From a virus, in the IMG/VR virus record IMGVR_UViG_3300042992_000919, positions 1 through 63,656 of that record: a DNA stretch of 63,656 nucleotides, one strand, 5' to 3'. Position numbers and translations under genes: made by a program. Position 1 is the stretch's first letter, and every line of letters starts with the position of its first letter. The notes beneath the pieces are model-generated. The model saw nothing but the letters and a program-made list of their open reading frames with translations, had not been told where the DNA came from and ran no database searches. Positions 1-63,656 of this stretch are shown here, in pieces.

Positions 1-92
1 TCTAAATCTCCTGCTTTACCTGTTACTTGATAAGTAAACACTGTTTTACCTGATTGAGAACGGTAACTTCTTTTGAAACGCAATTTTAGCAT
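1..92 (-). CDS. Hypothetical protein, N-terminal fragment cut by window edge
   Basis: Only the first 30 codons are present; the gene continues beyond position 1. The visible N-terminus starts MLKLRFKRSYRS and is basic and beta-strand-like. I do not recognise a family. The start at 92 is supported by a copy of the five-fold repeated promoter-like element 29 nt upstream (122-143), at a distance similar to that seen at the other leftward units. It is the most downstream gene visible in the leftward block. Confidence 0.6.
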   Translation of the reverse strand, partial: MLKLRFKRSYRSQSGKTVFTYQVTGKAGDL

Positions 93-121
93 GGCTTTGT
101 TATTTAAATTATTATGTGAAT

Positions 122-143
122 TACAAGAGTTTTATTTGATTGT
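122..143 (-). promoter_or_regulatory. Leftward promoter-like element, copy 1
   Basis: On the minus strand this reads ACAATCAAATAAAACTCTTG followed by TA. It shares the core AAATRAAACTCTTGT with four other sites in the first 2.1 kb. It ends 29 nt before the ATG at 92. The element does not match the host-type TAnnTTTG box well, so I infer a phage-specific promoter; an operator or RNA element is possible. Confidence 0.6.
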
Positions 144-194
144 TTTTGGAGTAGGAAAATAATTTAGTATTAATCAAGGGAATTCAAAGGCTTG

Positions 195-229
195 ATAAAA
201 ATAAAGGGAGAGCATTACACTCCCCCCTT
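195..229 (-). terminator. Rho-independent terminator after the 134-aa gene
   Basis: On the minus strand a GGGAG / CTCCC stem with loop TGTAATGCT is followed by TTTATTTTTATC. It lies just beyond the stop of the gene at 250-654 and before the promoter-like element at 122-143, so it separates two leftward transcription units. Confidence 0.6.
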
Positions 230-249
230 ATCCACTCTATGAAACAATC

Positions 250-654
250 TTAATGAGCCATAAGATATGCAGGAGCCAATTTATCTGCTTCTACATCTGC
301 AACACGGATTTCAATTTCACCACGTAAATTTATCCATTGGTAGTTTACCTTATAGATATTGGTGTAAGGATTGAATCCTACAATTAAACAAGGGCCCATT
401 TCTCTCATGATTGTGTCTGCTTTTTCCCTAGATTCTTCTGTGGAATAATCCCACATTCTTTCAGTGGAAATAGCATCTGTACCCATTGATAGTGTTTGAG
501 GATGTTGGTAATCAAATATCCCTTTTAACACAATACCGAGATTAGCACCTGAATTAATGATGGCATTAGCAATTGCTTTGTTTGACTTTTCTGCAATTAA
601 ATGTGCAATGAAGTCTGTGTCAAATGACACTACTGTTGAATTTTGTTTTTTCAT
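250..654 (-). CDS. Hypothetical protein, 134 aa
   Basis: Soluble, mildly acidic protein with no signal peptide or membrane segment and no motif I recognise. The N-terminal 50 residues look helical (AEKSNKAIANAIINSGAN); the C-terminal part looks like beta strands (NIYKVNYQWINLRGEIEIRV). The start at 654 follows a copy of the repeated promoter-like element (677-698) by 22 nt, which fixes it well. A terminator hairpin lies downstream at 195-229, so this is a single-gene unit. Its place among small leftward genes suggests an early or accessory role, but the sequence gives no function. Confidence 0.7.
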   Translation of the reverse strand: MKKQNSTVVSFDTDFIAHLIAEKSNKAIANAIINSGANLGIVLKGIFDYQHPQTLSMGTDAISTERMWDYSTEESREKADTIMREMGPCLIVGFNPYTNIYKVNYQWINLRGEIEIRVADVEADKLAPAYLMAH

Positions 655-676
655 AGTTTTTGTGTATTTAGACTAT

Positions 677-698
677 AACAAGAGTTTCATTTGATTGT
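677..698 (-). promoter_or_regulatory. Leftward promoter-like element, copy 2
   Basis: Minus strand reads ACAATCAAATGAAACTCTTG then TT. It is the copy with the GAAACTC variant and lies 22 nt before the ATG at 654. It matches the other four copies at nearly every position. Confidence 0.65.
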
Positions 699-740
699 AA
701 TTTGAGGAAGATTGTAACCCATTATAAAACAGTGGGATTT

Positions 741-765
741 AAAGGGGAAGTTAGACTCCCCCTTT
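741..765 (-). terminator. Hairpin terminator overlapping the end of the leftward gene
   Basis: AAAGGGG at 741-747 can pair with CCCCTTT at 759-765. In the minus-strand transcript the stop codon (751-753) lies in the loop. The U-tract after the stem is weak, so this could be a processing or pausing hairpin. It separates the gene at 751-996 from the next promoter-like element at 677-698. Confidence 0.45.
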
Positions 766-996
766 TCTACACCTAAATTCATTCCACAGAAAACATACAT
801 ATTCACCACGTTTCTTTATGGTAAAACCATATTTATTAACGTTATGAACATTATAGCATCCTTCCCATTTATGGATATGAATTTTCATTCCTGGCAGGCA
901 AGGCTTTCTTTCCTTGATTAGCACACCATTTAGTATGTAGTACCAAGGTGAATATTTAGGTAATTCTTGTTCTATTATATAATCAATAGTTTCCAT
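751..996 (-). CDS. Hypothetical protein, about 81 aa
   Basis: A small protein with many aromatic and basic residues (YSPWYYILNGVLIKERK near the start, two Cys in the C-terminal part). No family recognised. The frame is open back to an ATG at 1044, which would overlap the upstream gene by 10 nt, but that longer start would run through a strong terminator hairpin (1001-1029). I therefore favour the ATG at 996, just after the hairpin's U-tract. No copy of the promoter-like element precedes it, so expression probably depends on read-through from the gene at 1035-1310. The 1044 start, with translational coupling, remains possible. Confidence 0.55.
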   Translation of the reverse strand: METIDYIIEQELPKYSPWYYILNGVLIKERKPCLPGMKIHIHKWEGCYNVHNVNKYGFTIKKRGEYVCFLWNEFRCRKGGV

Positions 997-1000
997 AAGC

Positions 1001-1029
1001 AAAAAATTAAGCGGGCTATTACACCCGCT
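1001..1029 (-). terminator. Rho-independent terminator with TGTAATAG loop
   Basis: In the minus-strand transcript AGCGGG pairs perfectly with CCCGCT across the eight-base loop TGTAATAG, followed by TAATTTTTTGC. It lies just after the stop of the gene at 1035-1310. The same eight-base loop occurs in the capsid-gene terminator at 32891-32923. Confidence 0.75.
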
Positions 1030-1034
1030 AATTG

Positions 1035-1310
1035 TTATTTGCATTGCTCAAGGATTTTGATTGATTTCTCTATATCCCGTAATGCAACTGCCCTTAATCT
1101 TGATTTGCCAAAGTTGATAACATTAGATAAATGGAAAGAGCCAGCATAATAATAGTATGTTTTGCCTTTATATTCTGTCTTCCATTTGTCAAGCCAATAA
1201 GTATATCGGCCTATTTCTCTTTCAAAGTTTGGCATTTCCTCTGCAAAACGCAGTTTGAAAATTGCTGATTGTCCTTGCATGGATACACCATGCTTCATTG
1301 TTTTGTACAT
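1035..1310 (-). CDS. Hypothetical protein, 91 aa
   Basis: Basic protein starting MYKTMKHGVSMQ. A second in-frame ATG at codon 4 (MKHGV) and a third at codon 11 are also possible starts. The middle is rich in Tyr, Trp and Lys (YWLDKWKTEYKGKTYYYY). No recognised domain, no membrane segment. A copy of the promoter-like element lies 26 nt upstream (1337-1358) and a strong terminator follows (1001-1029). The sequence AATCCACTC lies just before the start, resembling the ATCCACT found before two neighbouring genes. Confidence 0.65.
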   Translation of the reverse strand: MYKTMKHGVSMQGQSAIFKLRFAEEMPNFEREIGRYTYWLDKWKTEYKGKTYYYYAGSFHLSNVINFGKSRLRAVALRDIEKSIKILEQCK

Positions 1311-1336
1311 AAGAGTGGATTTTGAATTATTAAGAT

Positions 1337-1358
1337 TACAAGAGTTTCATTTAATTGT
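1337..1358 (-). promoter_or_regulatory. Leftward promoter-like element, copy 3
   Basis: Minus strand reads ACAATTAAATGAAACTCTTG then TA, ending 26 nt before the ATG at 1310. One C-to-T difference from copy 2 in the 5' half; the AAATGAAACTCTTGT core is unchanged. Confidence 0.65.
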
Positions 1359-1375
1359 ACTTGGAAAATGGGAGA

Positions 1376-1552
1376 CTATTCATCCCCCATTTCTTCATCA
1401 TACTCAAACTTGCCTGTAATAACAAAGTTCTTTACTTCCTCTTTGTAAGAGTATTCAATTACTTTATCATTAACTAATACGTGATAGGTGGCCCTACCAT
1501 CCACATCCCCTGCTGGTATTAACAGGAGAGTGGAAGTAATAAGTGAATACAT
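1376..1552 (-). CDS. Hypothetical protein, 58 aa
   Basis: Short gene starting MYSLITSTLLLIPAGDVDGR and ending EYDEEMGDE, so it has a hydrophobic N-terminus and an acidic tail. It reads like a compact beta-rich protein; the first 15 residues could be a weak membrane anchor, but no lipobox is seen. Its ATG overlaps the TGA of the upstream gene by one base (TGATG), which strongly suggests translational coupling in a two-gene unit with 1552-1806. No function can be given. Confidence 0.6.
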   Translation of the reverse strand: MYSLITSTLLLIPAGDVDGRATYHVLVNDKVIEYSYKEEVKNFVITGKFEYDEEMGDE

Positions 1553-1806
1553 CAATCAACATCATATGGTATAGACTCTGGTCTTTCAAAGTATCTCCAC
1601 CAAAACTCTTGGTCTTCCTCTGATAGCATTTCAAATTCCTCTTTAAACCTAGCTTCCGCTATTATAAGTTTATCATTGATCATATCTCTATAATCATAGA
1701 TATCCTGGTTATTATCTGGAACAGGATCAAACCATAGTCTGGTCAATTTGTCTAGCTCTTCCTGTATATATACAAGATTCGCAAATTTGGGGTTTGTTTG
1801 TAACAT
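1552..1806 (-). CDS. Hypothetical acidic protein, 84 aa
   Basis: Strongly acidic, helical-looking protein (EELDKLTRLWFDPVPDN, then EEFEMLSEEDQEFWWRYFERP). High negative charge with clustered Trp/Phe is common in small phage inhibitors and DNA mimics, but that is only a loose analogy and I do not assign it. The start follows a promoter-like element (1823-1844) by 16 nt and is preceded directly by AATCCACT. First gene of a unit with 1376-1552. Confidence 0.65.
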   Translation of the reverse strand: MLQTNPKFANLVYIQEELDKLTRLWFDPVPDNNQDIYDYRDMINDKLIIAEARFKEEFEMLSEEDQEFWWRYFERPESIPYDVD

Positions 1807-1822
1807 AGTGGATTATTTAGAA

Positions 1823-1844
1823 TACAAGAGTTTTATTTTATTGT
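1823..1844 (-). promoter_or_regulatory. Leftward promoter-like element, copy 4
   Basis: Minus strand reads ACAATAAAATAAAACTCTTG then TA, 16 nt before the ATG at 1806. The spacing to the start equals that of copy 5, and both share AATCCACT immediately before the ATG. Confidence 0.65.
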
Positions 1845-1852
1845 TTGTAAGA

Positions 1853-1887
1853 GTGAACAAGGCTGGGAAACCCCAACACTTGTCCAC
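1853..1887 (-). terminator. Long imperfect hairpin after the membrane-protein gene
   Basis: GTGAACAAGGCTGGG (1853-1867) pairs imperfectly with CCCAACACTTGTCCAC (1872-1887), a stem of about 14 pairs. It sits between the stop of the gene at 1895-2095 and the next promoter-like element. No clear U-tract follows, so termination is inferred from position. Confidence 0.45.
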
Positions 1888-1894
1888 TTGCTTT

Positions 1895-2095
1895 TTAGAA
1901 GTCTGACTCATCAATTGCTTGACCTAATAGAAATCCCCCAGCTAGAGATAGCATACCTCCAAGGAATAACATTGCTGGGAACTGTGCTACCTCCTTATAG
2001 GATAGACAGAATACCAAGGCTATAAGAGAAGAGAACAGAGCATAGGCTAGTGTTGTACCAAACACCACACCCAAGAAACTTAAAACATTTTTCAT
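1895..2095 (-). CDS. Small membrane protein, 66 aa, two transmembrane helices
   Basis: Two hydrophobic segments are plain: about residues 5-29 (SFLGVVFGTTLAYALFSSLI) and about 37-58 (AQFPAMLFLGGMLSLAGGFL), joined by a short polar loop, with an acidic C-terminal IDESDF. The frame is open further upstream to 2140, but that stretch contains the promoter-like element 2112-2133, so I place the start at 2095. Size and topology would fit a holin, a superinfection-exclusion protein or another inner-membrane effector. It lies 18 kb from the endolysin gene, so a holin role is not favoured by context. Confidence 0.7.
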   Translation of the reverse strand: MKNVLSFLGVVFGTTLAYALFSSLIALVFCLSYKEVAQFPAMLFLGGMLSLAGGFLLGQAIDESDF

Positions 2096-2111
2096 AGTGG
2101 ATTGAAATACA

Positions 2112-2133
2112 TACAAGAGTTTTATTTGATAGT
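2112..2133 (-). promoter_or_regulatory. Leftward promoter-like element, copy 5
   Basis: Minus strand reads ACTATCAAATAAAACTCTTG then TA, ending 16 nt before the ATG at 2095. This copy decides the start of that gene because the longer reading frame would pass through it. Confidence 0.65.
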
Positions 2134-2196
2134 CCATCACATAGATAGATAGATATTCTCTCTCAAAATATTTTTCTCATTCTAGATTACCTAATA

Positions 2197-2274
2197 GGTG
2201 ATATGCACTCTGTCAAGTGATAGGGGGTACACCAGTGGAGTGAGTTAGGCCGGGGGTCGTTTGGTATATCACCA
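2197..2274. other. GC-rich structured element in divergent intergenic region
   Basis: An 8-bp perfect inverted repeat, GGTGATAT at 2197-2204 and ATATCACC at 2266-2273, brackets 61 bases that are much richer in G and C than their surroundings. Inside, CACT (2206-2209) can pair with AGTG (2216-2219), or CACTC (2206-2210) with GAGTG (2239-2243), so alternative folds exist. The 78-base length and 7-8-bp closing stem recall a tRNA, but there is no TTC-type T-loop. It could be a structured RNA, a paired operator, or a replication or packaging element. The rest of 2134-2393 is AT-rich and holds only the rightward promoter. Confidence 0.45.
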
Positions 2275-2358
2275 CTAACATTCTCTTCTATAGTTGAATT
2301 TTTATATGGAAAAAAATTATGTTTATCAACACGGATGTTTATAAGATGTTATCCGAAA

Positions 2359-2389
2359 TTTGTTTGTTATTATATTATTCCTAACTTTG
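2359..2389 (+). promoter_or_regulatory. Bacteroidota-type promoter for the rightward genes
   Basis: A TTTG at 2359-2362 is followed after 19 nt by TAACTTTG at 2382-2389, an exact match to the Bacteroidota -33 TTTG / -7 TAnnTTTG pattern at usual spacing. The first ATG of the next gene is at 2394, about where transcription should start, so the message would be leaderless or nearly so. Confidence 0.55.
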
Positions 2390-2393
2390 TGAT

Positions 2394-2570
2394 ATGGATA
2401 ATAAACTACTACTTGTTAAAGCTTATATGGCTTGGGAGAAAGTTGGATTTGCTCCCGGTCCTGAGAAAGATGAATATGATAGACTATCTAAGTTAGATAT
2501 TCAGGATAATATTGTTGTTTCCCCATCGTGTAATTTAGATGATGAGGATTGTCTTAGTTGTGGAAGTTGA
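2394..2570 (+). CDS. Hypothetical protein, 58 aa
   Basis: Starts MDNKLLLVKAYMAWEKVGFA and ends DDEDCLSCGS, an acidic tail with a CxxC pair (CLSC) and one further Cys. The N-terminal part looks helical. No family recognised. The start is 5 nt after a perfect TAnnTTTG box, so translation may begin on a leaderless message; the in-frame ATG at codon 12 is an alternative. It is the first gene of a short rightward unit that ends with the GroES-like gene. Confidence 0.55.
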   Translation: MDNKLLLVKAYMAWEKVGFAPGPEKDEYDRLSKLDIQDNIVVSPSCNLDDEDCLSCGS

Positions 2571-2571
2571 T

Positions 2572-2736
2572 ATGAACGATAACACTGTTAGGCAACAATT
2601 AAATATTTATTTAGCCCAAGGAAAAATCAATTTCTACCAACTTCAATCCCTCATTAGGGAAGTCGAACAAAATAAATTAATGAAAGATCTCTCCAACCAA
2701 GAGAGAGATTTGATATTACAAACAATTAATAAATAA
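2572..2736 (+). CDS. Hypothetical helical protein, 54 aa
   Basis: Starts MNDNTVRQQLNIYLAQGKIN and is predicted almost wholly helical. An upstream in-frame ATG at 2539 would overlap the preceding gene; the start at 2572, one base after that gene's TGA, leaves no overlap and is preferred. No domain recognised. It is followed after 3 nt by the GroES-like gene, so the three genes probably share one message. Confidence 0.6.
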   Translation: MNDNTVRQQLNIYLAQGKINFYQLQSLIREVEQNKLMKDLSNQERDLILQTINK

Positions 2737-2739
2737 CAC

Positions 2740-3030
2740 ATGTGTAAATTTGAACCAATTCCTACAGGAATTATTGTTGAACTTGTTGAGGTGGAAGAAA
2801 CCTCTTCTGGAATTATTCTACCTGATGGTAGAAAAGCCTCGGATCTTGATGATTATAAAGGTGAGATTATCCTTAAAGTGGGAAGTGATGTACAGAGATT
2901 TAAAGAAGGAGATAGAGTGTATTTCTTTCCTTATGCTCAACCCTCTCTTATTAAAGATATGGATGCTAATGGTAAAGTGGTTACCTATATGTTTTTCAGG
3001 GAATCTGATATCATGGCAAAAGTTATTTAA
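2740..3030 (+). CDS. GroES-like co-chaperonin
   Basis: At 96 aa it has the length and layout of Cpn10/GroES: an N-terminal strand (PTGIIVELVEVEE), a Gly-containing mobile-loop region (TSSGIILPDGR, about residues 21-31) that would bind GroEL, the KGEIILKVG strand, the KEGDRVYFFPY strand and the C-terminal ESDIMAKVI strand that closes the beta barrel. Established knowledge: phage co-chaperonins such as T4 gp31 replace host GroES so that GroEL can fold the major capsid protein. No GroEL gene is in this window, so it would work with the host chaperonin. It ends a three-gene unit and is followed by a terminator. Confidence 0.85.
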   Translation: MCKFEPIPTGIIVELVEVEETSSGIILPDGRKASDLDDYKGEIILKVGSDVQRFKEGDRVYFFPYAQPSLIKDMDANGKVVTYMFFRESDIMAKVI

Positions 3031-3060
3031 TAATCGGAATCTGTCATATTTTTAAATAAA

Positions 3061-3087
3061 GCCTATAGTTTTCTATGGGCTTTTTTT
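3061..3087 (+). terminator. Rho-independent terminator after the GroES-like gene
   Basis: GCCTATAG (3061-3068) pairs with CTATGGGC (3073-3080) with one G-U pair and a TTTT loop, followed by seven T. The U-tract runs into TTTTTGTATATTGT, which may also be part of the next promoter. Confidence 0.85.
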
Positions 3088-3136
3088 GTATATTGTTTCT
3101 ATAATAGAATTACTAACTATAATAAAAATAAAAGAG

Positions 3137-3367
3137 ATGCAAGGAATTAATATTTTTAATTTTAAGAAGTATTTTAAACGTAGTGGTGATAATCAAAATG
3201 CTAGAATTGGTCATGTAAATAGTTTGCTGCCCTTAGTAATTGAAGATTCACCTAATACTTTAGGATTAGTGCCAGCATTTATTGGACAAATTGCAGTTCA
3301 ACCAAATAATAGTAGAGTATGGGTTGCATATAATGCCACTAGTTGGACTTACATTATACTTGATTAA
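3137..3367 (+). CDS. Small fibre-type virion protein, 76 aa, with N-terminal anchor motif
   Basis: Starts MQGINIFNFKKYFKR. The segment NARIGHVNSLLPLV (about residues 22-35) matches ARFGHINQLVNAI in the next gene and, more loosely, AKLADLNRLIDEI in the gene after that, so these three proteins share an N-terminal module. The C-terminal part (GQIAVQPNNSRVWVAYNATSW) has the repeated short strands seen at the tips of phage fibres. An ATG at 3086 is in frame but lies inside the terminator U-tract, so 3137 is preferred. Probably a minimal anchor-plus-tip fibre protein, by inference. Confidence 0.6.
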   Translation: MQGINIFNFKKYFKRSGDNQNARIGHVNSLLPLVIEDSPNTLGLVPAFIGQIAVQPNNSRVWVAYNATSWTYIILD

Positions 3368-3369
3368 TT

Positions 3370-4287
3370 ATGTTAAAAAAATTTTTACCAGAAACACCAG
3401 ATAAATTTCTTAATACATCCACTGATTTACCATTAGCAAGATTTGGACATATTAATCAGCTTGTAAATGCTATTAATAATTTAGAAGAGTCTTCTGGTGG
3501 TGGAACTATTCAATCAATAGTTGAAGGAGATAACATTTCTATTGACAATACAGATCCCGCAAATCCAATTATATCAGCAGATATATCAGAGGTAACTGGA
3601 TTTGTACGCACTATTTCTGGGGATAGTATTATCTCAGTAGATGACACTGATCCAGAAAATATTACTTTAAGTGCAACAGTTACAGGATTTATTTCTAGTA
3701 TTTTTAGCAAAGATAATACAATTTCAGTGGATGATACTGATCCTGAAAATCTAGATTTATCAGTGACAGGATTTATTCCGTTAACTGGAACAGGAAGTGA
3801 ATCTATCACTGGAGATATTGAAATGAATGGTACTGCTAGTATTAAAAGCGAAGGGAGTTTGACTAATAATTCACTTCGAGTGGGTACTGCAAATAATATT
3901 TTAAAAACAGTGGAAAAAAGTGGAACAACATCTTCTGAATTTATCACTACATTTAGTGCTATTGAAGGTGGAAAATGTTTAATGCAAGCCACTGATAGTG
4001 CTAGTAATACAACTTTAGTTTCAGTGAGAGCATCCGCTTCAAGTCATTCAATTGAAGTGGATAGTGAAAAATCAACTTTTCAAGGTATTGAATATGCACA
4101 AGATTTTTCTGGAAAATATTCTAGTAATAGTTTAATTGCTAGAAAAGATGCTCCTGCTATTTTTGTAGATTCAAGATCTCCTTCAGTTGGAGCAAATAAA
4201 ATTGGAGATATATATATAGATACAAATGCAATTGCTATTTATATAGCAGTGGGAATAACATTATCAGACTGGAAACAAATATTTTAA
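3370..4287 (+). CDS. Tail-fibre-like protein with three tandem repeats
   Basis: The N-terminal module runs from LKKFLPETPDKF to ARFGHINQLVNAINNL (residues 2-38). Residues about 50-140 hold three copies of a roughly 30-residue repeat built on (N/S)I-S-(V/I)-D-(D/N)-TDP-(E/A)N followed by TGF. A beta-rich shaft follows, and the C-terminus (GDIYIDTNAIAIYIAVG, then SDWKQIF) is a fibre-tip-like segment. Such repeats are usual in trimeric phage fibres. It starts 3 nt after the previous gene and both are probably one message. Receptor-binding or virion decoration is inferred. Confidence 0.7.
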   Translation: MLKKFLPETPDKFLNTSTDLPLARFGHINQLVNAINNLEESSGGGTIQSIVEGDNISIDNTDPANPIISADISEVTGFVRTISGDSIISVDDTDPENITLSATVTGFISSIFSKDNTISVDDTDPENLDLSVTGFIPLTGTGSESITGDIEMNGTASIKSEGSLTNNSLRVGTANNILKTVEKSGTTSSEFITTFSAIEGGKCLMQATDSASNTTLVSVRASASSHSIEVDSEKSTFQGIEYAQDFSGKYSSNSLIARKDAPAIFVDSRSPSVGANKIGDIYIDTNAIAIYIAVGITLSDWKQIF

Positions 4288-4353
4288 TATTCTATAATAT
4301 CATTATATTATATAGTATAGGTCTTTAAAAAATAAATTTAACATTTAAAATAT

Positions 4354-6219
4354 ATGTCACTATTAAAAAAATTTTATCCAAGATCTCCACAACCATTTAT
4401 TGGAACATCCTTAGGAGACAATTATATTGCAAAACTTGCTGATCTTAATCGTTTGATTGATGAAATTGAGGAATTGTATGCTAATACACCTCCTGGTTCC
4501 GGATTGTCAAGTGTAGCGGTAAGTGCTCCATTAGCTGGAACTGGAACTATTGGAGATCCATTAACATTAAATGGAAGTGTTGCCGGCACTAATTTTAATG
4601 TGGCAGTATCTGGTAGTGGTATTACAATTGGAAAAAATTCAGGAACTTTTTCTGGTGGTACACAAACTATTACTACAAATGACACTTTAAAAATTTTAGT
4701 ACAGAATGTACCAAATGGTTTGAATTGGGAAGGTGAACACAGTACTTCCACTGCATATGGTTTAAATGATGTAGTATATAAAACTATTGGTGGAATTTAT
4801 TACACATATTGGTGTCTTAATCCATCAGGTGTTCCAATAGGACAAGGTTTACCAGCACTTCCAGCAGTAGCTAATACATTTTGGGCACAATTAGGTCTTC
4901 AAGGACCAGCTGGAACTGCTGGAGCCACTTGGACTGGTGGAGCTACAGTACCTTCATCTGGTACTGGAAATGTTAATGATTTTCATTTAATAACTAGCGG
5001 TGTAAATACAGGAGATATTTATAAGAAAACTGGTGCAGGATGGGGTACAGCATTATTTAACACTAAAGGTGCTACCGGATCAAATGGAGCTAATGGTGCT
5101 GCATGGTATTCTGGTGTAGGAGTTCCAACTGGTGGGTTAGGAGTTATTGATGATTATTATCTTAAATCAGATGATGGAATTGTTTATAAAAAGACTGGAG
5201 CAACTACATGGGCATCTCAATTATTTAGTTTAAAAGGTGCAGCAGGTGCTGCTTCAACTGTTCCTGGACCTACAGGTGGTGCTGGTCCTAAAGGTGACAC
5301 AAATACTATTGTAAAATTATATATAAGAACTGTTACAAATGGAACACCATCTGTTGCTACATCAGGTATTACATCATACACTTTTGCAACAGGTGCAGTA
5401 AGTAGTCAACCTAGTGGTTGGTCAAATTCAATTCCCACTAGTCCTGCTACAAGTAAATATATTTGGGAAATTCAAGCAGTGGCTAATGCTACTGGTACAG
5501 TAGCTTCAATTCCTAATACCGGATGGTCATCACCATCATTACTTGCTCAACCAGGAGATCAAGGTAATAACGGTACTGCTGCAGGATTTGGAACACCAAC
5601 AGCATCTGCATTACCATCAGGTAGTACTCCCACTGTTACAGCATCAGGTCCAGATACAGCTAGAGTATTTGCATTTGGTATTCCAGCTGGAGCTGCTGGA
5701 GCAGCAGGTCCTAGTGGTAAAACAGTGTTAAATGGAACAGCAGTTCCAACTAGTGGAACAGGTGCTGAAGGAGATTTTTATATTAAAACAGACACTAATC
5801 AAATTTATGGACCTAAATCAGCTTTAGGATCATGGGGTTCACCAACAAATCTTGTAGGTCCTGCAGGTGTTGCTAAAACAGTGATTGCATTTACTGTTGA
5901 TGGTTACGGTGCTCCTATTACATTACCAACTACTAAAACTGTATTTAGTGTAACATTACCTTATACAGGTGGTGTTGTGTATGATTCACTTACGGTTACA
6001 AGTGATGTCAATGGTGGTGGTGTTGGTGTTGCTACTTTAACTGTTAGTGGTGGTGGTGGCACTAATTTTACTGCAACATTAAATAACACTACAACAGCAG
6101 CTATAACTGGTGGTCCTAAAACATTTACAGCTGGTCAAACAATAACTTTTACATTATCTACTACAGTATCTATGCAAGCTACTTACTTATACGTATCACT
6201 ATCTGGAACTAGATCATGA
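4354..6219 (+). CDS. Collagen-like tail fibre, 621 aa
   Basis: The N-terminus (LLKKFYPRSPQPF, then AKLADLNRLIDEIEEL) is a third version of the anchor motif. The body alternates short collagen-like Gly-X-Y runs (GLQGPAGTAGA near residue 185, KGATGSNGANGA near 236, GPTGGAGPKGDT near 310, GAAGAAGPSGKT near 450) with compact domains of the type W-x-x-G-x-P ... GD-x-Y-x-K-T that are typical of tail fibres. The Gly/Ser/Thr-rich C-terminus would form the tip. It follows an AT-only 66-nt gap that may hold a promoter. Its stop overlaps the next ATG by 4 nt (ATGA). Confidence 0.75.
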   Translation: MSLLKKFYPRSPQPFIGTSLGDNYIAKLADLNRLIDEIEELYANTPPGSGLSSVAVSAPLAGTGTIGDPLTLNGSVAGTNFNVAVSGSGITIGKNSGTFSGGTQTITTNDTLKILVQNVPNGLNWEGEHSTSTAYGLNDVVYKTIGGIYYTYWCLNPSGVPIGQGLPALPAVANTFWAQLGLQGPAGTAGATWTGGATVPSSGTGNVNDFHLITSGVNTGDIYKKTGAGWGTALFNTKGATGSNGANGAAWYSGVGVPTGGLGVIDDYYLKSDDGIVYKKTGATTWASQLFSLKGAAGAASTVPGPTGGAGPKGDTNTIVKLYIRTVTNGTPSVATSGITSYTFATGAVSSQPSGWSNSIPTSPATSKYIWEIQAVANATGTVASIPNTGWSSPSLLAQPGDQGNNGTAAGFGTPTASALPSGSTPTVTASGPDTARVFAFGIPAGAAGAAGPSGKTVLNGTAVPTSGTGAEGDFYIKTDTNQIYGPKSALGSWGSPTNLVGPAGVAKTVIAFTVDGYGAPITLPTTKTVFSVTLPYTGGVVYDSLTVTSDVNGGGVGVATLTVSGGGGTNFTATLNNTTTAAITGGPKTFTAGQTITFTLSTTVSMQATYLYVSLSGTRS

Positions 6220-7286
6220 TAATAATACCTGGGATATATAATGCTCAAACTCACATCCCTGGAGGAAGTGTTCAAGGGCAAACTATATCCGTAGGTGCTA
6301 TATTAAAAGTAACTGAAAGAGATAGAAGACCATATCCAACAGATCCTGGAATACCAAGTGAGATCTGGATTGATAATAGTTCAGCTGTTGGATATATATG
6401 TAAAGAAGTGGGTCCTAATGGAACCGTATGGGATAGACTTGATGTATTAGGTGATTATATAGCATTTGGTGACAGTAACCCTGGATCAAATGCTGATATA
6501 ACTTGGGGATATAGACCAGGATCATTAAGATATGCAAGAAATACACAAACTCTTTGGATATGTACTGATAATGCTCAAGGTGCAGCAGCATGGACCCAAT
6601 TAGGTTCTGGTGGATCTGGAATAACACTTAAAACAAATAATACTAATAATCCTAACCAATCAGTATTAAATCTTGTACAAGGTACTAGTATGACTATCAC
6701 TGATGATGGTCTTGGTAATATTACATTTGATGCTACAGGAGGAAGTGGTGGAACTTATACAGCAGATAATGGTATTACTGAAAATCCTGCAAATAACTTT
6801 CAATTAGGAGGTCCATTAACTAAACATACTACAATTAATGGTGCTGGATATACTTATGATTTATTTTTTACAAATCTAAGATTATTTAGAGTTAATTCAT
6901 TAGGTAAAAGTTGGATTCAAAATACTACATTTCCGGGTGTTGTTAATAGTGTAATTATAGATAGTCAATTTACAAGTATAACAGCTGAAGTTAACAGTAA
7001 TGCTTATAGAGCATCTGTTAGTACTGATGGAGATAGCACATCTGGTTCAGAGTTAGTAAGAATGCAATCATTTATCACTTATCCTGGAGGTACTATTGGT
7101 TTTGGTGCTTATAAAATTGAACCTGCAGCAGCATTTTTACAAATTAGAACTCCTAATGTAAATGCTAGTATAGCAACAGTAGGTCAAGTATTAGCATTAG
7201 CAAATGTTAATGGTGAAGTAGAATTTATAAATGCTTCAACAACAACAGGTGATTCTATATCACCATTCTTATTAATGGGAGGATAA
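6216..7286 (+). CDS. Fibre-type virion protein, 356 aa
   Basis: Beta-rich, Gly/Thr/Asn-rich protein. Residues about 28-105 form a repeated layout (SEIWIDNSSAVGYICKEVG, then GSLRYARNTQTLWICTD) in which strands end in W and a short T/S-Q-L segment, as in phage fibre and spike heads. A linker with GSGGSG (about 131-136) leads to a second beta domain and a C-terminal LLMGG. No catalytic motif is visible. Coupled to the collagen-like fibre by an ATGA overlap, so the two products are probably made together. Confidence 0.6.
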   Translation: MIIIPGIYNAQTHIPGGSVQGQTISVGAILKVTERDRRPYPTDPGIPSEIWIDNSSAVGYICKEVGPNGTVWDRLDVLGDYIAFGDSNPGSNADITWGYRPGSLRYARNTQTLWICTDNAQGAAAWTQLGSGGSGITLKTNNTNNPNQSVLNLVQGTSMTITDDGLGNITFDATGGSGGTYTADNGITENPANNFQLGGPLTKHTTINGAGYTYDLFFTNLRLFRVNSLGKSWIQNTTFPGVVNSVIIDSQFTSITAEVNSNAYRASVSTDGDSTSGSELVRMQSFITYPGGTIGFGAYKIEPAAAFLQIRTPNVNASIATVGQVLALANVNGEVEFINASTTTGDSISPFLLMGG

Positions 7287-7289
7287 AAT

Positions 7290-7622
7290 ATGGCAACAGT
7301 TTACAAAGTATTAGGACAAAAAATTCCAACAGCATCATCAACAGAAACAGAATTATACGCAGTACCTTCTGCTACATCAGCAATAGGAAGTTCTATAATC
7401 ATAGCTAATAGAGGAACATCTGTAGCTACGTTTAGGATTAGTATTGCAGTAAATAATGCAGCAACAACAGCAAAAGACTATATTTACTATGATTTACCGA
7501 TTGGTGCTAATGATACGTTCATAGCAACGATAGGTATTACATTAGGTTTTAATGATAGAGTAAGGGTTTATGCATCAAACACAAATCTTAGCTTCTCATT
7601 ATACGGATCAGAAATAACATAA
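7290..7622 (+). CDS. Small beta-rich virion protein, 110 aa
   Basis: Starts MATVYKVLGQKIPTASSTET; strands such as SSIIIANRGTSVATFRISI and NDRVRVYASNTNLSFSLYG indicate a single beta-sandwich. Proteins of this size and pattern often sit between fibre genes in phages of environmental bacteria and are thought to be structural, but I know no solved role. It begins 3 nt after the previous gene and ends 1 nt before the next. Confidence 0.6.
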   Translation: MATVYKVLGQKIPTASSTETELYAVPSATSAIGSSIIIANRGTSVATFRISIAVNNAATTAKDYIYYDLPIGANDTFIATIGITLGFNDRVRVYASNTNLSFSLYGSEIT

Positions 7623-7623
7623 C

Positions 7624-8889
7624 ATGGCACAAGGATACTCATCATACAATATAATCAGTAGTGAGATTTCATTTAAGAACTCTCCTAACATAGATGCGTT
7701 TGGTAGGCTAAGGGTTAGTAGTCCATTCACATTGTTTGATTCAAGTCATAGATTTGCTGACAACGGACTTTGGTCAACAGGGACTGTAACAGGAGGTGCA
7801 ACATTAGGGAGTGCCACATTTAATGCATCTCAAGGTCTTATTGACTTGACTGTAACTACTGCATCAGGCTCGGAGGTGGTTAGAGAAACCACTAAGGTGT
7901 TCTCGTATCAACCAGGAAAGAGTTTATTGGTACTAAGCACATTTGTAATGAGTCCTGCTAAAACAGGTCTTAGACAAAGGGTTGGATATTATGGAGCTCA
8001 AAATGGTTTATATGTTCAACTAAATAACTCTACTCTTAGCTTTGTTGAGAGAAGTTTAGTTACTGGTTTTGTTAGTGAAACTGAAGTAAATCAATCAGCA
8101 TGGAATGTTGATAAAATGGATGGAACAGGTGTTAGTGGTATTACACTTGATATTACAAAAGCTCAAATATTGTTTATGGATATTGAGTGGTTAGGTCTTG
8201 GAACCGTTAGAATGGGGTTTGTTATAGATGGTAACTTCTATGTTTGCCATAAGTTTCACCATGCTAATTTAATTGCTTCTACATACATAACTACAGCATC
8301 TCTTCCTTTAAGGTATGAAATAACAAATACAGGTGTTACAAGTAGTGCAAGTACATTAAAACAAATATGTTCTACTGTATTGTCTGAAGGAGGTTATCAG
8401 CTTACTGGTCTTCAACAAGCAGTTGGTACTCCTGTAACTACTCCAAAAAACCTACCAGTAGCAGGAACATTTTATCCTGTAGTAAGTTTGCGTCTTAAAA
8501 CATCTCCTGATAGATTAGATGCTATAATTATATGTACAGCAATTTCTATAATAGCAACATCTTCAGCAGATTATAACTGGCAAGTAATAGCAACTGGAGC
8601 TACTACAGGAGGTACTTGGGTGAGTGCAGGAACAGGTTCTTCTGTAGAATACAATATTACTGGAACAAGTTTTACAGGAGGTAGAATACTTGCAAGTGGA
8701 TTTTTTAGTGTATCAAACCAAGGTTCAACTCAGGTTGATATCCTCAAAGAAGCACTCTTTAAAACACAGCTTGAAAGAAATGGATTAACAGGAGTTCCAT
8801 TTGAACTTACTGTTGTAGTTGCTTCTAACACTGGAGGTGGTGGAGGAAATGTTCTTGCATCAATGGACTGGGAGGAAATAAGCAGATAA
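7624..8889 (+). CDS. Conserved phage virion protein, 421 aa
   Basis: Starts MAQGYSSYNIISSEISF. The signature stretch IDAFGRLRVSSPFTLFDSSH (residues 23-42) is one I know from uncharacterised structural proteins of tailed phages. The rest is beta-rich with regular hydrophobic strands and a Gly tract (GGGGG) near the C-terminus. No enzyme motif. It shares its first four residues (MAQG) with the next protein. It probably belongs to the adhesin or fibre apparatus; the exact position in the virion is not known. Confidence 0.6.
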   Translation: MAQGYSSYNIISSEISFKNSPNIDAFGRLRVSSPFTLFDSSHRFADNGLWSTGTVTGGATLGSATFNASQGLIDLTVTTASGSEVVRETTKVFSYQPGKSLLVLSTFVMSPAKTGLRQRVGYYGAQNGLYVQLNNSTLSFVERSLVTGFVSETEVNQSAWNVDKMDGTGVSGITLDITKAQILFMDIEWLGLGTVRMGFVIDGNFYVCHKFHHANLIASTYITTASLPLRYEITNTGVTSSASTLKQICSTVLSEGGYQLTGLQQAVGTPVTTPKNLPVAGTFYPVVSLRLKTSPDRLDAIIICTAISIIATSSADYNWQVIATGATTGGTWVSAGTGSSVEYNITGTSFTGGRILASGFFSVSNQGSTQVDILKEALFKTQLERNGLTGVPFELTVVVASNTGGGGGNVLASMDWEEISR

Positions 8890-8890
8890 C

Positions 8891-10240
8891 ATGGCACAGG
8901 GATTCACAAGAGGTACACCGATAGATACAGACCCTAACTTAGCATTAGATAGTGACTTGGTTGTTCCTTCCCAAAAGGCTGTAAAGGATTATATAGACAC
9001 AGGGTTAGCTGATAAGGTAGACAGGGCAGGTGATACGATGTCAGGGAATCTTATCCTAAACACCAACCCTACACTTCCATTACAAGCTGCCACAAAGGAC
9101 TACGTTGATACACTCATAAATGGTTTAGATTGGAAGCAAGCTGCTGATGCAGGTACTGTTGCTGTTCTTCCTGCATATACTGTAACAGGTTCAGGTCAAA
9201 TACTTACAGGAAATGTTAATGGTGCTATACCTTCTGCTACAACTGATAATGTTACTCTTACTGCAAACCAAAGGTTATTAGTAAAGAATGAAACTTCTAC
9301 TCTTACTCCCAACAACGGTATCTATGTAGTAACACAGGTAGGTAGTGGCTCTCTTCCTTTTATACTTACAAGGTCAGCCGATGCTAACACATCTGCGTTA
9401 TTATCTGAGGCTACATTAGGTGTTAAGAATGGAACTACGCTTGCTAATACACAATGGCATTGTAATCCTGCTGCTATACCTATAATTATAGGAACAACAA
9501 ATATTACATTTGCTCAGATAGGTGGAGGCAATTATACATTTAGCCCTCCGTTAGCGGTAGCAGGAAACATTGTTTCTATACCACCTGCAACATCTTCTGT
9601 AGATGGATATTTAACAGCTTCTGACCATTTACTTTTTAGTGGTAAGCAAGATGCTCTTACAGATACAAAGTCAGTTAAAATTGTATCTAATAATGTTGAA
9701 CTTGATGGAGATTTAACAACTCCATTAGCTAACTATGTATATGGTACTAATGGATCAGGAACAAGAGGATGGAAACCAGACCCTACAGGTGGTGGTAATT
9801 CAATAGGTGAATTAACTGGTGATGTAACAGCAGGTCCTGCATCATCTCCAAGTCAATCTGTAGCATCTACATTAAAAGCCAATCTAAAAACAGGCTCTTG
9901 CGGTGTTACATTTGATGGTCAAGGAGGAACAATCAGCAATGGTAAAACTGCTTATGTGCAAGTGCCATATGCAGGTACAATAACAGGATGGACATTGGTT
10001 GCTAATGTGGCAGGAAATTGTACTGTAACTGTGTTTAAAGATACCTATATTAACTATCCACCTACATCACCAACAGATAATATATTTGTTACACAACCTG
10101 CTTTATTGGGCGTAAATAAACAACAAAATCCAAGTGCAATATCTGTAGCAGTTACAGCAGGAGATTACATAGGATTCACTATATCAGGTGTGCTTACAGT
10201 TAGTTGGGTGAACTTAACATTGACAATCAATAAAACATGA
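8891..10240 (+). CDS. Tail fibre protein with phage-fibre repeat domain, 449 aa
   Basis: Several familiar tail-fibre modules occur in order: two VPSQKAVKDYID / AATKDYVDTLI segments (about residues 26-38 and 66-78), the GDTMSGNLIL segment (about 47-56), then GLDWKQAADAG and LTANQRLLVKNETSTLTPNNGIYVV (about 80-160), a domain common in distal tail fibres of T4-like and lambdoid phages. A TSSVDGYLTASDHLLFSGKQ segment follows (about 230-255). The C-terminus is a beta-sandwich. Its stop overlaps the following ATG by 4 nt. Confidence 0.8.
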   Translation: MAQGFTRGTPIDTDPNLALDSDLVVPSQKAVKDYIDTGLADKVDRAGDTMSGNLILNTNPTLPLQAATKDYVDTLINGLDWKQAADAGTVAVLPAYTVTGSGQILTGNVNGAIPSATTDNVTLTANQRLLVKNETSTLTPNNGIYVVTQVGSGSLPFILTRSADANTSALLSEATLGVKNGTTLANTQWHCNPAAIPIIIGTTNITFAQIGGGNYTFSPPLAVAGNIVSIPPATSSVDGYLTASDHLLFSGKQDALTDTKSVKIVSNNVELDGDLTTPLANYVYGTNGSGTRGWKPDPTGGGNSIGELTGDVTAGPASSPSQSVASTLKANLKTGSCGVTFDGQGGTISNGKTAYVQVPYAGTITGWTLVANVAGNCTVTVFKDTYINYPPTSPTDNIFVTQPALLGVNKQQNPSAISVAVTAGDYIGFTISGVLTVSWVNLTLTINKT

Positions 10241-10479
10241 CGTATAAAATACTTTCTTCAAGACAGGCAGATATTACTCTTATTACTACAGTAGAGTATA
10301 ACTTAGATGGTACTATTGTTACCACAGAAGTGCCTCATTTCATGCCTAAATCTCAAGAGGAGATTGAGCAGAACATCATCAACAGAGCAGCTTCTGAAAT
10401 GGCAAGGCTACAAGCAGAGCAAGAGATTGCTAACCTAATACCATCACTTCCTATTAACGAGGAAAAGCCTATTGAGTAA
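10237..10479 (+). CDS. Conserved 80-aa fibre-associated protein, copy A
   Basis: Starts MTYKILSSRQADITLITTVE, with a beta-strand half and a helical, charged C-terminal half (SQEEIEQNIINRAASEMARL) ending in IPSLPINEEKPIE. It is a clear paralogue of the protein at 15402-15644. Each copy is followed at once (TAATG overlap) by a large adhesin that starts with a W-TGAG module, so I infer a partner or assembly role for that adhesin. No known domain. Confidence 0.65.
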   Translation: MTYKILSSRQADITLITTVEYNLDGTIVTTEVPHFMPKSQEEIEQNIINRAASEMARLQAEQEIANLIPSLPINEEKPIE

Positions 10480-12167
10480 TGGCAACTAAAACATGGACAG
10501 GAGCTGGCGCTAATGAACTATGGAATACTGCGGCTAATTGGAGTGGTGGAACTATTCCTGTTACAGGAGATGACATTATTTTTGATGGTGTTGCTGCTAA
10601 TGGAAAAAAGAATTGCACATTAAATGTTGGATTTACAGCTTTATCTGTAACATTTACATCAGGATATAGCAACACTGGAGTATCTCCATTTAATGGCACT
10701 TTTACCTTTGGAAACAATTTAGTTATAGGAACTGGAGGTCTTACTTTAGGTATAAATAGTACATATGCAACCAATGCTACACCTACTTCATATAGTATAA
10801 CATTTAATGCTACTTGTACATTTACGGCTAATGGAAAAATACTTCCTACAAATGTGACACTTGGTGCAAGTGCAACAACTTTAACAATAAATGGAAACGC
10901 TGATTTTGGGGGAAATATATTGCAACAAACTACCAGTCATACAATAAAATCAGCAGTTGGAGTTCCATGTGATTTAAAAATTGGTGGCAATATAGTTTTG
11001 GGAGCTATGACAACAAATGTCACAGACCATGTTACAATTAAAGGATATGGAGGAACACTTGTTTCTCCAAAAACATTTAGTTCAAATTCCGCATCATCTA
11101 ATGCAAGAGTTTCTTTTATTAGTGGAAGTTTTTATACATCATCAGGTAGTTCTGCTCTTAGTGGTGCAAGTTTTTTAACAGTAGAAATAGGTGGGCAGTT
11201 TAATGCTAATGCTGCTCATACTTTTAATAATACAACAACAACTGTTTCTGGTTTTAATTCATCTAATAATTCTGACTTTTTTGCATATATAGGAGGAACA
11301 CTTGTATTATCTACTGATACAGTAATAAAATCTTTTATACAAATACAAACAGTAGCTATTACAATAACCTCAGGTGCTTCAAAATTATTATTAGAGGGGA
11401 ATTTAACATCTACAAGTTCAGCAACTACTATAATAGATAGATTAGAGTTTTCTGGAACAACAGCAAGTACTGTATCAGCGGTAACTACAACAAGTAATTT
11501 ACGAATAATAAATCTTTCATTTAATAAAACAGGAGCTGGTTCTGTAAATTTTACATCAACTGAATTTAGACTATTTATTCCTTCTGCTACAACATACACA
11601 TGGACTCATACATCAGGAGCAATTACCTATTCACCTACCTCTGTTATAAGGATTCAATATAATACAACAAGCTCAACTTTGGTGTATTCTGAGTCAGGTT
11701 CATTATCAACACTATCTACAATTAACTCACTAATTTTATCTGCTGGCATACTGCAAATTAATTCACCATTGAGGGCAACTACACTTACAATATTAGGAAC
11801 TTCAATTGTGTTTACTGGTTCAGCAGGATGGACTTGTGATAACTTAATCTGTTCAACACAAGGAACTACTATAACACTACAAAGCCTAATTACATATACC
11901 ACAACTACATCTGTGAATATGTTAGGAGCTAATGCTTCAAGAATACTTATGAGGTCAAGTGATTTAACAATACCTTATGACTTGGCTATTTGGACTTTTA
12001 ATGGCAATACTCAATCTATGGTATATGTAAATGCAACAGCAATAAATAGTTCATTAGGTCAAACAATATGGAGTTTTCAAGGAACAACAAATGGTATTGA
12101 TCCTTCAACACTAAATTGGAATCCAGGAACAAAACCTGAAACACAGGGGATAACATTTGTTAATTAA
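10479..12167 (+). CDS. Beta-solenoid-like adhesin, 562 aa (family member 1)
   Basis: The N-terminal module has the pattern KTWTGAGANELWNTAANWSG, then P-V-TGDDIIFDG and a Cys-containing strand, which recurs in the proteins at 12186 and 15644. The body is a long run of short Thr/Ser/Asn-rich strands (SLxxTxG repeats) expected to form a beta-solenoid. The C-terminal 60 residues (QSMVYVNATAINSS, GQTIWSF, then LNWNPGTKPE) match the end of the 1060-aa protein. No catalytic residues stand out. Likely a host-surface adhesin on the virion. Confidence 0.65.
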   Translation: MATKTWTGAGANELWNTAANWSGGTIPVTGDDIIFDGVAANGKKNCTLNVGFTALSVTFTSGYSNTGVSPFNGTFTFGNNLVIGTGGLTLGINSTYATNATPTSYSITFNATCTFTANGKILPTNVTLGASATTLTINGNADFGGNILQQTTSHTIKSAVGVPCDLKIGGNIVLGAMTTNVTDHVTIKGYGGTLVSPKTFSSNSASSNARVSFISGSFYTSSGSSALSGASFLTVEIGGQFNANAAHTFNNTTTTVSGFNSSNNSDFFAYIGGTLVLSTDTVIKSFIQIQTVAITITSGASKLLLEGNLTSTSSATTIIDRLEFSGTTASTVSAVTTTSNLRIINLSFNKTGAGSVNFTSTEFRLFIPSATTYTWTHTSGAITYSPTSVIRIQYNTTSSTLVYSESGSLSTLSTINSLILSAGILQINSPLRATTLTILGTSIVFTGSAGWTCDNLICSTQGTTITLQSLITYTTTTSVNMLGANASRILMRSSDLTIPYDLAIWTFNGNTQSMVYVNATAINSSLGQTIWSFQGTTNGIDPSTLNWNPGTKPETQGITFVN

Positions 12168-12185
12168 GAATAAAACTATTAAGTA

Positions 12186-15100
12186 ATGCCTATTTGGACA
12201 GGAGCAGGAGTAGATAATAATTATAGTACAGCAGCTAATTGGGATACTGGTGTTCCAACAGCAACTTCAGATGCTATATTTGATGGTAATACTGGATTAT
12301 ATCCTAATGCTAATAAGAATTGTATCATAACACCATCTGCACAATGTAGGTCATTAAACTGTACAGGATATGCAGGTCAAATAAATTTTACTAATAACTT
12401 AACTGTAGCTGCAAATGTTACATTAGGGAGTGGTATGACTACCACTGGAACGGCTAATCTTATAATAACTGGAACAAGCACTTTAACTTCTGCTGGCGTT
12501 CAATTAAGTGGAGGGCTACAATTTACTCCATCTACTTTTGGTCTTACTGGTACTATTGCAGACAATTGGACTATTGTAGGCTCTCTATCAAGAACAGGAG
12601 GAAATGCATATACAATTACAGGAAGTGGTGGAGTTAGAACCATAAGTGTACAGGGAAGTTTTACTGGTGGTTTGACTATTAATAACATAACTATAAGAAT
12701 GACTGGCACTGGAAATTTATCAGGAGGTGCAGGATCTGGAGGTGGTGGTTCTATTGAAATTGATACAGCAGGTACAATATCTCATAATGGAACATTCTCA
12801 CTTAACGGGATAGTTTTTACATATATAAATGGTACATTTAATTCAACAGCTACATTAGCCTGTGGAGCCAATACTTCTGTATTTAATAATTGGGGGAATA
12901 TTAGTAGAGCTTTTTTTGCATTTGATTGGAATGTTAATCTCGGAGGTCAATCTGTAAATCTAAACTCAGATATATATATTACCACTAATTTGACGTTTAG
13001 TGCTGGTCCTGGAAATTTTAATGGAGTAGGAAGAACAGTATTTATTTACGGAAACATTTCAGGAGCAGGTAATGGATTAGGTGGTACTGCAACAGTACAA
13101 ATGGAAGGCTCTACAAATGCATCTATTAACATAAGTTCCATTTTAAACAATCTAAACATTAATAAAAGCGGAGCTGCAACAGTTACTATTCTAAATCCTT
13201 TAAATTGGGGAGCAGCAGGTAGAACCCTTAATATAATCACAGGGAATAATTTAATACTTTCTGCTGTCTTAAATGTATTAGGAGGCACAGTAACTGCTGT
13301 TGGTATTATTACAGGACCATCAAATCTTGTAATTATTGGAACATCTACATTAGATATTGCTACTGGTGTTACTATACCAAATCTTAGAGCAAATCCTGGA
13401 GCATCTATTACAATAACATTGATAAGAACTACTGTTGTCACAAATTTCTCTAAAACAGGAACAAATTTTTCAAATGTTACATTTTCTTCAAGCACAGCAG
13501 GAACTGAATTAAGGATAACAAACTATACATCTCATACTTTTAACCTTGGTACTACCATAATGGGTACAAATACTACATTACGCTTTATGGGTACTTGTAG
13601 CTTTGACAGCTTTAGAATTGCAGGTAATGTAGTACTTGATACAGGAGCAACATTAACACCATTAGCTGTAAGTTCCCTACTTACATCAATAACTTTTGAT
13701 GGCAATACTACACTTAATTTTTCTGCTGGAACTCTTGTATTACCTGCTATATCTAACTCTAATAAATTAGGAACTGGCTTCGTATTTCAAGCAGGTACAG
13801 CTCATACAATTAATCTTGGAAACTCTAATGCTATTGACTGGGTTGCTTGTAATAATGGGCCAACTATAACTCTTGGCTCAACACTTACAATTAATAAAGC
13901 AATTAATCAAGGTACAAGTGCCCCTGCTTTTGCAGGAGGGTTTAATGTTATAGTTAAAGAATCTTTAGCAACATCTTCAATAGCAAATTGGTATCAATTA
14001 AATATTTCTGGAGGTGGAAGATTTATATATCAAAGTAGTGCTACAGGGTTTATAGGAACTGGTTATATTGTAGGAACAACACTGTTTATTACATCAGTTA
14101 TTCAAGGGACACTTGGATATTTTTCTATTGTTCATGTTCCATCATCAACATCTACATTATACACCCAAATAACAAACTGTACAACTTTTCCAACAGCAGG
14201 AACTGGCCAATATACAGTTCAAACATCAATGACTGTTGGAAGTGTTGGTTCTCCTGTTACAATATATGGTTTTGGGATAGGGTTTTTAGGAACAAATGGT
14301 GTAGTTGAAATAGATGCAGGTTCAAACCCAGTTTATTTACACCAAATTAGTTTATTTGCAAGCACTTCAGAATTAAGATACCTTTCAACAAATACAGGTA
14401 CTTTTGATGGTTCAAAAGCAAGGATTTTAAATTCAGTAGGAGGAGTTGGTGGTTCTGTTGATTTTCAAGGTCAAAGCAGTCCTACTAAATTTATTAATCG
14501 TTTTAGCCCTGGTTATAGTACTAATGGTCTATTAAACTTAAAAAGCGATTTATATGTAAATGATTTTGAGTGTCAAAATTCAAGTGGATTAACTCAATCA
14601 GGAGGCACTCGGACACTTTATGTATATAGAGATTTTTTAGTGAATAATGATGGAATAAGAGTTCTTGTTCCTAACATAAGATTAGAAGGTTCATCTCCTG
14701 CTAATTTTACCTGTACAAATTTGTATGGTAATGTTGTAATTGCAAAAAGTGGAGGAGCTACTGTAACAGTTACTCAAAATTTCAACTATGGTTATGCTAC
14801 CCCAACTACCTTTACATACACATCTGGCATTGTAAACAACACAGGAAGAACAATAACAATAACAGGTAATTCTACATTTAATACAAGTGGGATGACTGGC
14901 AGCAGTGCTTGGAATAATTTTACAATAAATTCAGGTATTACACTTACGCTTAGTTCAACATTAAATATAAATGGAAATTTACTTTGTAATGGTTCTGCAA
15001 CATTTACTGGAACTGCTGGATGGGATTGTGCAAACTTAGTTTCTACAGCAGCAGGTACATTTATTATAACATTACAGCAAGCTGTTACATATAGAACAAG

Positions 15101-15368
15101 ACTACAAGCATTTATTACAGGAGGTGTAAGCACGACAGTTGGCACTACAATAATTTCATCAGGGGCATCAACAAGGGCTATATGGACATTAGACCAAGGA
15201 GCATCTCAATCATTGATATATGTCAATGGAACAAGGATAGATTCTTCACAAGGGCAAACTGTATGGACATTTGGAGGTTTAATTAGCACAACTCCTGTTG
15301 GAGCAGAAACTCTTAACTGGAATATAGGCTCACCTCCAGGTACTTTTGCATACACATTTGTAAATTAA
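12186..15368 (+). CDS. Giant beta-solenoid-like adhesin, 1060 aa (family member 2)
   Basis: Begins with the PIWTGAGVDNNYSTAANWD module. Residues 1-400 align along their length with the 404-aa protein at 15644-16858, sharing for example FTNNLTVA, ADNWTI and NWGAAGRTLN. The C-terminal end matches the 562-aa protein (QSLIYVNGTRIDSSQGQTVW, then LNWNIG). Between these lie about 600 residues of strand-turn repeats. The first part and the end therefore come from different members of the family. Probably one of the longest host-binding proteins of the particle. Separated from the previous gene by 18 nt. Confidence 0.65.
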   Translation: MPIWTGAGVDNNYSTAANWDTGVPTATSDAIFDGNTGLYPNANKNCIITPSAQCRSLNCTGYAGQINFTNNLTVAANVTLGSGMTTTGTANLIITGTSTLTSAGVQLSGGLQFTPSTFGLTGTIADNWTIVGSLSRTGGNAYTITGSGGVRTISVQGSFTGGLTINNITIRMTGTGNLSGGAGSGGGGSIEIDTAGTISHNGTFSLNGIVFTYINGTFNSTATLACGANTSVFNNWGNISRAFFAFDWNVNLGGQSVNLNSDIYITTNLTFSAGPGNFNGVGRTVFIYGNISGAGNGLGGTATVQMEGSTNASINISSILNNLNINKSGAATVTILNPLNWGAAGRTLNIITGNNLILSAVLNVLGGTVTAVGIITGPSNLVIIGTSTLDIATGVTIPNLRANPGASITITLIRTTVVTNFSKTGTNFSNVTFSSSTAGTELRITNYTSHTFNLGTTIMGTNTTLRFMGTCSFDSFRIAGNVVLDTGATLTPLAVSSLLTSITFDGNTTLNFSAGTLVLPAISNSNKLGTGFVFQAGTAHTINLGNSNAIDWVACNNGPTITLGSTLTINKAINQGTSAPAFAGGFNVIVKESLATSSIANWYQLNISGGGRFIYQSSATGFIGTGYIVGTTLFITSVIQGTLGYFSIVHVPSSTSTLYTQITNCTTFPTAGTGQYTVQTSMTVGSVGSPVTIYGFGIGFLGTNGVVEIDAGSNPVYLHQISLFASTSELRYLSTNTGTFDGSKARILNSVGGVGGSVDFQGQSSPTKFINRFSPGYSTNGLLNLKSDLYVNDFECQNSSGLTQSGGTRTLYVYRDFLVNNDGIRVLVPNIRLEGSSPANFTCTNLYGNVVIAKSGGATVTVTQNFNYGYATPTTFTYTSGIVNNTGRTITITGNSTFNTSGMTGSSAWNNFTINSGITLTLSSTLNINGNLLCNGSATFTGTAGWDCANLVSTAAGTFIITLQQAVTYRTRLQAFITGGVSTTVGTTIISSGASTRAIWTLDQGASQSLIYVNGTRIDSSQGQTVWTFGGLISTTPVGAETLNWNIGSPPGTFAYTFVN

Positions 15369-15375
15369 TTTTAAG

Positions 15376-15383
15376 TATATTTG
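15376..15383 (+). promoter_or_regulatory. Bacteroidota-type -7 box before the second adhesin cassette
   Basis: TATATTTG exactly fits TAnnTTTG and lies 18 nt before the ATG at 15402. No clear TTTG is found at the -33 position, so the call rests on the -7 box and location between two cassettes. Confidence 0.4.
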
Positions 15384-15401
15384 TAAAGAAAGTAATAAGC
15401 T

Positions 15402-15644
15402 ATGACATACAAAATTATTTCTACAAGACAGTCAAAAGAAATATTATTTACTACAGTTGAATATAACTTTGATGGTGAAATTATTTCTAATGATGTTGCT
15501 CACTTTATGCCTCAATCACAAGAGGAAGTTGAACAAACTATTGTAAATAATGCTCAATCTATTTTAGCTCAAAAAGAAGCTGAAGATAGAATTGCTACTA
15601 TTATTCCATCATTATCTATTAACGAAATTAAAACTATATTATAA
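15402..15644 (+). CDS. Conserved 80-aa fibre-associated protein, copy B
   Basis: Starts MTYKIISTRQSKEILFTTVE and ends IPSLSINEIKTIL. It has the same length as the protein at 10237-10479 and matches it at roughly half its positions (MTYKI, TTVEYN-DG, HFMP-SQEE-EQ, IPSL-INE). It is followed by an adhesin with the W-TGAG module through a TAATG overlap, as is copy A. The pair shows that an 80-aa-plus-adhesin cassette was duplicated. The G-poor, A-rich wording of this copy suggests long divergence. Confidence 0.65.
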   Translation: MTYKIISTRQSKEILFTTVEYNFDGEIISNDVAHFMPQSQEEVEQTIVNNAQSILAQKEAEDRIATIIPSLSINEIKTIL

Positions 15645-16858
15645 TGCCAACTTGGACAGGAGCAGGAGCAAATAATAATTGGAGTACAGGATTAAACTGG
15701 GATACTTTATCAGCACCAACGGCAGCTCAACCTGCTATATTTGATGGAGTTACAGGAGTACTTCCTAATAAAAATGTAACTATAACATCAGGAGCAACTT
15801 GTGCTTCTATAACATTTGTTGGATATACAGGAGAAGCTAACTTTACAAACAATTTAACTGTAGCAGGTAACATTACTTTTGGAACAGGAATGAGTTTCAA
15901 TAATGCTGGAACAGCTAATTTAGTTTGCACAGGTAACAATGGTGTATTAACATCTAATAATAAAACATTTCCAGGGGGTATTGTAATAGGTCACACAGGA
16001 ATAAATTGGACAACTTTTTTAGCTGATAATTGGACTATACTTGGTAGTATTAGCAGACAATCAACCGCAGACCTTTTAAGAGGCCAAACAACAACAAGAA
16101 CATTAACAGTTGGAGGCAGCGTTTTATTTAGCACAGGGTTAAGGATACAAGATATAGTTATAAAATTAAATAATACAGGAAACTTATCTGGAATTGTTAC
16201 GGGTATCGGTGGAACCACAAGAATAGAAATAGACACTCCTTCTGGAGCAATAACACATAATGCGGCATTGCGATTAAATGGAGTTGTGTTTAGATGGATT
16301 CAAGGAACATTTACATCAACGGCAGCATTGGAATTAGGGTCTGCTGGAAATGTTTTAGATAATGTTGGTTCTATATCATTTTCAAGTTTGAGTTTTGTTG
16401 CCGCTGCTGGCGGTGTAAGTGCAACAATACTATCGAATGTCAATGTGACAAATAACATGATATCAAATGCAAATGGATATACAATAAATGGATTGTTCAA
16501 TATTTTTGTTGGAGGAAGTATTCTGCTTGGAAGCAGTACACCATTTATTGATGGAACATCAACTATTGTAATGAATGGAGCTATTGCAGCCAATATTGGT
16601 ACTGCTGGATATAATACAACAATAAGAAATAATTTAACTATAAGTAAAACATTACCTGCGACAGTTTCTATATTGAGTCCAACTTTTACTTGGGGTGCAG
16701 CAGGAAGAACATTGAATTTAAATTCAACTGCAAATTTTGCAACTAATAGTACAACATTAACATTAGTAGGAACTCCATTAACTATATTAAATGCAAGTAA
16801 TAGTCAATTTTGGAATTTAACAACAGCAGCAGTAGCTCAAACAATTAATATAAATTAA
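15644..16858 (+). CDS. Beta-solenoid-like adhesin, 404 aa, N-terminal half of a split gene
   Basis: Starts PTWTGAGANNNWSTGLNWD after Met and matches the first 400 residues of the 1060-aa adhesin throughout. It stops at TAA (16856-16858) where related proteins continue into their C-terminal region; the missing C-terminal type of module is encoded by the next gene, two bases downstream in another frame. It may be a split adhesin whose two products assemble, or a product of an old frameshift. No slippery heptamer is visible near the stop. Confidence 0.65.
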   Translation: MPTWTGAGANNNWSTGLNWDTLSAPTAAQPAIFDGVTGVLPNKNVTITSGATCASITFVGYTGEANFTNNLTVAGNITFGTGMSFNNAGTANLVCTGNNGVLTSNNKTFPGGIVIGHTGINWTTFLADNWTILGSISRQSTADLLRGQTTTRTLTVGGSVLFSTGLRIQDIVIKLNNTGNLSGIVTGIGGTTRIEIDTPSGAITHNAALRLNGVVFRWIQGTFTSTAALELGSAGNVLDNVGSISFSSLSFVAAAGGVSATILSNVNVTNNMISNANGYTINGLFNIFVGGSILLGSSTPFIDGTSTIVMNGAIAANIGTAGYNTTIRNNLTISKTLPATVSILSPTFTWGAAGRTLNLNSTANFATNSTTLTLVGTPLTILNASNSQFWNLTTAAVAQTININ

Positions 16859-16860
16859 CA

Positions 16861-17547
16861 ATGGCTATAACTATAACAAATATATTAACAATAAGTAATA
16901 GTACAACATTTAGTGGTACAGAAGGTTTTACAACTAAAGATTATATACAGATAGTTCCTAATAGTACAGTTACATTAAAATCAGGAGTTACTTATACTGT
17001 AACAGGACAATTAACCATTACAGGAACATCAAGTCAAAGATGTGTTTTAAGATCAGATACTCCAATATCAACTACTGGTTCTATATCAACTCCTTTTACT
17101 TTAAATACTACATCTATTACAGTACCTACACCTCCAGTAGGATTTAATTATATAATGAGTCAATCTTCATTAAATGTTGGAATATTAAGAAGACCTGTTG
17201 TTGCAATGAATGGTACTGACCCTTCTCTTCTTACTTCATTTCCAGTAGTAAGTCCAGGTACTGGTACAAGTTTTACTTTATCTAGAACTTTTTCTTTAAG
17301 TCCAAGAGGAGTACAAATAGGATTAAGTGCAAAATTTATTCATACTGCTAGTGGAGGTGATACTGCTAGAAATATTAATTTTGTAAATACTTTTGATATA
17401 GATAGTTTAGGAAGTGTTGGTACAATTAAAGCAGATAATTCTTATCAAAATAGAGTGGGAATTCCTAATCCTAATCTATGGAGAACACTTAATTGGGATT
17501 CACTAAATCAATTATTACCAAATATTATTGAAGGATATATTGAATAA
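16861..17547 (+). CDS. C-terminal adhesin module as a separate gene, 228 aa
   Basis: The first half (TTFSGTEGFTTKDYIQIVPN, then QRCVLRSDTP) corresponds to the penultimate module of the 562-aa protein (VFTGSAGWTCDNLICS, then SRILMRSSD). The second half, from YIMSQSS to the end (FDIDS, TIKADNSYQNRVGIPNPN, then WRTLNWDSLNQLLPNIIEGY), is nearly the same as the end of the 751-aa protein at 17616. It starts only two bases after the stop of the 404-aa gene, so re-initiation or coupled translation is likely. No N-terminal anchor of its own is seen. Confidence 0.6.
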   Translation: MAITITNILTISNSTTFSGTEGFTTKDYIQIVPNSTVTLKSGVTYTVTGQLTITGTSSQRCVLRSDTPISTTGSISTPFTLNTTSITVPTPPVGFNYIMSQSSLNVGILRRPVVAMNGTDPSLLTSFPVVSPGTGTSFTLSRTFSLSPRGVQIGLSAKFIHTASGGDTARNINFVNTFDIDSLGSVGTIKADNSYQNRVGIPNPNLWRTLNWDSLNQLLPNIIEGYIE

Positions 17548-17615
17548 TCTTTATTATACTAATATATTATATATAATATGTATGAAATTATAGATTTTAA
17601 AAAATAAAAAAAAAT

Positions 17616-19871
17616 ATGCCAGTATATTATTTAAGAACGGGATCTGCAAGTTCAACTACAACTGTAAATTTAAATTCAACAAGTTTATGGGCTGCAGAAA
17701 TAAGTGGTTTTGCTCCTCCTGCAACTACAACAGGAACATTATCCCCCTCATATACAGATATAAATAATGAATTTGTAATTGATTCAAATAGTGGAGGTGT
17801 TGGTACTATTACTGCTAATTCATTACCATTAACTGTAACTAGTAATTTAACTATTGCTAATTTATCATTTGGTGCTAAAAATACTAGTACAGCAGTTGGA
17901 ACATTTACAAAAGCTTATTTAAATATATCAGCAGGAATTACTTTAGCAATTACTGGAACATTACAATTAAATAATGGTACAATGGTACTTGGTAGTACTG
18001 GAGGTGTTGGTGCATTGCGACTTAATACAAATAATACTGGTAAATTAAGTATACAAGGTAATTTAAACTTAGGTTATCATAATACTACTTCTCAAAATTT
18101 AGGTAGCACTATAAATGCAAATATTTCTGTAGATGGTGGAGCAAAATCAATTATTGAATTTGCAGGTTCAAGTGTTTGTTTTATTAAAGTAAGTTCTGTA
18201 TCTGGGGCAAGTACTACTGCTGCTTATTTAACAATTAGTGTTGCAGCAAATGGTCCAGTTGATCCATTATCTGTTGTTCAAATTGATTTTAATAAAACAA
18301 CTGCTTCAAATCCAGCATTTGTTGTATCAAATATTGGGTCAACAGGAATTAGAATTTGGTCACAAGGAGCTGGAGTTCCAACTTTTGTAACATTAAATTC
18401 AAATTATGATAGTGCTGCAAAACTTAGTTCTCCGGCTAGATATAATGCTCCAGGATTTCTTAATTTTACAATTGGAGGTTTTGCATTTAATACTCTTACA
18501 GATACAAAAGAATTAATTTTTGAAGCTTTAAGTTTTATTGTTAGTGAACTTAATTATATAGTTATATCAAATACAATTTCTTCTTTTAAAGTTAATAATA
18601 TAACTAATGCAAATACTAATAGTTCAGGATTTTTATCTATTTCTGAAAATTCAATTATTGAAATAAATAAAAATTTAATACTATCTGGTGTTGGACCTAT
18701 GTCAACTAATATTAATGGTGGAATTGGAGTTTTAAGAGGTGGAGGTACAATTAAATTTGTTGGAACATCAAATAGTACTTTAACATTAAGACCTTATACT
18801 GAAAATGAATATAAAACATTTTGGGCAAGAGTATGTTTTATAGATGTAAATATTGAAATAAATAAAACTGGTGGATCTACATTAGATATAAGTAATAATA
18901 TTACTGATTTACTTACTAGTAGATTAACGTTATATAAAGGTAGTGTAAATACTATTAATATTACACATACAGCAGGTGCTATTGATTGTGATCAAATTTA
19001 TTGTTTAAATACAATATCTACTAGATTATTTAATTTTATTGGAAATTCAACATTTAATACAGCATCAAAATTAGTAATAGCAACAGGTACTGGTAATAAT
19101 CCTGGTATATCAATTAATACAACTACATTAAAATTAAATGAAATTGAATTTAGACCTGCTGGAACTTTAACAGGAGGAATAACTCCTACAGCTAATACTT
19201 ATGGTGCTACTTTAACAGGAGATAAAGGTTTTACAGTTAATAATTTTATTCATACTAATAATGAAGATAATATTGCAGGTAGAATAAGTTCTGTTATATT
19301 ATCAAATGATCTTACTGCAGTTTATACAGTAAATAATAGTATTACTATGCTTGGATTATCTAATCGTAGAGCAATTCTTAGAGGTAATATATCTTCTGTA
19401 ATTAATTTACCTAGTACATCAGCTTCAAGTACTACTTTAACAACTACTACATCTCCAGCTTTAACTACTAGACATTATATTAGTCAAAGTCCAACAGCTG
19501 GTGGAGTTTCAAAAAGAACTCCAAGTGTTTTATTTACAGGTAGTGATGTTACTCTACAAAGTTCTTTTACTAAAATTGATGCTAATCTATCTCCAAATAC
19601 TTGGAGATTAAATAGAGATGTAGGAACAATAAATACTAGACCTTTTGAAGCAGGTATTCCAGCTATATTTAGATTTACAGGTTCTGCTAGTAATTTAAAT
19701 ATTAATTATGCTACTACTTTTGATATAGATAGTAGCGGGGCTACAACAATTAAAGCAGATAATTCATATCAAAATAGAGTTGGAATACCATTACCCAATA
19801 TGTGGAGAACTATAAATTGGGATGCTCTTAATCCACTTTTACCAAATATCATTGAAGGTTATGTCGAATAA
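17616..19871 (+). CDS. Adhesin, 751 aa, with shared C-terminal domain
   Basis: The N-terminus (MPVYYLRTGSASSTTTVNLN) differs from the W-TGAG module, and the body is a long Ser/Thr/Asn-rich strand repeat region with very AT-rich codons. The last about 110 residues (ISQSPTAGGVSKR to FDIDSSGATTIKADNSYQNR and NIIEGYVE) match the 228-aa protein. The upstream 68 nt are AT-only. Its last 11 nt overlap the start of the endolysin gene. Receptor-binding is inferred from architecture and location. Confidence 0.65.
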   Translation: MPVYYLRTGSASSTTTVNLNSTSLWAAEISGFAPPATTTGTLSPSYTDINNEFVIDSNSGGVGTITANSLPLTVTSNLTIANLSFGAKNTSTAVGTFTKAYLNISAGITLAITGTLQLNNGTMVLGSTGGVGALRLNTNNTGKLSIQGNLNLGYHNTTSQNLGSTINANISVDGGAKSIIEFAGSSVCFIKVSSVSGASTTAAYLTISVAANGPVDPLSVVQIDFNKTTASNPAFVVSNIGSTGIRIWSQGAGVPTFVTLNSNYDSAAKLSSPARYNAPGFLNFTIGGFAFNTLTDTKELIFEALSFIVSELNYIVISNTISSFKVNNITNANTNSSGFLSISENSIIEINKNLILSGVGPMSTNINGGIGVLRGGGTIKFVGTSNSTLTLRPYTENEYKTFWARVCFIDVNIEINKTGGSTLDISNNITDLLTSRLTLYKGSVNTINITHTAGAIDCDQIYCLNTISTRLFNFIGNSTFNTASKLVIATGTGNNPGISINTTTLKLNEIEFRPAGTLTGGITPTANTYGATLTGDKGFTVNNFIHTNNEDNIAGRISSVILSNDLTAVYTVNNSITMLGLSNRRAILRGNISSVINLPSTSASSTTLTTTTSPALTTRHYISQSPTAGGVSKRTPSVLFTGSDVTLQSSFTKIDANLSPNTWRLNRDVGTINTRPFEAGIPAIFRFTGSASNLNINYATTFDIDSSGATTIKADNSYQNRVGIPLPNMWRTINWDALNPLLPNIIEGYVE

Positions 19872-20322
19872 AATTACTAAAACAAGCAAAAAAGGTATTG
19901 ATCTAATCAAAAAGTATGAAGGATTTAAATCAGAACCATATCTCTGCCCGGCTAATGTGGCTACAATTGGATTCGGAACAACTTTTTATCCAGATGGAAG
20001 AAAAGTAAAATTAACGGATTCACCTGTTTCAGAAACAATAGCAGAGGTTATATTAAAAAGACAATTAGAAAAATTTGAGCAATACGTTGATAGTTATTGT
20101 ATTGATACTATTAATCAAAATCAATTTGATGCATTAGTTTCTTTTTGTTATAACCTTGGCCCCACTAATTTAAAAAATAGTACTCTACTAAAGAAAGTAA
20201 ATAAGAATCCAAATGATCCATCAATAAAAGATGAATTTATGAAATGGGTTAAGGCTGGAGGAAAAACACTAAAAGGATTAGTAAGAAGAAGAGAAGAAGA
20301 AGCTCAATTATATTTTTCTTAA
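19861..20322 (+). CDS. Endolysin, GH24 lysozyme (muramidase), 153 aa
   Basis: Hydrolyses the MurNAc-GlcNAc bond of peptidoglycan at lysis. The N-terminal helix ends in KKYEGF, giving the catalytic Glu20. The next key segment is PYLCPANVATIGFGT: at the place of the usual Asp (nine residues after the Glu) there is Cys29, and Thr35 keeps the third position. The rest (FDALVSFCYNLG, then GLVRRREEEAQLY) is typical of the family and the length is normal. No signal peptide or SAR segment is seen, so it should need a holin; none is adjacent. An upstream in-frame ATG at 19822 lies inside the adhesin gene; 19861 is the better start. Confidence 0.9.
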   Translation: MSNKITKTSKKGIDLIKKYEGFKSEPYLCPANVATIGFGTTFYPDGRKVKLTDSPVSETIAEVILKRQLEKFEQYVDSYCIDTINQNQFDALVSFCYNLGPTNLKNSTLLKKVNKNPNDPSIKDEFMKWVKAGGKTLKGLVRRREEEAQLYFS

Positions 20323-20344
20323 TCTGATTGTATATATTTTATAG

Positions 20345-20375
20345 AAAGTGCTGGTATAATACTAGCACTTTTTTT
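20345..20375 (+). terminator. Rho-independent terminator after the endolysin gene
   Basis: AGTGCTGGTA pairs with TACTAGCACT (20347-20356 and 20360-20369; one G-T pair) and is followed by a run of T. It closes the fibre/endolysin unit. Confidence 0.8.
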
Positions 20376-20391
20376 ATTTCAAAACTTTTTT

Positions 20392-20399
20392 TAAATTTG
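20392..20399 (+). promoter_or_regulatory. Bacteroidota-type -7 box before the packaging region
   Basis: TAAATTTG fits TAnnTTTG exactly and lies 28 nt before the ATG at 20428, right after a terminator, where a new transcription unit must begin. No clear -33 TTTG is seen. Confidence 0.45.
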
Positions 20400-20427
20400 T
20401 AATGTTTAACTTTTAAAAATTATACAA

Positions 20428-20691
20428 ATGGAAGAAACTCTTGAAAAAGAACCAAGATTGTCTCAAGAAGAAATTGAAAGCAATCGTCAAAAATTAATGG
20501 AATACTATGAACTGAATATTCCATTCTTAAAACTTCAATCTGAATATGAAGAATTAATTACAAAGATTCAAGAATCTAAAACACGTAGATTAATTGCTCA
20601 ACTTCAGTTTGCTCAAATCATGTCACCTTCACAAGAAGAAGAAACAGAAAAAGAAGAATCTCCAGTTAGAAAACTTAAAAGAGAGGAATAA
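20428..20691 (+). CDS. Hypothetical coiled-coil protein, 87 aa
   Basis: Highly charged and wholly helical in appearance (EELITKIQESKTRRLIAQLQ), with an acidic Glu-rich stretch (EEETEKEESP) before a basic tail (RKLKREE). Probably a small coiled coil. First gene of a run of overlapping genes; its TAA overlaps the next ATG by one base (TAATG). No function can be assigned. Confidence 0.65.
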   Translation: MEETLEKEPRLSQEEIESNRQKLMEYYELNIPFLKLQSEYEELITKIQESKTRRLIAQLQFAQIMSPSQEEETEKEESPVRKLKREE

Positions 20692-21065
20692 TGGCTAAAC
20701 TCACACTTATTGATAAAAAGGCACAAGTAGATTCTTGGACTATTGTAAAACTCCAATTAATGCTTCATTGTGAACTTAATAAAATCAATATTAGTGAGGC
20801 TGATACCAATGCTTTAGTTCAATTGGTTAAACAGGGGGAAACCGAACTTAGTTCATTCTGTATAGATGCTAGTTCGGATTCCCGCATGTTTAAATCTGCA
20901 CAGAGTGTTAGAAATTTTGTATCTAAAGCAGAAAAACAAAACTTAATTGTTAAATCCGGCAACACTAAAAAAAGAATTAAGATAAATCCGGAATTAGGTA
21001 TAGTAACAAATGCGGATAATATAATGTTAGATTATAAGTTGTTGTGTAGAGACTTTAAATTATGA
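20691..21065 (+). CDS. Putative winged-helix protein, 124 aa
   Basis: The N-terminal 60 residues are helical. The segment KSAQSVRNFVSKAEKQNLIV followed by a short strand pair (KKRIKINPELGIV) reads like a helix-turn-helix and wing (about residues 62-102). The C-terminus (NIMLDYKLLCRDFKL) is a motif I remember from conserved proteins of Bacteroidota phages. DNA binding, perhaps in packaging or replication, is an inference. It overlaps the next gene by 4 nt (ATGA). Confidence 0.5.
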   Translation: MAKLTLIDKKAQVDSWTIVKLQLMLHCELNKINISEADTNALVQLVKQGETELSSFCIDASSDSRMFKSAQSVRNFVSKAEKQNLIVKSGNTKKRIKINPELGIVTNADNIMLDYKLLCRDFKL

Positions 21066-21451
21066 TTCCAAAAAAATATAAAAATGTACTAGCAGAATAT
21101 TCAGAACAATTTGAAAATCCTGAAATAATATCTGATATAGTTAATTTTTTTTGGGATGATGTAGCTACAAATCTTAGAAATATAAATTATCCATCAATAT
21201 ATATTGAACAATTAGGTGAGTTTAACATCAAGCACTGGATCCTCACTAAAAAAATTTTAGAATATACTGGATTGATAGAAAGAAATCCAGGTCAAACATT
21301 TAATCAAAGAATTAAAAAACAAGATTCAAAACTTCAACTTGAGAAAATGATAAAACTGCAGAAAGAACTTGCAGATGAATATTCAAAAAAACTAAATAAA
21401 AAACAACAGAGAAATGACTACAGAAGATCTAAAAAAGATTTGGAACAATAA
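21062..21451 (+). CDS. Conserved phage protein, 129 aa
   Basis: Residues about 23-60 hold a segment (NFFWDDVATNLRNINYPSIY, then LGEFNIKHWIL) with the helix-then-LGxF-strand pattern found in HU-like dimerisation domains and in several uncharacterised phage proteins. The C-terminal third is a Lys/Gln-rich helix (KKLNKKQQRNDYRRSKKDLEQ would be part of it, residues 109-129). A nucleic-acid-binding role is plausible but not shown. It overlaps the genes on both sides. Confidence 0.5.
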   Translation: MIPKKYKNVLAEYSEQFENPEIISDIVNFFWDDVATNLRNINYPSIYIEQLGEFNIKHWILTKKILEYTGLIERNPGQTFNQRIKKQDSKLQLEKMIKLQKELADEYSKKLNKKQQRNDYRRSKKDLEQ

Positions 21452-21701
21452 AGAAAAGATTCTTGAAGGTTTCAAAAATGCAATTATTAAAGATGAATAT
21501 GTTGAGTCTATTGCATCTATTAGAAATGAGATTTGTAAAGGATGTGAAAAGTATGATACACAAGGATTATCTTGTTTAGTACCTGGTACAAAACCTTGTT
21601 GTGGAGAATGTGGATGTTCTTTACATCTTAAACAACGTAGTTTAACATCATATTGTGATTTAGGAAAATGGAACGCAATAACAGAAGAAAGCGAGAATTA
21701 A
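21414..21701 (+). CDS. Cys-rich zinc-binding-like protein, 95 aa
   Basis: The central part has a cluster of eight Cys: CKGC (about 40-43), then a single Cys (about 52), CC-x-x-C-x-C (about 60-65) and a final Cys before DLGKWN. The spacing matches a small zinc-ribbon family seen in many phages near late genes. The 38-nt overlap with the previous gene is large, but no later start is available that keeps the conserved region intact. Confidence 0.6.
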   Translation: MTTEDLKKIWNNKEKILEGFKNAIIKDEYVESIASIRNEICKGCEKYDTQGLSCLVPGTKPCCGECGCSLHLKQRSLTSYCDLGKWNAITEESEN

Positions 21702-22081
21702 GAATTAAAGAATTTTATAGTCGCAAAAGAGTGGATTATAAAGATCTTGATTTAGAATGTTTAACTTCCGATAGATTAGGTACTGGTACTATTAGTTTAA
21801 TTGATATAAATAATTATACCACTACTATTAGTGGAAATTCTTATGTTACAACAACTAGTACAGGTATATTCTATAATAATTATAATCCATATACAATAGC
21901 TCAAGAAACAAAACTTGAAGTAAAAAAACGTATGAGTAGATTATTTTTAGAAGAATATCATAAAAGAAAACAGATTGAATCAGATAATTATGAAACATTA
22001 AAACAAATGCTTAATTCAGAATTAGATTGTGATGCTGAATTAGCATGTAGTATTATTGATACTTATCCAGAATTTGAATGA
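21668..22081 (+). CDS. Hypothetical protein, 137 aa
   Basis: The basic N-terminus (MERNNRRKRELRIKEFYSRK) is followed by a Thr/Ser/Tyr-rich low-complexity stretch (about residues 40-75) and a helical, charged C-terminal half ending in CDAELACSIIDTYPEF. It is unusual to find such a strand-rich insert between helices. No family recognised. Overlaps both neighbours (34 nt upstream, 4 nt downstream), so it belongs to the same message. Confidence 0.55.
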   Translation: MERNNRRKRELRIKEFYSRKRVDYKDLDLECLTSDRLGTGTISLIDINNYTTTISGNSYVTTTSTGIFYNNYNPYTIAQETKLEVKKRMSRLFLEEYHKRKQIESDNYETLKQMLNSELDCDAELACSIIDTYPEFE

Positions 22082-22422
22082 AGAAAACTAAAATTTATAT
22101 AGAGAATGATTATATATCTTTTACAATAGTTCATGTCACTGTAAAAAAGAAAACAAAAAATACAATTGCAGTAGATGAAAATGGTGAAAAGATGATTATT
22201 CCTGTAGAGTATGAAATAAAGGGAAAAACTCTATACTTAAATTATACTTGCAGAACTGATGCAATTTCAGCAATATCCTCTCATATAAATGATAGAAATC
22301 AAGTGGTAAAATCTAAGTGTATAATCTTTGATAGATATAGTGGTAGAGATTACTTAGTCAATAATTCAATGGATGAAGTTAAAAGTGCAGTTATTAGACA
22401 AAATAAAAAAATGGGTTATTAA
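22078..22422 (+). CDS. Hypothetical protein, 114 aa
   Basis: An N-terminal beta half (KIYIENDYISFTIVHVTVKK) and a C-terminal mixed half (CRTDAISAISSHINDRNQVV). No enzyme motif, signal or membrane segment. It overlaps the gene before by 4 nt (ATGA) and ends one base before the start of the nuclease gene, so it may be co-translated with it. I do not recognise the family. Confidence 0.55.
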   Translation: MKKTKIYIENDYISFTIVHVTVKKKTKNTIAVDENGEKMIIPVEYEIKGKTLYLNYTCRTDAISAISSHINDRNQVVKSKCIIFDRYSGRDYLVNNSMDEVKSAVIRQNKKMGY

Positions 22423-22423
22423 T

Positions 22424-23254
22424 ATGTCAGTATTTTTTAGAGCAGAAGACCACTCATATAAGAGTGTTAATTCTGAAGATAATATAAAATGGATTAGTGT
22501 TACATCATTTGTATCAAAATTTAAAGAAAAATTTGATCCAATTTCTGTTTCACAAAAAGCTTCAAAAAATAAAAAATCTAAATGGTATGGAATGACACCA
22601 GAAGATATACAGAAAGCTTGGTCCAAAGAAACAGATAGAGCACTTACATTAGGTACATGGTATCATAATGAAAGAGAATCTGATTTATTAAGTCTTGAAA
22701 CTTTAACGCAAGGTGGTGAACCTCTAAAAATTATTACCCCAATTATTGATGAAGAAGGAATTAAATATGCTCCTGAACAAAAACTTGAGAATGGTATATA
22801 TCCTGAACATTTTGTTTATTTAAAATCTGCAGGATTATGTGGACAATCTGATAGAGTTGATATTATAAATGGTGTGGTCAATATAATTGACTACAAAACA
22901 AATAAAGAAATTAAAACAGAAGGATATAAGAATTGGGAAGGTATTTCTAAGAAGATGTTATCACCTGTTGCTCATCTGGATGACTGTAATTTAAACCATT
23001 ATAGCCTACAATTGAGTTTTTATATGTATATTATACTTAAGCACAATCCTAAATTAAAACCAGGAAAAATGAGTTTACATCATGTGATTTTTCAAGATTC
23101 TGGAACAGATGGCTTTGGAAATCCAATTAATAAACTCGATGAAAATAATAATCCTATTGTAAAAGAAGTGGTGGTATATGATATCCCATATATGAAGGAT
23201 GAAGTAATTACATTAATTAAACATCTTAATGATAACCGTGATTTTTTAATATAG
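22424..23254 (+). CDS. PD-(D/E)XK nuclease, RecB/Cas4-like, 276 aa
   Basis: Predicted Mg2+-dependent DNA nuclease. In order: WISVTSFVSKF (start of the fold), LGTWYHNERE with the conserved His of motif I (about residue 75), GQSDRVD with Asp143, IIDYKTNK giving the Asp156-x-Lys158 pair, and LQLSFYMYII, the Q-x-x-x-Y motif of RecB-like nucleases. The reading frame extends upstream to 22373, but the start at 22424, one base after the previous stop, fits the operon. It sits beside the PhoH-like ATPase and near terminase; it could process replication intermediates or degrade host DNA. Confidence 0.8.
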   Translation: MSVFFRAEDHSYKSVNSEDNIKWISVTSFVSKFKEKFDPISVSQKASKNKKSKWYGMTPEDIQKAWSKETDRALTLGTWYHNERESDLLSLETLTQGGEPLKIITPIIDEEGIKYAPEQKLENGIYPEHFVYLKSAGLCGQSDRVDIINGVVNIIDYKTNKEIKTEGYKNWEGISKKMLSPVAHLDDCNLNHYSLQLSFYMYIILKHNPKLKPGKMSLHHVIFQDSGTDGFGNPINKLDENNNPIVKEVVVYDIPYMKDEVITLIKHLNDNRDFLI

Positions 23255-23256
23255 AT

Positions 23257-23904
23257 ATGAGAGAACGTAAAAATGATATAAAGTATTTATTGCAATTAAA
23301 CGAAGAGCAAAAAAAGGCAAAAGCAGAAATCCTTGATAATGTAATTAGTGCTATATATGGTGCTGCCGGTTCTGGTAAATCATTATTAGCTGCTCAAATA
23401 GCATTAGATCAATTATTCTTATATGAAAAGAAGATAATTATAATTAGACCTGCTGTTACTGCACATGAAGATATTGGTTATTTAAAAGGTTCTGCAGATG
23501 AAAAGATGGCTCTATTTACTCAACCAACACATCAAAATATGTATAAACTTTATAACAAAGACAAGATTGATAAAGAGATTACTGCTGGTAATATTATTAT
23601 CATTCCTGTTGGTTATACTAGAGGCTACACTTTTAACGACTGTACAGTGATTGTTGAAGAAGCACAAAACTTAACTTTTTCTCAAACAGAATTATTATTA
23701 GGAAGAGTGGGTAAAGATAATTGCAGAATGATACTTTGTGGTGACTCTGCTCAAATTGACTTAAAAAATAAAAAAGATTCAGGTTTTGATTTTATTTGCA
23801 AACACTTGAAAGATATAGAAGGATTTTCTGTAATTAGATTAAAAGCAAATCATAGACATCCAATTGTGGAAAATGTACTAGAGATATTTAAAAACTACGC
23901 TTAA
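23257..23904 (+). CDS. PhoH-like P-loop ATPase, 215 aa
   Basis: Walker A GAAGSGKS is at residues 35-42 and Walker B TVIVEEAQN at about 130-138, followed by the RMILCGDSAQID motif that is diagnostic for the PhoH family, and a C-terminal LKANHRHPIVENVLEI. PhoH proteins are ATPases related to superfamily 1 helicases; their phage role is still unsettled, with RNA metabolism and phosphate response suggested. It starts 2 nt after the nuclease gene and overlaps the next gene by one base, suggesting a functional pair with the nuclease. Confidence 0.85.
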   Translation: MRERKNDIKYLLQLNEEQKKAKAEILDNVISAIYGAAGSGKSLLAAQIALDQLFLYEKKIIIIRPAVTAHEDIGYLKGSADEKMALFTQPTHQNMYKLYNKDKIDKEITAGNIIIIPVGYTRGYTFNDCTVIVEEAQNLTFSQTELLLGRVGKDNCRMILCGDSAQIDLKNKKDSGFDFICKHLKDIEGFSVIRLKANHRHPIVENVLEIFKNYA

Positions 23905-24422
23905 TGATTGTAAAACTATTCGATATAGAGAATGGTGTTGTAAAACCAACAGAACACTGTTTTGTAATTAAATTTTTAAAGGATGTCATGGAGACATATC
24001 CAGATGAGTATTTAATAATTTATGCTTATCTATTTTATATGACATGTCCTAATAATGATATAAATCCTTTTTTTAATCTCCCAGAATCTGAAAAAGAAGA
24101 TATAATTCTAGAGCAAATAAATGCTGAGTTTAGTACAGAAGATTCTTTAATTCTTGATGCTGTAAAGATGTGTGAGAAATTATATGAAACTCCTACATCA
24201 AGAGCATACAATGGGATTAAAATTGCTTTAGATAATATGGCAACTTTTATGGCAACAGAAAAACCAACATCTGGTAGAGATGGTTCTGCATCCGCATTAT
24301 TAAGAATTGCTGAAAGATTTGATCAAGTTAGACAATCATTCAAAGGTGTTTATAATGATTTAAAAGATGAACAAAAAAGCCACGTTAGAGGTGGTATAGG
24401 ACTATCATACGATCAAGAATAA
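23904..24422 (+). CDS. Conserved phage protein upstream of terminase, 172 aa
   Basis: All-helical. The C-terminal half (PTSGRDGSASALLRIAERFD, then FKGVYNDLKDEQKSHVRGG and LSYDQE) is a signature I recall from conserved proteins next to terminase in Bacteroidota phages. Its size and position would suit a small terminase subunit, but there is no clear DNA-binding motif, so I leave it as a candidate packaging factor. It overlaps the PhoH-like gene by one base. Confidence 0.6.
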   Translation: MIVKLFDIENGVVKPTEHCFVIKFLKDVMETYPDEYLIIYAYLFYMTCPNNDINPFFNLPESEKEDIILEQINAEFSTEDSLILDAVKMCEKLYETPTSRAYNGIKIALDNMATFMATEKPTSGRDGSASALLRIAERFDQVRQSFKGVYNDLKDEQKSHVRGGIGLSYDQE

Positions 24423-24423
24423 T

Positions 24424-24600
24424 ATGGAAAAAGAACTTTACTATGATTGGTTGTTTCAATACAATCCATATGAAAAAGCATGGTATGCTTTTGAAAGAGA
24501 TAATTTTATTGGATATTTTTCTGATAAAGAAAATACAAAGTATTTAAAAGGATCGTCTATTGATGAACTTATAGAAATTATTGAAGTGATTAATGGATAG
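24424..24600 (+). CDS. Hypothetical protein, 58 aa
   Basis: Starts MEKELYYDWLFQYNPYEKAW, rich in Tyr, Phe and Trp, and ends in an acidic helix (SIDELIEIIEVING). It starts one base after the previous stop and its TAG lies 8 nt inside the terminase gene. TAG acts as a plain stop here, which argues against TAG recoding in this phage. No family recognised; intervening small genes of this kind are often terminase partners. Confidence 0.6.
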   Translation: MEKELYYDWLFQYNPYEKAWYAFERDNFIGYFSDKENTKYLKGSSIDELIEIIEVING

Positions 24601-26788
24601 TTATCTAGAAATACCCACTTATAATAATGGTGAATGGGAATCTACAATCTTCTATACTAAAGAAGGTTTTTTAGATTTTATTAAATCTATATTTAAAGAA
24701 CCTGGTCAATATGAATTTGATGAGACCTCATTAATATTTAATGAAGAAGCTCGTAAATTTAATAAATTACAATTCTATTGTTCAGCACCATATAAAAGTA
24801 AGGATTTTAGAAATTATTGGGATGACCAAAAGAATAAGTGTAGAAATGGTGTAATATATAAAAATGGAGATAAGGTTTGGTATCTTACTCGTGATTATTA
24901 CATGTGGCTTAATTTCTTACCAATATTTGATAAGGAACAAAATAAATTTGGATTTGCTAAAGTACGTGATGCACAATATCATATGGCATTATATGAATTA
25001 CTTGCTGAGTTAAGTAATAAACATTGTGCTATTTTAAAGAAACGTCAGATTGCTAGTTCTTATTTTCATTGTGCTAAACTTATAAATCAAATATGGTTTG
25101 AAGAAGGGGTGACATTAAAAGTGGGTGCTGAACTTAAAGATTATATAAATGATAAAGGTTCTTGGGCTTTCTTTAATGAATATAGAGACTTTTTAAATTC
25201 TCACACCGGATGGTATAGACCATTTACACCAGATAAAACTCTCAACTGGGAACAAAAGATTCAAGTGAGAGAAAATAACCAAAACAAAACTAGAGGTTTA
25301 AAAGGAAGATTAATTGGATTATCTTTTGAAAAGAATCCAACAAATGGTGTAGGGGGACCTTGTAAATATTTCTTTCATGAAGAGGCCGGTATTGCTCCTA
25401 AAATGAATGTAACATATGAGTTCATTAGACCAGCATTAAGTTCTGGATTTATGACTACAGGTACATTTATAGCAGCAGGATCTGTTGGTGATTTAGATCA
25501 ATGTGAACCACTAAAGAAATTAATATTATATCCAGAATCAAATGATATTTATTCAGTAGATACAGATCTACTTGATGATAAAGGTACTTTAGGTAAGTCT
25601 GGATTATTTATTCCTGAACAGTGGTCTATGCCACCATATATAGATGAGTATGGTAACTCACTTGTACAAGAAGCATTAGATGCATTAGATAATCAATTTG
25701 AAATTTGGAAGAAAGAACTAGATCCTGAAGACTATCAACTACGTATTTCACAGAGACCTAGAAATATTGCAGAAGCATTTGCTGCAAGAAAAGAATCTAA
25801 ATTTCCACCACATCTTGTCACTAATCAAATTAGAAGAATAGAAGATAAAGAATATGGTTATGAACTTATTGATTTATCTAGACAAGAAGATGGTATAGTA
25901 GCCACTAAATCTAATAAGCTTCCGATTAAATCATTTCCTATTAGAAAGAATGAAGATGATAAAGAAGGAGCATTAGTGGTGTGGAAAAGACCTGCAGAAA
26001 ATCCAACATTTGGAATGTATTATGCATCTATTGACCCTGTATCTGAAGGAAAGACAACTACTTCAGAATCATTGTGTTCTATATATGTATATAAAGCTCC
26101 AATTGAAGTGATTAAAGAAACACCTAATGGTAAAGAAACATACTACGAAAGAGATGAAATTGTTGCAGCATGGTGTGGTAGATTTGATGACTTAAAAAAA
26201 ACTCATGAAAAATTAGAGTTGATAATCGAGTGGTATAATGCTTGGACAATTATTGAAAATAACGTTTCTCTTTTTATTCAATATATGATTGAAAAAAGGA
26301 AACAAAAGTATTTAGTACCAAAAAGCCAGATATTATTTCTAAAAGATTTAAATGCAAATGCTAACGTATATCAGGAGTATGGTTGGAAAAATACTGGAAC
26401 ACTATTTAAATCACATTTACTTTCTTATTTAATACAGTATATTAGTGAAGAAATTGACCATCAAACAAAAACAGATGGTACAATTGTTAAAACTACATAT
26501 GGTATTGAGAGAATTCCAGATATTATGGCAATGAAGGAAATGCAAGCATATCAAGATGGATTAAACGTTGACCGTTTGGTTTCTTTAGCTGCATTAATAG
26601 CTTTTGCTAAAATCCAAACATCTAATAGAGGATATACAAGAAAATATGAAAGAGATAGGTCATTAGAATTGGAGAATTCAAATAATTTATATAAATTAAA
26701 TAATAACCCTTTTAAGTTTATAGGAGGCTCGAAATCTGCATTTTCAAATATTAAAGTTAAACGTAATCCATTTAAAAACTTTAGATAA
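24593..26788 (+). CDS. terL: Terminase large subunit
   Basis: Packages DNA into the prohead: an N-terminal ATPase drives translocation and a C-terminal RNase H-like nuclease cuts concatemers. The ATPase P-loop is deviant, LKKRQIASS (residues 148-156), with Lys before the Arg-Gln pair and no GK; the Walker B strand is CKYFFHEEA (257-265) with Glu263/264. The nuclease part shows YASIDP with Asp481, IIENN with Glu555, and LNVDRL with Asp660 as the likely metal-binding triad. At 731 aa it is of usual length for large-genome phages. It overlaps the preceding small gene by 8 nt. Confidence 0.9.
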   Translation: MDSYLEIPTYNNGEWESTIFYTKEGFLDFIKSIFKEPGQYEFDETSLIFNEEARKFNKLQFYCSAPYKSKDFRNYWDDQKNKCRNGVIYKNGDKVWYLTRDYYMWLNFLPIFDKEQNKFGFAKVRDAQYHMALYELLAELSNKHCAILKKRQIASSYFHCAKLINQIWFEEGVTLKVGAELKDYINDKGSWAFFNEYRDFLNSHTGWYRPFTPDKTLNWEQKIQVRENNQNKTRGLKGRLIGLSFEKNPTNGVGGPCKYFFHEEAGIAPKMNVTYEFIRPALSSGFMTTGTFIAAGSVGDLDQCEPLKKLILYPESNDIYSVDTDLLDDKGTLGKSGLFIPEQWSMPPYIDEYGNSLVQEALDALDNQFEIWKKELDPEDYQLRISQRPRNIAEAFAARKESKFPPHLVTNQIRRIEDKEYGYELIDLSRQEDGIVATKSNKLPIKSFPIRKNEDDKEGALVVWKRPAENPTFGMYYASIDPVSEGKTTTSESLCSIYVYKAPIEVIKETPNGKETYYERDEIVAAWCGRFDDLKKTHEKLELIIEWYNAWTIIENNVSLFIQYMIEKRKQKYLVPKSQILFLKDLNANANVYQEYGWKNTGTLFKSHLLSYLIQYISEEIDHQTKTDGTIVKTTYGIERIPDIMAMKEMQAYQDGLNVDRLVSLAALIAFAKIQTSNRGYTRKYERDRSLELENSNNLYKLNNNPFKFIGGSKSAFSNIKVKRNPFKNFR

Positions 26789-26958
26789 TGTCAAATATAA
26801 AAATTCAAATTATTAAAGAGCTCCTAGATAAAAAAGAAATAACATTTGAGCAAGCCTTATTATTACTCGATATAAAAATTGAAGGATTGAGTTCTCCTAT
26901 AAACTTGGGTATTACTAATTGTCAAGGTAATTGTGATAATTGTACTTGTAAAAAATAA
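26788..26958 (+). CDS. Small Cys-rich-tail protein, 56 aa
   Basis: A helical N-terminus (MSNIKIQIIKELLDKKEITF) is followed by EQALLLLDIK and a C-terminal tail with four Cys in the pattern CxxxCxxCxC (CQGNCDNCTC), which could hold a metal ion. It starts on the last base of the terminase stop (TAATG) and ends 8 nt before the portal gene, so it is translated with them. Function unknown; it may be a small head-assembly factor. Confidence 0.6.
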   Translation: MSNIKIQIIKELLDKKEITFEQALLLLDIKIEGLSSPINLGITNCQGNCDNCTCKK

Positions 26959-26966
26959 AGATAGAT

Positions 26967-29720
26967 ATGCAAATATATAACGCTCTTCAATTGAAAAATG
27001 GTGCTAAAGTAGAGTACAACAAAATGGGTACTCTAACTCAGCCAATTCAATTTTTACCGAGAGATAAGAAAGATCAGGAATGGGCAGCATGGAACTTAGA
27101 TTGGTTGGAGTTACAAGGACAAAAACAATTGAGAAGAAATGCTAGAAGATTACTTAAGAATTATAAATTAGCAAAAGGTCTAATTGATAAAACAGATTAT
27201 ATTATTGAAGAAGATAATGACTATGCAGATCTAGTAGAAACTTTAACTAAACAAGATGAGTCTGCATTAGAATTAAAGTTTTATCCAATTATTCCAAATG
27301 TAATTAATGTTTTAACTGCTGAATTTTCTAAGAGAGCTACAAAAGTTGCATATAGAGCAGTTGATGAATTATCATATAATGAACTTTTAGAAGAGAAAAG
27401 ATTACAGGTTGAAGAAGTATTGCTAAAAGAAGCAGAACAAAAATTAATGGCTTCTTTAATGGCAATGGGTGCAGATCTAGAAAATGAACAAGTACAACAA
27501 CAATTATCTCCAGATAATTTAAAAAGTCTACCAGAAATTGAACAATTCTTTAAAAAAGATTATCGTTCAATGATTGAACAATGGGCATGGCATCAACATT
27601 TAGTAGATGAGGAAAGATTCAAGATGCAGGAACTTGAAGAGACTGCATTTAGAGATATGCTTATTACAGATAGAGAATTCTGGCATTTTAAAATGATGGA
27701 AGATGACTATGATGTTGAATTATGGAATCCGTTATTAACATTCTATCACAAGTCTCCAGATACAAGATATATCTCACAAGGAAATTGGGTGGGTAAATGC
27801 GAAATGCTAACTGTAGCAGATGTTATTGATAAATATGGATATCTAATGACAGAAGAACAATTGCAGTCATTAGAAGCTGTTTATCCAGTTAGATCTTCTG
27901 CATATCCAATTGAAGGGTATCAAAATGATGGTACATATTATGATCCTACAAGATCACATGCTTGGAACACTAATTCTCCTTCATTACACTATCGTCAATT
28001 TACTTCTATGTATGATAATTACATATCAGATGGTAATGATATTGTAAATATGATTTTATCAGAAGGAGAAGATTTATTTGATTTAGGTAGTTCACATTAT
28101 TTAAGAGCTACAACATGTTACTGGAAATCTCAAAGAAGAGTGGGTCATCTTACAAAAATTGATGAACTTGGGGATGTCATAGAAGAAATTATAGATGAAA
28201 GTTATATAATAACTATTAAGCCAGAATATGATACAATGCTCTATAAGCAAAAGACTAAAGAAAATTTAGTGTATGGTGAGCATATTGAATGGATCTGGAT
28301 TAATGAGGTTTGGGGTGGTGTAAAGATTGGTCCTAATAGACCATCATATTGGGGTATGGAAAATCCAGGTGGTTTAACTCCAATTTATCTTGGTGTAACT
28401 AATAATCAGATTAAAAGATTACCATTCCAATTTAAAGGGGATTCATCTTTATATGGTTGTAAACTTCCAGTGGAAGGATCTGTATTTTCAGATAGAAATA
28501 CAAAATCCACTTCATTGGTGGATTTAATGAAACCATTCCAAATTGCATATAACATTGTAAATAATCAAATTGCTGATATTCTTGTAGATGAACTTGGTAC
28601 AGTAATTTTATTAGATCAAAATGCTATTCCAAGACATTCTCTTGGAGAAGATTGGGGTAAACATAATCTTGCAAAAGCTTATGTAGCAATGAAAACATTC
28701 CAAATGCTACCATTGGATTCATCTATTACAAATACTGAGAATCCATTAGCATTTCAACATTATCAAGTATTGAGTTTAGAGCAAACACAAAGATTGCTTT
28801 CTCGTATTCAACTTGCAAGTTATTTTAAGAACCAAGCTTTTGAAACTATTGGTATTACACCTCAACGTTTAGGTTCTGCAGTAGAGCAACCAACTGCTGA
28901 AGGTATCAGAGTGGCATTAAGTAATTCATATGCTCAAACAGAAGTATACTTTACACAACACTGTGATAATTTAATGCCAAGAGTACATACAATGCGTACA
29001 GATTTGGCTCAATACTATCATTCTAAAAAACCATCTATTAGATTACAATATTTAACATCTAATGATGAAAAGGTTGCTTTTAATATTAATGGTACAGATC
29101 TCTTACTAAGAGATATTAATATTTTCTGTACAACAAAAGCAAATCATAGAAATACTATTGAACAACTAAAACAACTAGCATTAAATAATAATACTTCTGG
29201 TGCATCTATCTATGATCTAGCAAATATTATTAAATCTCAATCAATTCCTGAGATTGAACATGTTCTTAAATCTGCTGAACAAAAACAACAAGCAGTTAAA
29301 CAACAAGAACAACAATCACAACAAGAATTACTTGATAAACAATTGCAAGCTCAAGCTCAAGAAAAACAAGCTCAAAGAGACTTTGATGCTGGAGAAAAAC
29401 AAAAGGATAGAGAAACAAATATCATTGAAGCTCAAATTAGGGCTGCGGGATATGGAGCTATGCAAGATCAGAATCAAAATCAACAGAGTGATTATATTGA
29501 TGCTTTAAGAGAAATAAGAGCTTCAGATGAATATCGTGCTAAAATGTCTATGCAAGAAGAAGCAATGTTGAATAAAAATAATACCGATAGAGAAAAAGCA
29601 AACATTAAGCGTGAAGAACTCGGTGTTAAAAGAGATATTGCTGATAAACAATTACAAATAGCAAGAGAGAATAAGAATAAGTACGATGATAAAAAATCTA
29701 CTAGCAAAAAGAAAGATTGA
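26967..29720 (+). CDS. Portal protein, 917 aa
   Basis: Expected to form the dodecameric ring at one head vertex through which DNA passes. The call rests on position directly after terL and before the scaffold and capsid genes, on its large size, and on portal-like segments such as LKFYPIIPNVINVLTAEFSK, FQIAYNIVNNQIADILVDEL and QTEVYFTQHCDNLMPRVHTM. The last about 150 residues (from about 770) are Gln/Lys-rich helix (QQEQQSQQELLDKQLQAQ), a coiled coil that could reach into the head, making the protein longer than most portals. The long size and tail fit crAss-like portals. Confidence 0.8.
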   Translation: MQIYNALQLKNGAKVEYNKMGTLTQPIQFLPRDKKDQEWAAWNLDWLELQGQKQLRRNARRLLKNYKLAKGLIDKTDYIIEEDNDYADLVETLTKQDESALELKFYPIIPNVINVLTAEFSKRATKVAYRAVDELSYNELLEEKRLQVEEVLLKEAEQKLMASLMAMGADLENEQVQQQLSPDNLKSLPEIEQFFKKDYRSMIEQWAWHQHLVDEERFKMQELEETAFRDMLITDREFWHFKMMEDDYDVELWNPLLTFYHKSPDTRYISQGNWVGKCEMLTVADVIDKYGYLMTEEQLQSLEAVYPVRSSAYPIEGYQNDGTYYDPTRSHAWNTNSPSLHYRQFTSMYDNYISDGNDIVNMILSEGEDLFDLGSSHYLRATTCYWKSQRRVGHLTKIDELGDVIEEIIDESYIITIKPEYDTMLYKQKTKENLVYGEHIEWIWINEVWGGVKIGPNRPSYWGMENPGGLTPIYLGVTNNQIKRLPFQFKGDSSLYGCKLPVEGSVFSDRNTKSTSLVDLMKPFQIAYNIVNNQIADILVDELGTVILLDQNAIPRHSLGEDWGKHNLAKAYVAMKTFQMLPLDSSITNTENPLAFQHYQVLSLEQTQRLLSRIQLASYFKNQAFETIGITPQRLGSAVEQPTAEGIRVALSNSYAQTEVYFTQHCDNLMPRVHTMRTDLAQYYHSKKPSIRLQYLTSNDEKVAFNINGTDLLLRDINIFCTTKANHRNTIEQLKQLALNNNTSGASIYDLANIIKSQSIPEIEHVLKSAEQKQQAVKQQEQQSQQELLDKQLQAQAQEKQAQRDFDAGEKQKDRETNIIEAQIRAAGYGAMQDQNQNQQSDYIDALREIRASDEYRAKMSMQEEAMLNKNNTDREKANIKREELGVKRDIADKQLQIARENKNKYDDKKSTSKKKD

Positions 29721-29928
29721 CAAAAAAAAGTCAAATAATAATTGGATCACAATAATACTAGTGGATGATTCAATTAATGAATTTTGCTTAGAAGATATAC
29801 CGAATGATAGTACTGAAATGAATTTCTTACAACTAAAAGAATATTTAGAAAAAAATAGATATAGTTTAAGAAAATCAAAAGGAAAAAATATAGCGATATA
29901 TTTAGCTTTTAAAGAAAAAAATATGTGA
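29686..29928 (+). CDS. Hypothetical basic protein, 80 aa
   Basis: Basic N-terminus (MIKNLLAKRKIDKKKSNNNW), then strands (ITIILVDDSINEFCLEDI) and a basic helix (LKEYLEKNRYSLRKSKGKN). It overlaps the end of the portal gene by 35 nt, a sizeable overlap, so the start is uncertain and a shorter form is possible. It lies between portal and scaffold genes. No family recognised. Confidence 0.5.
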   Translation: MIKNLLAKRKIDKKKSNNNWITIILVDDSINEFCLEDIPNDSTEMNFLQLKEYLEKNRYSLRKSKGKNIAIYLAFKEKNM

Positions 29929-29988
29929 GTTTACAACTATTGTAGATTTACTTTTTTTATATTATATTATTATTAAAACCAAATTAAT

Positions 29989-31209
29989 ATGTCACAAGAA
30001 AGCACAATGCAAACAGAAGTTAAAGAAGTGGATGTAAATTTAGATGATATCTTTGGATCTGCTCCTGGAGCTGAAAGTATTTTACTTCCAGAAACAGAAG
30101 CAAAACCAAGTATCTTTTCTTCTCCAAAAACTGATTTAACATTTCTAGAACCTCAATCTAAAACTCAAAAGAAAGAGGAAAAAAACGAAGAATCAACAAT
30201 TACTACTGAACAAGAAGTGACTGAACTTTTAGAGTCCACTTTAAATCAGTTGGAAAATGAAACTGGAAAAGGTAGACCAAAAGTTGATAAGAGTGGTTTG
30301 GTGGAGACATTCACTAAACTTATTGATGATGGTTTAATTATGCCATTTGATGATGATAAGGATCTATCTGATTATTCTGTAAAAGATTGGAAAGAACTTA
30401 TTGAAGCTAATTTCAGCGAAAGAGAAAAAAAGATTAAAGAAGAAACTCCAAGAGAATTTTTTCAAGCTTTACCTCAAGAATTACAGATTGCTGCAAAATA
30501 TGTATCAGATGGAGGACAAGATCTAAAAGGTTTATTTAAAGCATTAGCACAAGTAGAAGAAGTGAGAGAACTTGATGTTGATGATGAACATGATCAAGAA
30601 ACTATTGTACGTCAATATTTACGTGCCACACAATTTGGTAGTGAAGATGAAATTGATGAAGAAATTGATAGTTGGAAGGATATGGATAAACTTGGTGAAA
30701 AAGCGGGTAAATTCAAACCAAAGTTGGATAAAATGCAAGAGCAAATTATTGCTCAACAACTTGCAGAACAAGAATATAGAAAGGAACAACAAAGAGTGGC
30801 TGCAGAAACATATATGGAAAATGTATATGAAACTCTTAAACCAGGTGAACTTAATGGAATTAAGATTGATAAAAAAACTCAATCTCAACTTTATTCTGGT
30901 TTAGTGCAGCCTAGCTATCCTTCTATTTCTGGTAAACCAACAAATCTATTAGGACATCTTCTTGAGAAATATCAGTTTATTGAACCTAAGCATGATCTTA
31001 TTGCAGAAGTTCTTTGGTTATTATCTGATCCAGATAATTACAAAAATGAGATTAGAAAACATGCCAAAACTGAAGCTACACAAGAAACTGTTCGTAATTT
31101 AAAAACAGAACAAGCTAAGAGTAAATCTTCATTCTCTTCTGTAGAAGATAAAGAAGATAGAAAAGCTCCTAAGATTTCACGTAACAATAATTTTTTCAAA
31201 AGATTTTAA
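29989..31209 (+). CDS. Candidate scaffold protein, 406 aa
   Basis: Placed between portal and major capsid genes, where scaffold genes usually sit. It is very acidic, helical and low in aromatic residues: an N-terminal disordered part (to about residue 75), an acidic core (VDDEHDQETIVRQYLRATQF), a long coiled coil (KLDKMQEQIIAQQLAEQEYR, about 240-280) and a basic C-terminal end (KAPKISRNNNFFKRF) of the kind that binds capsid protein. These are the hallmarks of scaffolds, but there is no specific motif. It has its own AT-rich 60-nt upstream region. Confidence 0.65.
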   Translation: MSQESTMQTEVKEVDVNLDDIFGSAPGAESILLPETEAKPSIFSSPKTDLTFLEPQSKTQKKEEKNEESTITTEQEVTELLESTLNQLENETGKGRPKVDKSGLVETFTKLIDDGLIMPFDDDKDLSDYSVKDWKELIEANFSEREKKIKEETPREFFQALPQELQIAAKYVSDGGQDLKGLFKALAQVEEVRELDVDDEHDQETIVRQYLRATQFGSEDEIDEEIDSWKDMDKLGEKAGKFKPKLDKMQEQIIAQQLAEQEYRKEQQRVAAETYMENVYETLKPGELNGIKIDKKTQSQLYSGLVQPSYPSISGKPTNLLGHLLEKYQFIEPKHDLIAEVLWLLSDPDNYKNEIRKHAKTEATQETVRNLKTEQAKSKSSFSSVEDKEDRKAPKISRNNNFFKRF

Positions 31210-31259
31210 TATAAATAAACAATCAATTAATAACTATAAACAATTAAATTAAATTCAAA

Positions 31260-32876
31260 ATGGCAACTCCAGTTTTAAACAATGGTATTTTTCTACGTGA
31301 TACCAGCTACCAAGCTAGCTCACACGTAGATTCTTATCACCTGGTAAACATGATGAAAAGTGCAGAACCTATGGATATGGGTCCAGTTGATATCTGGGCA
31401 ATGTCTCAAAAGGTTGAAATGCCACTTTATCAAATGTCTTCTTTCGGTGGTAAGAATGTAATTATGGTTGACAATGCTCGTGGGGAGTGGAAATGGCAAA
31501 CACCAATTGCTCAGGACCTTCCTTATATCGTTGAAGACATTGACTCTGGCACTGATAACAAAGGTGTAGATGGACGTAGTTTTCAAATCAAATTGAACAA
31601 GCGTGTATTTGGTCATGGTGATATTATCACTTATGATAAATACAATGGTGCTGAGATGTACATTACTGCAGAAGATATTCTTCCTACAGGTGATGGTTTC
31701 ATTTACACTGTTCAACTTGTGAACAATGACAATACTAAATTCTTGGATAACGCATATCTTGCTTCAGGAACAAAAGTATTTCGTAAAGGTTCTGCAAGAG
31801 GTGAATATGGTGAACGTTTCTCAGATCTTTCTACTAGTTCAGGATTCCGTGAATTCTATAACTATGTAGGTGGTGCAGAAGCTCACGTACACTATTCAAT
31901 TTCATCTAGAGCAGATTTGATGATCAAAGGTGGTTTGAATGCTGATGGTACTGTACCTGTAACAGAAATCTGGAGAAACTTTGATAACAATGTTGATCCT
32001 TCTGTAACTTCATTGGAATCAATGGTATCTAGAATGGGTAAAGATTATGCAAAAAGAGCTATGGAAAATGGTTCTCTTAGCCGTACTTTCTTAACTCGTC
32101 TTGAAGCTGCTCACCTTAGCAAAGTTGCTAATGACATTGAAACTTACTTGATGTGGGGTCATGGTGGTAAGATTAAGCAAGATGGTCCAGATGATATGCG
32201 TTTATCTGTAGGTCTTTGGAAACAACTTGATAACTCTTTCAAGCGTATCTACAACAAAGCATCTTTCAATCTTGATGTATTCCGTAATGAGATTTATAAC
32301 TTCTATAACGGTAAAGTTGAATTCAAAGGACCAGATCCTCAGCGTCAACTTATTGTACAAACCGGTATGGGTGGTATGAAGTTGGTTAATGAAGCAATTA
32401 AGAAAGAAGCAATCAATTCTGGTCTAGTTATCCAAGCTTCTGATATTGGAGCTATTACTGGAAAAGGTATGGATCTTAATTTTGGTTTTGCTTACACTTC
32501 TTACGTTATTCCATTCTTAGCTAACGTTAAATTTGTACTTAACCCTGCTTTTGATAATATCCACACTAATGACATTGAAAACCCAATTATTGATGGTTAT
32601 CCTTTGTCTTCATATAACTTCATCGTATTTGATATCACTGATAACACTAATGACAATATCTTCTTGTTGAAGTTGTCTTGGGATAATCAATTGAAGTGGT
32701 GGTATCAGAACGGTACTATGGATTATATGGGTAGATCACAAGGTTTCCAATCTTCTGGTCAATTCAATGGTTACCGTGTAATGATGACACAAACAATGCC
32801 TGCAGTATGGGTAAAAGACCCAACTAAAGTGTTGAAGATTGTTATGAAGAATCCTATTACTGGAGGATCATTCTAA
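31260..32876 (+). CDS. Major capsid protein, 538 aa
   Basis: Builds the icosahedral head. Support: position two genes after the portal, a length close to crAss-like capsid proteins, codon choice that is richer in C and G than its neighbours (as in highly expressed genes), and a strong terminator right after it. Segments such as MSQKVEMPLYQMSSFGGKNV and KGGLNADGTVPVTEIWRNFD, together with the beta-rich C-terminal half (VMMTQTMPAVWVKDPTKVLK), look like the HK97-type fold, though no single motif proves it. No N-terminal propeptide is evident. Confidence 0.8.
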   Translation: MATPVLNNGIFLRDTSYQASSHVDSYHLVNMMKSAEPMDMGPVDIWAMSQKVEMPLYQMSSFGGKNVIMVDNARGEWKWQTPIAQDLPYIVEDIDSGTDNKGVDGRSFQIKLNKRVFGHGDIITYDKYNGAEMYITAEDILPTGDGFIYTVQLVNNDNTKFLDNAYLASGTKVFRKGSARGEYGERFSDLSTSSGFREFYNYVGGAEAHVHYSISSRADLMIKGGLNADGTVPVTEIWRNFDNNVDPSVTSLESMVSRMGKDYAKRAMENGSLSRTFLTRLEAAHLSKVANDIETYLMWGHGGKIKQDGPDDMRLSVGLWKQLDNSFKRIYNKASFNLDVFRNEIYNFYNGKVEFKGPDPQRQLIVQTGMGGMKLVNEAIKKEAINSGLVIQASDIGAITGKGMDLNFGFAYTSYVIPFLANVKFVLNPAFDNIHTNDIENPIIDGYPLSSYNFIVFDITDNTNDNIFLLKLSWDNQLKWWYQNGTMDYMGRSQGFQSSGQFNGYRVMMTQTMPAVWVKDPTKVLKIVMKNPITGGSF

Positions 32877-32890
32877 TCTAAATGATAATT

Positions 32891-32923
32891 ATCTAGGGGG
32901 TGTAATAGCCCCCTAGATTTTTT
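32891..32923 (+). terminator. Strong rho-independent terminator after the capsid gene
   Basis: A perfect 10-bp stem ATCTAGGGGG / CCCCCTAGAT (32891-32900 and 32909-32918) encloses TGTAATAG and is followed by a T-run. The same loop appears in the minus-strand terminator at 1001-1029. Confidence 0.9.
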
Positions 32924-32937
32924 ATCTAAATAATTTT

Positions 32938-32945
32938 TACATTTG
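32938..32945 (+). promoter_or_regulatory. Bacteroidota-type -7 box after the capsid terminator
   Basis: TACATTTG exactly fits TAnnTTTG and sits 25 nt before the ATG at 32971, right after the capsid terminator, so a new transcript is expected here. No clean TTTG at -33. Confidence 0.5.
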
Positions 32946-32970
32946 CTAATAAACTAAAACCAAAATTAAA

Positions 32971-33987
32971 ATGAGTGAAATAACAATGATAGAAAAGTAT
33001 CAGACTAGTAAGTCTAATGCTGTATCAATTAAACCATATTTTGATTCAAGCATATCAAATATGGGATTAGAAAAATATGGAATGAATGTTTTTGAAGGCG
33101 TATTCCATGAAGAGCAATTAACCTGTATAGAAGTAAATGGTATTAAGAGATATCTTACAGGATTAAATGAATTTGCTCCAGAAGTTAAGTTACTTCCAGA
33201 AACTGAAAAAGAAGCAAAAATCAAACAAATTAGAGCAGTGGTAGCAGAACTTGAAAGAGAGTTAGCTGCTAATGTTATTGAAATTGATGATAAAGAATTT
33301 TGGAATAAAGTAAAACTTCTTAAACCAGATAATCATCCTTTTTGGGAAAAGATTACTATTAGAGTGGGAAATGAACCCACCTTTTTAGATCCTAAAAAAG
33401 ATCCTTATGATTTAATTAAATTGTATGCAATAGAAGCAGGTGCATTTTCTTTGATTGCTAAAAGTTATGAAGCAGCAAAAAAAATGGCTAAACCACCTAA
33501 GTTCTACTTAGATAGAATTGAATCTACAGTTAGTACAAAAACTGAATATAAAAAGCTACGTAATAAAGCACTTGGAGAACTTCAAAAAATGTTTGATAAA
33601 AACACTAATAAATTGTTCTTAGTTGCTAAAGTAGTGGATATGGATTCAATCCAATATAGAAAGTCTACACCAAATGATATTTTATTTGAAAATATGGATA
33701 GACATATTAATGGTGATGGTTCCGAAGATAATAAAAAAAGATCAGCTGAAAGATTTTTAGAAGTAGCTGCAATGGATATGGAAACTTTAAAACTTAAATC
33801 ACTTGTTAAAGATGCAAACTATCATAAAGTAATTGTTTCAAAATCTGATGGATTTATCTATCATATTGAAAGTAGTACTATGTTAGGACGTAATCAAACA
33901 GATGTTGTAGAGTTTTTAAGAAATCCATTGAATGACCAGATTCTTTTAGACATCACTAAAAAAGTTGAAAAATACTGGAATTCTTAG
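32971..33987 (+). CDS. Conserved virion-region protein, 338 aa
   Basis: Helical, charged protein with a central long helix (EAKIKQIRAVVAELERELAA, about residues 80-100) and a C-terminal mixed domain (YHKVIVSKSDGFIYHIESST). It directly follows the capsid gene in its own transcription unit, a place where crAss-like genomes carry a conserved head protein. I know the type but not its function; a capsid-associated or head-completion role is inferred. Confidence 0.6.
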   Translation: MSEITMIEKYQTSKSNAVSIKPYFDSSISNMGLEKYGMNVFEGVFHEEQLTCIEVNGIKRYLTGLNEFAPEVKLLPETEKEAKIKQIRAVVAELERELAANVIEIDDKEFWNKVKLLKPDNHPFWEKITIRVGNEPTFLDPKKDPYDLIKLYAIEAGAFSLIAKSYEAAKKMAKPPKFYLDRIESTVSTKTEYKKLRNKALGELQKMFDKNTNKLFLVAKVVDMDSIQYRKSTPNDILFENMDRHINGDGSEDNKKRSAERFLEVAAMDMETLKLKSLVKDANYHKVIVSKSDGFIYHIESSTMLGRNQTDVVEFLRNPLNDQILLDITKKVEKYWNS

Positions 33988-34026
33988 TATATTATATATA
34001 TCTATAAATATATAAAAATACATCTT

Positions 34027-34797
34027 ATGGCAAAATTTAACTACGTCTGGAATTATTTTAATAAATCACTAAAAGATTTTGGTAATACTATATCTCCTTA
34101 TATTACTGGTACAGGATCTGATGGATTAAGAGCTGGTACAAGAGAAGTTACACTAACTGATAATGATGGTACAACAACGTTAGTATTTAGTGCAGGCACA
34201 TCAGCAATAGAAACTACTGGTATTGGATCAGATTTATATATTAGAACAATAGGTGGAGATGATATTAGAATTGAAGCTGGAGATGATATTAGACTAACAG
34301 GTGGTCAAGGTATTTTTAATGATATATCAGAAGGAGGAGATATAAATATTTATGGTGGAGATGGTTCTGATGGTGATACAGAAGATGCAGGTTCTGGTGG
34401 AGATGTTAGGATTGAAGGTGGAGATGGTGGTATTAGTACAGATGGTATTGGAGGATATGGTGGATCAGTAAATATTTATGGTGGTTATAGTCAACAAGCT
34501 AATACTCAAGGAGGAGACATAAATCTACTACCAGGTGGTAGTATAGATAATATAACTGGTTATGTTTATATTGGAGGAACCACTCAATGGTCATTTGATA
34601 CACACAAGGGTATTATTTATTCTCCAATATTAAGATTTATTGAATTACCTTCTCCTGGAGCTGCAATTGGTGTACGATCAATGATTAGTGATTCTACTGT
34701 AGCTATATCTGGAAACTTTGGTACTCCTGTTACTGTAGGTGATGGTAATAAGTTAGTACCTGTATTTTCAGATGGTACAAATTGGATAATCGGATAA
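34027..34797 (+). CDS. Candidate head fibre, Gly-Asp-rich beta-solenoid, 256 aa
   Basis: The N-terminal helix-like MAKFNYVWNYFNKSLKDF is followed by regular repeats of about 16-20 residues (GGDDIRIEAGDDIRLTGG, then EGGDINIYGGDGSDGDT and GSGGDVRIEGGDGG) that would stack as a solenoid. The C-terminal 50 residues (ATVxxx-like IGVRSMISDST, then VPVFSDGTNWIIG) form a tip domain known from many phage fibres. Its place among capsid genes rather than the fibre array suggests a head-mounted fibre. Receptor-independent attachment to surfaces such as mucus is only a possibility. Confidence 0.6.
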   Translation: MAKFNYVWNYFNKSLKDFGNTISPYITGTGSDGLRAGTREVTLTDNDGTTTLVFSAGTSAIETTGIGSDLYIRTIGGDDIRIEAGDDIRLTGGQGIFNDISEGGDINIYGGDGSDGDTEDAGSGGDVRIEGGDGGISTDGIGGYGGSVNIYGGYSQQANTQGGDINLLPGGSIDNITGYVYIGGTTQWSFDTHKGIIYSPILRFIELPSPGAAIGVRSMISDSTVAISGNFGTPVTVGDGNKLVPVFSDGTNWIIG

Positions 34798-34809
34798 AAT
34801 ATAAAAATA

Positions 34810-34962
34810 ATGGCAACTAAAAAAAGTTCTTGTGCAAAACCTAAAATGAAACAAGGTGGATCTTTTCCTGATCTTAATAAAGATGGTAAAGTAACACAAG
34901 CTGATATCCTTAAGGGACGCGGTGTTTTTAAAAAAGGTGGTTCAACTAAAAAGAAAAAATAA
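34810..34962 (+). CDS. Tiny basic protein with EF-hand-like loop, 50 aa
   Basis: Starts MATKKSSCAKPKMKQGGSFP. Residues 21-32 (DLNKDGKVTQAD) fit a calcium-binding EF-hand/dockerin loop (D-x-N-x-DG-x-V-x-x-x-D) with basic flanks, and the end is KKGGSTKKKK. It is the first of three consecutive small Lys-rich genes, all beginning MATK. It probably binds DNA or a capsid partner; calcium binding is inferred from the loop only. Stop overlaps next start (TAATG). Confidence 0.65.
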   Translation: MATKKSSCAKPKMKQGGSFPDLNKDGKVTQADILKGRGVFKKGGSTKKKK

Positions 34963-35126
34963 TGGCTACTAAAAAACATCCTGGCTTTAAAGCTGTACAA
35001 AAGAAAATAGCACAACAACAAGGTGTATCTATGGAATCTGCAGGAGCAATCCTTGCAAGTTCAAGTAGAAATGCATCTGCTGCAGCTAAAAAGAAAAATC
35101 CCCGTCTAAAAAAAGTAAGGGGGTAA
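34962..35126 (+). CDS. Tiny basic conserved protein, 54 aa
   Basis: Starts MATKKHPGFKAVQKKIAQQQ and continues with GVSMESAGAILASSSRNASA and a basic end (KKKNPRLKKVRG). HPGFK and SRNAS-x-x-AKK-x-NP-x-LK-x-V are features I recall from small conserved proteins of crAss-like and other phages near structural genes. Two short helices with a turn; a DNA-binding or head-internal role is likely but unproven. Coupled to the previous gene by a TAATG overlap. Confidence 0.65.
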   Translation: MATKKHPGFKAVQKKIAQQQGVSMESAGAILASSSRNASAAAKKKNPRLKKVRG

Positions 35127-35151
35127 TTACTAACAATTAATTTTTATAACA

Positions 35152-35295
35152 ATGGCAACTAAAGTAAAAATGGCTCCAGCATCAAAAGGAGCTAAAAAAA
35201 TGAAAGAAGAAAAAATGATGATGCCTCCTATGAAAAAAGGTGGTTCAACACCTTCTTACAAAAAAGGTGGTTCAATGGGTAAAAAAATGAAGTAA
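35152..35295 (+). CDS. Tiny Lys/Met-rich protein with KKGGS repeats, 47 aa
   Basis: Starts MATKVKMAPASKGAKKMKEE, with an unusual Met-rich MMMPPM stretch, and ends with two KKGGS motifs (MKKGGSTPSY and YKKGGSMGKK). Low complexity, no fold expected. The KKGGS motif is shared with the 50-aa protein two genes upstream. Three nt separate it from the ring-protein gene. A disordered, DNA-condensing or capsid-lining peptide is inferred. Confidence 0.6.
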   Translation: MATKVKMAPASKGAKKMKEEKMMMPPMKKGGSTPSYKKGGSMGKKMK

Positions 35296-35298
35296 TAG

Positions 35299-36003
35299 AT
35301 GAATACATCAACTATACAGATTAAAGTTAAGCAAAGACTTAACAAGTTAGCTTCTAATGATTATGATAACATTGAATGCTGGCAAATTGTAGAGGCTTTT
35401 AATAAAGCTCAACTACAATGGTGTCGTAGGCAACTTCATGGTTCTAATCTATTAAAAGAAGGTGACGAACAATCTAAACGTAGAGTTGATGATTTACAGA
35501 TTCTATTAACTCAAACTCCAACAAATGTAACAAATAGACAATTGTTTTTTGAAACAACAAATTGGCCTTCTGATTATATGGAGTTTAAAAAAGTGGTGGC
35601 ATTTGCTGATAGTAGTTGTTGCCCAGAACCCAGAAAACTCATGATTTACTTAACTGAAGAAGCAAATGTTGACCTTCATTTAACAGATCAAACTAGAAAA
35701 CCTAGTTTAGAATGGGGAGAAACATTTGCTACTTTAGTAGGTAATACAATTAGAATTTATACAAATAATGAATTTGATATTAATGATTGTTCTATAATGT
35801 ATTATAGAAAACCAGTGAATATTCAAATTCAAGGTTGTATAGATCCTTACACAGGTGTTGTATCTGGAGTAGAAATAAATCCTGAATTTAAAGATGATAT
35901 TGTTGAAGTTTTAATAGATGAAACAGTATCAATTTTAGCAGGAGATATAGAAGCTGTAATACAATATCAAAGAATGAATAATGAAACAGAAAAAAATAAT
36001 TAA
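35299..36003 (+). CDS. Tail ring / head-tail connector-like protein, 234 aa
   Basis: The N-terminus (IQIKVKQRLNKLASNDYDNI, then ECWQIVEAFNKAQLQWCRRQ and DDLQILLTQTP) and the late segment DDIVEVLIDETVSILAGDIE are features I associate with ring proteins that stack below the portal in crAss-like phages. A beta domain lies between (about residues 75-180). It is the first of three such proteins in the window (with 43906 and 44580). The role is inferred from family resemblance. Confidence 0.6.
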   Translation: MNTSTIQIKVKQRLNKLASNDYDNIECWQIVEAFNKAQLQWCRRQLHGSNLLKEGDEQSKRRVDDLQILLTQTPTNVTNRQLFFETTNWPSDYMEFKKVVAFADSSCCPEPRKLMIYLTEEANVDLHLTDQTRKPSLEWGETFATLVGNTIRIYTNNEFDINDCSIMYYRKPVNIQIQGCIDPYTGVVSGVEINPEFKDDIVEVLIDETVSILAGDIEAVIQYQRMNNETEKNN

Positions 36004-36069
36004 AATTTGGATTTTAAATAAAAATCCCTTATAATATAATATTGTCTAACATTTTAAATTTTTGTAACT

Positions 36070-37266
36070 ATGTCTTATTTTAATCACGCTTTTCAAAAAG
36101 TATTTATTACAGAATCAGCATTGAATTCTGGAAATACTACAAATTTAACACCTGAGAACAATGTCTTTGGTATTTTTAATCCAAAAACATATGCTGCATT
36201 TGATACTGCAGTATCTCCTACTGTTCCCACTAATTTTATGATTGCCACTTCTTCAATTTATGGAGAAGATAAAATTGGTCCTTTTCATGGTGGGTATCAA
36301 GAATCTAACAAATCAAAAATTATTAACCCACGTTACATTAGTAAATTCTGGAAAGTAGAACAGGACGATTCTCAACAAGCACTTACAATTATTGGTAAAA
36401 CTGATGATGCATCAACTGATGCTTGTGCATGTCCAGTATTTTCTTGTGGAAAAACTTATCGTTTAAGAATTGATATTAAGGGTTCTCCTGCACTTCGTTT
36501 TTTAAATCACCAAGTTTACACTACACTTGATGCAAATACAGGATGTTGTGCTGACCCAGCTCTACCTGATAATGTTGATCCAGTAACTGTATTTATTCAA
36601 TGGGCTAAACAAATTATTGAGCATCCTTATCTTTCTCAATTTGTTTCTCCAACAGTTATCTATAGTTTAGATGGTGGTTCAACTTGGGAAACTCCATTGA
36701 CTACAGTTGCAGCAATGGATGCATATACACCTGTAGCTGCAGGAGATATTGATGATGTATGTGTAGGTGTTGAACTTCTTGGAGCATATCTAGATACAAA
36801 ATTTGGTAATTGTTCTTTCAAACCTACAGATCATTTTGAAAAAGAACCTATTCAAATTTATGCATCATTCGTAGATGATATTAATGATCCTTGTCAGAGT
36901 GAATCATTGTGTGTAACACAAGCAGTATTGGGAAGACAAGGTTGGGGATATGGTGAAACTATTATTCGTGAATTGATTCTTTCTGAATCTTATTCTCAAA
37001 ACTATTTTAATTGTGATCCACGTATCCGTGAAATTACTCAAGGTGATGCAATTTTTGATGTAGTTAATCGTAATGATAAATATGATGTATATTATTTACA
37101 ACATAGTGTACCACGTTTCAATAATCCAACTGGAACATTTGATAATGATCAATATTTATTGAAAATTGTAGTTCCTGATGGTGCAACATATCTTAATAAT
37201 TTTGTTACCTGGGTTGAAGATAACTGCGCATTAGCAGGTAATCCAGTAACTCTTGAAAATTTCTAA
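36070..37266 (+). CDS. Virion structural protein, 398 aa
   Basis: Starts MSYFNHAFQKVFITESALNS. Beta-rich, with a Cys-containing strand pair (CACPVFSCGKTYRLRIDIKG, about residues 119-138), further Cys (CC near 160), and a C-terminal stretch (YDVYYLQHSVPRFNNPTGTF). Codon use is slightly less AT-rich, and a terminator follows, as for an abundant product. It could be an auxiliary capsid or tail component; I cannot decide between them. Paired Cys may form disulfides outside the cell. Confidence 0.6.
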   Translation: MSYFNHAFQKVFITESALNSGNTTNLTPENNVFGIFNPKTYAAFDTAVSPTVPTNFMIATSSIYGEDKIGPFHGGYQESNKSKIINPRYISKFWKVEQDDSQQALTIIGKTDDASTDACACPVFSCGKTYRLRIDIKGSPALRFLNHQVYTTLDANTGCCADPALPDNVDPVTVFIQWAKQIIEHPYLSQFVSPTVIYSLDGGSTWETPLTTVAAMDAYTPVAAGDIDDVCVGVELLGAYLDTKFGNCSFKPTDHFEKEPIQIYASFVDDINDPCQSESLCVTQAVLGRQGWGYGETIIRELILSESYSQNYFNCDPRIREITQGDAIFDVVNRNDKYDVYYLQHSVPRFNNPTGTFDNDQYLLKIVVPDGATYLNNFVTWVEDNCALAGNPVTLENF

Positions 37267-37289
37267 GTGCTACCTTAGACTAACATTAA

Positions 37290-37324
37290 AGGGGAGAGGG
37301 AGTTTTACTCTCCTCCCTTTTTTT
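37290..37324 (+). terminator. Rho-independent terminator after the 398-aa virion gene
   Basis: GGGAGAGGGAGT (37292-37303) pairs with ACTCTCCTCCC (37307-37317) with one bulged A, followed by seven T. The next gene has its own TTTGTAAATTATAA motif just downstream. Confidence 0.8.
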
Positions 37325-37351
37325 GTTAAATAAAAATTTGTAAATTATAAT

Positions 37352-37882
37352 ATGGAACAGCACAGACTAGGTTTACACATTCCTGATATATTAAATCAAT
37401 GTGTAATGAAAATTGAAGATGTAAGTGACTATAGTGATCTAATGACTATAGATTGTGAACTATTACAGATCACTCCTCCTGGTTTTACTTTTGCTGTTCA
37501 TCTTAGAGATATCACTGAAGGATTTACAAAGATTATTAATGCTGAAGATCTAGAGTTAGGAATTGCTGGTGATCCTTTACCAGATGGTGTATATGTTATT
37601 AGATATAGTGTATCACCTAATGATAAAGTATATGTTGAATATAACTATCTTAGAACTTCAGTATTTCTTGATAAATATCATGCAGTATTATGTGATCTAG
37701 AATTAGCATCATGTGAACCTGAAAGAGAAATGAAAGAAAAGTTTAAAGAACTTAGAGATATTAAAATGATGTTAGATGCAGCCAAAGCAAAAGTTGAGGT
37801 TTGTCATTACATCACTGAAGGAATGGATCTCTATAATTATGCTTTAAAACTTCTTAATAAATTTGAATGTAAAAACTGTTAA
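37352..37882 (+). CDS. Conserved structural-region protein, 176 aa
   Basis: A beta half (DLMTIDCELLQITPPGFTFA, then PDGVYVIRYSVSPNDKVYVE) and a helical half (EKFKELRDIKMMLDAAKAKV, then CHYITEGMDLYNYALKLLNK) ending in CKNC. The combination of PDGVY-x-I-x-YS-x-x-PN and LDAAKA-x-VE-x-CH is one I recall from crAss-like genomes, where the protein is unassigned. It follows a terminator and starts a new transcript. Cys residues increase from here on, as in the following virion genes. Confidence 0.6.
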   Translation: MEQHRLGLHIPDILNQCVMKIEDVSDYSDLMTIDCELLQITPPGFTFAVHLRDITEGFTKIINAEDLELGIAGDPLPDGVYVIRYSVSPNDKVYVEYNYLRTSVFLDKYHAVLCDLELASCEPEREMKEKFKELRDIKMMLDAAKAKVEVCHYITEGMDLYNYALKLLNKFECKNC

Positions 37883-37894
37883 AACCAAATAGCT

Positions 37895-38092
37895 ATGAGT
37901 ACATGTCCAAATTGTGGTAAAAAATTATCATGCGGATGCCAAAAGACAAAAGCATCAGATGGTAGATTATGTTGTAATGGTTGTGTAGGATCATACAACA
38001 AAGCTTTAAGAGATAAAACTCCAAATACTAAAAGAGCAATATCATCAGTATCTGTTAATAGAAGAATAATTGATAGTCTAGATAATTTATAA
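37895..38092 (+). CDS. Zinc-ribbon-like small protein, 65 aa
   Basis: CPNCGKKLSCGC (residues 4-15) followed by LCCNGC (about 25-30) gives a four-to-six-Cys metal site; the rest is basic (YNKALRDKTPNTKRAISSVS). Probably a nucleic-acid-binding or protein-binding zinc ribbon. It ends on the first base of the next ATG (TAATGG), so translation is coupled. Confidence 0.6.
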   Translation: MSTCPNCGKKLSCGCQKTKASDGRLCCNGCVGSYNKALRDKTPNTKRAISSVSVNRRIIDSLDNL

Positions 38093-38301
38093 TGGATAAT
38101 AAAACAATACATATCAATACAAAATTTGCTTCTGAAGTATATAAATATTTCTTAAGTAGGAGATATGGTATTGGTAGATGTTGTGATGATGAATTAGATA
38201 GATATTATACTAAGAAAGAAAATTGTGATCTATCTGATAAAATATTACCAGATTATTGTCAAGAAGAAATAGTTCCCCCTACACCTCCAGATTGTGGTTA
38301 A
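38092..38301 (+). CDS. Hypothetical protein, 69 aa
   Basis: Starts MDNKTIHINTKFASEVYKYF. It has CC at about 31-32 (GIGRCCDDELDRYY) and three more Cys, ending PPTPPDCG. The Pro-rich tail is likely flexible. No family recognised. The one-base overlap with the zinc-ribbon gene and the 40-nt AT-rich gap after it mark it as the last gene of a three-gene unit. Confidence 0.55.
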   Translation: MDNKTIHINTKFASEVYKYFLSRRYGIGRCCDDELDRYYTKKENCDLSDKILPDYCQEEIVPPTPPDCG

Positions 38302-38341
38302 TTAATTAAAAGTTTTTGTATATTATAATATATATTATAGC

Positions 38342-39877
38342 ATGTTACCAACTAAATCAAATCATACTAAAGACGGATGTGTAGCAACTTCATCTAATTG
38401 TGTAATCTGGCAAGGTCCAGATATCACATGTATTAATTTATGTAAAGGAGATACCGTAAGTGATGTAGTAGCAAAACTTGCCACTGAACTTTGTGAGATA
38501 TTAGATTATGTAAATATTAGTACATATGATTTATCTTGTTTAGATTTATCTGTACAACCAACAACATTTGATGCATTAATTCAGTTAATAATTACAAGAT
38601 TATGTAATGCTGAAACTGCTATTGATAATATTAGTGGTGGTGGATCTGGTGGAAATGGAGGAAGTTCATCAATTTGTCCTGATAACTGCTTAGTAAATTT
38701 ACCTTCATGTTTAAGATATACAAATCCATCTACTGGTAGTTTGGTTACCACTAGTAGTCTGACAAATTTTGTTCAGCTATTAGGTAATAAAATATGTGAT
38801 TTACAAAATATAGTTGGAGCACAAGCTGATAGTATTGAAGATATATATAATACGCTTACAGAAATAGATGTAAGAATAGATAGTATTGAATCAAATATTA
38901 GCACTGTAAATATTAGTTGTATAAATAATCAAACAAGTACACAACTTGATACAGCTGTTGAATTAATTGCAAGTGCTCTTTGTGATTTAGAAGATAGTGT
39001 AGATTCACTAGGTGGATCAAATGTTGAAAGTGCTATTTTAAAAGAATGTAGTGGATTAGAATCTTCTTCTGTTTTAGTGGGTAGTGGAACAATGGGTGGA
39101 CTTAGTGGTTGGGTAAGTAATCCAACAACTATTGCAGATAGTTTATCAAATCTTTGGTTAACTGTTTGTGATATGAGAACAGCTATTCAAAATGTATTAA
39201 CAAATTGTTGTACATCTATTTGTAATGGACTTAGTGTATCAGTGGATGTAATATATAATTCCACCAATAATACTATTGAATTAAGTTTTACTGGAACAAT
39301 TCCAGTTGGATTAACAGCAAATCCTGCTATTACACAACTTACAATTACACAACCAGGCTATACAACAAGTGTTATATCTATAAATATTCAGAGTATAATA
39401 AATACTGCTAATATATATTCATTTATAAAACCAGCAGGATTGAATGAAAATGCAACATTTACTGTTTCAGGTTCATTTACTGCTCAATCTGCAGAAGATA
39501 ATTGTTCTACAGCAATAGTTGGAATGTATACTCCAACTTCTGGATGTCCAACTTTAACAGTAACACCTTCAAATACTTCTGTGGCATATTCATTCTTAAG
39601 AACTTCTTCTGTAACAGCATATGTAGTTACAGTTAGAAATTTAACTAATATAATTATAGCTCAACAAACATATCCAACTGGAGGATCTGTAGGAACTACA
39701 TCTAATACAGTTTCTGGATTAAGTTCTGGTCAAACATATACTATACAAATTGGTTATGATACAAGTGGTGGAGCTCGTTGGACATTTTGCCCAACATCTG
39801 AATTCACTACAACAATAAGTGACTGTGTATCAATAGCTACTGCAGATTCTTCAATAACAGTAACATTAAATCCATAA
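38342..39877 (+). CDS. Cys-rich virion protein with coiled coil and Fn3-like end, 511 aa
   Basis: The N-terminal part (CVIWQGPDITCINLCKGDTV, then VAKLATELCEILDYV) is a module I associate with large structural proteins of Bacteroidota phages: W-x-GP-x-I-x-C, then GD-x-x-x-x-V. A Gly-rich linker (GGGSGGNGGSS, about residue 99-109) leads to a second similar unit and a helical region (about 150-180). The C-terminal 130 residues resemble two fibronectin-type beta-sandwiches (LTVTPSNTSVAYSF, then GLSSGQTYTIQIGYD). About 25 Cys occur. Likely an exposed virion protein. Confidence 0.6.
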   Translation: MLPTKSNHTKDGCVATSSNCVIWQGPDITCINLCKGDTVSDVVAKLATELCEILDYVNISTYDLSCLDLSVQPTTFDALIQLIITRLCNAETAIDNISGGGSGGNGGSSSICPDNCLVNLPSCLRYTNPSTGSLVTTSSLTNFVQLLGNKICDLQNIVGAQADSIEDIYNTLTEIDVRIDSIESNISTVNISCINNQTSTQLDTAVELIASALCDLEDSVDSLGGSNVESAILKECSGLESSSVLVGSGTMGGLSGWVSNPTTIADSLSNLWLTVCDMRTAIQNVLTNCCTSICNGLSVSVDVIYNSTNNTIELSFTGTIPVGLTANPAITQLTITQPGYTTSVISINIQSIINTANIYSFIKPAGLNENATFTVSGSFTAQSAEDNCSTAIVGMYTPTSGCPTLTVTPSNTSVAYSFLRTSSVTAYVVTVRNLTNIIIAQQTYPTGGSVGTTSNTVSGLSSGQTYTIQIGYDTSGGARWTFCPTSEFTTTISDCVSIATADSSITVTLNP

Positions 39878-39889
39878 TAAATTAAAAAT

Positions 39890-40924
39890 ATGAGTACAGG
39901 AACATGTAATCACGATCAACCTTGTGGATGTAACAATGATGAATTAACAACATTACCAGATCCATGTGATACCACTGATTGTACAGGTGAAGAATGTGAT
40001 CAGATAATTTATTGTAATTGTGTTAGATATGATGGAGATCCGATTCCTCAAATTGGTGCTCAACCAGGTGATTCATTATGTGATATTATTGCAGGTTTAG
40101 TTGATTTAGGTGGAGTACCTGGACAAAGAGGTGATGATGGAAGTGTAGGTGCTCAAGGTCCAGTTGGACCACAAGGTCCTATTGGTTTAACAGGACCTCC
40201 AGGTGATGATGGGGCAGATGGTGCAGATGGGGCAGATGGGGCTACAGGTCCAATAGGATTAACTGGTCCACAAGGTGATGCTGGTGATTATATTGTACAA
40301 ACTGTAGAACCACCTAGTAATAATTGTCCATCAGGAGGAATTAAAATTCAAGTAAAAGATGGTGTAACAAATAGTGTATTAAGTACACAATATTTATGTA
40401 ACCCATATTATAAAGGTTTATTTCTTGCAAGAGTTGGTAGTGCAAATCCAGTGGCTTCATTACCTAGTTTACCTGTTCCATCTACTCCAGAACAAACTGC
40501 TGTAATTGAAGGAACAATACAATTATTTCCAGGTTCAAATATTTCTCCATATACTGGAACAACATTAACTGGATACGATCCTGCAACAGGAATTTGGACT
40601 TGTCCAGCAACAGGTAGATACGATATAACTTTTTATGTACATTATACAGCTGCTACTGATTGGGATCCAAATCCTCATCGTGGGTATTTTGTTGCAGGAA
40701 TTTGTGGAGGTCCAGTTAATTCAAATGATGTTTATGTAGCTTCTACACATTATATTGGTTTAGATACTAAATATATTGAAATTTCTGGAGCCGTAGATTA
40801 TCAACCAATTAATGCAGGTAAACAATTATGTTTAAAAGTGATAAACTATTCAGATCAAGATTATACATCAAGAAATACTGATGTAGTTAAAATGTCAATT
40901 AGACAAGTACAAGTTGGATTATAA
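39890..40924 (+). CDS. Collagen-like Cys-rich virion protein, 344 aa
   Basis: The N-terminal 60 residues hold about ten Cys (CNHDQPCGCNN, CDTTDCTGEECD, YCNCVRYDG). Residues about 74-130 are Gly-X-Y collagen repeats (GPVGPQGPIGLTGPPGDDGA and three GAD triplets in tandem). The C-terminal 190 residues form a beta domain (GRYDITFYVHYTAAT, then QLCLKVINYSDQDYTSR) like a C1q/TNF-type jelly-roll tip. Trimerisation through the collagen part is expected. The short tandem repeat in the DNA may vary in number between isolates. Confidence 0.7.
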   Translation: MSTGTCNHDQPCGCNNDELTTLPDPCDTTDCTGEECDQIIYCNCVRYDGDPIPQIGAQPGDSLCDIIAGLVDLGGVPGQRGDDGSVGAQGPVGPQGPIGLTGPPGDDGADGADGADGATGPIGLTGPQGDAGDYIVQTVEPPSNNCPSGGIKIQVKDGVTNSVLSTQYLCNPYYKGLFLARVGSANPVASLPSLPVPSTPEQTAVIEGTIQLFPGSNISPYTGTTLTGYDPATGIWTCPATGRYDITFYVHYTAATDWDPNPHRGYFVAGICGGPVNSNDVYVASTHYIGLDTKYIEISGAVDYQPINAGKQLCLKVINYSDQDYTSRNTDVVKMSIRQVQVGL

Positions 40925-40956
40925 ATGAATTAAATAACCAAACAAAAAAATAAATC

Positions 40957-42012
40957 ATGATTATAGAATTAGATATAAATTGGACTTTTACAACTCCACT
41001 ACCAGTAACACCATATCCTATCGATATCTATTATAGATTAGTGGGTGAAACTGTTTATACTGTAACTTCTATTTCTAATGGAGAAAGTGAATCAGCTACA
41101 ATTACAGTATTATCAGATACATCTAATACAATCTCAAATAGAGACATTTCTTGTATATTAGATTATGAAGGTTATGTTGTACCAGTTTGTGCAAATAATG
41201 CTGTTGGTGAACGAGTGCCATTTTCTACAGTAGAAGAAGATCTTACAGATTTAATGCAATGTAGACAAATTAGAGGTACATGTGATGCTGGTGGTGTATT
41301 TTCAATTATACCAGATCCAAATCCATTATTAATATTTTCAACAGATGGTTCTGTTGAACCTGAATTAAATTATATATCAGGATCTGGAAATGCTACAAGT
41401 ATACCAGCAATTGATATTATTTGGACAACTCCTGCAGCTAGTTCTTCTACAATACAAGAAATTATTGTATATCCAAGTGGATGGCCTACTGTCCCTTCTT
41501 CTCCATATTATGATAATACCACTGTATTTTCAATAACCGGAGTTGCTGGTGATAAAATTACTCCAGTTACTATGACACCAACAGTTGGAATTGGATGTTG
41601 GGGAGAATATAATAGTTGCTATACTAATGATCCTGTAGATTCAGGAGTAACAAGAATTGATGAAGGTATAGTTTTATGTGTTGATAATCAAACTATTTTA
41701 GATTATGAAACATTGCTTACTTTTGGTGATGTAGCTGTAAATTCTGAATATTTTTGTTGTCAAAATTCAGAATGTAGAACATATCAGTTAATATGGGTTG
41801 GATCAGATAATTATCCATCTATAACAAGTATACAAATGCAATATATATCTGGAACAACAGGTGAAATTGCATTTCAATTTATAACTAGTAGTTCAGGATC
41901 TGTAAATATTAATGCAATTCCAGGAACAATAACAACTACTCTAAATTCTGGATTTATAGGTGCTTTTGCTGATGGTGCAGTAACAGTTCTTGAAATAGGC
42001 GTATGTTCTTAA
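40957..42012 (+). CDS. Beta-rich virion protein, 351 aa
   Basis: N-terminal residues (MIIELDINWTFTTPLPVTPY) and the pattern of strands suggest a fibronectin-like sandwich; the remainder is also beta with scattered Cys (MQCRQIRGTCDAGG, CCQNSECRTYQ). It follows the collagen-like gene and precedes a double terminator, so the three Cys-rich proteins 38342-42012 form one late group. No enzyme motif. Probably part of the same exposed structure as its neighbours. Confidence 0.6.
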   Translation: MIIELDINWTFTTPLPVTPYPIDIYYRLVGETVYTVTSISNGESESATITVLSDTSNTISNRDISCILDYEGYVVPVCANNAVGERVPFSTVEEDLTDLMQCRQIRGTCDAGGVFSIIPDPNPLLIFSTDGSVEPELNYISGSGNATSIPAIDIIWTTPAASSSTIQEIIVYPSGWPTVPSSPYYDNTTVFSITGVAGDKITPVTMTPTVGIGCWGEYNSCYTNDPVDSGVTRIDEGIVLCVDNQTILDYETLLTFGDVAVNSEYFCCQNSECRTYQLIWVGSDNYPSITSIQMQYISGTTGEIAFQFITSSSGSVNINAIPGTITTTLNSGFIGAFADGAVTVLEIGVCS

Positions 42013-42015
42013 TAA

Positions 42016-42077
42016 TGTTACGTTTTGTTGGTTTTTCGTAACAAAGAATCCCCGGTTTTTCCGGGGTTTTCTTTTTT
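42016..42077 (+). terminator. Two tandem hairpins, the second a strong terminator
   Basis: First, TGTTACG / CGTAACA (42016-42022 and 42037-42043) around a 14-nt T/G-rich loop. Second, CCCCGG / CCGGGG (42050-42055 and 42061-42066) around TTTTT, followed by TTTTCTTTTTT. The second is a textbook terminator; the first may assist it or serve RNA processing. Confidence 0.85.
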
Positions 42078-42088
42078 GATAAAAATCC

Positions 42089-42096
42089 TATATTTG
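42089..42096 (+). promoter_or_regulatory. Bacteroidota-type -7 box before the metallophosphoesterase gene
   Basis: TATATTTG fits TAnnTTTG exactly, 20 nt before the ATG at 42116 and immediately after the terminator. A TTTG at 42075-42078 is too close to be a normal -33 box. Confidence 0.5.
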
Positions 42097-42115
42097 TTTA
42101 ACCAAATATTTAAAA

Positions 42116-43294
42116 ATGAAAAATTTAGAACAAAATCTTTTAAAAATGATGAGGTGGAAGAAATCAAATGCTTACATCGCTAAAAAATTAAATATCACTG
42201 AATCTGAAGCAAAAAAGATTATGAGTGATTTTAAACTTAAAAGAAAAACATCCGAAGGTGTTATTGAATCTAAAGTTGATCTAGATAAGAATCAAACAGA
42301 ATTAAAAGGTATATCATTTGATGAACCTAAAACTCCAGAAGAAATAATAAAATTATTAAAGATAGATACATCAAAGTGGAAACTATCTTCTTATTGGAAT
42401 AAACAACAATCTGATCATTGGATAATATCTGCTCTAGTTACACAGAAGACACTTAGTAAAGAAGAAATCTTAACTGAGTGTCTTTCTAGTTTTAATCCAG
42501 AATATACTCCCTTAAAAAAATCAGATATTCATATAAATGATTCTAAAGAAGAAGTGTGTGCAGTAATATCATTACAAGATTTACATTTTGGAAAAACTGG
42601 TAATGAAGATGTTAAACATAGAATAAAATCTGTACTTAATAATCTATGTTCTACTCTCTACACTAATTATAAAGTAGATAAGATAATATACGTACTAGGA
42701 GGAGATCTATTAAATACAGATACATTTAATGGAACTACAACTTCAGGAACTGTTGTTGATTCATCTTATACAGCAGTTAAGATGTATGAAGAAGCATTTA
42801 ATACAATGTATTATACTATTCATAATCTAAAACAATTCTGTGATGTTCTTCATGTGGTATATATACCAGGTAATCATGATAGACTTAGTTCATTCCATTT
42901 AGCTCATGCATTAGAAAATTCTATTAGAGATGAGAAGATAGATTGGGATTGTCAATATTCAGAAAGAAAAGTGGCAACATATGGTATTAATATGTTTGGT
43001 GTTGAGCATGGTGATGTAAAAATAAATCCATTGATATATGCAACAGAGTTTCCAGAAATATGGGGACTCACTAAAAATAGAATAATATATACAGGACACT
43101 ATCATATTAAGAAAACAACAACATATATTACAGAAAATGAAATACATGGTGTTAGTGTAAAAGTCATTCCATCACTATCTAATGTAGATTATTGGCATTA
43201 TCATAATAAATATACAGGTGCTAAGAAAACAGCAGTGATGGATATTTATAGTCCCACTGAAGGAAAGATTGCAGAATACACAGTTTCATTTTAA
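42116..43294 (+). CDS. Calcineurin-like metallophosphoesterase with N-terminal HTH-like domain, 392 aa
   Basis: Residues about 8-45 (LKMMRWKKSNAYIAKKLNIT, then ESEAKKIMSDFKL) look like a helix-turn-helix. The catalytic domain has all metal-site motifs: LQDLHFG with Asp155 and His157, GGDLLNTD with Asp197, PGNHDR with Asn253, His254 and Asp255, VEHGD with His298, and TGHYH with His328 and His330. Such enzymes hydrolyse phosphodiesters in nucleic acids or nucleotides; the SbcD/Mre11 type acts on DNA ends. It heads the transcript that carries ring and muzzle-like genes, an uncommon place for a nuclease. Confidence 0.85.
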   Translation: MKNLEQNLLKMMRWKKSNAYIAKKLNITESEAKKIMSDFKLKRKTSEGVIESKVDLDKNQTELKGISFDEPKTPEEIIKLLKIDTSKWKLSSYWNKQQSDHWIISALVTQKTLSKEEILTECLSSFNPEYTPLKKSDIHINDSKEEVCAVISLQDLHFGKTGNEDVKHRIKSVLNNLCSTLYTNYKVDKIIYVLGGDLLNTDTFNGTTTSGTVVDSSYTAVKMYEEAFNTMYYTIHNLKQFCDVLHVVYIPGNHDRLSSFHLAHALENSIRDEKIDWDCQYSERKVATYGINMFGVEHGDVKINPLIYATEFPEIWGLTKNRIIYTGHYHIKKTTTYITENEIHGVSVKVIPSLSNVDYWHYHNKYTGAKKTAVMDIYSPTEGKIAEYTVSF

Positions 43295-43322
43295 AATATC
43301 CCTGTTTTTTAGTACATTATAT

Positions 43323-43904
43323 ATGAGATATTATAGCAAACCAGATCTTAATGCTCCTAGATATAGACATAAAAGATATAACATAATTAATGATGATTTT
43401 ATTAAAAGATTATATGAAAAATATCCTGAAGCAAAAAAATATAAATCAAAAGAAATAAGAAAAATTATAGGAGATTTAAATGAAAAGATGTGGAACACAA
43501 TAATAGATACAAGAGATGGTGTAGAATTACCAAGTAATCTCGGATGCATATTTATTGGTTCATGCCAAAGACCTACTAAATATAACAAAGACTTTAACAA
43601 ATCAAATTCTTATGATACAGATATAAGACATAGAAATTATGAAAGTGATGAAAAACTAGCTAAAATATTTTATAGCAACTATGCTAAAAAATATCTATTT
43701 AAAAATAGAGATCTATGGACTTTTACAGCTCATAGAAATTTTTCTAGAACTACATCAAAAAAATTTAAAGATAACTGGAATAGATACATACAAATAGATA
43801 AAACAAAACATATTACTTCAATAATGAAAAAAGAAAAATATAAGGAGTTGATTGCTAAGAGTAGTATTATTCCTGATGATTATAATGAATTTAAACTAGA
43901 TTAA
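43323..43904 (+). CDS. Conserved virion-region protein with HU/IHF-like segment, 193 aa
   Basis: Starts MRYYSKPDLNAPRYRHKRYN. The segment IRKIIGDLNEKMWNTIIDTR followed by DGVELPSNLGCIFIG (about residues 45-80) resembles the HU/IHF helix-then-(V)LPGFGxF pattern. The rest is basic (many Lys, Arg, Tyr), which suits DNA binding. An upstream ATG at 43269 lies inside the previous gene; 43323 is preferred. crAss-like genomes are known to code IHF-like proteins in this part, but the match here is partial and by eye. Confidence 0.5.
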   Translation: MRYYSKPDLNAPRYRHKRYNIINDDFIKRLYEKYPEAKKYKSKEIRKIIGDLNEKMWNTIIDTRDGVELPSNLGCIFIGSCQRPTKYNKDFNKSNSYDTDIRHRNYESDEKLAKIFYSNYAKKYLFKNRDLWTFTAHRNFSRTTSKKFKDNWNRYIQIDKTKHITSIMKKEKYKELIAKSSIIPDDYNEFKLD

Positions 43905-43905
43905 A

Positions 43906-44580
43906 ATGACAACAATAGGTGATATTGTATCTAGACTAAGAGGTGTATTTAAAGCTAATACTGAAGATGCTTTCATAACAGATCGTTTATTCTATAGTAT
44001 TGTTTTAAAGTATGCTCATCTATATATAAAAAGAGATAAGCAAATAGATAAACTATTAGCATTTAGCTCAATGGTTCAAACTATTCCATGTTTAGAATTA
44101 ATTGAAGTAGATAAAGTAAGTGATAGATGTTGTGCTGGAATTAAAAGTAATTGTATAATAATGAGGAGTAAAGAAAGGATTCCAGATATTATTGAATCAA
44201 CAGTAGGTCCTCTATTTAGATCAGTGGCTAGTTTAGATAATTCAGTGGAGTTTACATTTACAACAGCTACAACTTTTACATCAATAAGTAAGACTACAAC
44301 TTTTAAATATAATTCTACAAAGTATTACTGGTATGTGGATGGTTATCTATATTTTCCTAATGTAAATTTTGATTTTGTAAAAGTAGAAGGATTATTTCAA
44401 AATGATCTAGGATTAATTTCTTGTGATGAAAAAGAAAATTGTCTAATAAAACAAGAAAATACAACATTTATTCCTGAGTATTTATTAGCAGAAATAGAAA
44501 ATTCTGTAATAAAAGAACTCTCAGTTAGATTACAAATACCAACGGATCAAGCAGATGATAAACAAAATGTAAATAGATAA
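43906..44580 (+). CDS. Tail ring/hub-like protein, 224 aa
   Basis: The N-terminus (TIGDIVSRLRGVFKANTEDA, then FITDRLFYSIVLKYAHLYIK) and the central CLELIEVDKVSDRCCAGIKS and IIMRSKERIPDI segments are ones I associate with a conserved tail protein of crAss-like phages. A strand pair with YYWYVDGYLYFPN (about 150) follows. It starts one base after the previous gene and overlaps the next by one base (TAATG). Likely a ring between portal and tail tip. Confidence 0.65.
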   Translation: MTTIGDIVSRLRGVFKANTEDAFITDRLFYSIVLKYAHLYIKRDKQIDKLLAFSSMVQTIPCLELIEVDKVSDRCCAGIKSNCIIMRSKERIPDIIESTVGPLFRSVASLDNSVEFTFTTATTFTSISKTTTFKYNSTKYYWYVDGYLYFPNVNFDFVKVEGLFQNDLGLISCDEKENCLIKQENTTFIPEYLLAEIENSVIKELSVRLQIPTDQADDKQNVNR

Positions 44581-45449
44581 TGAGCAGCTTATATAATTAT
44601 ACAATTAAGTATAGAACAATTGACGATTTGTTGGAAGACATTAATGTAGATTTAATGAATCCAGCAATGGATAAGACAATTGAACCTCAACAACTTATTA
44701 AAGTTGCCATTAGGGTAAATTATGACTTAGGTTTAAGAATTCAAGAAACAAGAGAAAGAGTGCTTGAGATTGAAAATGGTAAAACCAAGTTACCCACTAA
44801 TTTTTACACTTTAAATTTTGCTGTATTATGTGGATCATATACAGTAACATCTCCAGTTATTCAAGGAACACAAGTGGAAGAAATATTAGTGGATCAAGGT
44901 AATTGTGGTGCTGATCCAGATTGTTCTGCACCTTATACTTGTTTAAATGACTGTGGAGGTTATGTACAATTAATTCAGAGATTTAAAACTGAAACTAGAA
45001 CTTATAATACAGTGTTTCCATTACATCTTACTTCATCTAAAGAAATAAGTTGTGATTGTCCTAATACTAAATTATCTGTTCAAACAAATAGCGGATATAT
45101 TAAAGATGGTTTTTTATATGTAAACTTTGATACAGGTAATGTATATATTAACTATCAAAGTACAATGGAAGATGAAGAAGGTAATCTATTAGTAGCGGAT
45201 CATCCTATTCTAAATGAATACTATGAATATGCTTTAAAACAAAGAATTATTGAGAATAGAATAATGATGGGAGATCAAACTTCCGTACCTCAATTACAAT
45301 TAGTGGAACAGAGATTAAGAGCTGCAAGAAACAATGCTTTATCATTAGTGAATACACCAAATTTTGCAGAATTAAAAAAGATTTGGGAAATGAATAGAGG
45401 AGCAATGTACAATAGATATTACGATATGTTTAAATCATATAAACCATGA
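44580..45449 (+). CDS. Tail ring-like protein, 289 aa
   Basis: N-terminal helices (RTIDDLLEDINVDLMNPAMD, then QQLIKVAIRVNYDLGLRIQE) followed by a strand segment (ENGKTKLPTNFYTLNFAVL) and, near residue 210, DHPILNEYYEYALKQRIIEN. This helix-strand-helix layout is common to gp4-type head-to-tail ring proteins in podophages, and I recall this family in crAss-like genomes. Cys cluster at about 100-125 (CGADPDCSAPYTCLNDCGG). Overlaps the next gene by 4 nt (ATGA). Confidence 0.65.
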   Translation: MSSLYNYTIKYRTIDDLLEDINVDLMNPAMDKTIEPQQLIKVAIRVNYDLGLRIQETRERVLEIENGKTKLPTNFYTLNFAVLCGSYTVTSPVIQGTQVEEILVDQGNCGADPDCSAPYTCLNDCGGYVQLIQRFKTETRTYNTVFPLHLTSSKEISCDCPNTKLSVQTNSGYIKDGFLYVNFDTGNVYINYQSTMEDEEGNLLVADHPILNEYYEYALKQRIIENRIMMGDQTSVPQLQLVEQRLRAARNNALSLVNTPNFAELKKIWEMNRGAMYNRYYDMFKSYKP

Positions 45450-45808
45450 GAATCTCAAAACTTTTTAATATAGACATATATTCTTGTAAAGTTCAACTTA
45501 TTGTAACAGATGATGTATATAATGAAGAAAAAACATTATATGCAAAGTATGGTGAAGACCCTGAAGAATATATTGCATCAGATGGTATTACATTAAATTT
45601 TGAAAATGATATCTATTATGTAGTTTTCTCCACTAATTCTGTATCGCATAATTTGATTGCTCATGAATTATATCATTTAGTATGTTCTATTTGTGATTAT
45701 AGAAATATTGAAGAAGAAGAAAGTAGAGCCTGGTTATGTGGATACCTTACAGAAATGTTTTATAAATTCTTAGATAAGAAAAATATCACTATTAAACATG
45801 GCTTCTAA
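45446..45808 (+). CDS. Small HExxH zinc metallopeptidase-like protein, 120 aa
   Basis: HELYH at residues 73-77 is a perfect HExxH zinc site on a helix (SHNLIAHELYHLVCSI), followed by a Glu cluster EEEES (89-93) that can supply the third ligand, then RAWLCGYLTEMFYKFL. The N-terminal part is beta (CKVQLIVTDDVYNEEKTLYA). It lacks a signal peptide. It overlaps both the ring gene (4 nt) and the muzzle-like gene (11 nt), so the three are co-translated. Proteolytic maturation of a tail protein, or a structural relic of a peptidase, are both possible. Confidence 0.65.
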   Translation: MRISKLFNIDIYSCKVQLIVTDDVYNEEKTLYAKYGEDPEEYIASDGITLNFENDIYYVVFSTNSVSHNLIAHELYHLVCSICDYRNIEEEESRAWLCGYLTEMFYKFLDKKNITIKHGF

Positions 45809-48800
45809 AGATAAAAATACTGGACAAAATCTAAATATAGAATCAGCTGTATTTAATAAGGGAATGATGATGGACTTTGATGATCTCATTGTTCCAGAAG
45901 GTGTATGGATTAGAGCTAGAAATGCGGTTAATAATTCCCAAAATGGGAACATTGGTGTTATTGGAAATGAACCATCTAATCAATTATGTCAAACTATTAG
46001 TTATACAGTAATTGGATTAATATATATTTCAGATGGAGTTTGGGCAGTATTTAGTACAGATGATCAAAATCACCAAATAGGAATATACAGAGAAGATAGT
46101 TGTTCATATACAGCTATACATACAGAACTTGTTGGAAGAAAAGGGTGCTTAAATTTTAGAAGAACAAATTTAATAAAGGGTGTTTCAAGAGAAAGATTTG
46201 ATTGTACAAGACAATTATATTGGGATGATGGATTTAATACATCAAGAACAATTGCTTTAAGACAAGATCTAACAAGATTTACAGATGAATATTATGTTAG
46301 AACAATTACAAATCAACAGACTGGAGAAGATGCTGATGAAGATTGTGAAATTCCAACATATGACTATACAACATTAAACTGTGAAAATCTTAGATTAAAT
46401 CCTTTATTTAATCCACCATGCGTTAAACTTAAAAGAGCTAGTTATTCTGGGACACTTTTAAATGGTACATATCAAGTGGCAATTGCATACGCAATTGATG
46501 GGCAAAAAGTCACTGATTATATAGCTTTAAGTAATCCACAATCTTTATATAAACACGAGAATTCTAATTCATCATTAGAAGTTGTTATTGAATCAATAGA
46601 TGAAAGATTTGAGCAATTTGAATTAGTGGTAATTAGTTTTTATAATGGACAGACTCAAGCAAAAAAAATGGGTTTATACAGTACTCAAACGGGTTCTGTT
46701 TTTATAGATATTATTTCAAATGAATTAGAAGCTGTACCAACTTCATTAATTCCATTAATATCTACTATATATGAAAAATCAGAAGGTATGTATAAAAATG
46801 GAGATTACTTATTAAGAGTGGCTCCAACATCATACTTTGATTTTAATTATCAACCTTTAGCAAATTTAATTGAAACAGAATGGTATGCAGCAGCATATCC
46901 AGAAGATTATTATTACAAAGGTGGAAATAAAACTACATATCTAAGAGACGAAGTATATTCATTCTTTATTAGATGGGTATATAACACAGGACAAAAATCA
47001 CCATCATTTCATATTCCAGGTAGAGCTAAAAATAGTAATGATTCTCAAATATTATCAGGATCAGCATTAAATACTGTTACAAATAATCCTGATGAAATTG
47101 ATAATCAAAGATGGAGATATGTTAATACTGCAACAAGAACATTTCCTACACCATCAAATTCTATAAATTATAATGTAGGATTTGATACAACAGATGATGG
47201 TGGAATTATTGTTGCAAAAGGAGACATGGCTTATTGGGAATCTACAGAAGAATATCCTAATTTTAGACCTGATATCTGGAATTCAAGTGCACATACTTGG
47301 ACTGGAGTAAATGGTACAAATCCAGAATATGATTTATGTGGTCAAAGAATTAGACATCATAAATTTCCAGATATGGATGTCATTCCACATTTTACAGCAG
47401 ATTATAGTGCAAATGGAGATTTAGTACCAGCATATTCATCTGCCAATCTTCAAGTATTACCCGGACTTAATGTACCAATAAATCCTGAAACATTTGTTTC
47501 TCCAACATGTGGAGAAGATGGAATGCCTAATGTATATAGAGTTTCAACAGGAACAAATTATAAAATAATATTACTTGGAGTTAATTTTAATAATATAAAA
47601 CCACCAGTAGATAATAACGGAGATCCTATTCCTGGAATTATTGGATATGAAATATTAAGAGGTAATAGATTAGGAAATAAAACTATTCTTGCAAAAGGTA
47701 TATTTAATACTTTAAGAGAATATGATTTACCAGAATACGCTTTAAATCCAAATTCTACATATAGAAGAAAAGGTTTATTTTATAATTATCCTTTTAATGA
47801 TCAAAGAGCAGATACATTATTATCTAGAATTAAAGTGGATGGTGGTTGTAAACCCTCTTGTGATTTTAATGAATATCCTTCATTAAATATTATTAGTACA
47901 GATTTTCTAGGATTTGATTCACCAGAAACAGAATTCTTTAATTCATTTTTAGATGTAGATGAGTTTAAAATAAATTGTACATATGTTGGATCTGCAGAAG
48001 GTAAATTTACAGAAGTAAAAGATCATCCAAAGCATGCATTACCAAATGATTTAGCATTAATTATATCTGGTATATTTGGAATTATAACAGCAGCTAATAC
48101 TACTATATTAAGTGGATTTTTATCAGGAACACCTGAATTTTCAACACAAGTTGGAAGTAACGCAACAGCAACAGATTCAAAACCTCCCATTGATAGTTTA
48201 CCTGCTGGAGTTGATGAAGTAGTTTCAGTGTTTATGAAACCTATTGCATTTATGTATTATACTATTCAAATTACACAAGGATACATAGATGCAATATTAG
48301 CTTTATTAGGAACTAGACAATATGCTTTACAACATAAAGCTTATTGTTTTTATTCAAGTATTGCTGACACATTTGGAACATCGGGTAAATTATTTAAAAT
48401 AAAAGATAGTAGATATATTGGACCAACAAGAGCTGAAATAAATGAAAAGTATATTATTAATAATCTATACAGAAATAATTTTACATTAATTCAAACAATG
48501 GGAGGGATCCCAAATGTAAGTACTATATATAAAGATACATCTAGATATAGTATTCATAAAGCAAATCTTTTTCCAATTACAAATACAAATATTTTAAAAT
48601 CAGATGGTATAACTTATGATGATCCAGTAAATAAAATTATAAATACTAGATCATCTACTTTATATGGATCATTAAAATTTAAAATAAGAAATATATATGG
48701 TCAATTAAATCAAATTAGACAAGTACCTATTTCAAATTGTTTACATCCAGCTCCAGCTATAAACTCTACAACATCAACAAGTTATACAATATTTGGTGGA

Positions 48801-50849
48801 GATAATTATGTAGGACGCTATACTAAAAAGAATACATTTTTCTTTTTCTATGATTGGTTGAATAAACAACCTGATGAATTTGAATATGACTATAGAAAAT
48901 ATGCAATGATTCCATATCCAAGATATTGGATCAATACACAAAAATATAATACTAGTCAATTAATTAATAATTTATTTCCAGGAATTATATGTAATGATTT
49001 TGATGATTCTGGAATTTTTCGTAATGAGAATCAAGAAATATTTGGAGAAATATTAGAAGATGCAACATATGAAGAAAGATTTCCAAGCGATAATGCATCT
49101 TTAACTAGAGATCAAGCCTTATGTTATACGGGCGGAGATATTAAAGAAATTTTATGTGGTAATGGTGATGCTTTATTAAGAATAGATGGTTGGTTCTATT
49201 TATTTTATTCAGGTGTTAAAGACTTTTTTGTTGAATCAGAAATTAATCTTGCTCAAAGAGATTATGATGATAAAATAGAAACTAAGCACTATGATAAATA
49301 TAATAGTATAGTTGACTATAATGATATGTTTAATTCCGATATTATAAAGGAAAGAAACTATTATAAATATGATCAAGCATTATCTGTAGATAGATTTTAT
49401 AATATCTATACAACATTTGGTGCATTACAACCAGTATGGTATGATCCTCAAGTTGCAGAAACATGTTATACATATTCTCCTAAGAGAGTTATATATTCTT
49501 TACCTGGAACAAAAGAAACTATCAAAGATTACTGGAGATATTTCTTGGCAAATAATTTTAAAGAATTCGGATCTAGAATTACATCTATAAGTCCAATATC
49601 TAAAAATGGTACAATGATCCATTTTAAAGATATTAGTCCAGTGCAATTTGTAGGTGTTGATACTCTCCAAACAGATCTAGGTACAAAAATTACAGTGGGT
49701 GATGGGGGTTTGTTTAATCAACCATTACAAAATATTGTAAATACAGATTCACCATATGAATATGGATCTTGTCAAGATAGATTATCAATTATAAATACAC
49801 CATTTGGAATATTTTGGATATCTCAAGAACAAGGTAAAATATTTAATTACTCTGGACAATTAGCAGAAATTTCTGCATCAGGTATGCGTTGGTGGTTTGC
49901 AAATAATTTACCATATCAACTTACTAAGTATTATCCAGATTTTGAATTAAGAGATAATCCAGTAATTGGTGTTGGTTGCCAAGCAATCTATGATAATAAG
50001 AATCAAATTATATACTTTACTAAGAAAGATTATATACCACGAGATACAAGTTTAATAACATATGTGAGTGGTAATATATTTAGAAAAGTTGGTACTAATC
50101 AACAAATTGAACTTGGTGATAAATTATATTTTGAAGAAGCTTCATGGACAATATCATACGATCCTAAATTAAAAATTTGGGTGTCGTTCCATGATTGGCA
50201 TCCACAATTAATGATTCCTGAACGTAACACTTTTGTTACAATTAAAAATAAAGGTTTCTGGAAACATAATAATACTTGCACTAGTTTCTGTAATTTCTAT
50301 GGTACAAATTATCCATTTGAAATTGAGAAAGCATTATCTACTGGACAATCTATAACAACATTAAGAAATGTTGAATATATGCTTGAGTCATATAGATATA
50401 CAGATAATTGTTTAGATAATCATCATTTACTAGATCATAACTTTGATAATATGATTGTCTATAATAGTGAGCAAATTTCTGGTGTACTCAATCTTATACC
50501 TCACACTAAAAATGATCCTATTACAATGCTAACATATCCGAGGATTAATCCGGATAGTATTGATGTATTATTTAGTAAAGAAGAAAATAAATATAGAGTA
50601 AATCAGTTTTGGGATATTACCTCTGATAGAGGAGAGTTTTCTGGTAATACAAATATATTATGGGAAACTGCAGCTAACGGATATTCTAAAGCTATTAGAC
50701 CAGGATCAGTGAATTATGCTAAATCTCCGTTAGAAAGAAAGAAGTTTAGACATTATGCCACCAGAGTTGTTCTAAGAAAAAATATTTCTAATGATGTTAA
50801 AATGTTTTATAAAGTGTTTAATCTTAAGCAAGCACAGTCTTACCGATGA
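45798..50849 (+). CDS. Stabilization / muzzle-like tail protein, 1683 aa
   Basis: The N-terminal signature FNKGMMMDFDDLIVPEGVWI, then RARNAVNNSQNGNIGVIGNE and PSNQLC resembles the start I know from crAss-like stabilization (muzzle) proteins, which form the tail tip region. The body alternates beta segments with Cys-bearing loops. At about residues 740-860 an insert with hydrophobic stretches (LALIISGIFGIITAANTTIL, then VVSVFMKPIAFMYYTIQITQ) looks membrane-active. The C-terminus (KFRHYATRVVLRKNISNDVK) is basic. It overlaps the next gene by 4 nt. Its length is at the upper end for the type. Confidence 0.7.
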   Translation: MASKDKNTGQNLNIESAVFNKGMMMDFDDLIVPEGVWIRARNAVNNSQNGNIGVIGNEPSNQLCQTISYTVIGLIYISDGVWAVFSTDDQNHQIGIYREDSCSYTAIHTELVGRKGCLNFRRTNLIKGVSRERFDCTRQLYWDDGFNTSRTIALRQDLTRFTDEYYVRTITNQQTGEDADEDCEIPTYDYTTLNCENLRLNPLFNPPCVKLKRASYSGTLLNGTYQVAIAYAIDGQKVTDYIALSNPQSLYKHENSNSSLEVVIESIDERFEQFELVVISFYNGQTQAKKMGLYSTQTGSVFIDIISNELEAVPTSLIPLISTIYEKSEGMYKNGDYLLRVAPTSYFDFNYQPLANLIETEWYAAAYPEDYYYKGGNKTTYLRDEVYSFFIRWVYNTGQKSPSFHIPGRAKNSNDSQILSGSALNTVTNNPDEIDNQRWRYVNTATRTFPTPSNSINYNVGFDTTDDGGIIVAKGDMAYWESTEEYPNFRPDIWNSSAHTWTGVNGTNPEYDLCGQRIRHHKFPDMDVIPHFTADYSANGDLVPAYSSANLQVLPGLNVPINPETFVSPTCGEDGMPNVYRVSTGTNYKIILLGVNFNNIKPPVDNNGDPIPGIIGYEILRGNRLGNKTILAKGIFNTLREYDLPEYALNPNSTYRRKGLFYNYPFNDQRADTLLSRIKVDGGCKPSCDFNEYPSLNIISTDFLGFDSPETEFFNSFLDVDEFKINCTYVGSAEGKFTEVKDHPKHALPNDLALIISGIFGIITAANTTILSGFLSGTPEFSTQVGSNATATDSKPPIDSLPAGVDEVVSVFMKPIAFMYYTIQITQGYIDAILALLGTRQYALQHKAYCFYSSIADTFGTSGKLFKIKDSRYIGPTRAEINEKYIINNLYRNNFTLIQTMGGIPNVSTIYKDTSRYSIHKANLFPITNTNILKSDGITYDDPVNKIINTRSSTLYGSLKFKIRNIYGQLNQIRQVPISNCLHPAPAINSTTSTSYTIFGGDNYVGRYTKKNTFFFFYDWLNKQPDEFEYDYRKYAMIPYPRYWINTQKYNTSQLINNLFPGIICNDFDDSGIFRNENQEIFGEILEDATYEERFPSDNASLTRDQALCYTGGDIKEILCGNGDALLRIDGWFYLFYSGVKDFFVESEINLAQRDYDDKIETKHYDKYNSIVDYNDMFNSDIIKERNYYKYDQALSVDRFYNIYTTFGALQPVWYDPQVAETCYTYSPKRVIYSLPGTKETIKDYWRYFLANNFKEFGSRITSISPISKNGTMIHFKDISPVQFVGVDTLQTDLGTKITVGDGGLFNQPLQNIVNTDSPYEYGSCQDRLSIINTPFGIFWISQEQGKIFNYSGQLAEISASGMRWWFANNLPYQLTKYYPDFELRDNPVIGVGCQAIYDNKNQIIYFTKKDYIPRDTSLITYVSGNIFRKVGTNQQIELGDKLYFEEASWTISYDPKLKIWVSFHDWHPQLMIPERNTFVTIKNKGFWKHNNTCTSFCNFYGTNYPFEIEKALSTGQSITTLRNVEYMLESYRYTDNCLDNHHLLDHNFDNMIVYNSEQISGVLNLIPHTKNDPITMLTYPRINPDSIDVLFSKEENKYRVNQFWDITSDRGEFSGNTNILWETAANGYSKAIRPGSVNYAKSPLERKKFRHYATRVVLRKNISNDVKMFYKVFNLKQAQSYR

Positions 50850-53515
50850 AAAAACTATTTAGAAAAAATACAAAAGAGGGTTTATCAAATGGACCTAATG
50901 AAATAAAAACAACAGAATCTGGATTTATTATTTCAGAAAGAGGTCAATGGGATTTTCCAGGATCTCCTACAATGATTCCTTCTAATAATATTACAATGAA
51001 GGATGTACCATATCCTGTATTTGGATTTGATGATCTAGGATATAGTCAAATGATGTATCCTAATATGAATTATAAATTTCCAGGAAATCAAGTGTATGAG
51101 TTACCTATGGTAGAAAATGGTGGACAGTATAACCCAGATACAGATGAAATAATTGAATTTATAGATAATCTACCTAAAGCACAAGATGGTTTTGAAATGC
51201 AAGAGTTTAATCCATCAAAAGTAATACTTAGAGAAGTAGGTAATATTAGTAGGTATAATAATAATGAAGAGGGTATTATAAAAGAACCATATAAAAATTC
51301 ACATGAAGTTTATATGGATGATAAAAAAGGTTGGAGAAAAGTTTCATATGATGAATATGAAAACTATAAAAAATTATATCCTGGAGCAGATACAAAAAAA
51401 GGTTGGATAAGAAATCCAAAAAAAGAAACTAAAGGAAATTTATATCAAGGAGGTGGTAGTAAATATACTAATAAAGAAGGAGTCATAATGGGACCTATAA
51501 GAAATCCAGATGGTTCTTACACATTACCGGTTAGTACAAAAGGATTACCTCAAGTAAATTTACCCGAATATAATTTAAATTTAAATGCAGATCCTAATTA
51601 TGGACCAATTACTTTAGATGAGTATTTAAATAGTGGATTTAATCCTCTAAATTTATTATTACCAAATCCCGAACAAGGTGTAATAATTAGAGATGCAGAA
51701 GGTAATATAAGAGGTGAATCACCACTTAGTGCTTCACATCCTGAAATGTTAATGCTTCCAGCAAGTATTGGTTTAAAAAATAATCTTGGTAAATTTATAG
51801 ATGCTGTAAATCCTATAAGTGGATTTGGCCAAGTAGGAAGAAATGCAATTGGATCAGCATTAATTAGAAATGCAGTTAAGAAAGGAAAAATTAAATCAAA
51901 TGATGTTCCTAAAATACAACGTATTGATCCTATAAATAGAAGTACTGTTGGAAAACAAAATGATATTATTGCCAATATGTCAAAAGATGAATATGATACT
52001 TTTATTAAACAAATATATACACAAAATAGAGAAGCATTTGATAATCCATTAATAGAGTTTAAATCAAGTCAACCATCAAGTTTTATTAAAGGTATAGGTG
52101 CAGATGAAAAACAAGGATTATTATTTAAAGAAAAATTTTGTCTGCCAGGAAGTGAATGTGCTAAAACAGCAAATTCAGTGGCAAATAGAATCTACACTGA
52201 TATAACAGGTAAAGAATTTGATGTAATGGGTAATGCTCATAATGCTTGGCATACAGAAGATCAAATGACAAGATCTGGTGCTATACCGGTTTATGGTAGA
52301 GATGAATTAAAAGTAGGTGATAGATTATTAATGGGTAATGGTGTTGATCAATCAACATATATGCCTGGATATAATGCAGATCCAACTATAAGACATGCTG
52401 GAACTTATGCTGGAATAATGATGCATGAAGGAAAACCTTATCAAATGTTATTTGAAAGTGGTAGAAATAATCCAATGCTTATAAATAGTATTGATTATCC
52501 AATCACTGGACCAAATTCATTAAAAAAAGCATTTAGATCTGAGCAATTTACTGGAGATGAATTTGGAGCAAATCTTGTAGATAAAAATATTAGATATGCA
52601 TATAGAGATAAACCATCAGTAGCTACATATAGTTCTAAAAATAAAACTGCACAAGATGTTTTATCAGAAGGTCAAAACTATAGAGAAACTATTAAAAGAC
52701 AATATGATATTACTAATGATGAGTTTGATGAATTATTAAATAGTTTAGTTGGTATTGGTGCACAAGAAACAAAACTTAATTCAGCATTACCTGCTTCAAA
52801 ATTAACGAAAGCAAAAATTACATTACAAAACAAATTAGTGGATGCAGGTTTATCTAAACCAATTAAACAAGCAATTAATACTGGAAAAAAAGCATTAAAC
52901 AGTTTATCAACTAAATCAAATTTACCTAGTTATCCTGGTTCAGCTAAAATTGAAATGGATGCAGCTAAACTTGCACAGCAGGAAGGTATACCATTTAATG
53001 AAGCATTAGAAACTATAAAAAATCAGTATGCTCCAAAACAAAAATTTACACCTAGTACAGTTGAACCATCTAAAGGAATGTTTAGACAAAAATTTCAAAC
53101 TGAATCTGATAGATTAGCAGATGTAAATAAAAATATAGGATCAAAAGAATCATTAAGAAATGCATTAGGATTAATGTCTGAAAACTATGATAAAGTAAGA
53201 AAGATGTATCCAGATGCTTCACCAAGACAATTAGTAGATTTAACTACACTAATGTGGAATAGTCCTGGTAAAGTAAAGAATAAAGAACTAGTTGATTTTT
53301 ATTTATTTGGAAAAAATAATCCAGATCCAAGCAGATTTAATTTTGATTATTTAAGAAAAGTAAATGACTATAGAAATAATCTAATAGATATTCAACCTAA
53401 AGGTGTAGAAGATTATACGAGATTATTTAGAAATAATGAATATCCAGAAATTCAATATCAATCTGGTGGCAGTTATAATGCTAATACTGATGAATTTTTA
53501 GGTTTTATAGACTGA
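50846..53515 (+). CDS. Large virion protein with NlpC/P60-like peptidase domain, 889 aa
   Basis: Residues about 430-545 look like a papain-fold cell-wall peptidase: SECAKTANSVANRIY with Cys438 at a helix start, KVGDRLLMGNG, then IRHAGTYAGIM with His517, and LFESGRNN with possible third residues. The flanks are disordered and carry repeated motifs: NGGQYNPDTDEIIEFIDN (about 91-108) and, at the very end, SGGSYNANTDEFLGFID. The C-terminal third is helical. Likely a virion protein that cuts peptidoglycan cross-links at entry. Cell-wall cleavage is an inference from the motif layout. Confidence 0.6.
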   Translation: MKKLFRKNTKEGLSNGPNEIKTTESGFIISERGQWDFPGSPTMIPSNNITMKDVPYPVFGFDDLGYSQMMYPNMNYKFPGNQVYELPMVENGGQYNPDTDEIIEFIDNLPKAQDGFEMQEFNPSKVILREVGNISRYNNNEEGIIKEPYKNSHEVYMDDKKGWRKVSYDEYENYKKLYPGADTKKGWIRNPKKETKGNLYQGGGSKYTNKEGVIMGPIRNPDGSYTLPVSTKGLPQVNLPEYNLNLNADPNYGPITLDEYLNSGFNPLNLLLPNPEQGVIIRDAEGNIRGESPLSASHPEMLMLPASIGLKNNLGKFIDAVNPISGFGQVGRNAIGSALIRNAVKKGKIKSNDVPKIQRIDPINRSTVGKQNDIIANMSKDEYDTFIKQIYTQNREAFDNPLIEFKSSQPSSFIKGIGADEKQGLLFKEKFCLPGSECAKTANSVANRIYTDITGKEFDVMGNAHNAWHTEDQMTRSGAIPVYGRDELKVGDRLLMGNGVDQSTYMPGYNADPTIRHAGTYAGIMMHEGKPYQMLFESGRNNPMLINSIDYPITGPNSLKKAFRSEQFTGDEFGANLVDKNIRYAYRDKPSVATYSSKNKTAQDVLSEGQNYRETIKRQYDITNDEFDELLNSLVGIGAQETKLNSALPASKLTKAKITLQNKLVDAGLSKPIKQAINTGKKALNSLSTKSNLPSYPGSAKIEMDAAKLAQQEGIPFNEALETIKNQYAPKQKFTPSTVEPSKGMFRQKFQTESDRLADVNKNIGSKESLRNALGLMSENYDKVRKMYPDASPRQLVDLTTLMWNSPGKVKNKELVDFYLFGKNNPDPSRFNFDYLRKVNDYRNNLIDIQPKGVEDYTRLFRNNEYPEIQYQSGGSYNANTDEFLGFID

Positions 53516-53553
53516 GAAAATTTTTGTAAATTGTACAATTATACTATATAATA

Positions 53554-56500
53554 ATGAGAAAAGCATTAGTTAAAAGAGGTGATAAAATTGTTGAGGTAAC
53601 AATTGATGAAAACTCCTATAAAACAGGTGGTTCTAATCTTATTAAAAGAAAAGATGGATCATATTCACAAAGAGGACTCTGGGATAATATTAGAGCAAAT
53701 AAAGGTTCTGGTAAAAAACCCACTAAACAAATGCTTGAACAAGCAAGAAAAATTAAAAATAAAAAACAAACTGGTGGAGAAGAAATGTATATACCAGATA
53801 CTGGTGTAGAACAATTCGCTCCAGATTATAGTTGGTTTGAAGGTAATCCTAATACTGCTGCTCCAGGTAATATTGTATCTTGGCCATCATATCCTATTAA
53901 AGTTTCCGGAGCTACTCAAAATCAACCACCAATAGTTGAAGATGAAGTTCCACAAAATATGATGCCACAAAGAGTGGCACCAAGTCGTGGCTCTGTATAT
54001 TTTAATAGAGGACAGTATCCCGGAAATTCAATGATCTATTTAGATAAACCAAGTTATCAATATGAAGAATTTGAACCTAATAGAAATTCTAGATTATCTC
54101 AATGGTTTAATAATTTAGCTAATAATGTAGGTGACGGAGTTGAAAATTTTGGAGACTTTATTGGAAATATAGAAATGCCTAAAAGAAAAAGAAGAGGTTT
54201 TCTAAAAAAATTATTTAGAGGTAAAGGTAAAGGTTTATTAAATTGTAAACCTGGAACAGCTTGTGCTAGATTTCAAGAAGGTGGTGAGGAAAATCAATTT
54301 GAAGAATTACTTGATCAAATAGAAGATGCTTTAGAACAAGATGCAAATCCACAAGAAATACTAGACCAACTAGTAGGAATGGGTGTGGATCAAAACCAAG
54401 CTCAAGAATTAATTCAAGAAGCAATGCAAGATCTTCAAGAAGATGCAAAAGAAAAAGAAGGTAATGAAGAAGAGGAGGATAATGGTGAAGAAAAAGAAAT
54501 GGGAGAAGATGATGAAATGTATGCAAGTGGAGGTTCTTATAGAGTATCTAAAACTAATGAACGTAAAGGTAAAACTCATAAGGTAGTGGGTCCTGGTGGT
54601 GTTACTAAATACTTTGGAGATCCAAAACTTGGAGAAAAAAGTAAATCTAAATATGGTAAAAAAGGTTTTTATGCTAGACATAAAAAGAATCTAGCTAAGA
54701 ATCCATTCTTTAGAGCATATGCTAGAGCAACATGGGCAGAAGGTGGTGAACCTTCATACATGAATGAACCAGAATATAAAACAAATTCATTCATTTCTAA
54801 AGTAAAAGAAATGGGTCAAATGGAAAATGACAGGAATTTGTATAATGATATTATGGAACAATCTCAACAGATGCTAATGCAAATGGGAGGATCTCCAGAT
54901 AATTATGGTTATGTAGGTAATCCGCAATTAGATATGTATCAACAGGCTTTTAATGAATTTAATTCAAAAGGAAATGTTGAAGGAGCAGTATTTGGGGCAT
55001 TAAATAATGCCGGATTAAAATTAGAAAAAGGAGTTGAAATGGCTGCTAATGTAATAGTGCCAGGTAGTGGAAAACTTGTTAAAGCAGGTTTTGATGCACA
55101 AAGACCCAAGTCAATGACTGATTCAACATCACAAGGTATATCAGGTGATATGTTAGGCTCTATGTTACAAGGTGCTATTAGCGATCCATCACAACTTGCA
55201 GGTCTTATAGTAAGAAGAGGCGGTACACTAAATAGATTTCAAATTGCAGGATCTGTTCCTGGATATGTTTCTCCTTATACCACTGATCCATTCACAAATC
55301 AAGGAATATCTACAAATTTAACATTAGAAGAATTCGTTAAAAAATTTGAAAAACAAAATCCTTCTTATGGTAAACAAGTTATTCCTCAACAACCTCAACA
55401 ATATGGTATTACAAATCAAAGTTTAAATACACCTGCACTTGAACCAATAAACTATTTTGATGAACAAGGAAATTATACAAATTTTCAAGGACCATTAAAT
55501 CAAGCAGAACAATCTGAAATTACAACAGAATCAACTAATCCTGTAAAAGACCCATTATTAAAACCACCGGTTCAAAAAAATAATAATATATCATTCCAAA
55601 ATGTAGTATCTGGTTTACCTGCAGTTGCTTCAATTATTACATCAATGGGTAATAGAGGTAAAACTAAAAAATTAGAGGCTCAAATGTCTGATATGACAAT
55701 GGCTAATAATGTATTTACAGCAGATGATACATTAGATAGAGGAGACTTTGAAAGAAATACTGGTAGACGAAAACCTAATCAATATATAATGGGATCACTT
55801 CAAGGTGTACCAGCATTGTCATCTGCTAAATATGGGGGTATTCAAAAACCTGGAGTATATATGTCTTATCCTACTGCCACTCCAGAATCTGTAGTATATG
55901 GTAAACCAGATAAAAAAATGTCTAATACATTATCACCAGTAGATAGAGATAAAGCAAATCTAGAAGCTGAAGTTGGTGAAACAGTTATGACACCTGCAGG
56001 TGATGATGGTATTCCTAAATTTTTTAAAGTTGGCGGTAAAAGACATAGTGAAGGAGGAACACCTTTATATCTTCCAGAAAATTCATTTATATTCTCAGAT
56101 ACTAGATCAATGCTATTAGGAAAGAATATGCTTGAAGAATTTGGTATTATAGGTAAAAAGAAAAAGACACCTGCAGAAGTTGCTAAAACTCTTGGTAAAG
56201 GTTATGAGAAATATGTAAAAACTATTCAAGATCCTAACTCAGATTCTATTGAAAGAAAAACAGCAGAGATGATGATACAAACTCAAATAAATAATTTGGG
56301 TAAATTAGCATTAGCTCAAGAATCTAAAAAAGGATTTCCACAAGGTATCCCAATGATATCTGTTCCATATATGGCATCAATAGGTGTAAATGCAGAACAA
56401 GTGTTACCACAGCAAGAACAAATACCGCAAGGTATGCCACAAGGTAATATGATACCTCCTGAAATGATGCAACAAATGCCTATGGCTAAATATGGTTTAC

Positions 56501-57666
56501 AGAAATATCAAACTGGAAGAGAAAAGCAAACTGATATATTAGGTATGGATCCTAATGCTCCATTTCCTACATCTAGTCCTTCAGCTCCAGGAGAAAGAAA
56601 TATAGCACAGAAAATTCTTGGACCATTAGCAAATTATTTTACATCTAATCCAGAAGAAGAAACACCTATTGAAACAAATGTTCAAACTGTTGAAGTTATT
56701 TCTCCAGTAAAAGGATTTAAATCAATGGAAGATTTGGATGAATTTATCACAAAAGGTGATGAATTTGGACAAGATTTTAATGCATTATACAATGATTATT
56801 CTCAAACAATTAAAACAATTGATGAGTTAAGAACAGGATTAATTGAAGGTTGGATTCCATTAGATGTATATGAACAATATAAAGAAGGAATTGATAGTAG
56901 AATTGGAGAAATAAAAACTGAAATTGATGAAAGTCAAAAACGAATTCCTTGGTATAAAAGCTGGACTGGAAATCCTGGATCAACAGCTGATAAACTACAA
57001 GATATAGCTGGAATTTTAGATGAAGAAAAAGAAAAGTTAAAATTTAGAGCATCTGATTTAAGAAAATTTAAAGATTTTCAAAATAATGTTTCTTTTCTTG
57101 AAACAGAAAAACAAAATATTATTCAACTTTTAAATTCAGATATCGATAACTTAGAAAAAGTACGTCTTAAAAGAAGATTGACAGACCTTAATGATGCTTT
57201 AAATTATGAAACTGATAGAACAAATCAGTTTGGAAATAGAGCATTTAATAGAAGTAAACCTATGGAAAATGTAGGTTATACAAATGAAGGACCAATATAT
57301 AGAGGATTAAAAGAAGCTAATAGAAGTAAATATAAAAGATATTATGAACCAGATGTATATAGACAGTATGGTGATATAGGAATCAGAAAATTTACATATG
57401 ATGATTATTTAAAACAATATGAAAGTAAACCTATTGGTACTACAGTTAAACCAGCATATGAATCACAACAAGGTTCTTTAAATGGTAATTTATCAGATGA
57501 TATATTATCTACTGCTCCTGAACAACAAGATACTGTTCCAGTAGAAACTGCACCCGTAAGTACTCCAAGTAAACAAACTAAATCAGATACTCCTAAATCT
57601 AAAACTAATCAATCAGTTCCATCTAAATTTAAAAAAATAGAAGGTGACGATTTAAATTTATTTTAA
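53554..57666 (+). CDS. Giant multidomain virion protein, 1370 aa
   Basis: A mosaic of small segments joined by Gly-Gly motifs (KTGGS, KQTGGEE, QEGGEE, YASGGSY, WAEGGEP, QMGGS, KYGGI, KVGGK). Recognisable parts: a UBA-like helical unit (PQEILDQLVGMGVDQNQAQE, about residues 267-287) followed by an acidic run (EEEEDNGEEKEMGEDDEM); a basic unit (GKKGFYARHKKNLAKNPFFR); and, near 825-910, KVGGKRHSEGGTPLYLPENS with PAEVAKTLGKGY and IQDPNSDSIERKTAEMMIQT, a stretch I recall from giant virion proteins of crAss-like phages. The C-terminal quarter is coiled coil. Probably packaged or ejected cargo. Confidence 0.6.
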   Translation: MRKALVKRGDKIVEVTIDENSYKTGGSNLIKRKDGSYSQRGLWDNIRANKGSGKKPTKQMLEQARKIKNKKQTGGEEMYIPDTGVEQFAPDYSWFEGNPNTAAPGNIVSWPSYPIKVSGATQNQPPIVEDEVPQNMMPQRVAPSRGSVYFNRGQYPGNSMIYLDKPSYQYEEFEPNRNSRLSQWFNNLANNVGDGVENFGDFIGNIEMPKRKRRGFLKKLFRGKGKGLLNCKPGTACARFQEGGEENQFEELLDQIEDALEQDANPQEILDQLVGMGVDQNQAQELIQEAMQDLQEDAKEKEGNEEEEDNGEEKEMGEDDEMYASGGSYRVSKTNERKGKTHKVVGPGGVTKYFGDPKLGEKSKSKYGKKGFYARHKKNLAKNPFFRAYARATWAEGGEPSYMNEPEYKTNSFISKVKEMGQMENDRNLYNDIMEQSQQMLMQMGGSPDNYGYVGNPQLDMYQQAFNEFNSKGNVEGAVFGALNNAGLKLEKGVEMAANVIVPGSGKLVKAGFDAQRPKSMTDSTSQGISGDMLGSMLQGAISDPSQLAGLIVRRGGTLNRFQIAGSVPGYVSPYTTDPFTNQGISTNLTLEEFVKKFEKQNPSYGKQVIPQQPQQYGITNQSLNTPALEPINYFDEQGNYTNFQGPLNQAEQSEITTESTNPVKDPLLKPPVQKNNNISFQNVVSGLPAVASIITSMGNRGKTKKLEAQMSDMTMANNVFTADDTLDRGDFERNTGRRKPNQYIMGSLQGVPALSSAKYGGIQKPGVYMSYPTATPESVVYGKPDKKMSNTLSPVDRDKANLEAEVGETVMTPAGDDGIPKFFKVGGKRHSEGGTPLYLPENSFIFSDTRSMLLGKNMLEEFGIIGKKKKTPAEVAKTLGKGYEKYVKTIQDPNSDSIERKTAEMMIQTQINNLGKLALAQESKKGFPQGIPMISVPYMASIGVNAEQVLPQQEQIPQGMPQGNMIPPEMMQQMPMAKYGLQKYQTGREKQTDILGMDPNAPFPTSSPSAPGERNIAQKILGPLANYFTSNPEEETPIETNVQTVEVISPVKGFKSMEDLDEFITKGDEFGQDFNALYNDYSQTIKTIDELRTGLIEGWIPLDVYEQYKEGIDSRIGEIKTEIDESQKRIPWYKSWTGNPGSTADKLQDIAGILDEEKEKLKFRASDLRKFKDFQNNVSFLETEKQNIIQLLNSDIDNLEKVRLKRRLTDLNDALNYETDRTNQFGNRAFNRSKPMENVGYTNEGPIYRGLKEANRSKYKRYYEPDVYRQYGDIGIRKFTYDDYLKQYESKPIGTTVKPAYESQQGSLNGNLSDDILSTAPEQQDTVPVETAPVSTPSKQTKSDTPKSKTNQSVPSKFKKIEGDDLNLF

Positions 57667-57667
57667 T

Positions 57668-59275
57668 ATGTATACTCCATATAATATTTTTGATTATAAC
57701 TTACCTAATTATCAAACTGCTGGTGAAACTGGTAAACCTGATCCAGGTAGATTTAAACCTGGAGATCTTGTTGAAGTAAATGGTGAAAAAAAAGTTGTAA
57801 CTGGTTGGGATCCGGTAAATGGTAAATATATTACTGAAGTTTCAGATGGTAAAACAAATGTTGCAGTAGATAAAGGCTCAGTTAAAAAATATACAGATCA
57901 GGGTATTAATATAGATTTTGGTAATGTTGGTGAAACTAGATATGTTGATACACAACCAGCTGAAACTACAGCAGGTAGATTTGGTGATGCCACTAAAAAC
58001 GAACAAGGATGGAAAGACACTTGGAAAGGAGCATATCCAGATTATGATAATTTAGTAGCATCACTACCTAAATATGGTAATAAAGAAAATCCTGAAGTTA
58101 AAAAATTTCAGAAATGGTTAAATGAAAATTATATACCAAGTAGTGTTAAAACAATTAATGAACAAAGAGTAAAAGCAGGATATAAACCATTTACTGCAGA
58201 TGAAACACAAAAACTTGAAAATGATTTAAAAACAGATTATGGTTTTAATCCATCTAAAAGAGGTAAAGCATATGATGGTTTATGGGGAACATTTACTTCA
58301 TCTAGAAGACCATTAAATTATAATATTGATCCATTAGATAAACCTACACCACCACAACCTACAATAGTACAGACACCACCACAACAAACTACTCAACCAA
58401 TAATACCTGGTAAACTTGGTAGAAAAGGAACTATACCACCTAAAGAATGGTTTTCACAAGATGTGATGAATTTCATGAATACTTTAGCAGTTCCACCTAA
58501 AAAATATTTACCTTGGGCTCCCACTGTTGATTTACAAGAACCAGAATATACATTGCTAGATCCTACTTGGCAATTACAAAATAATGCTGCATTAATGAAT
58601 CAGCAATTACAAGGACTTGGAGCATTTGGTAATTCACAATCTTATCTTGCTAATGCAACAAGTTTAGCTGGTAAAGCATCTGAACAATCTCAAAATGTTT
58701 TAGCAGAATATGATGCTAGAAATGCAATGATTCAAAATCAAGGTGAACAAGCTAAAACAGCAGTAAGAAATCAAGAGAATCTTGCAAACGCAGAAAGAAC
58801 AAAAAATCTATATGATGGAACTACTATTGCTAATCAGCAATATGATAATTCAAGAAGACAATATCTAGATAGAATTAATAAAGCTTTAGTTACAGGAACA
58901 ACAAATGCTGCTATGGCTTATAATACTAATTTCTTGAATCCTTATGAATATTATATTGATCCTAGTTCTGGAGGTATGATATTAGGAAATCCTCAAAATT
59001 ACCAAGATTTAATACCGAGTGAAACAGATGAGGTAAAAATTAGAGAAGGTAATTTAGATAGAATATTAATAGATCCAAGATATAAAAATTTTTCTCCTGA
59101 AGACAAATTAAAAATATTTGAAGATTTATATCCAACACAAACATATCCATCAGGTACATATCCATCTCAAAGAAGATCTAGAAGACAACCATCTATTGAT
59201 GATAATTATATGAGAATGATGCAACAGATGATGTATGGAAATCAAACATATCCAAACTATAATACATTTGGATAA
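57668..59275 (+). CDS. Virion protein with peptidoglycan-binding-like segment, 535 aa
   Basis: Residues 19-80 form a small strand domain (GRFKPGDLVEVNGEKKVVTG). At about 140-215, EVKKFQKWLNENYIPSS ... AYDGLWGTFTSSR resembles PG_binding_1 (x-x-LQ-x-x-LN ... DG-x-x-G-x-x-T). A Pro/Gln-rich hinge (TPPQPTIVQTPPQQTTQP) leads to a long Gln/Asn/Ala-rich helical region (about 295-440) and a Tyr-rich C-terminus (YGNQTYPNYNTFG). It starts one base after the giant gene. Wall binding during entry is a reasonable inference; the Pro/Gln hinge suggests flexibility. Confidence 0.55.
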   Translation: MYTPYNIFDYNLPNYQTAGETGKPDPGRFKPGDLVEVNGEKKVVTGWDPVNGKYITEVSDGKTNVAVDKGSVKKYTDQGINIDFGNVGETRYVDTQPAETTAGRFGDATKNEQGWKDTWKGAYPDYDNLVASLPKYGNKENPEVKKFQKWLNENYIPSSVKTINEQRVKAGYKPFTADETQKLENDLKTDYGFNPSKRGKAYDGLWGTFTSSRRPLNYNIDPLDKPTPPQPTIVQTPPQQTTQPIIPGKLGRKGTIPPKEWFSQDVMNFMNTLAVPPKKYLPWAPTVDLQEPEYTLLDPTWQLQNNAALMNQQLQGLGAFGNSQSYLANATSLAGKASEQSQNVLAEYDARNAMIQNQGEQAKTAVRNQENLANAERTKNLYDGTTIANQQYDNSRRQYLDRINKALVTGTTNAAMAYNTNFLNPYEYYIDPSSGGMILGNPQNYQDLIPSETDEVKIREGNLDRILIDPRYKNFSPEDKLKIFEDLYPTQTYPSGTYPSQRRSRRQPSIDDNYMRMMQQMMYGNQTYPNYNTFG

Positions 59276-59322
59276 ACCTATAAAGTTTATTAAACTTTAA
59301 TTATTTTTGCATATATTGAATT

Positions 59323-62007
59323 ATGGCTACATACTTACCAGGAGTTACAGATATATTTCCAGAGTTTCAACCTTTTACTCCAAACTTTGATTTTTATAAT
59401 CAGGCATTACAAATTAAACATGCACAATATCAACAAGGATATAAAAAGTTAAGTGGATTATATAACACTCTTCTTAATTCTCCTATGACTAGAGATGAGA
59501 ATATTGATAGAAGAGAAAAATATTTTAAAGATATTGAGGGAGAGATCAAAAAAATTTCTGGATTAGATTTATCTCTACCACAAAATGTAAGTGCTGCGGG
59601 TGAAATCTTTAAACCATTCTATGAAGATCAGGATATCAAGAATGATATGTATGTAACCAAGACTGCAAGAGATTCAATGACAGCACATGAGATTTTAAAA
59701 AACTGTGTTGGTGCAGATTGTGGTGAAGCAAAAGCATGGGATGAAGGTATAAAATCAATTAATTATAAACTTCAAGAGTTTAAGAATGCTTCAACAGATG
59801 AAGCAAGAAATTTTGGTAAAATTGGATATACACCATATGTTAAATATGCAGATGATGTAGTTAAATTCTTGAAAGACAATAAGATTGAGATTACCCAAGA
59901 AACAAAAAATGGGAGATATAACATAACCACTACAAATGGCCCATTGCTTGAAGGTCCTTTATATAATATGATTAAAACATTATATGAAGATGATATTAAT
60001 GTACAAGATATGTACAAAACAAAAGCATATGTAGAAAGAAAAGATTTTGCGTTAGGTAGAGCTCAAGAATTTGGTGGAATAGATCAAGCAGAACAAGCTT
60101 ATATATCTGAAAAATTTCAGAATTATTCAGGAATAATTGATAGGCAAGTAGAACAAATAAATGATCAATTAGCTTTATTTAATGGTCAAAGAGAAGGTCT
60201 CCTTAAAAAATCAAAACTTACAAGTAAAGAACAAGAAAGTCTAAGCCAATTAGAAATGGCTATTCCATTACTTGAAAGAAGTGTACAGTCATTAGGAACT
60301 GCAAAAAGTAATTATGAAAATCTTGATCAAGTAGATATTAAAACATTAAGATCAAGAGTTGATGCTATATCGAGTGGAGTATTATTTGAAAATGATGTAA
60401 AAGGTATGGCAAAAGATTATTCTAAGATTGGATATAAGCAAACATTTGATGAAGATAAATATGAATTAGCAGCTTATACAAGTGGATTAGACTATAATAA
60501 ACAAATTGCATTAGCTAAGTTTAAACACGGTCTTGATTTAGAAGGATTTGTTAAAAAAGAAACTTTTAAATATAAATTAGAACTTGAAAAAGAATTAAAG
60601 TTAAGAGGATATAATGACCCTCTTTCAATTATCCCAGGAGAATCTAATGTAGAAAATGTAGAAAAAGTAAATGCTTATGAATATAATGTTAAAACCATTA
60701 ATGGTGTTAACCAAGAATTTATGGGTACATTAAAAACAAAATTAAATACTATCTATTTATCATTAAAAAATGATCCTTCTCCTGAAGCACAAGCGTTAGT
60801 AAAAACAATATTTGGTGGGGGAGATAATCAGAATTATACTGGTTATGATGAATGGAGAGGTTATCCTGCTCATCTTGCAACTTGGGAAAGAGCTAAAACT
60901 CAATTAGAAAAACAACCTAACTTTAAAAATCTTGTAGATGCTCAAAGTGAAGGCATGATTAATAAACAAAGATTAATGGTTGAATCAGGTCTTAAGCTTA
61001 GTAGAGCAAATAATTTAAAAGTTAAAAATGCATTAGTTACTAGTAATGATTTTGGTGATGAAGAAAAATTAGATATTAGAACATTAATAACTTCTAATGG
61101 TGATGTGCTAAGTAAAGATCAATTCATCACTCAAACTAAATCTAGATATGATGCAGAAGATGCTGCAAATGTATATGATGAATTAATTCAATCTTATAAA
61201 ACTCAATATGCTAATCCTGAAGCAGTGGAAGGATTAAGAACTAAAATGTTTATTGGTGGTCCATTTGAAGATAGAACTGGTGCTACTGGAATTAGACCAG
61301 GTATAGTATCTGCAGATCCATTAAGAAATTTATCAGATAATTTTTCATTAGTCAATTCTGTATTAACTAATGGGATGAGTTCTGGTGAATTTGCATCTGA
61401 TGATGATAGATCTTTATTTATGGAATTATATAGAGATTTCAATACAAATCTAGATCCTAAAAAAGAGAATGCAAATAGAGCATCTGTTAGTATGCAATAT
61501 GAAGCAGTTTCAGATAAAGATGGTTATGCAAAAGTCACTATAAATCCAAGTAGAGAATGGTTGGAAAAATCAATAGTGGGAGGAGATAAGAAAGAAGAAG
61601 CTTCTAAGTTTGAACAATATAAGAATGGATTATCATTTTATATTGAAAATGGTAAAGTCCAGAATTCTTTTGATAGCGAGATTAAAGGATTTGGAGATTT
61701 AATCTTTGAAGCTAATGGTGGAAATATAAATATTGGAGATAATAAAAATCCAGAGAATGGTGGATTTGTAAATGTTACAAAAAATGGAAATAGCTACACT
61801 GTAAGTTCTAGATCTATATCAGTTGATCCTAATACTGGAGAAGCATCTTTTAATCCTATGAGTACAACTACAGCAACAGGAATAGATGCTGAAAAAATTA
61901 TTGATCAAGCTATCTCAGTTATTTATGGGAATAAAGATAATTATACTAAAATTCTAGAACAGATTGATATAAAAAATAAAGAACTTTTAGGTAAAGAAAC
62001 TAGATAA
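59323..62007 (+). CDS. Large virion protein, 894 aa
   Basis: N-terminal signature YLPGVTDIFPEFQPFTPNFD and FYNQALQIKHAQYQQGYKKL, then LYNTLLNSPMTRDENIDRRE, LDLSLPQNVSAAGEIFKPFY. This layout is one I recall from giant-protein clusters of large Bacteroidota phages. The protein is soluble, helical, with a coiled-coil stretch (about 270-340: QLALFNGQREGLLKKSKLTS) and a C-terminal beta part. It directly precedes a second giant gene with a one-base overlap (TAATG), so the two are probably partners carried in the particle. No enzyme motif visible. Confidence 0.6.
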   Translation: MATYLPGVTDIFPEFQPFTPNFDFYNQALQIKHAQYQQGYKKLSGLYNTLLNSPMTRDENIDRREKYFKDIEGEIKKISGLDLSLPQNVSAAGEIFKPFYEDQDIKNDMYVTKTARDSMTAHEILKNCVGADCGEAKAWDEGIKSINYKLQEFKNASTDEARNFGKIGYTPYVKYADDVVKFLKDNKIEITQETKNGRYNITTTNGPLLEGPLYNMIKTLYEDDINVQDMYKTKAYVERKDFALGRAQEFGGIDQAEQAYISEKFQNYSGIIDRQVEQINDQLALFNGQREGLLKKSKLTSKEQESLSQLEMAIPLLERSVQSLGTAKSNYENLDQVDIKTLRSRVDAISSGVLFENDVKGMAKDYSKIGYKQTFDEDKYELAAYTSGLDYNKQIALAKFKHGLDLEGFVKKETFKYKLELEKELKLRGYNDPLSIIPGESNVENVEKVNAYEYNVKTINGVNQEFMGTLKTKLNTIYLSLKNDPSPEAQALVKTIFGGGDNQNYTGYDEWRGYPAHLATWERAKTQLEKQPNFKNLVDAQSEGMINKQRLMVESGLKLSRANNLKVKNALVTSNDFGDEEKLDIRTLITSNGDVLSKDQFITQTKSRYDAEDAANVYDELIQSYKTQYANPEAVEGLRTKMFIGGPFEDRTGATGIRPGIVSADPLRNLSDNFSLVNSVLTNGMSSGEFASDDDRSLFMELYRDFNTNLDPKKENANRASVSMQYEAVSDKDGYAKVTINPSREWLEKSIVGGDKKEEASKFEQYKNGLSFYIENGKVQNSFDSEIKGFGDLIFEANGGNINIGDNKNPENGGFVNVTKNGNSYTVSSRSISVDPNTGEASFNPMSTTTATGIDAEKIIDQAISVIYGNKDNYTKILEQIDIKNKELLGKETR

Positions 62008-63656
62008 TGGAAAGTATTCTTGATAACTTACAAAACAATATATCACCAGAATTATTTGACTTTTATAATAAGTCATTTATGGTTAACGGTGATCCTAATA
62101 TTGAAAATATTTTACCATCAACAAATCTAAATACTAGTGGTGAAGATGATATTAAAAAACTTGCCACTAAAATAAATAATGATAATAAGTTATTTCAAGA
62201 TAGAGTAACAAATCTACAAGGTAGTTTTAATGATCCATTCAAAGAAGTGAAGGTATATGGTTTTAATCCTTCATTTAAAGGATTAAACATGGATCGTTAT
62301 GATGATAAAGAATTAGGATTTGATCCATTTAGGGATAATGAAAAATTCTATAATGAAAACACTTCCATATTTTATGATTTTGGAAGAGCTTTTAATGGAA
62401 TGGGTAGACTAGCTGGTGCTGCATTTGTAGATAATGCCACTAGTTTAGGTAGAATGGTGCAAGGAGATTTTGATGTATCTCCTGAATTTGCTTTAGATAG
62501 TGAAAGAATCATGGCAGAAAGCATGTCTACAAAAAATGGATTCTTACCTGGTGTAGCTAATTTTATGGTTAACACAGGATTTACTGTAGGTATGTTAGCT
62601 GAAATGGTAGCAGAAGAAGCAATAATTGCAGGAGCATCTATGCTACTAACTCCAGAAACAGGAGGAGCTTCACTTGGTGCTGGTGGATATTTAGCAGCAT
62701 TAAGAGCTCAAATGGGTGCAACAAGAATTGCATCTGCTTGGAAAGGAATGGGAGCTTTAAAAAAAGCACTTACAAATCTTGATGATGTAAATGAAGCAAG
62801 AAGATATTTTACACAATTTGGAAAAGGAACAGTAGACTTTTTAAATCCATTACGTAATACAACAGATTTATTTGCTGATGGAAATAAACTAAAAGGCTTA
62901 GGTCAAATGGCTGCAGTATCTAAAGGATTTGGTGCGTTCTTTAGAGATGTAAGAGATATGAATAGATCTTTATCTGAAGCTAGATTAGAAGGTGGTTTTG
63001 TTGAAAATAAAATGTTTGAAGATCTTGTTAGTGAACATATTGAAAGAACAGGTCAAGATCCAACAGAATCAGAATTACAAGGAATTAAGAACATGGCTCA
63101 TACTGCAGGTATGACCACACAACTTATAAATCTTCCAGTTATTCATTACACCAATAATATAGTATTTGGAAATCTAAGTAAACCACTAACAAAATTTATT
63201 GGTGGAACAAATGATCTAAGATTCTTAAAGAGTAAATTTGGATGGGTGGGAGATACCTTCCAAGAATTAGATAAGGGATTTATACAATCTGCTAGAAGAT
63301 CTTTAAATCCAAGAAACATTAGTAGGAATAGTTTAAACTATTTTTCTGCAAATCTAGCAGAAGGTTTACAAGAAGTTTTTCAAGAAGCTACAGCAGTAGC
63401 AACAGAAGACTATTATAAAAATCTATACTTTAATGAAAACAGTATAGCCAGAAAAATGAATGAATTAAGTTGGCTAGATAGTTATGGAAAAGGTGTAGGT
63501 ACACAACTAAGCGGTCAAGGTCTTGAAGTATTTGCTTCTGGATTCTTTATGGGAGGTGTCATTAACACTGTTTCTAAAAATCTATTCAAAACAATTGATT
63601 ATGTACATGAATCAGTTAATGATAAAAGATTAGAAGCAAAAGCTAAAAAGGATCCC
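62007..63656 (+). CDS. Giant virion protein, N-terminal 550 residues, cut by window edge
   Basis: Open to the last base without a stop. Starts MESILDNLQNNISPELFDFY. After an acidic first 110 residues comes FYDFGRAFNGMGRLAGAAFV and, at about 190-235, long hydrophobic stretches (FMVNTGFTVGMLAEMVAEEA, IIAGASMLLTPETGGASLGA) that could insert in membranes. Later FSANLAEGLQEVFQEATAVA and SGFFMGGVINTV are similar. In podophages such ejected internal proteins form a channel or carry enzymes; in crAss-like phages giant proteins of this region include the virion RNA polymerase. No polymerase motif lies in the visible part. Confidence 0.6.
   Translation, partial: MESILDNLQNNISPELFDFYNKSFMVNGDPNIENILPSTNLNTSGEDDIKKLATKINNDNKLFQDRVTNLQGSFNDPFKEVKVYGFNPSFKGLNMDRYDDKELGFDPFRDNEKFYNENTSIFYDFGRAFNGMGRLAGAAFVDNATSLGRMVQGDFDVSPEFALDSERIMAESMSTKNGFLPGVANFMVNTGFTVGMLAEMVAEEAIIAGASMLLTPETGGASLGAGGYLAALRAQMGATRIASAWKGMGALKKALTNLDDVNEARRYFTQFGKGTVDFLNPLRNTTDLFADGNKLKGLGQMAAVSKGFGAFFRDVRDMNRSLSEARLEGGFVENKMFEDLVSEHIERTGQDPTESELQGIKNMAHTAGMTTQLINLPVIHYTNNIVFGNLSKPLTKFIGGTNDLRFLKSKFGWVGDTFQELDKGFIQSARRSLNPRNISRNSLNYFSANLAEGLQEVFQEATAVATEDYYKNLYFNENSIARKMNELSWLDSYGKGVGTQLSGQGLEVFASGFFMGGVINTVSKNLFKTIDYVHESVNDKRLEAKAKKDP

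Follow-up and report, generated by a model that had tools for sequence, protein, structure and literature searches.

A putative phage adhesin encoded by two adjacent genes, separated at the boundary of a C-terminal module that is fused in most relatives

It is a known principle that the distal part of a phage fibre can be encoded just downstream of the fibre gene. In T4-like phages (gp37/gp38) and in phage Mu (fibre and Tfa), a short downstream gene codes for a factor which acts at the distal end of the fibre, either transiently or as a lasting component; gp38 is a chaperone in T4 and a tip adhesin in S16 (PMC7289586). In the Alteromonas phages V22 (gp26/gp27) and A5 (gp8/gp9), the downstream protein is a chaperone which has been proposed to be a transient fibre cap, and which in its structure resembles the intramolecular chaperone domains that other receptor-binding proteins carry (PMC10579305). 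The beta-helical receptor-binding protein gp38 of Klebsiella phage KP32 needs its C-terminal modules for trimerisation and activity (PMC13082707). The stf gene of the lambda laboratory strain carries a frameshift, a loss-of-function mutation, and the fibre is not made (PMC10721106).

The gene pair described here shares a trait with several of these systems. As in gp37/gp38 and Mu/Tfa, a short gene (ORF2) follows immediately upon a fibre-type gene (ORF1), beginning two bases past its stop codon. Unlike gp38 and Tfa, ORF2 is homologous to a C-terminal module which paralogous adhesins carry in cis, and is predicted to continue the same solenoid. While cis and trans forms are linked by structural similarity in V22 and A5, the fused and split forms reported here are sequence homologues within one gene cluster. 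As in lambda stf, a fibre gene is interrupted into parts, but the split is common to three contigs, lies on a module boundary, and has left both parts retained. In KP32 gp38, by contrast, the C-terminal modules are encoded in cis, and the likeness to our proteins is one of description. The likeness of ORF2 to gp38, Tfa, and V22 gp27 is likewise one of gene position and putative role; ORF2 has no match in PHROGs, Pfam, or PDB sequences. A small search of open papers turned up no series of homologues in which fused and split forms share one fixed seam within a solenoid.

The window, i.e. the complete stretch of viral DNA which was analysed, comprises 63,656 nt (IMG/VR record IMGVR_UViG_3300042992_000919). 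ORF1 (15644-16858, plus strand, 404 aa) consists of an N-terminal adhesin module (W-T-G-A-G...N-W) and a putative beta-solenoid and is devoid of a C-terminal module. ORF2 (16861-17547, plus strand, 228 aa) is a complete, free-standing C-terminal module with residues 3-67 predicted as beta-strand. At the junction (TAA-CA-ATG, 16856-16863, plus strand; assembled sequence TAACAATG), the ORF1 stop codon (TAA, 16856-16858) is followed by two bases and then by the ORF2 start codon (ATG at 16861), the frame of ORF2 being -1 relative to that of ORF1. The coordinates, the lengths, and the two-base gap in the first-pass annotation are thus exact. That annotation had further matched ORF1 to the first 400 residues of a 1060-aa adhesin. 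This holds for residues 1-350 of that protein (45% identity, BLAST E about 1e-64 to 1e-67) but not for the last ~45 residues of ORF1, which are unaligned to the 1060-aa protein yet match the corresponding ORF1 of another contig (L004, see below). The N-terminal profile matches ORF1 at positions 1-83 (E=1.9e-39) and the C-terminal profile of class 2 matches ORF2 (E=6.4e-106), each ORF being itself among the seeds of its profile. Jointly, the two ORFs carry every module of the family and, as had been proposed, equal one shorter adhesin: their joint 632 aa are typical of fused relatives, which mostly have about 520-690 aa. The probable function as an adhesin, a host-binding spike, is assigned from position and fold. 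Neither ORF matched a named phage (tblastn), a named phage family in PHROGs or Pfam, or a PDB sequence, and the C-terminal modules had no relative among bacterial genome contigs.

Three further module-bearing genes surround the pair. The 562-aa (10479-12167, plus strand) and 1060-aa (12186-15368, plus strand) fused adhesins each carry an N-terminal module, which in the 1060-aa protein is as in ORF1, and a class-1 C-terminal module. The 751-aa protein (17616-19871, plus strand) combines an unrelated N-terminal part with a fused class-2 module. With its last 213 residues, ORF2 aligns to the C-terminus of the latter (41% identity, E about 1e-36), whereas it has only about its first 50 residues in common with the 562- and 1060-aa proteins. 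Judged by these alignments, C-terminal modules of two classes are therefore present in the cluster. ORF2 belongs to class 2, and the fused paralogue closest to it in the window is the 751-aa protein instead of the 1060-aa protein. The last 50 nt of the 751-aa gene are also part of a lysozyme-like ORF (19822-20322), the homologous part of which begins at about 19858, probably its true start.

The same split was encountered in two other viral contigs, L004 (IMGVR_UViG_3300044678_001332) and L089 (IMGVR_UViG_3300042308_000216). In L004, a 550-aa ORF is followed by a 235-aa ORF and the junction is likewise TAA-CA-ATG. In L089, a 543-aa ORF is followed by a 240-aa ORF, with a four-base gap, other junction DNA, and another frame relation. 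The presence of the cut in two other viruses indicates that the arrangement is genuine and retained, and that neither an error of sequencing nor a damaged gene accounts for it; we are nearly certain that the split is real and inherited. Fused versions, which the first-pass annotation had suggested looking for, are the common form: of 47 different module-bearing ORFs, 42 carry the C-terminal module in fused form and five are free modules (ORF2, two ORFs of L004 with 235 and 136 aa, and two of L089 with 240 and 130 aa), and loci found after this census are fused. In contig L090, the orthologue of the 751-aa gene is immediately preceded by a fused 767-aa gene, in the slot which the split pair occupies in the window.

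All five free modules start at one common place, their Met lying at position -3 or -4 relative to the module profile. Among the fused proteins of the census, no Met is conserved at this boundary, and we therefore rejected the idea that fused genes in general also make the module from an internal start. In L004 (3661-4071, 136 aa) and L089 (3700-4092, 130 aa), the first base of the free class-1 module is also the final base of a fibre gene's stop codon, and no truncated adhesin lies beside it. The fibre genes ahead of them (650/652 aa) look unrelated and keep a C-terminal domain of their own. In module trees, the two free class-1 modules form one group (89/85). The free class-2 modules, three in number, share a group with the C-terminal parts of the 751-aa protein and of its orthologue (100/100). 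The groupings are therefore compatible with a single origin per class, and the simplest count would be at least two events, one per module class. As its module groups with the free ones, the 751-aa protein may represent a re-fusion of a free module.

Across the junction, 60 nt including the stop and start codons are identical between the window (16834-16893, plus strand) and L004, while the longest identical run in 2000 column shuffles of this alignment was 49. We considered whether this 60-mer is a constrained RNA element and rejected this, since it is indistinguishable from recent recombination (223 identical nt nearby) and is absent in L089. A scan of viral contigs for the junction DNA pattern returned 82 stretches, none of which encodes a relative except that on the L004 contig. 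The segment similar to L004 is unbroken across the junction, from 16627 to 17547. GC at third codon positions drops from 0.14 in ORF1 to 0.04 in ORF2, but this drop lies inside ORF1, the last 40-codon block of which is already ORF2-like. On the simplest reading, the junction would thus have travelled within a larger exchanged block and would not have been born at a composition change. The adhesin cluster is mosaic, with DNA blocks of 83.7% and 77% identity between divergent stretches. The 223 nt which are identical between the window and L004 begin at 15389, where an 80-aa gene is nearly letter-identical while the adhesins around it have diverged. This gene (15402-15644, plus strand) overlaps the ORF1 start with its stop codon; it has a paralogue before the 562-aa adhesin (10237-10479), and its profile matches beside adhesin genes in many relatives. 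It recurrently precedes an adhesin gene (L004, L089, L093, L100, L101, L106, L117), and its stop codon usually overlaps the start of that gene. Its product could be an adaptor or chaperone, and the gene could also be a recombination anchor.

The position of the break was mapped on an AlphaFold2 model of a fused relative (L093, 541 residues; mean pLDDT 82.7, block means 95-98 near the break site). In an alignment of 28 sequences (A6), residue 404 of this protein corresponds to the end of ORF1 and of its L004 counterpart, and residue 405 to the start of the four free modules included; alignment ends may slide by one or two residues and the fit is exact to within that. The model has a turn at residues 404-406, between strands 399-403 and 407-415. 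The break is thus predicted to fall in a loop between two strands of a beta-solenoid which, in the fused relative, is predicted with confidence to be continuous. When ORF2 was modelled alone, only residues 1 to about 67 (first strand 3-11) were predicted with confidence, and the fold searches used the fused L093 model instead. Foldseek returned 0 matches below E=0.001 against PDB, the best VIA-align match had Z 11.0 and rmsd 9.0 with 416 aligned residues, and the fold searches returned generic beta-helix matches only.

Our preferred reading is a derived gene fission after which ORF2 acts in trans on ORF1 in a lasting complex; to this full statement we assign a probability of about one half. 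That the products of both ORFs are functional is, judging by their sequences, likely. The common form is a single chain of N-terminal module, beta-solenoid, and C-terminal module, which in the lineage of the window would have been cut at the loop just before the C-terminal module. ORF1 and ORF2 would then be translated in sequence from one message across the 2-nt gap, probably by re-initiation. ORF2 would dock in trans on the exposed end of the ORF1 solenoid and add the last rungs and the distal end, where we favour a permanent role (cap, trimer clamp, or receptor-binding tip) over that of an assembly chaperone. In other phage receptor-binding proteins, trimerisation and activity are driven by C-terminal modules (PMC13082707). 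A more general proposal, which we put forward tentatively and consider rather doubtful, is that two separately translated chains dock strand to strand at one fixed seam, so that end modules of the two classes could be swapped in cis or provided in trans to stalks of the same virion.

The alternative that fares best, although we consider it unlikely to be correct, is that ORF2 is a transient chaperone only, which, in the manner of T4 gp38 or V22 gp27, aids folding or trimerisation of ORF1 and does not remain in the mature virion. Chaperone genes commonly follow directly upon fibre genes, and the chaperones of the Alteromonas phages resemble intramolecular chaperone domains (PMC7289586, PMC10579305). 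The free class-1 modules, which lie behind fibre genes with ends of their own and lack a truncated partner, suit a diffusible factor and count against an obligatory one-to-one stalk partner; they are the best argument for a factor diffusing in trans, or else for a kept deletion remnant. Against a purely transient role, the beta-strands of ORF2 are predicted to continue the solenoid, and neither an S74-type nor another known autocleavage module was found (Pfam). We rank a stable two-chain adhesin above a transient chaperone because the module is covalently part of the adhesin in all 42 fused relatives.

It is less probable still that the pair is a degenerate remnant, in which recombination or deletion truncated the gene and one or both pieces are dispensable. 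The recent exchange seen in the mosaic cluster would provide for such an event, phages with several adhesin paralogues may tolerate a loss, and the frameshift in stf of laboratory lambda (PMC10721106) is a precedent. A remnant does not, however, account well for one common boundary of the break in five modules of two classes, nor for frames which stayed open at large divergence. Between the free class-2 modules, pN/pS is 0.65-0.76 in pairwise comparisons (bootstrap ranges <1), and it is 0.52 for the free class-1 pair, 0.55 for the first 90 residues of ORF1, and 0.83 (range up to 1.04) for its last 138 codons, all these values probably being biased high as third positions are nearly all A or T and synonymous change is underestimated. 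When drift by substitutions only was simulated at the observed 23% divergence, ORF2 remained open in 0/5000 runs, the corresponding count for the last 138 codons of ORF1 being 52/5000. These data point to purifying selection on ORF2. The fused C-termini have a pN/pS of 0.72, near the values of the free modules, and therefore no relaxation of selection is visible after the module was freed. Both halves appear to be maintained, ORF2 more clearly, selection on the last part of ORF1 being undemonstrated by pN/pS. The earlier suggestion that both halves, being intact, are still functional is borne out insofar as they are open and recognisable at large divergence, with the reservation that the range for the ORF1 end reaches 1.04.

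A programmed frameshift or stop codon readthrough, which would fuse the halves into one product, is very improbable. The frames are only two bases apart and the junction DNA is identical in L004, but the frame relation differs in L089, the open frames overlap by a few bases only, an X-XXY-YYZ slippery site is absent from the junction, and readthrough of the ORF1 stop would meet a second TAA three codons on. That a sequencing or assembly indel has split an intact gene is practically excluded by two further contigs which are split at the same place, one of them with different DNA and spacing, and by a junction without a homopolymer run. The first-pass annotation had offered a frameshift-split gene and two-part assembly as alternatives. 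The data support two separate, maintained products; a simple frameshift pseudogene is unlikely, and assembly of ORF1 and ORF2 into one adhesin is plausible.

As for the phage itself, its terminase is 24-27% identical to those of crAss-like and Flavobacterium phages, which places it near phages of Bacteroidota. A 421-aa virion structural protein (7624-8889) is 68-71% identical to proteins from Puniceispirillum phage HMO-2011 and cyanophages; because this affinity contrasts with that of the terminase, horizontal exchange of this protein is likely.

For annotators, the locus is a warning that such gene pairs should not be merged or dropped as frameshift errors. If the halves assemble, they would represent a beta-solenoid which is split in nature and has fused relatives within its own gene cluster. 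They would then be a test case both for how receptor-binding tips turn into separable modules and for a possible origin of downstream fibre tips and chaperones, by gene fission, from domains once encoded in cis.
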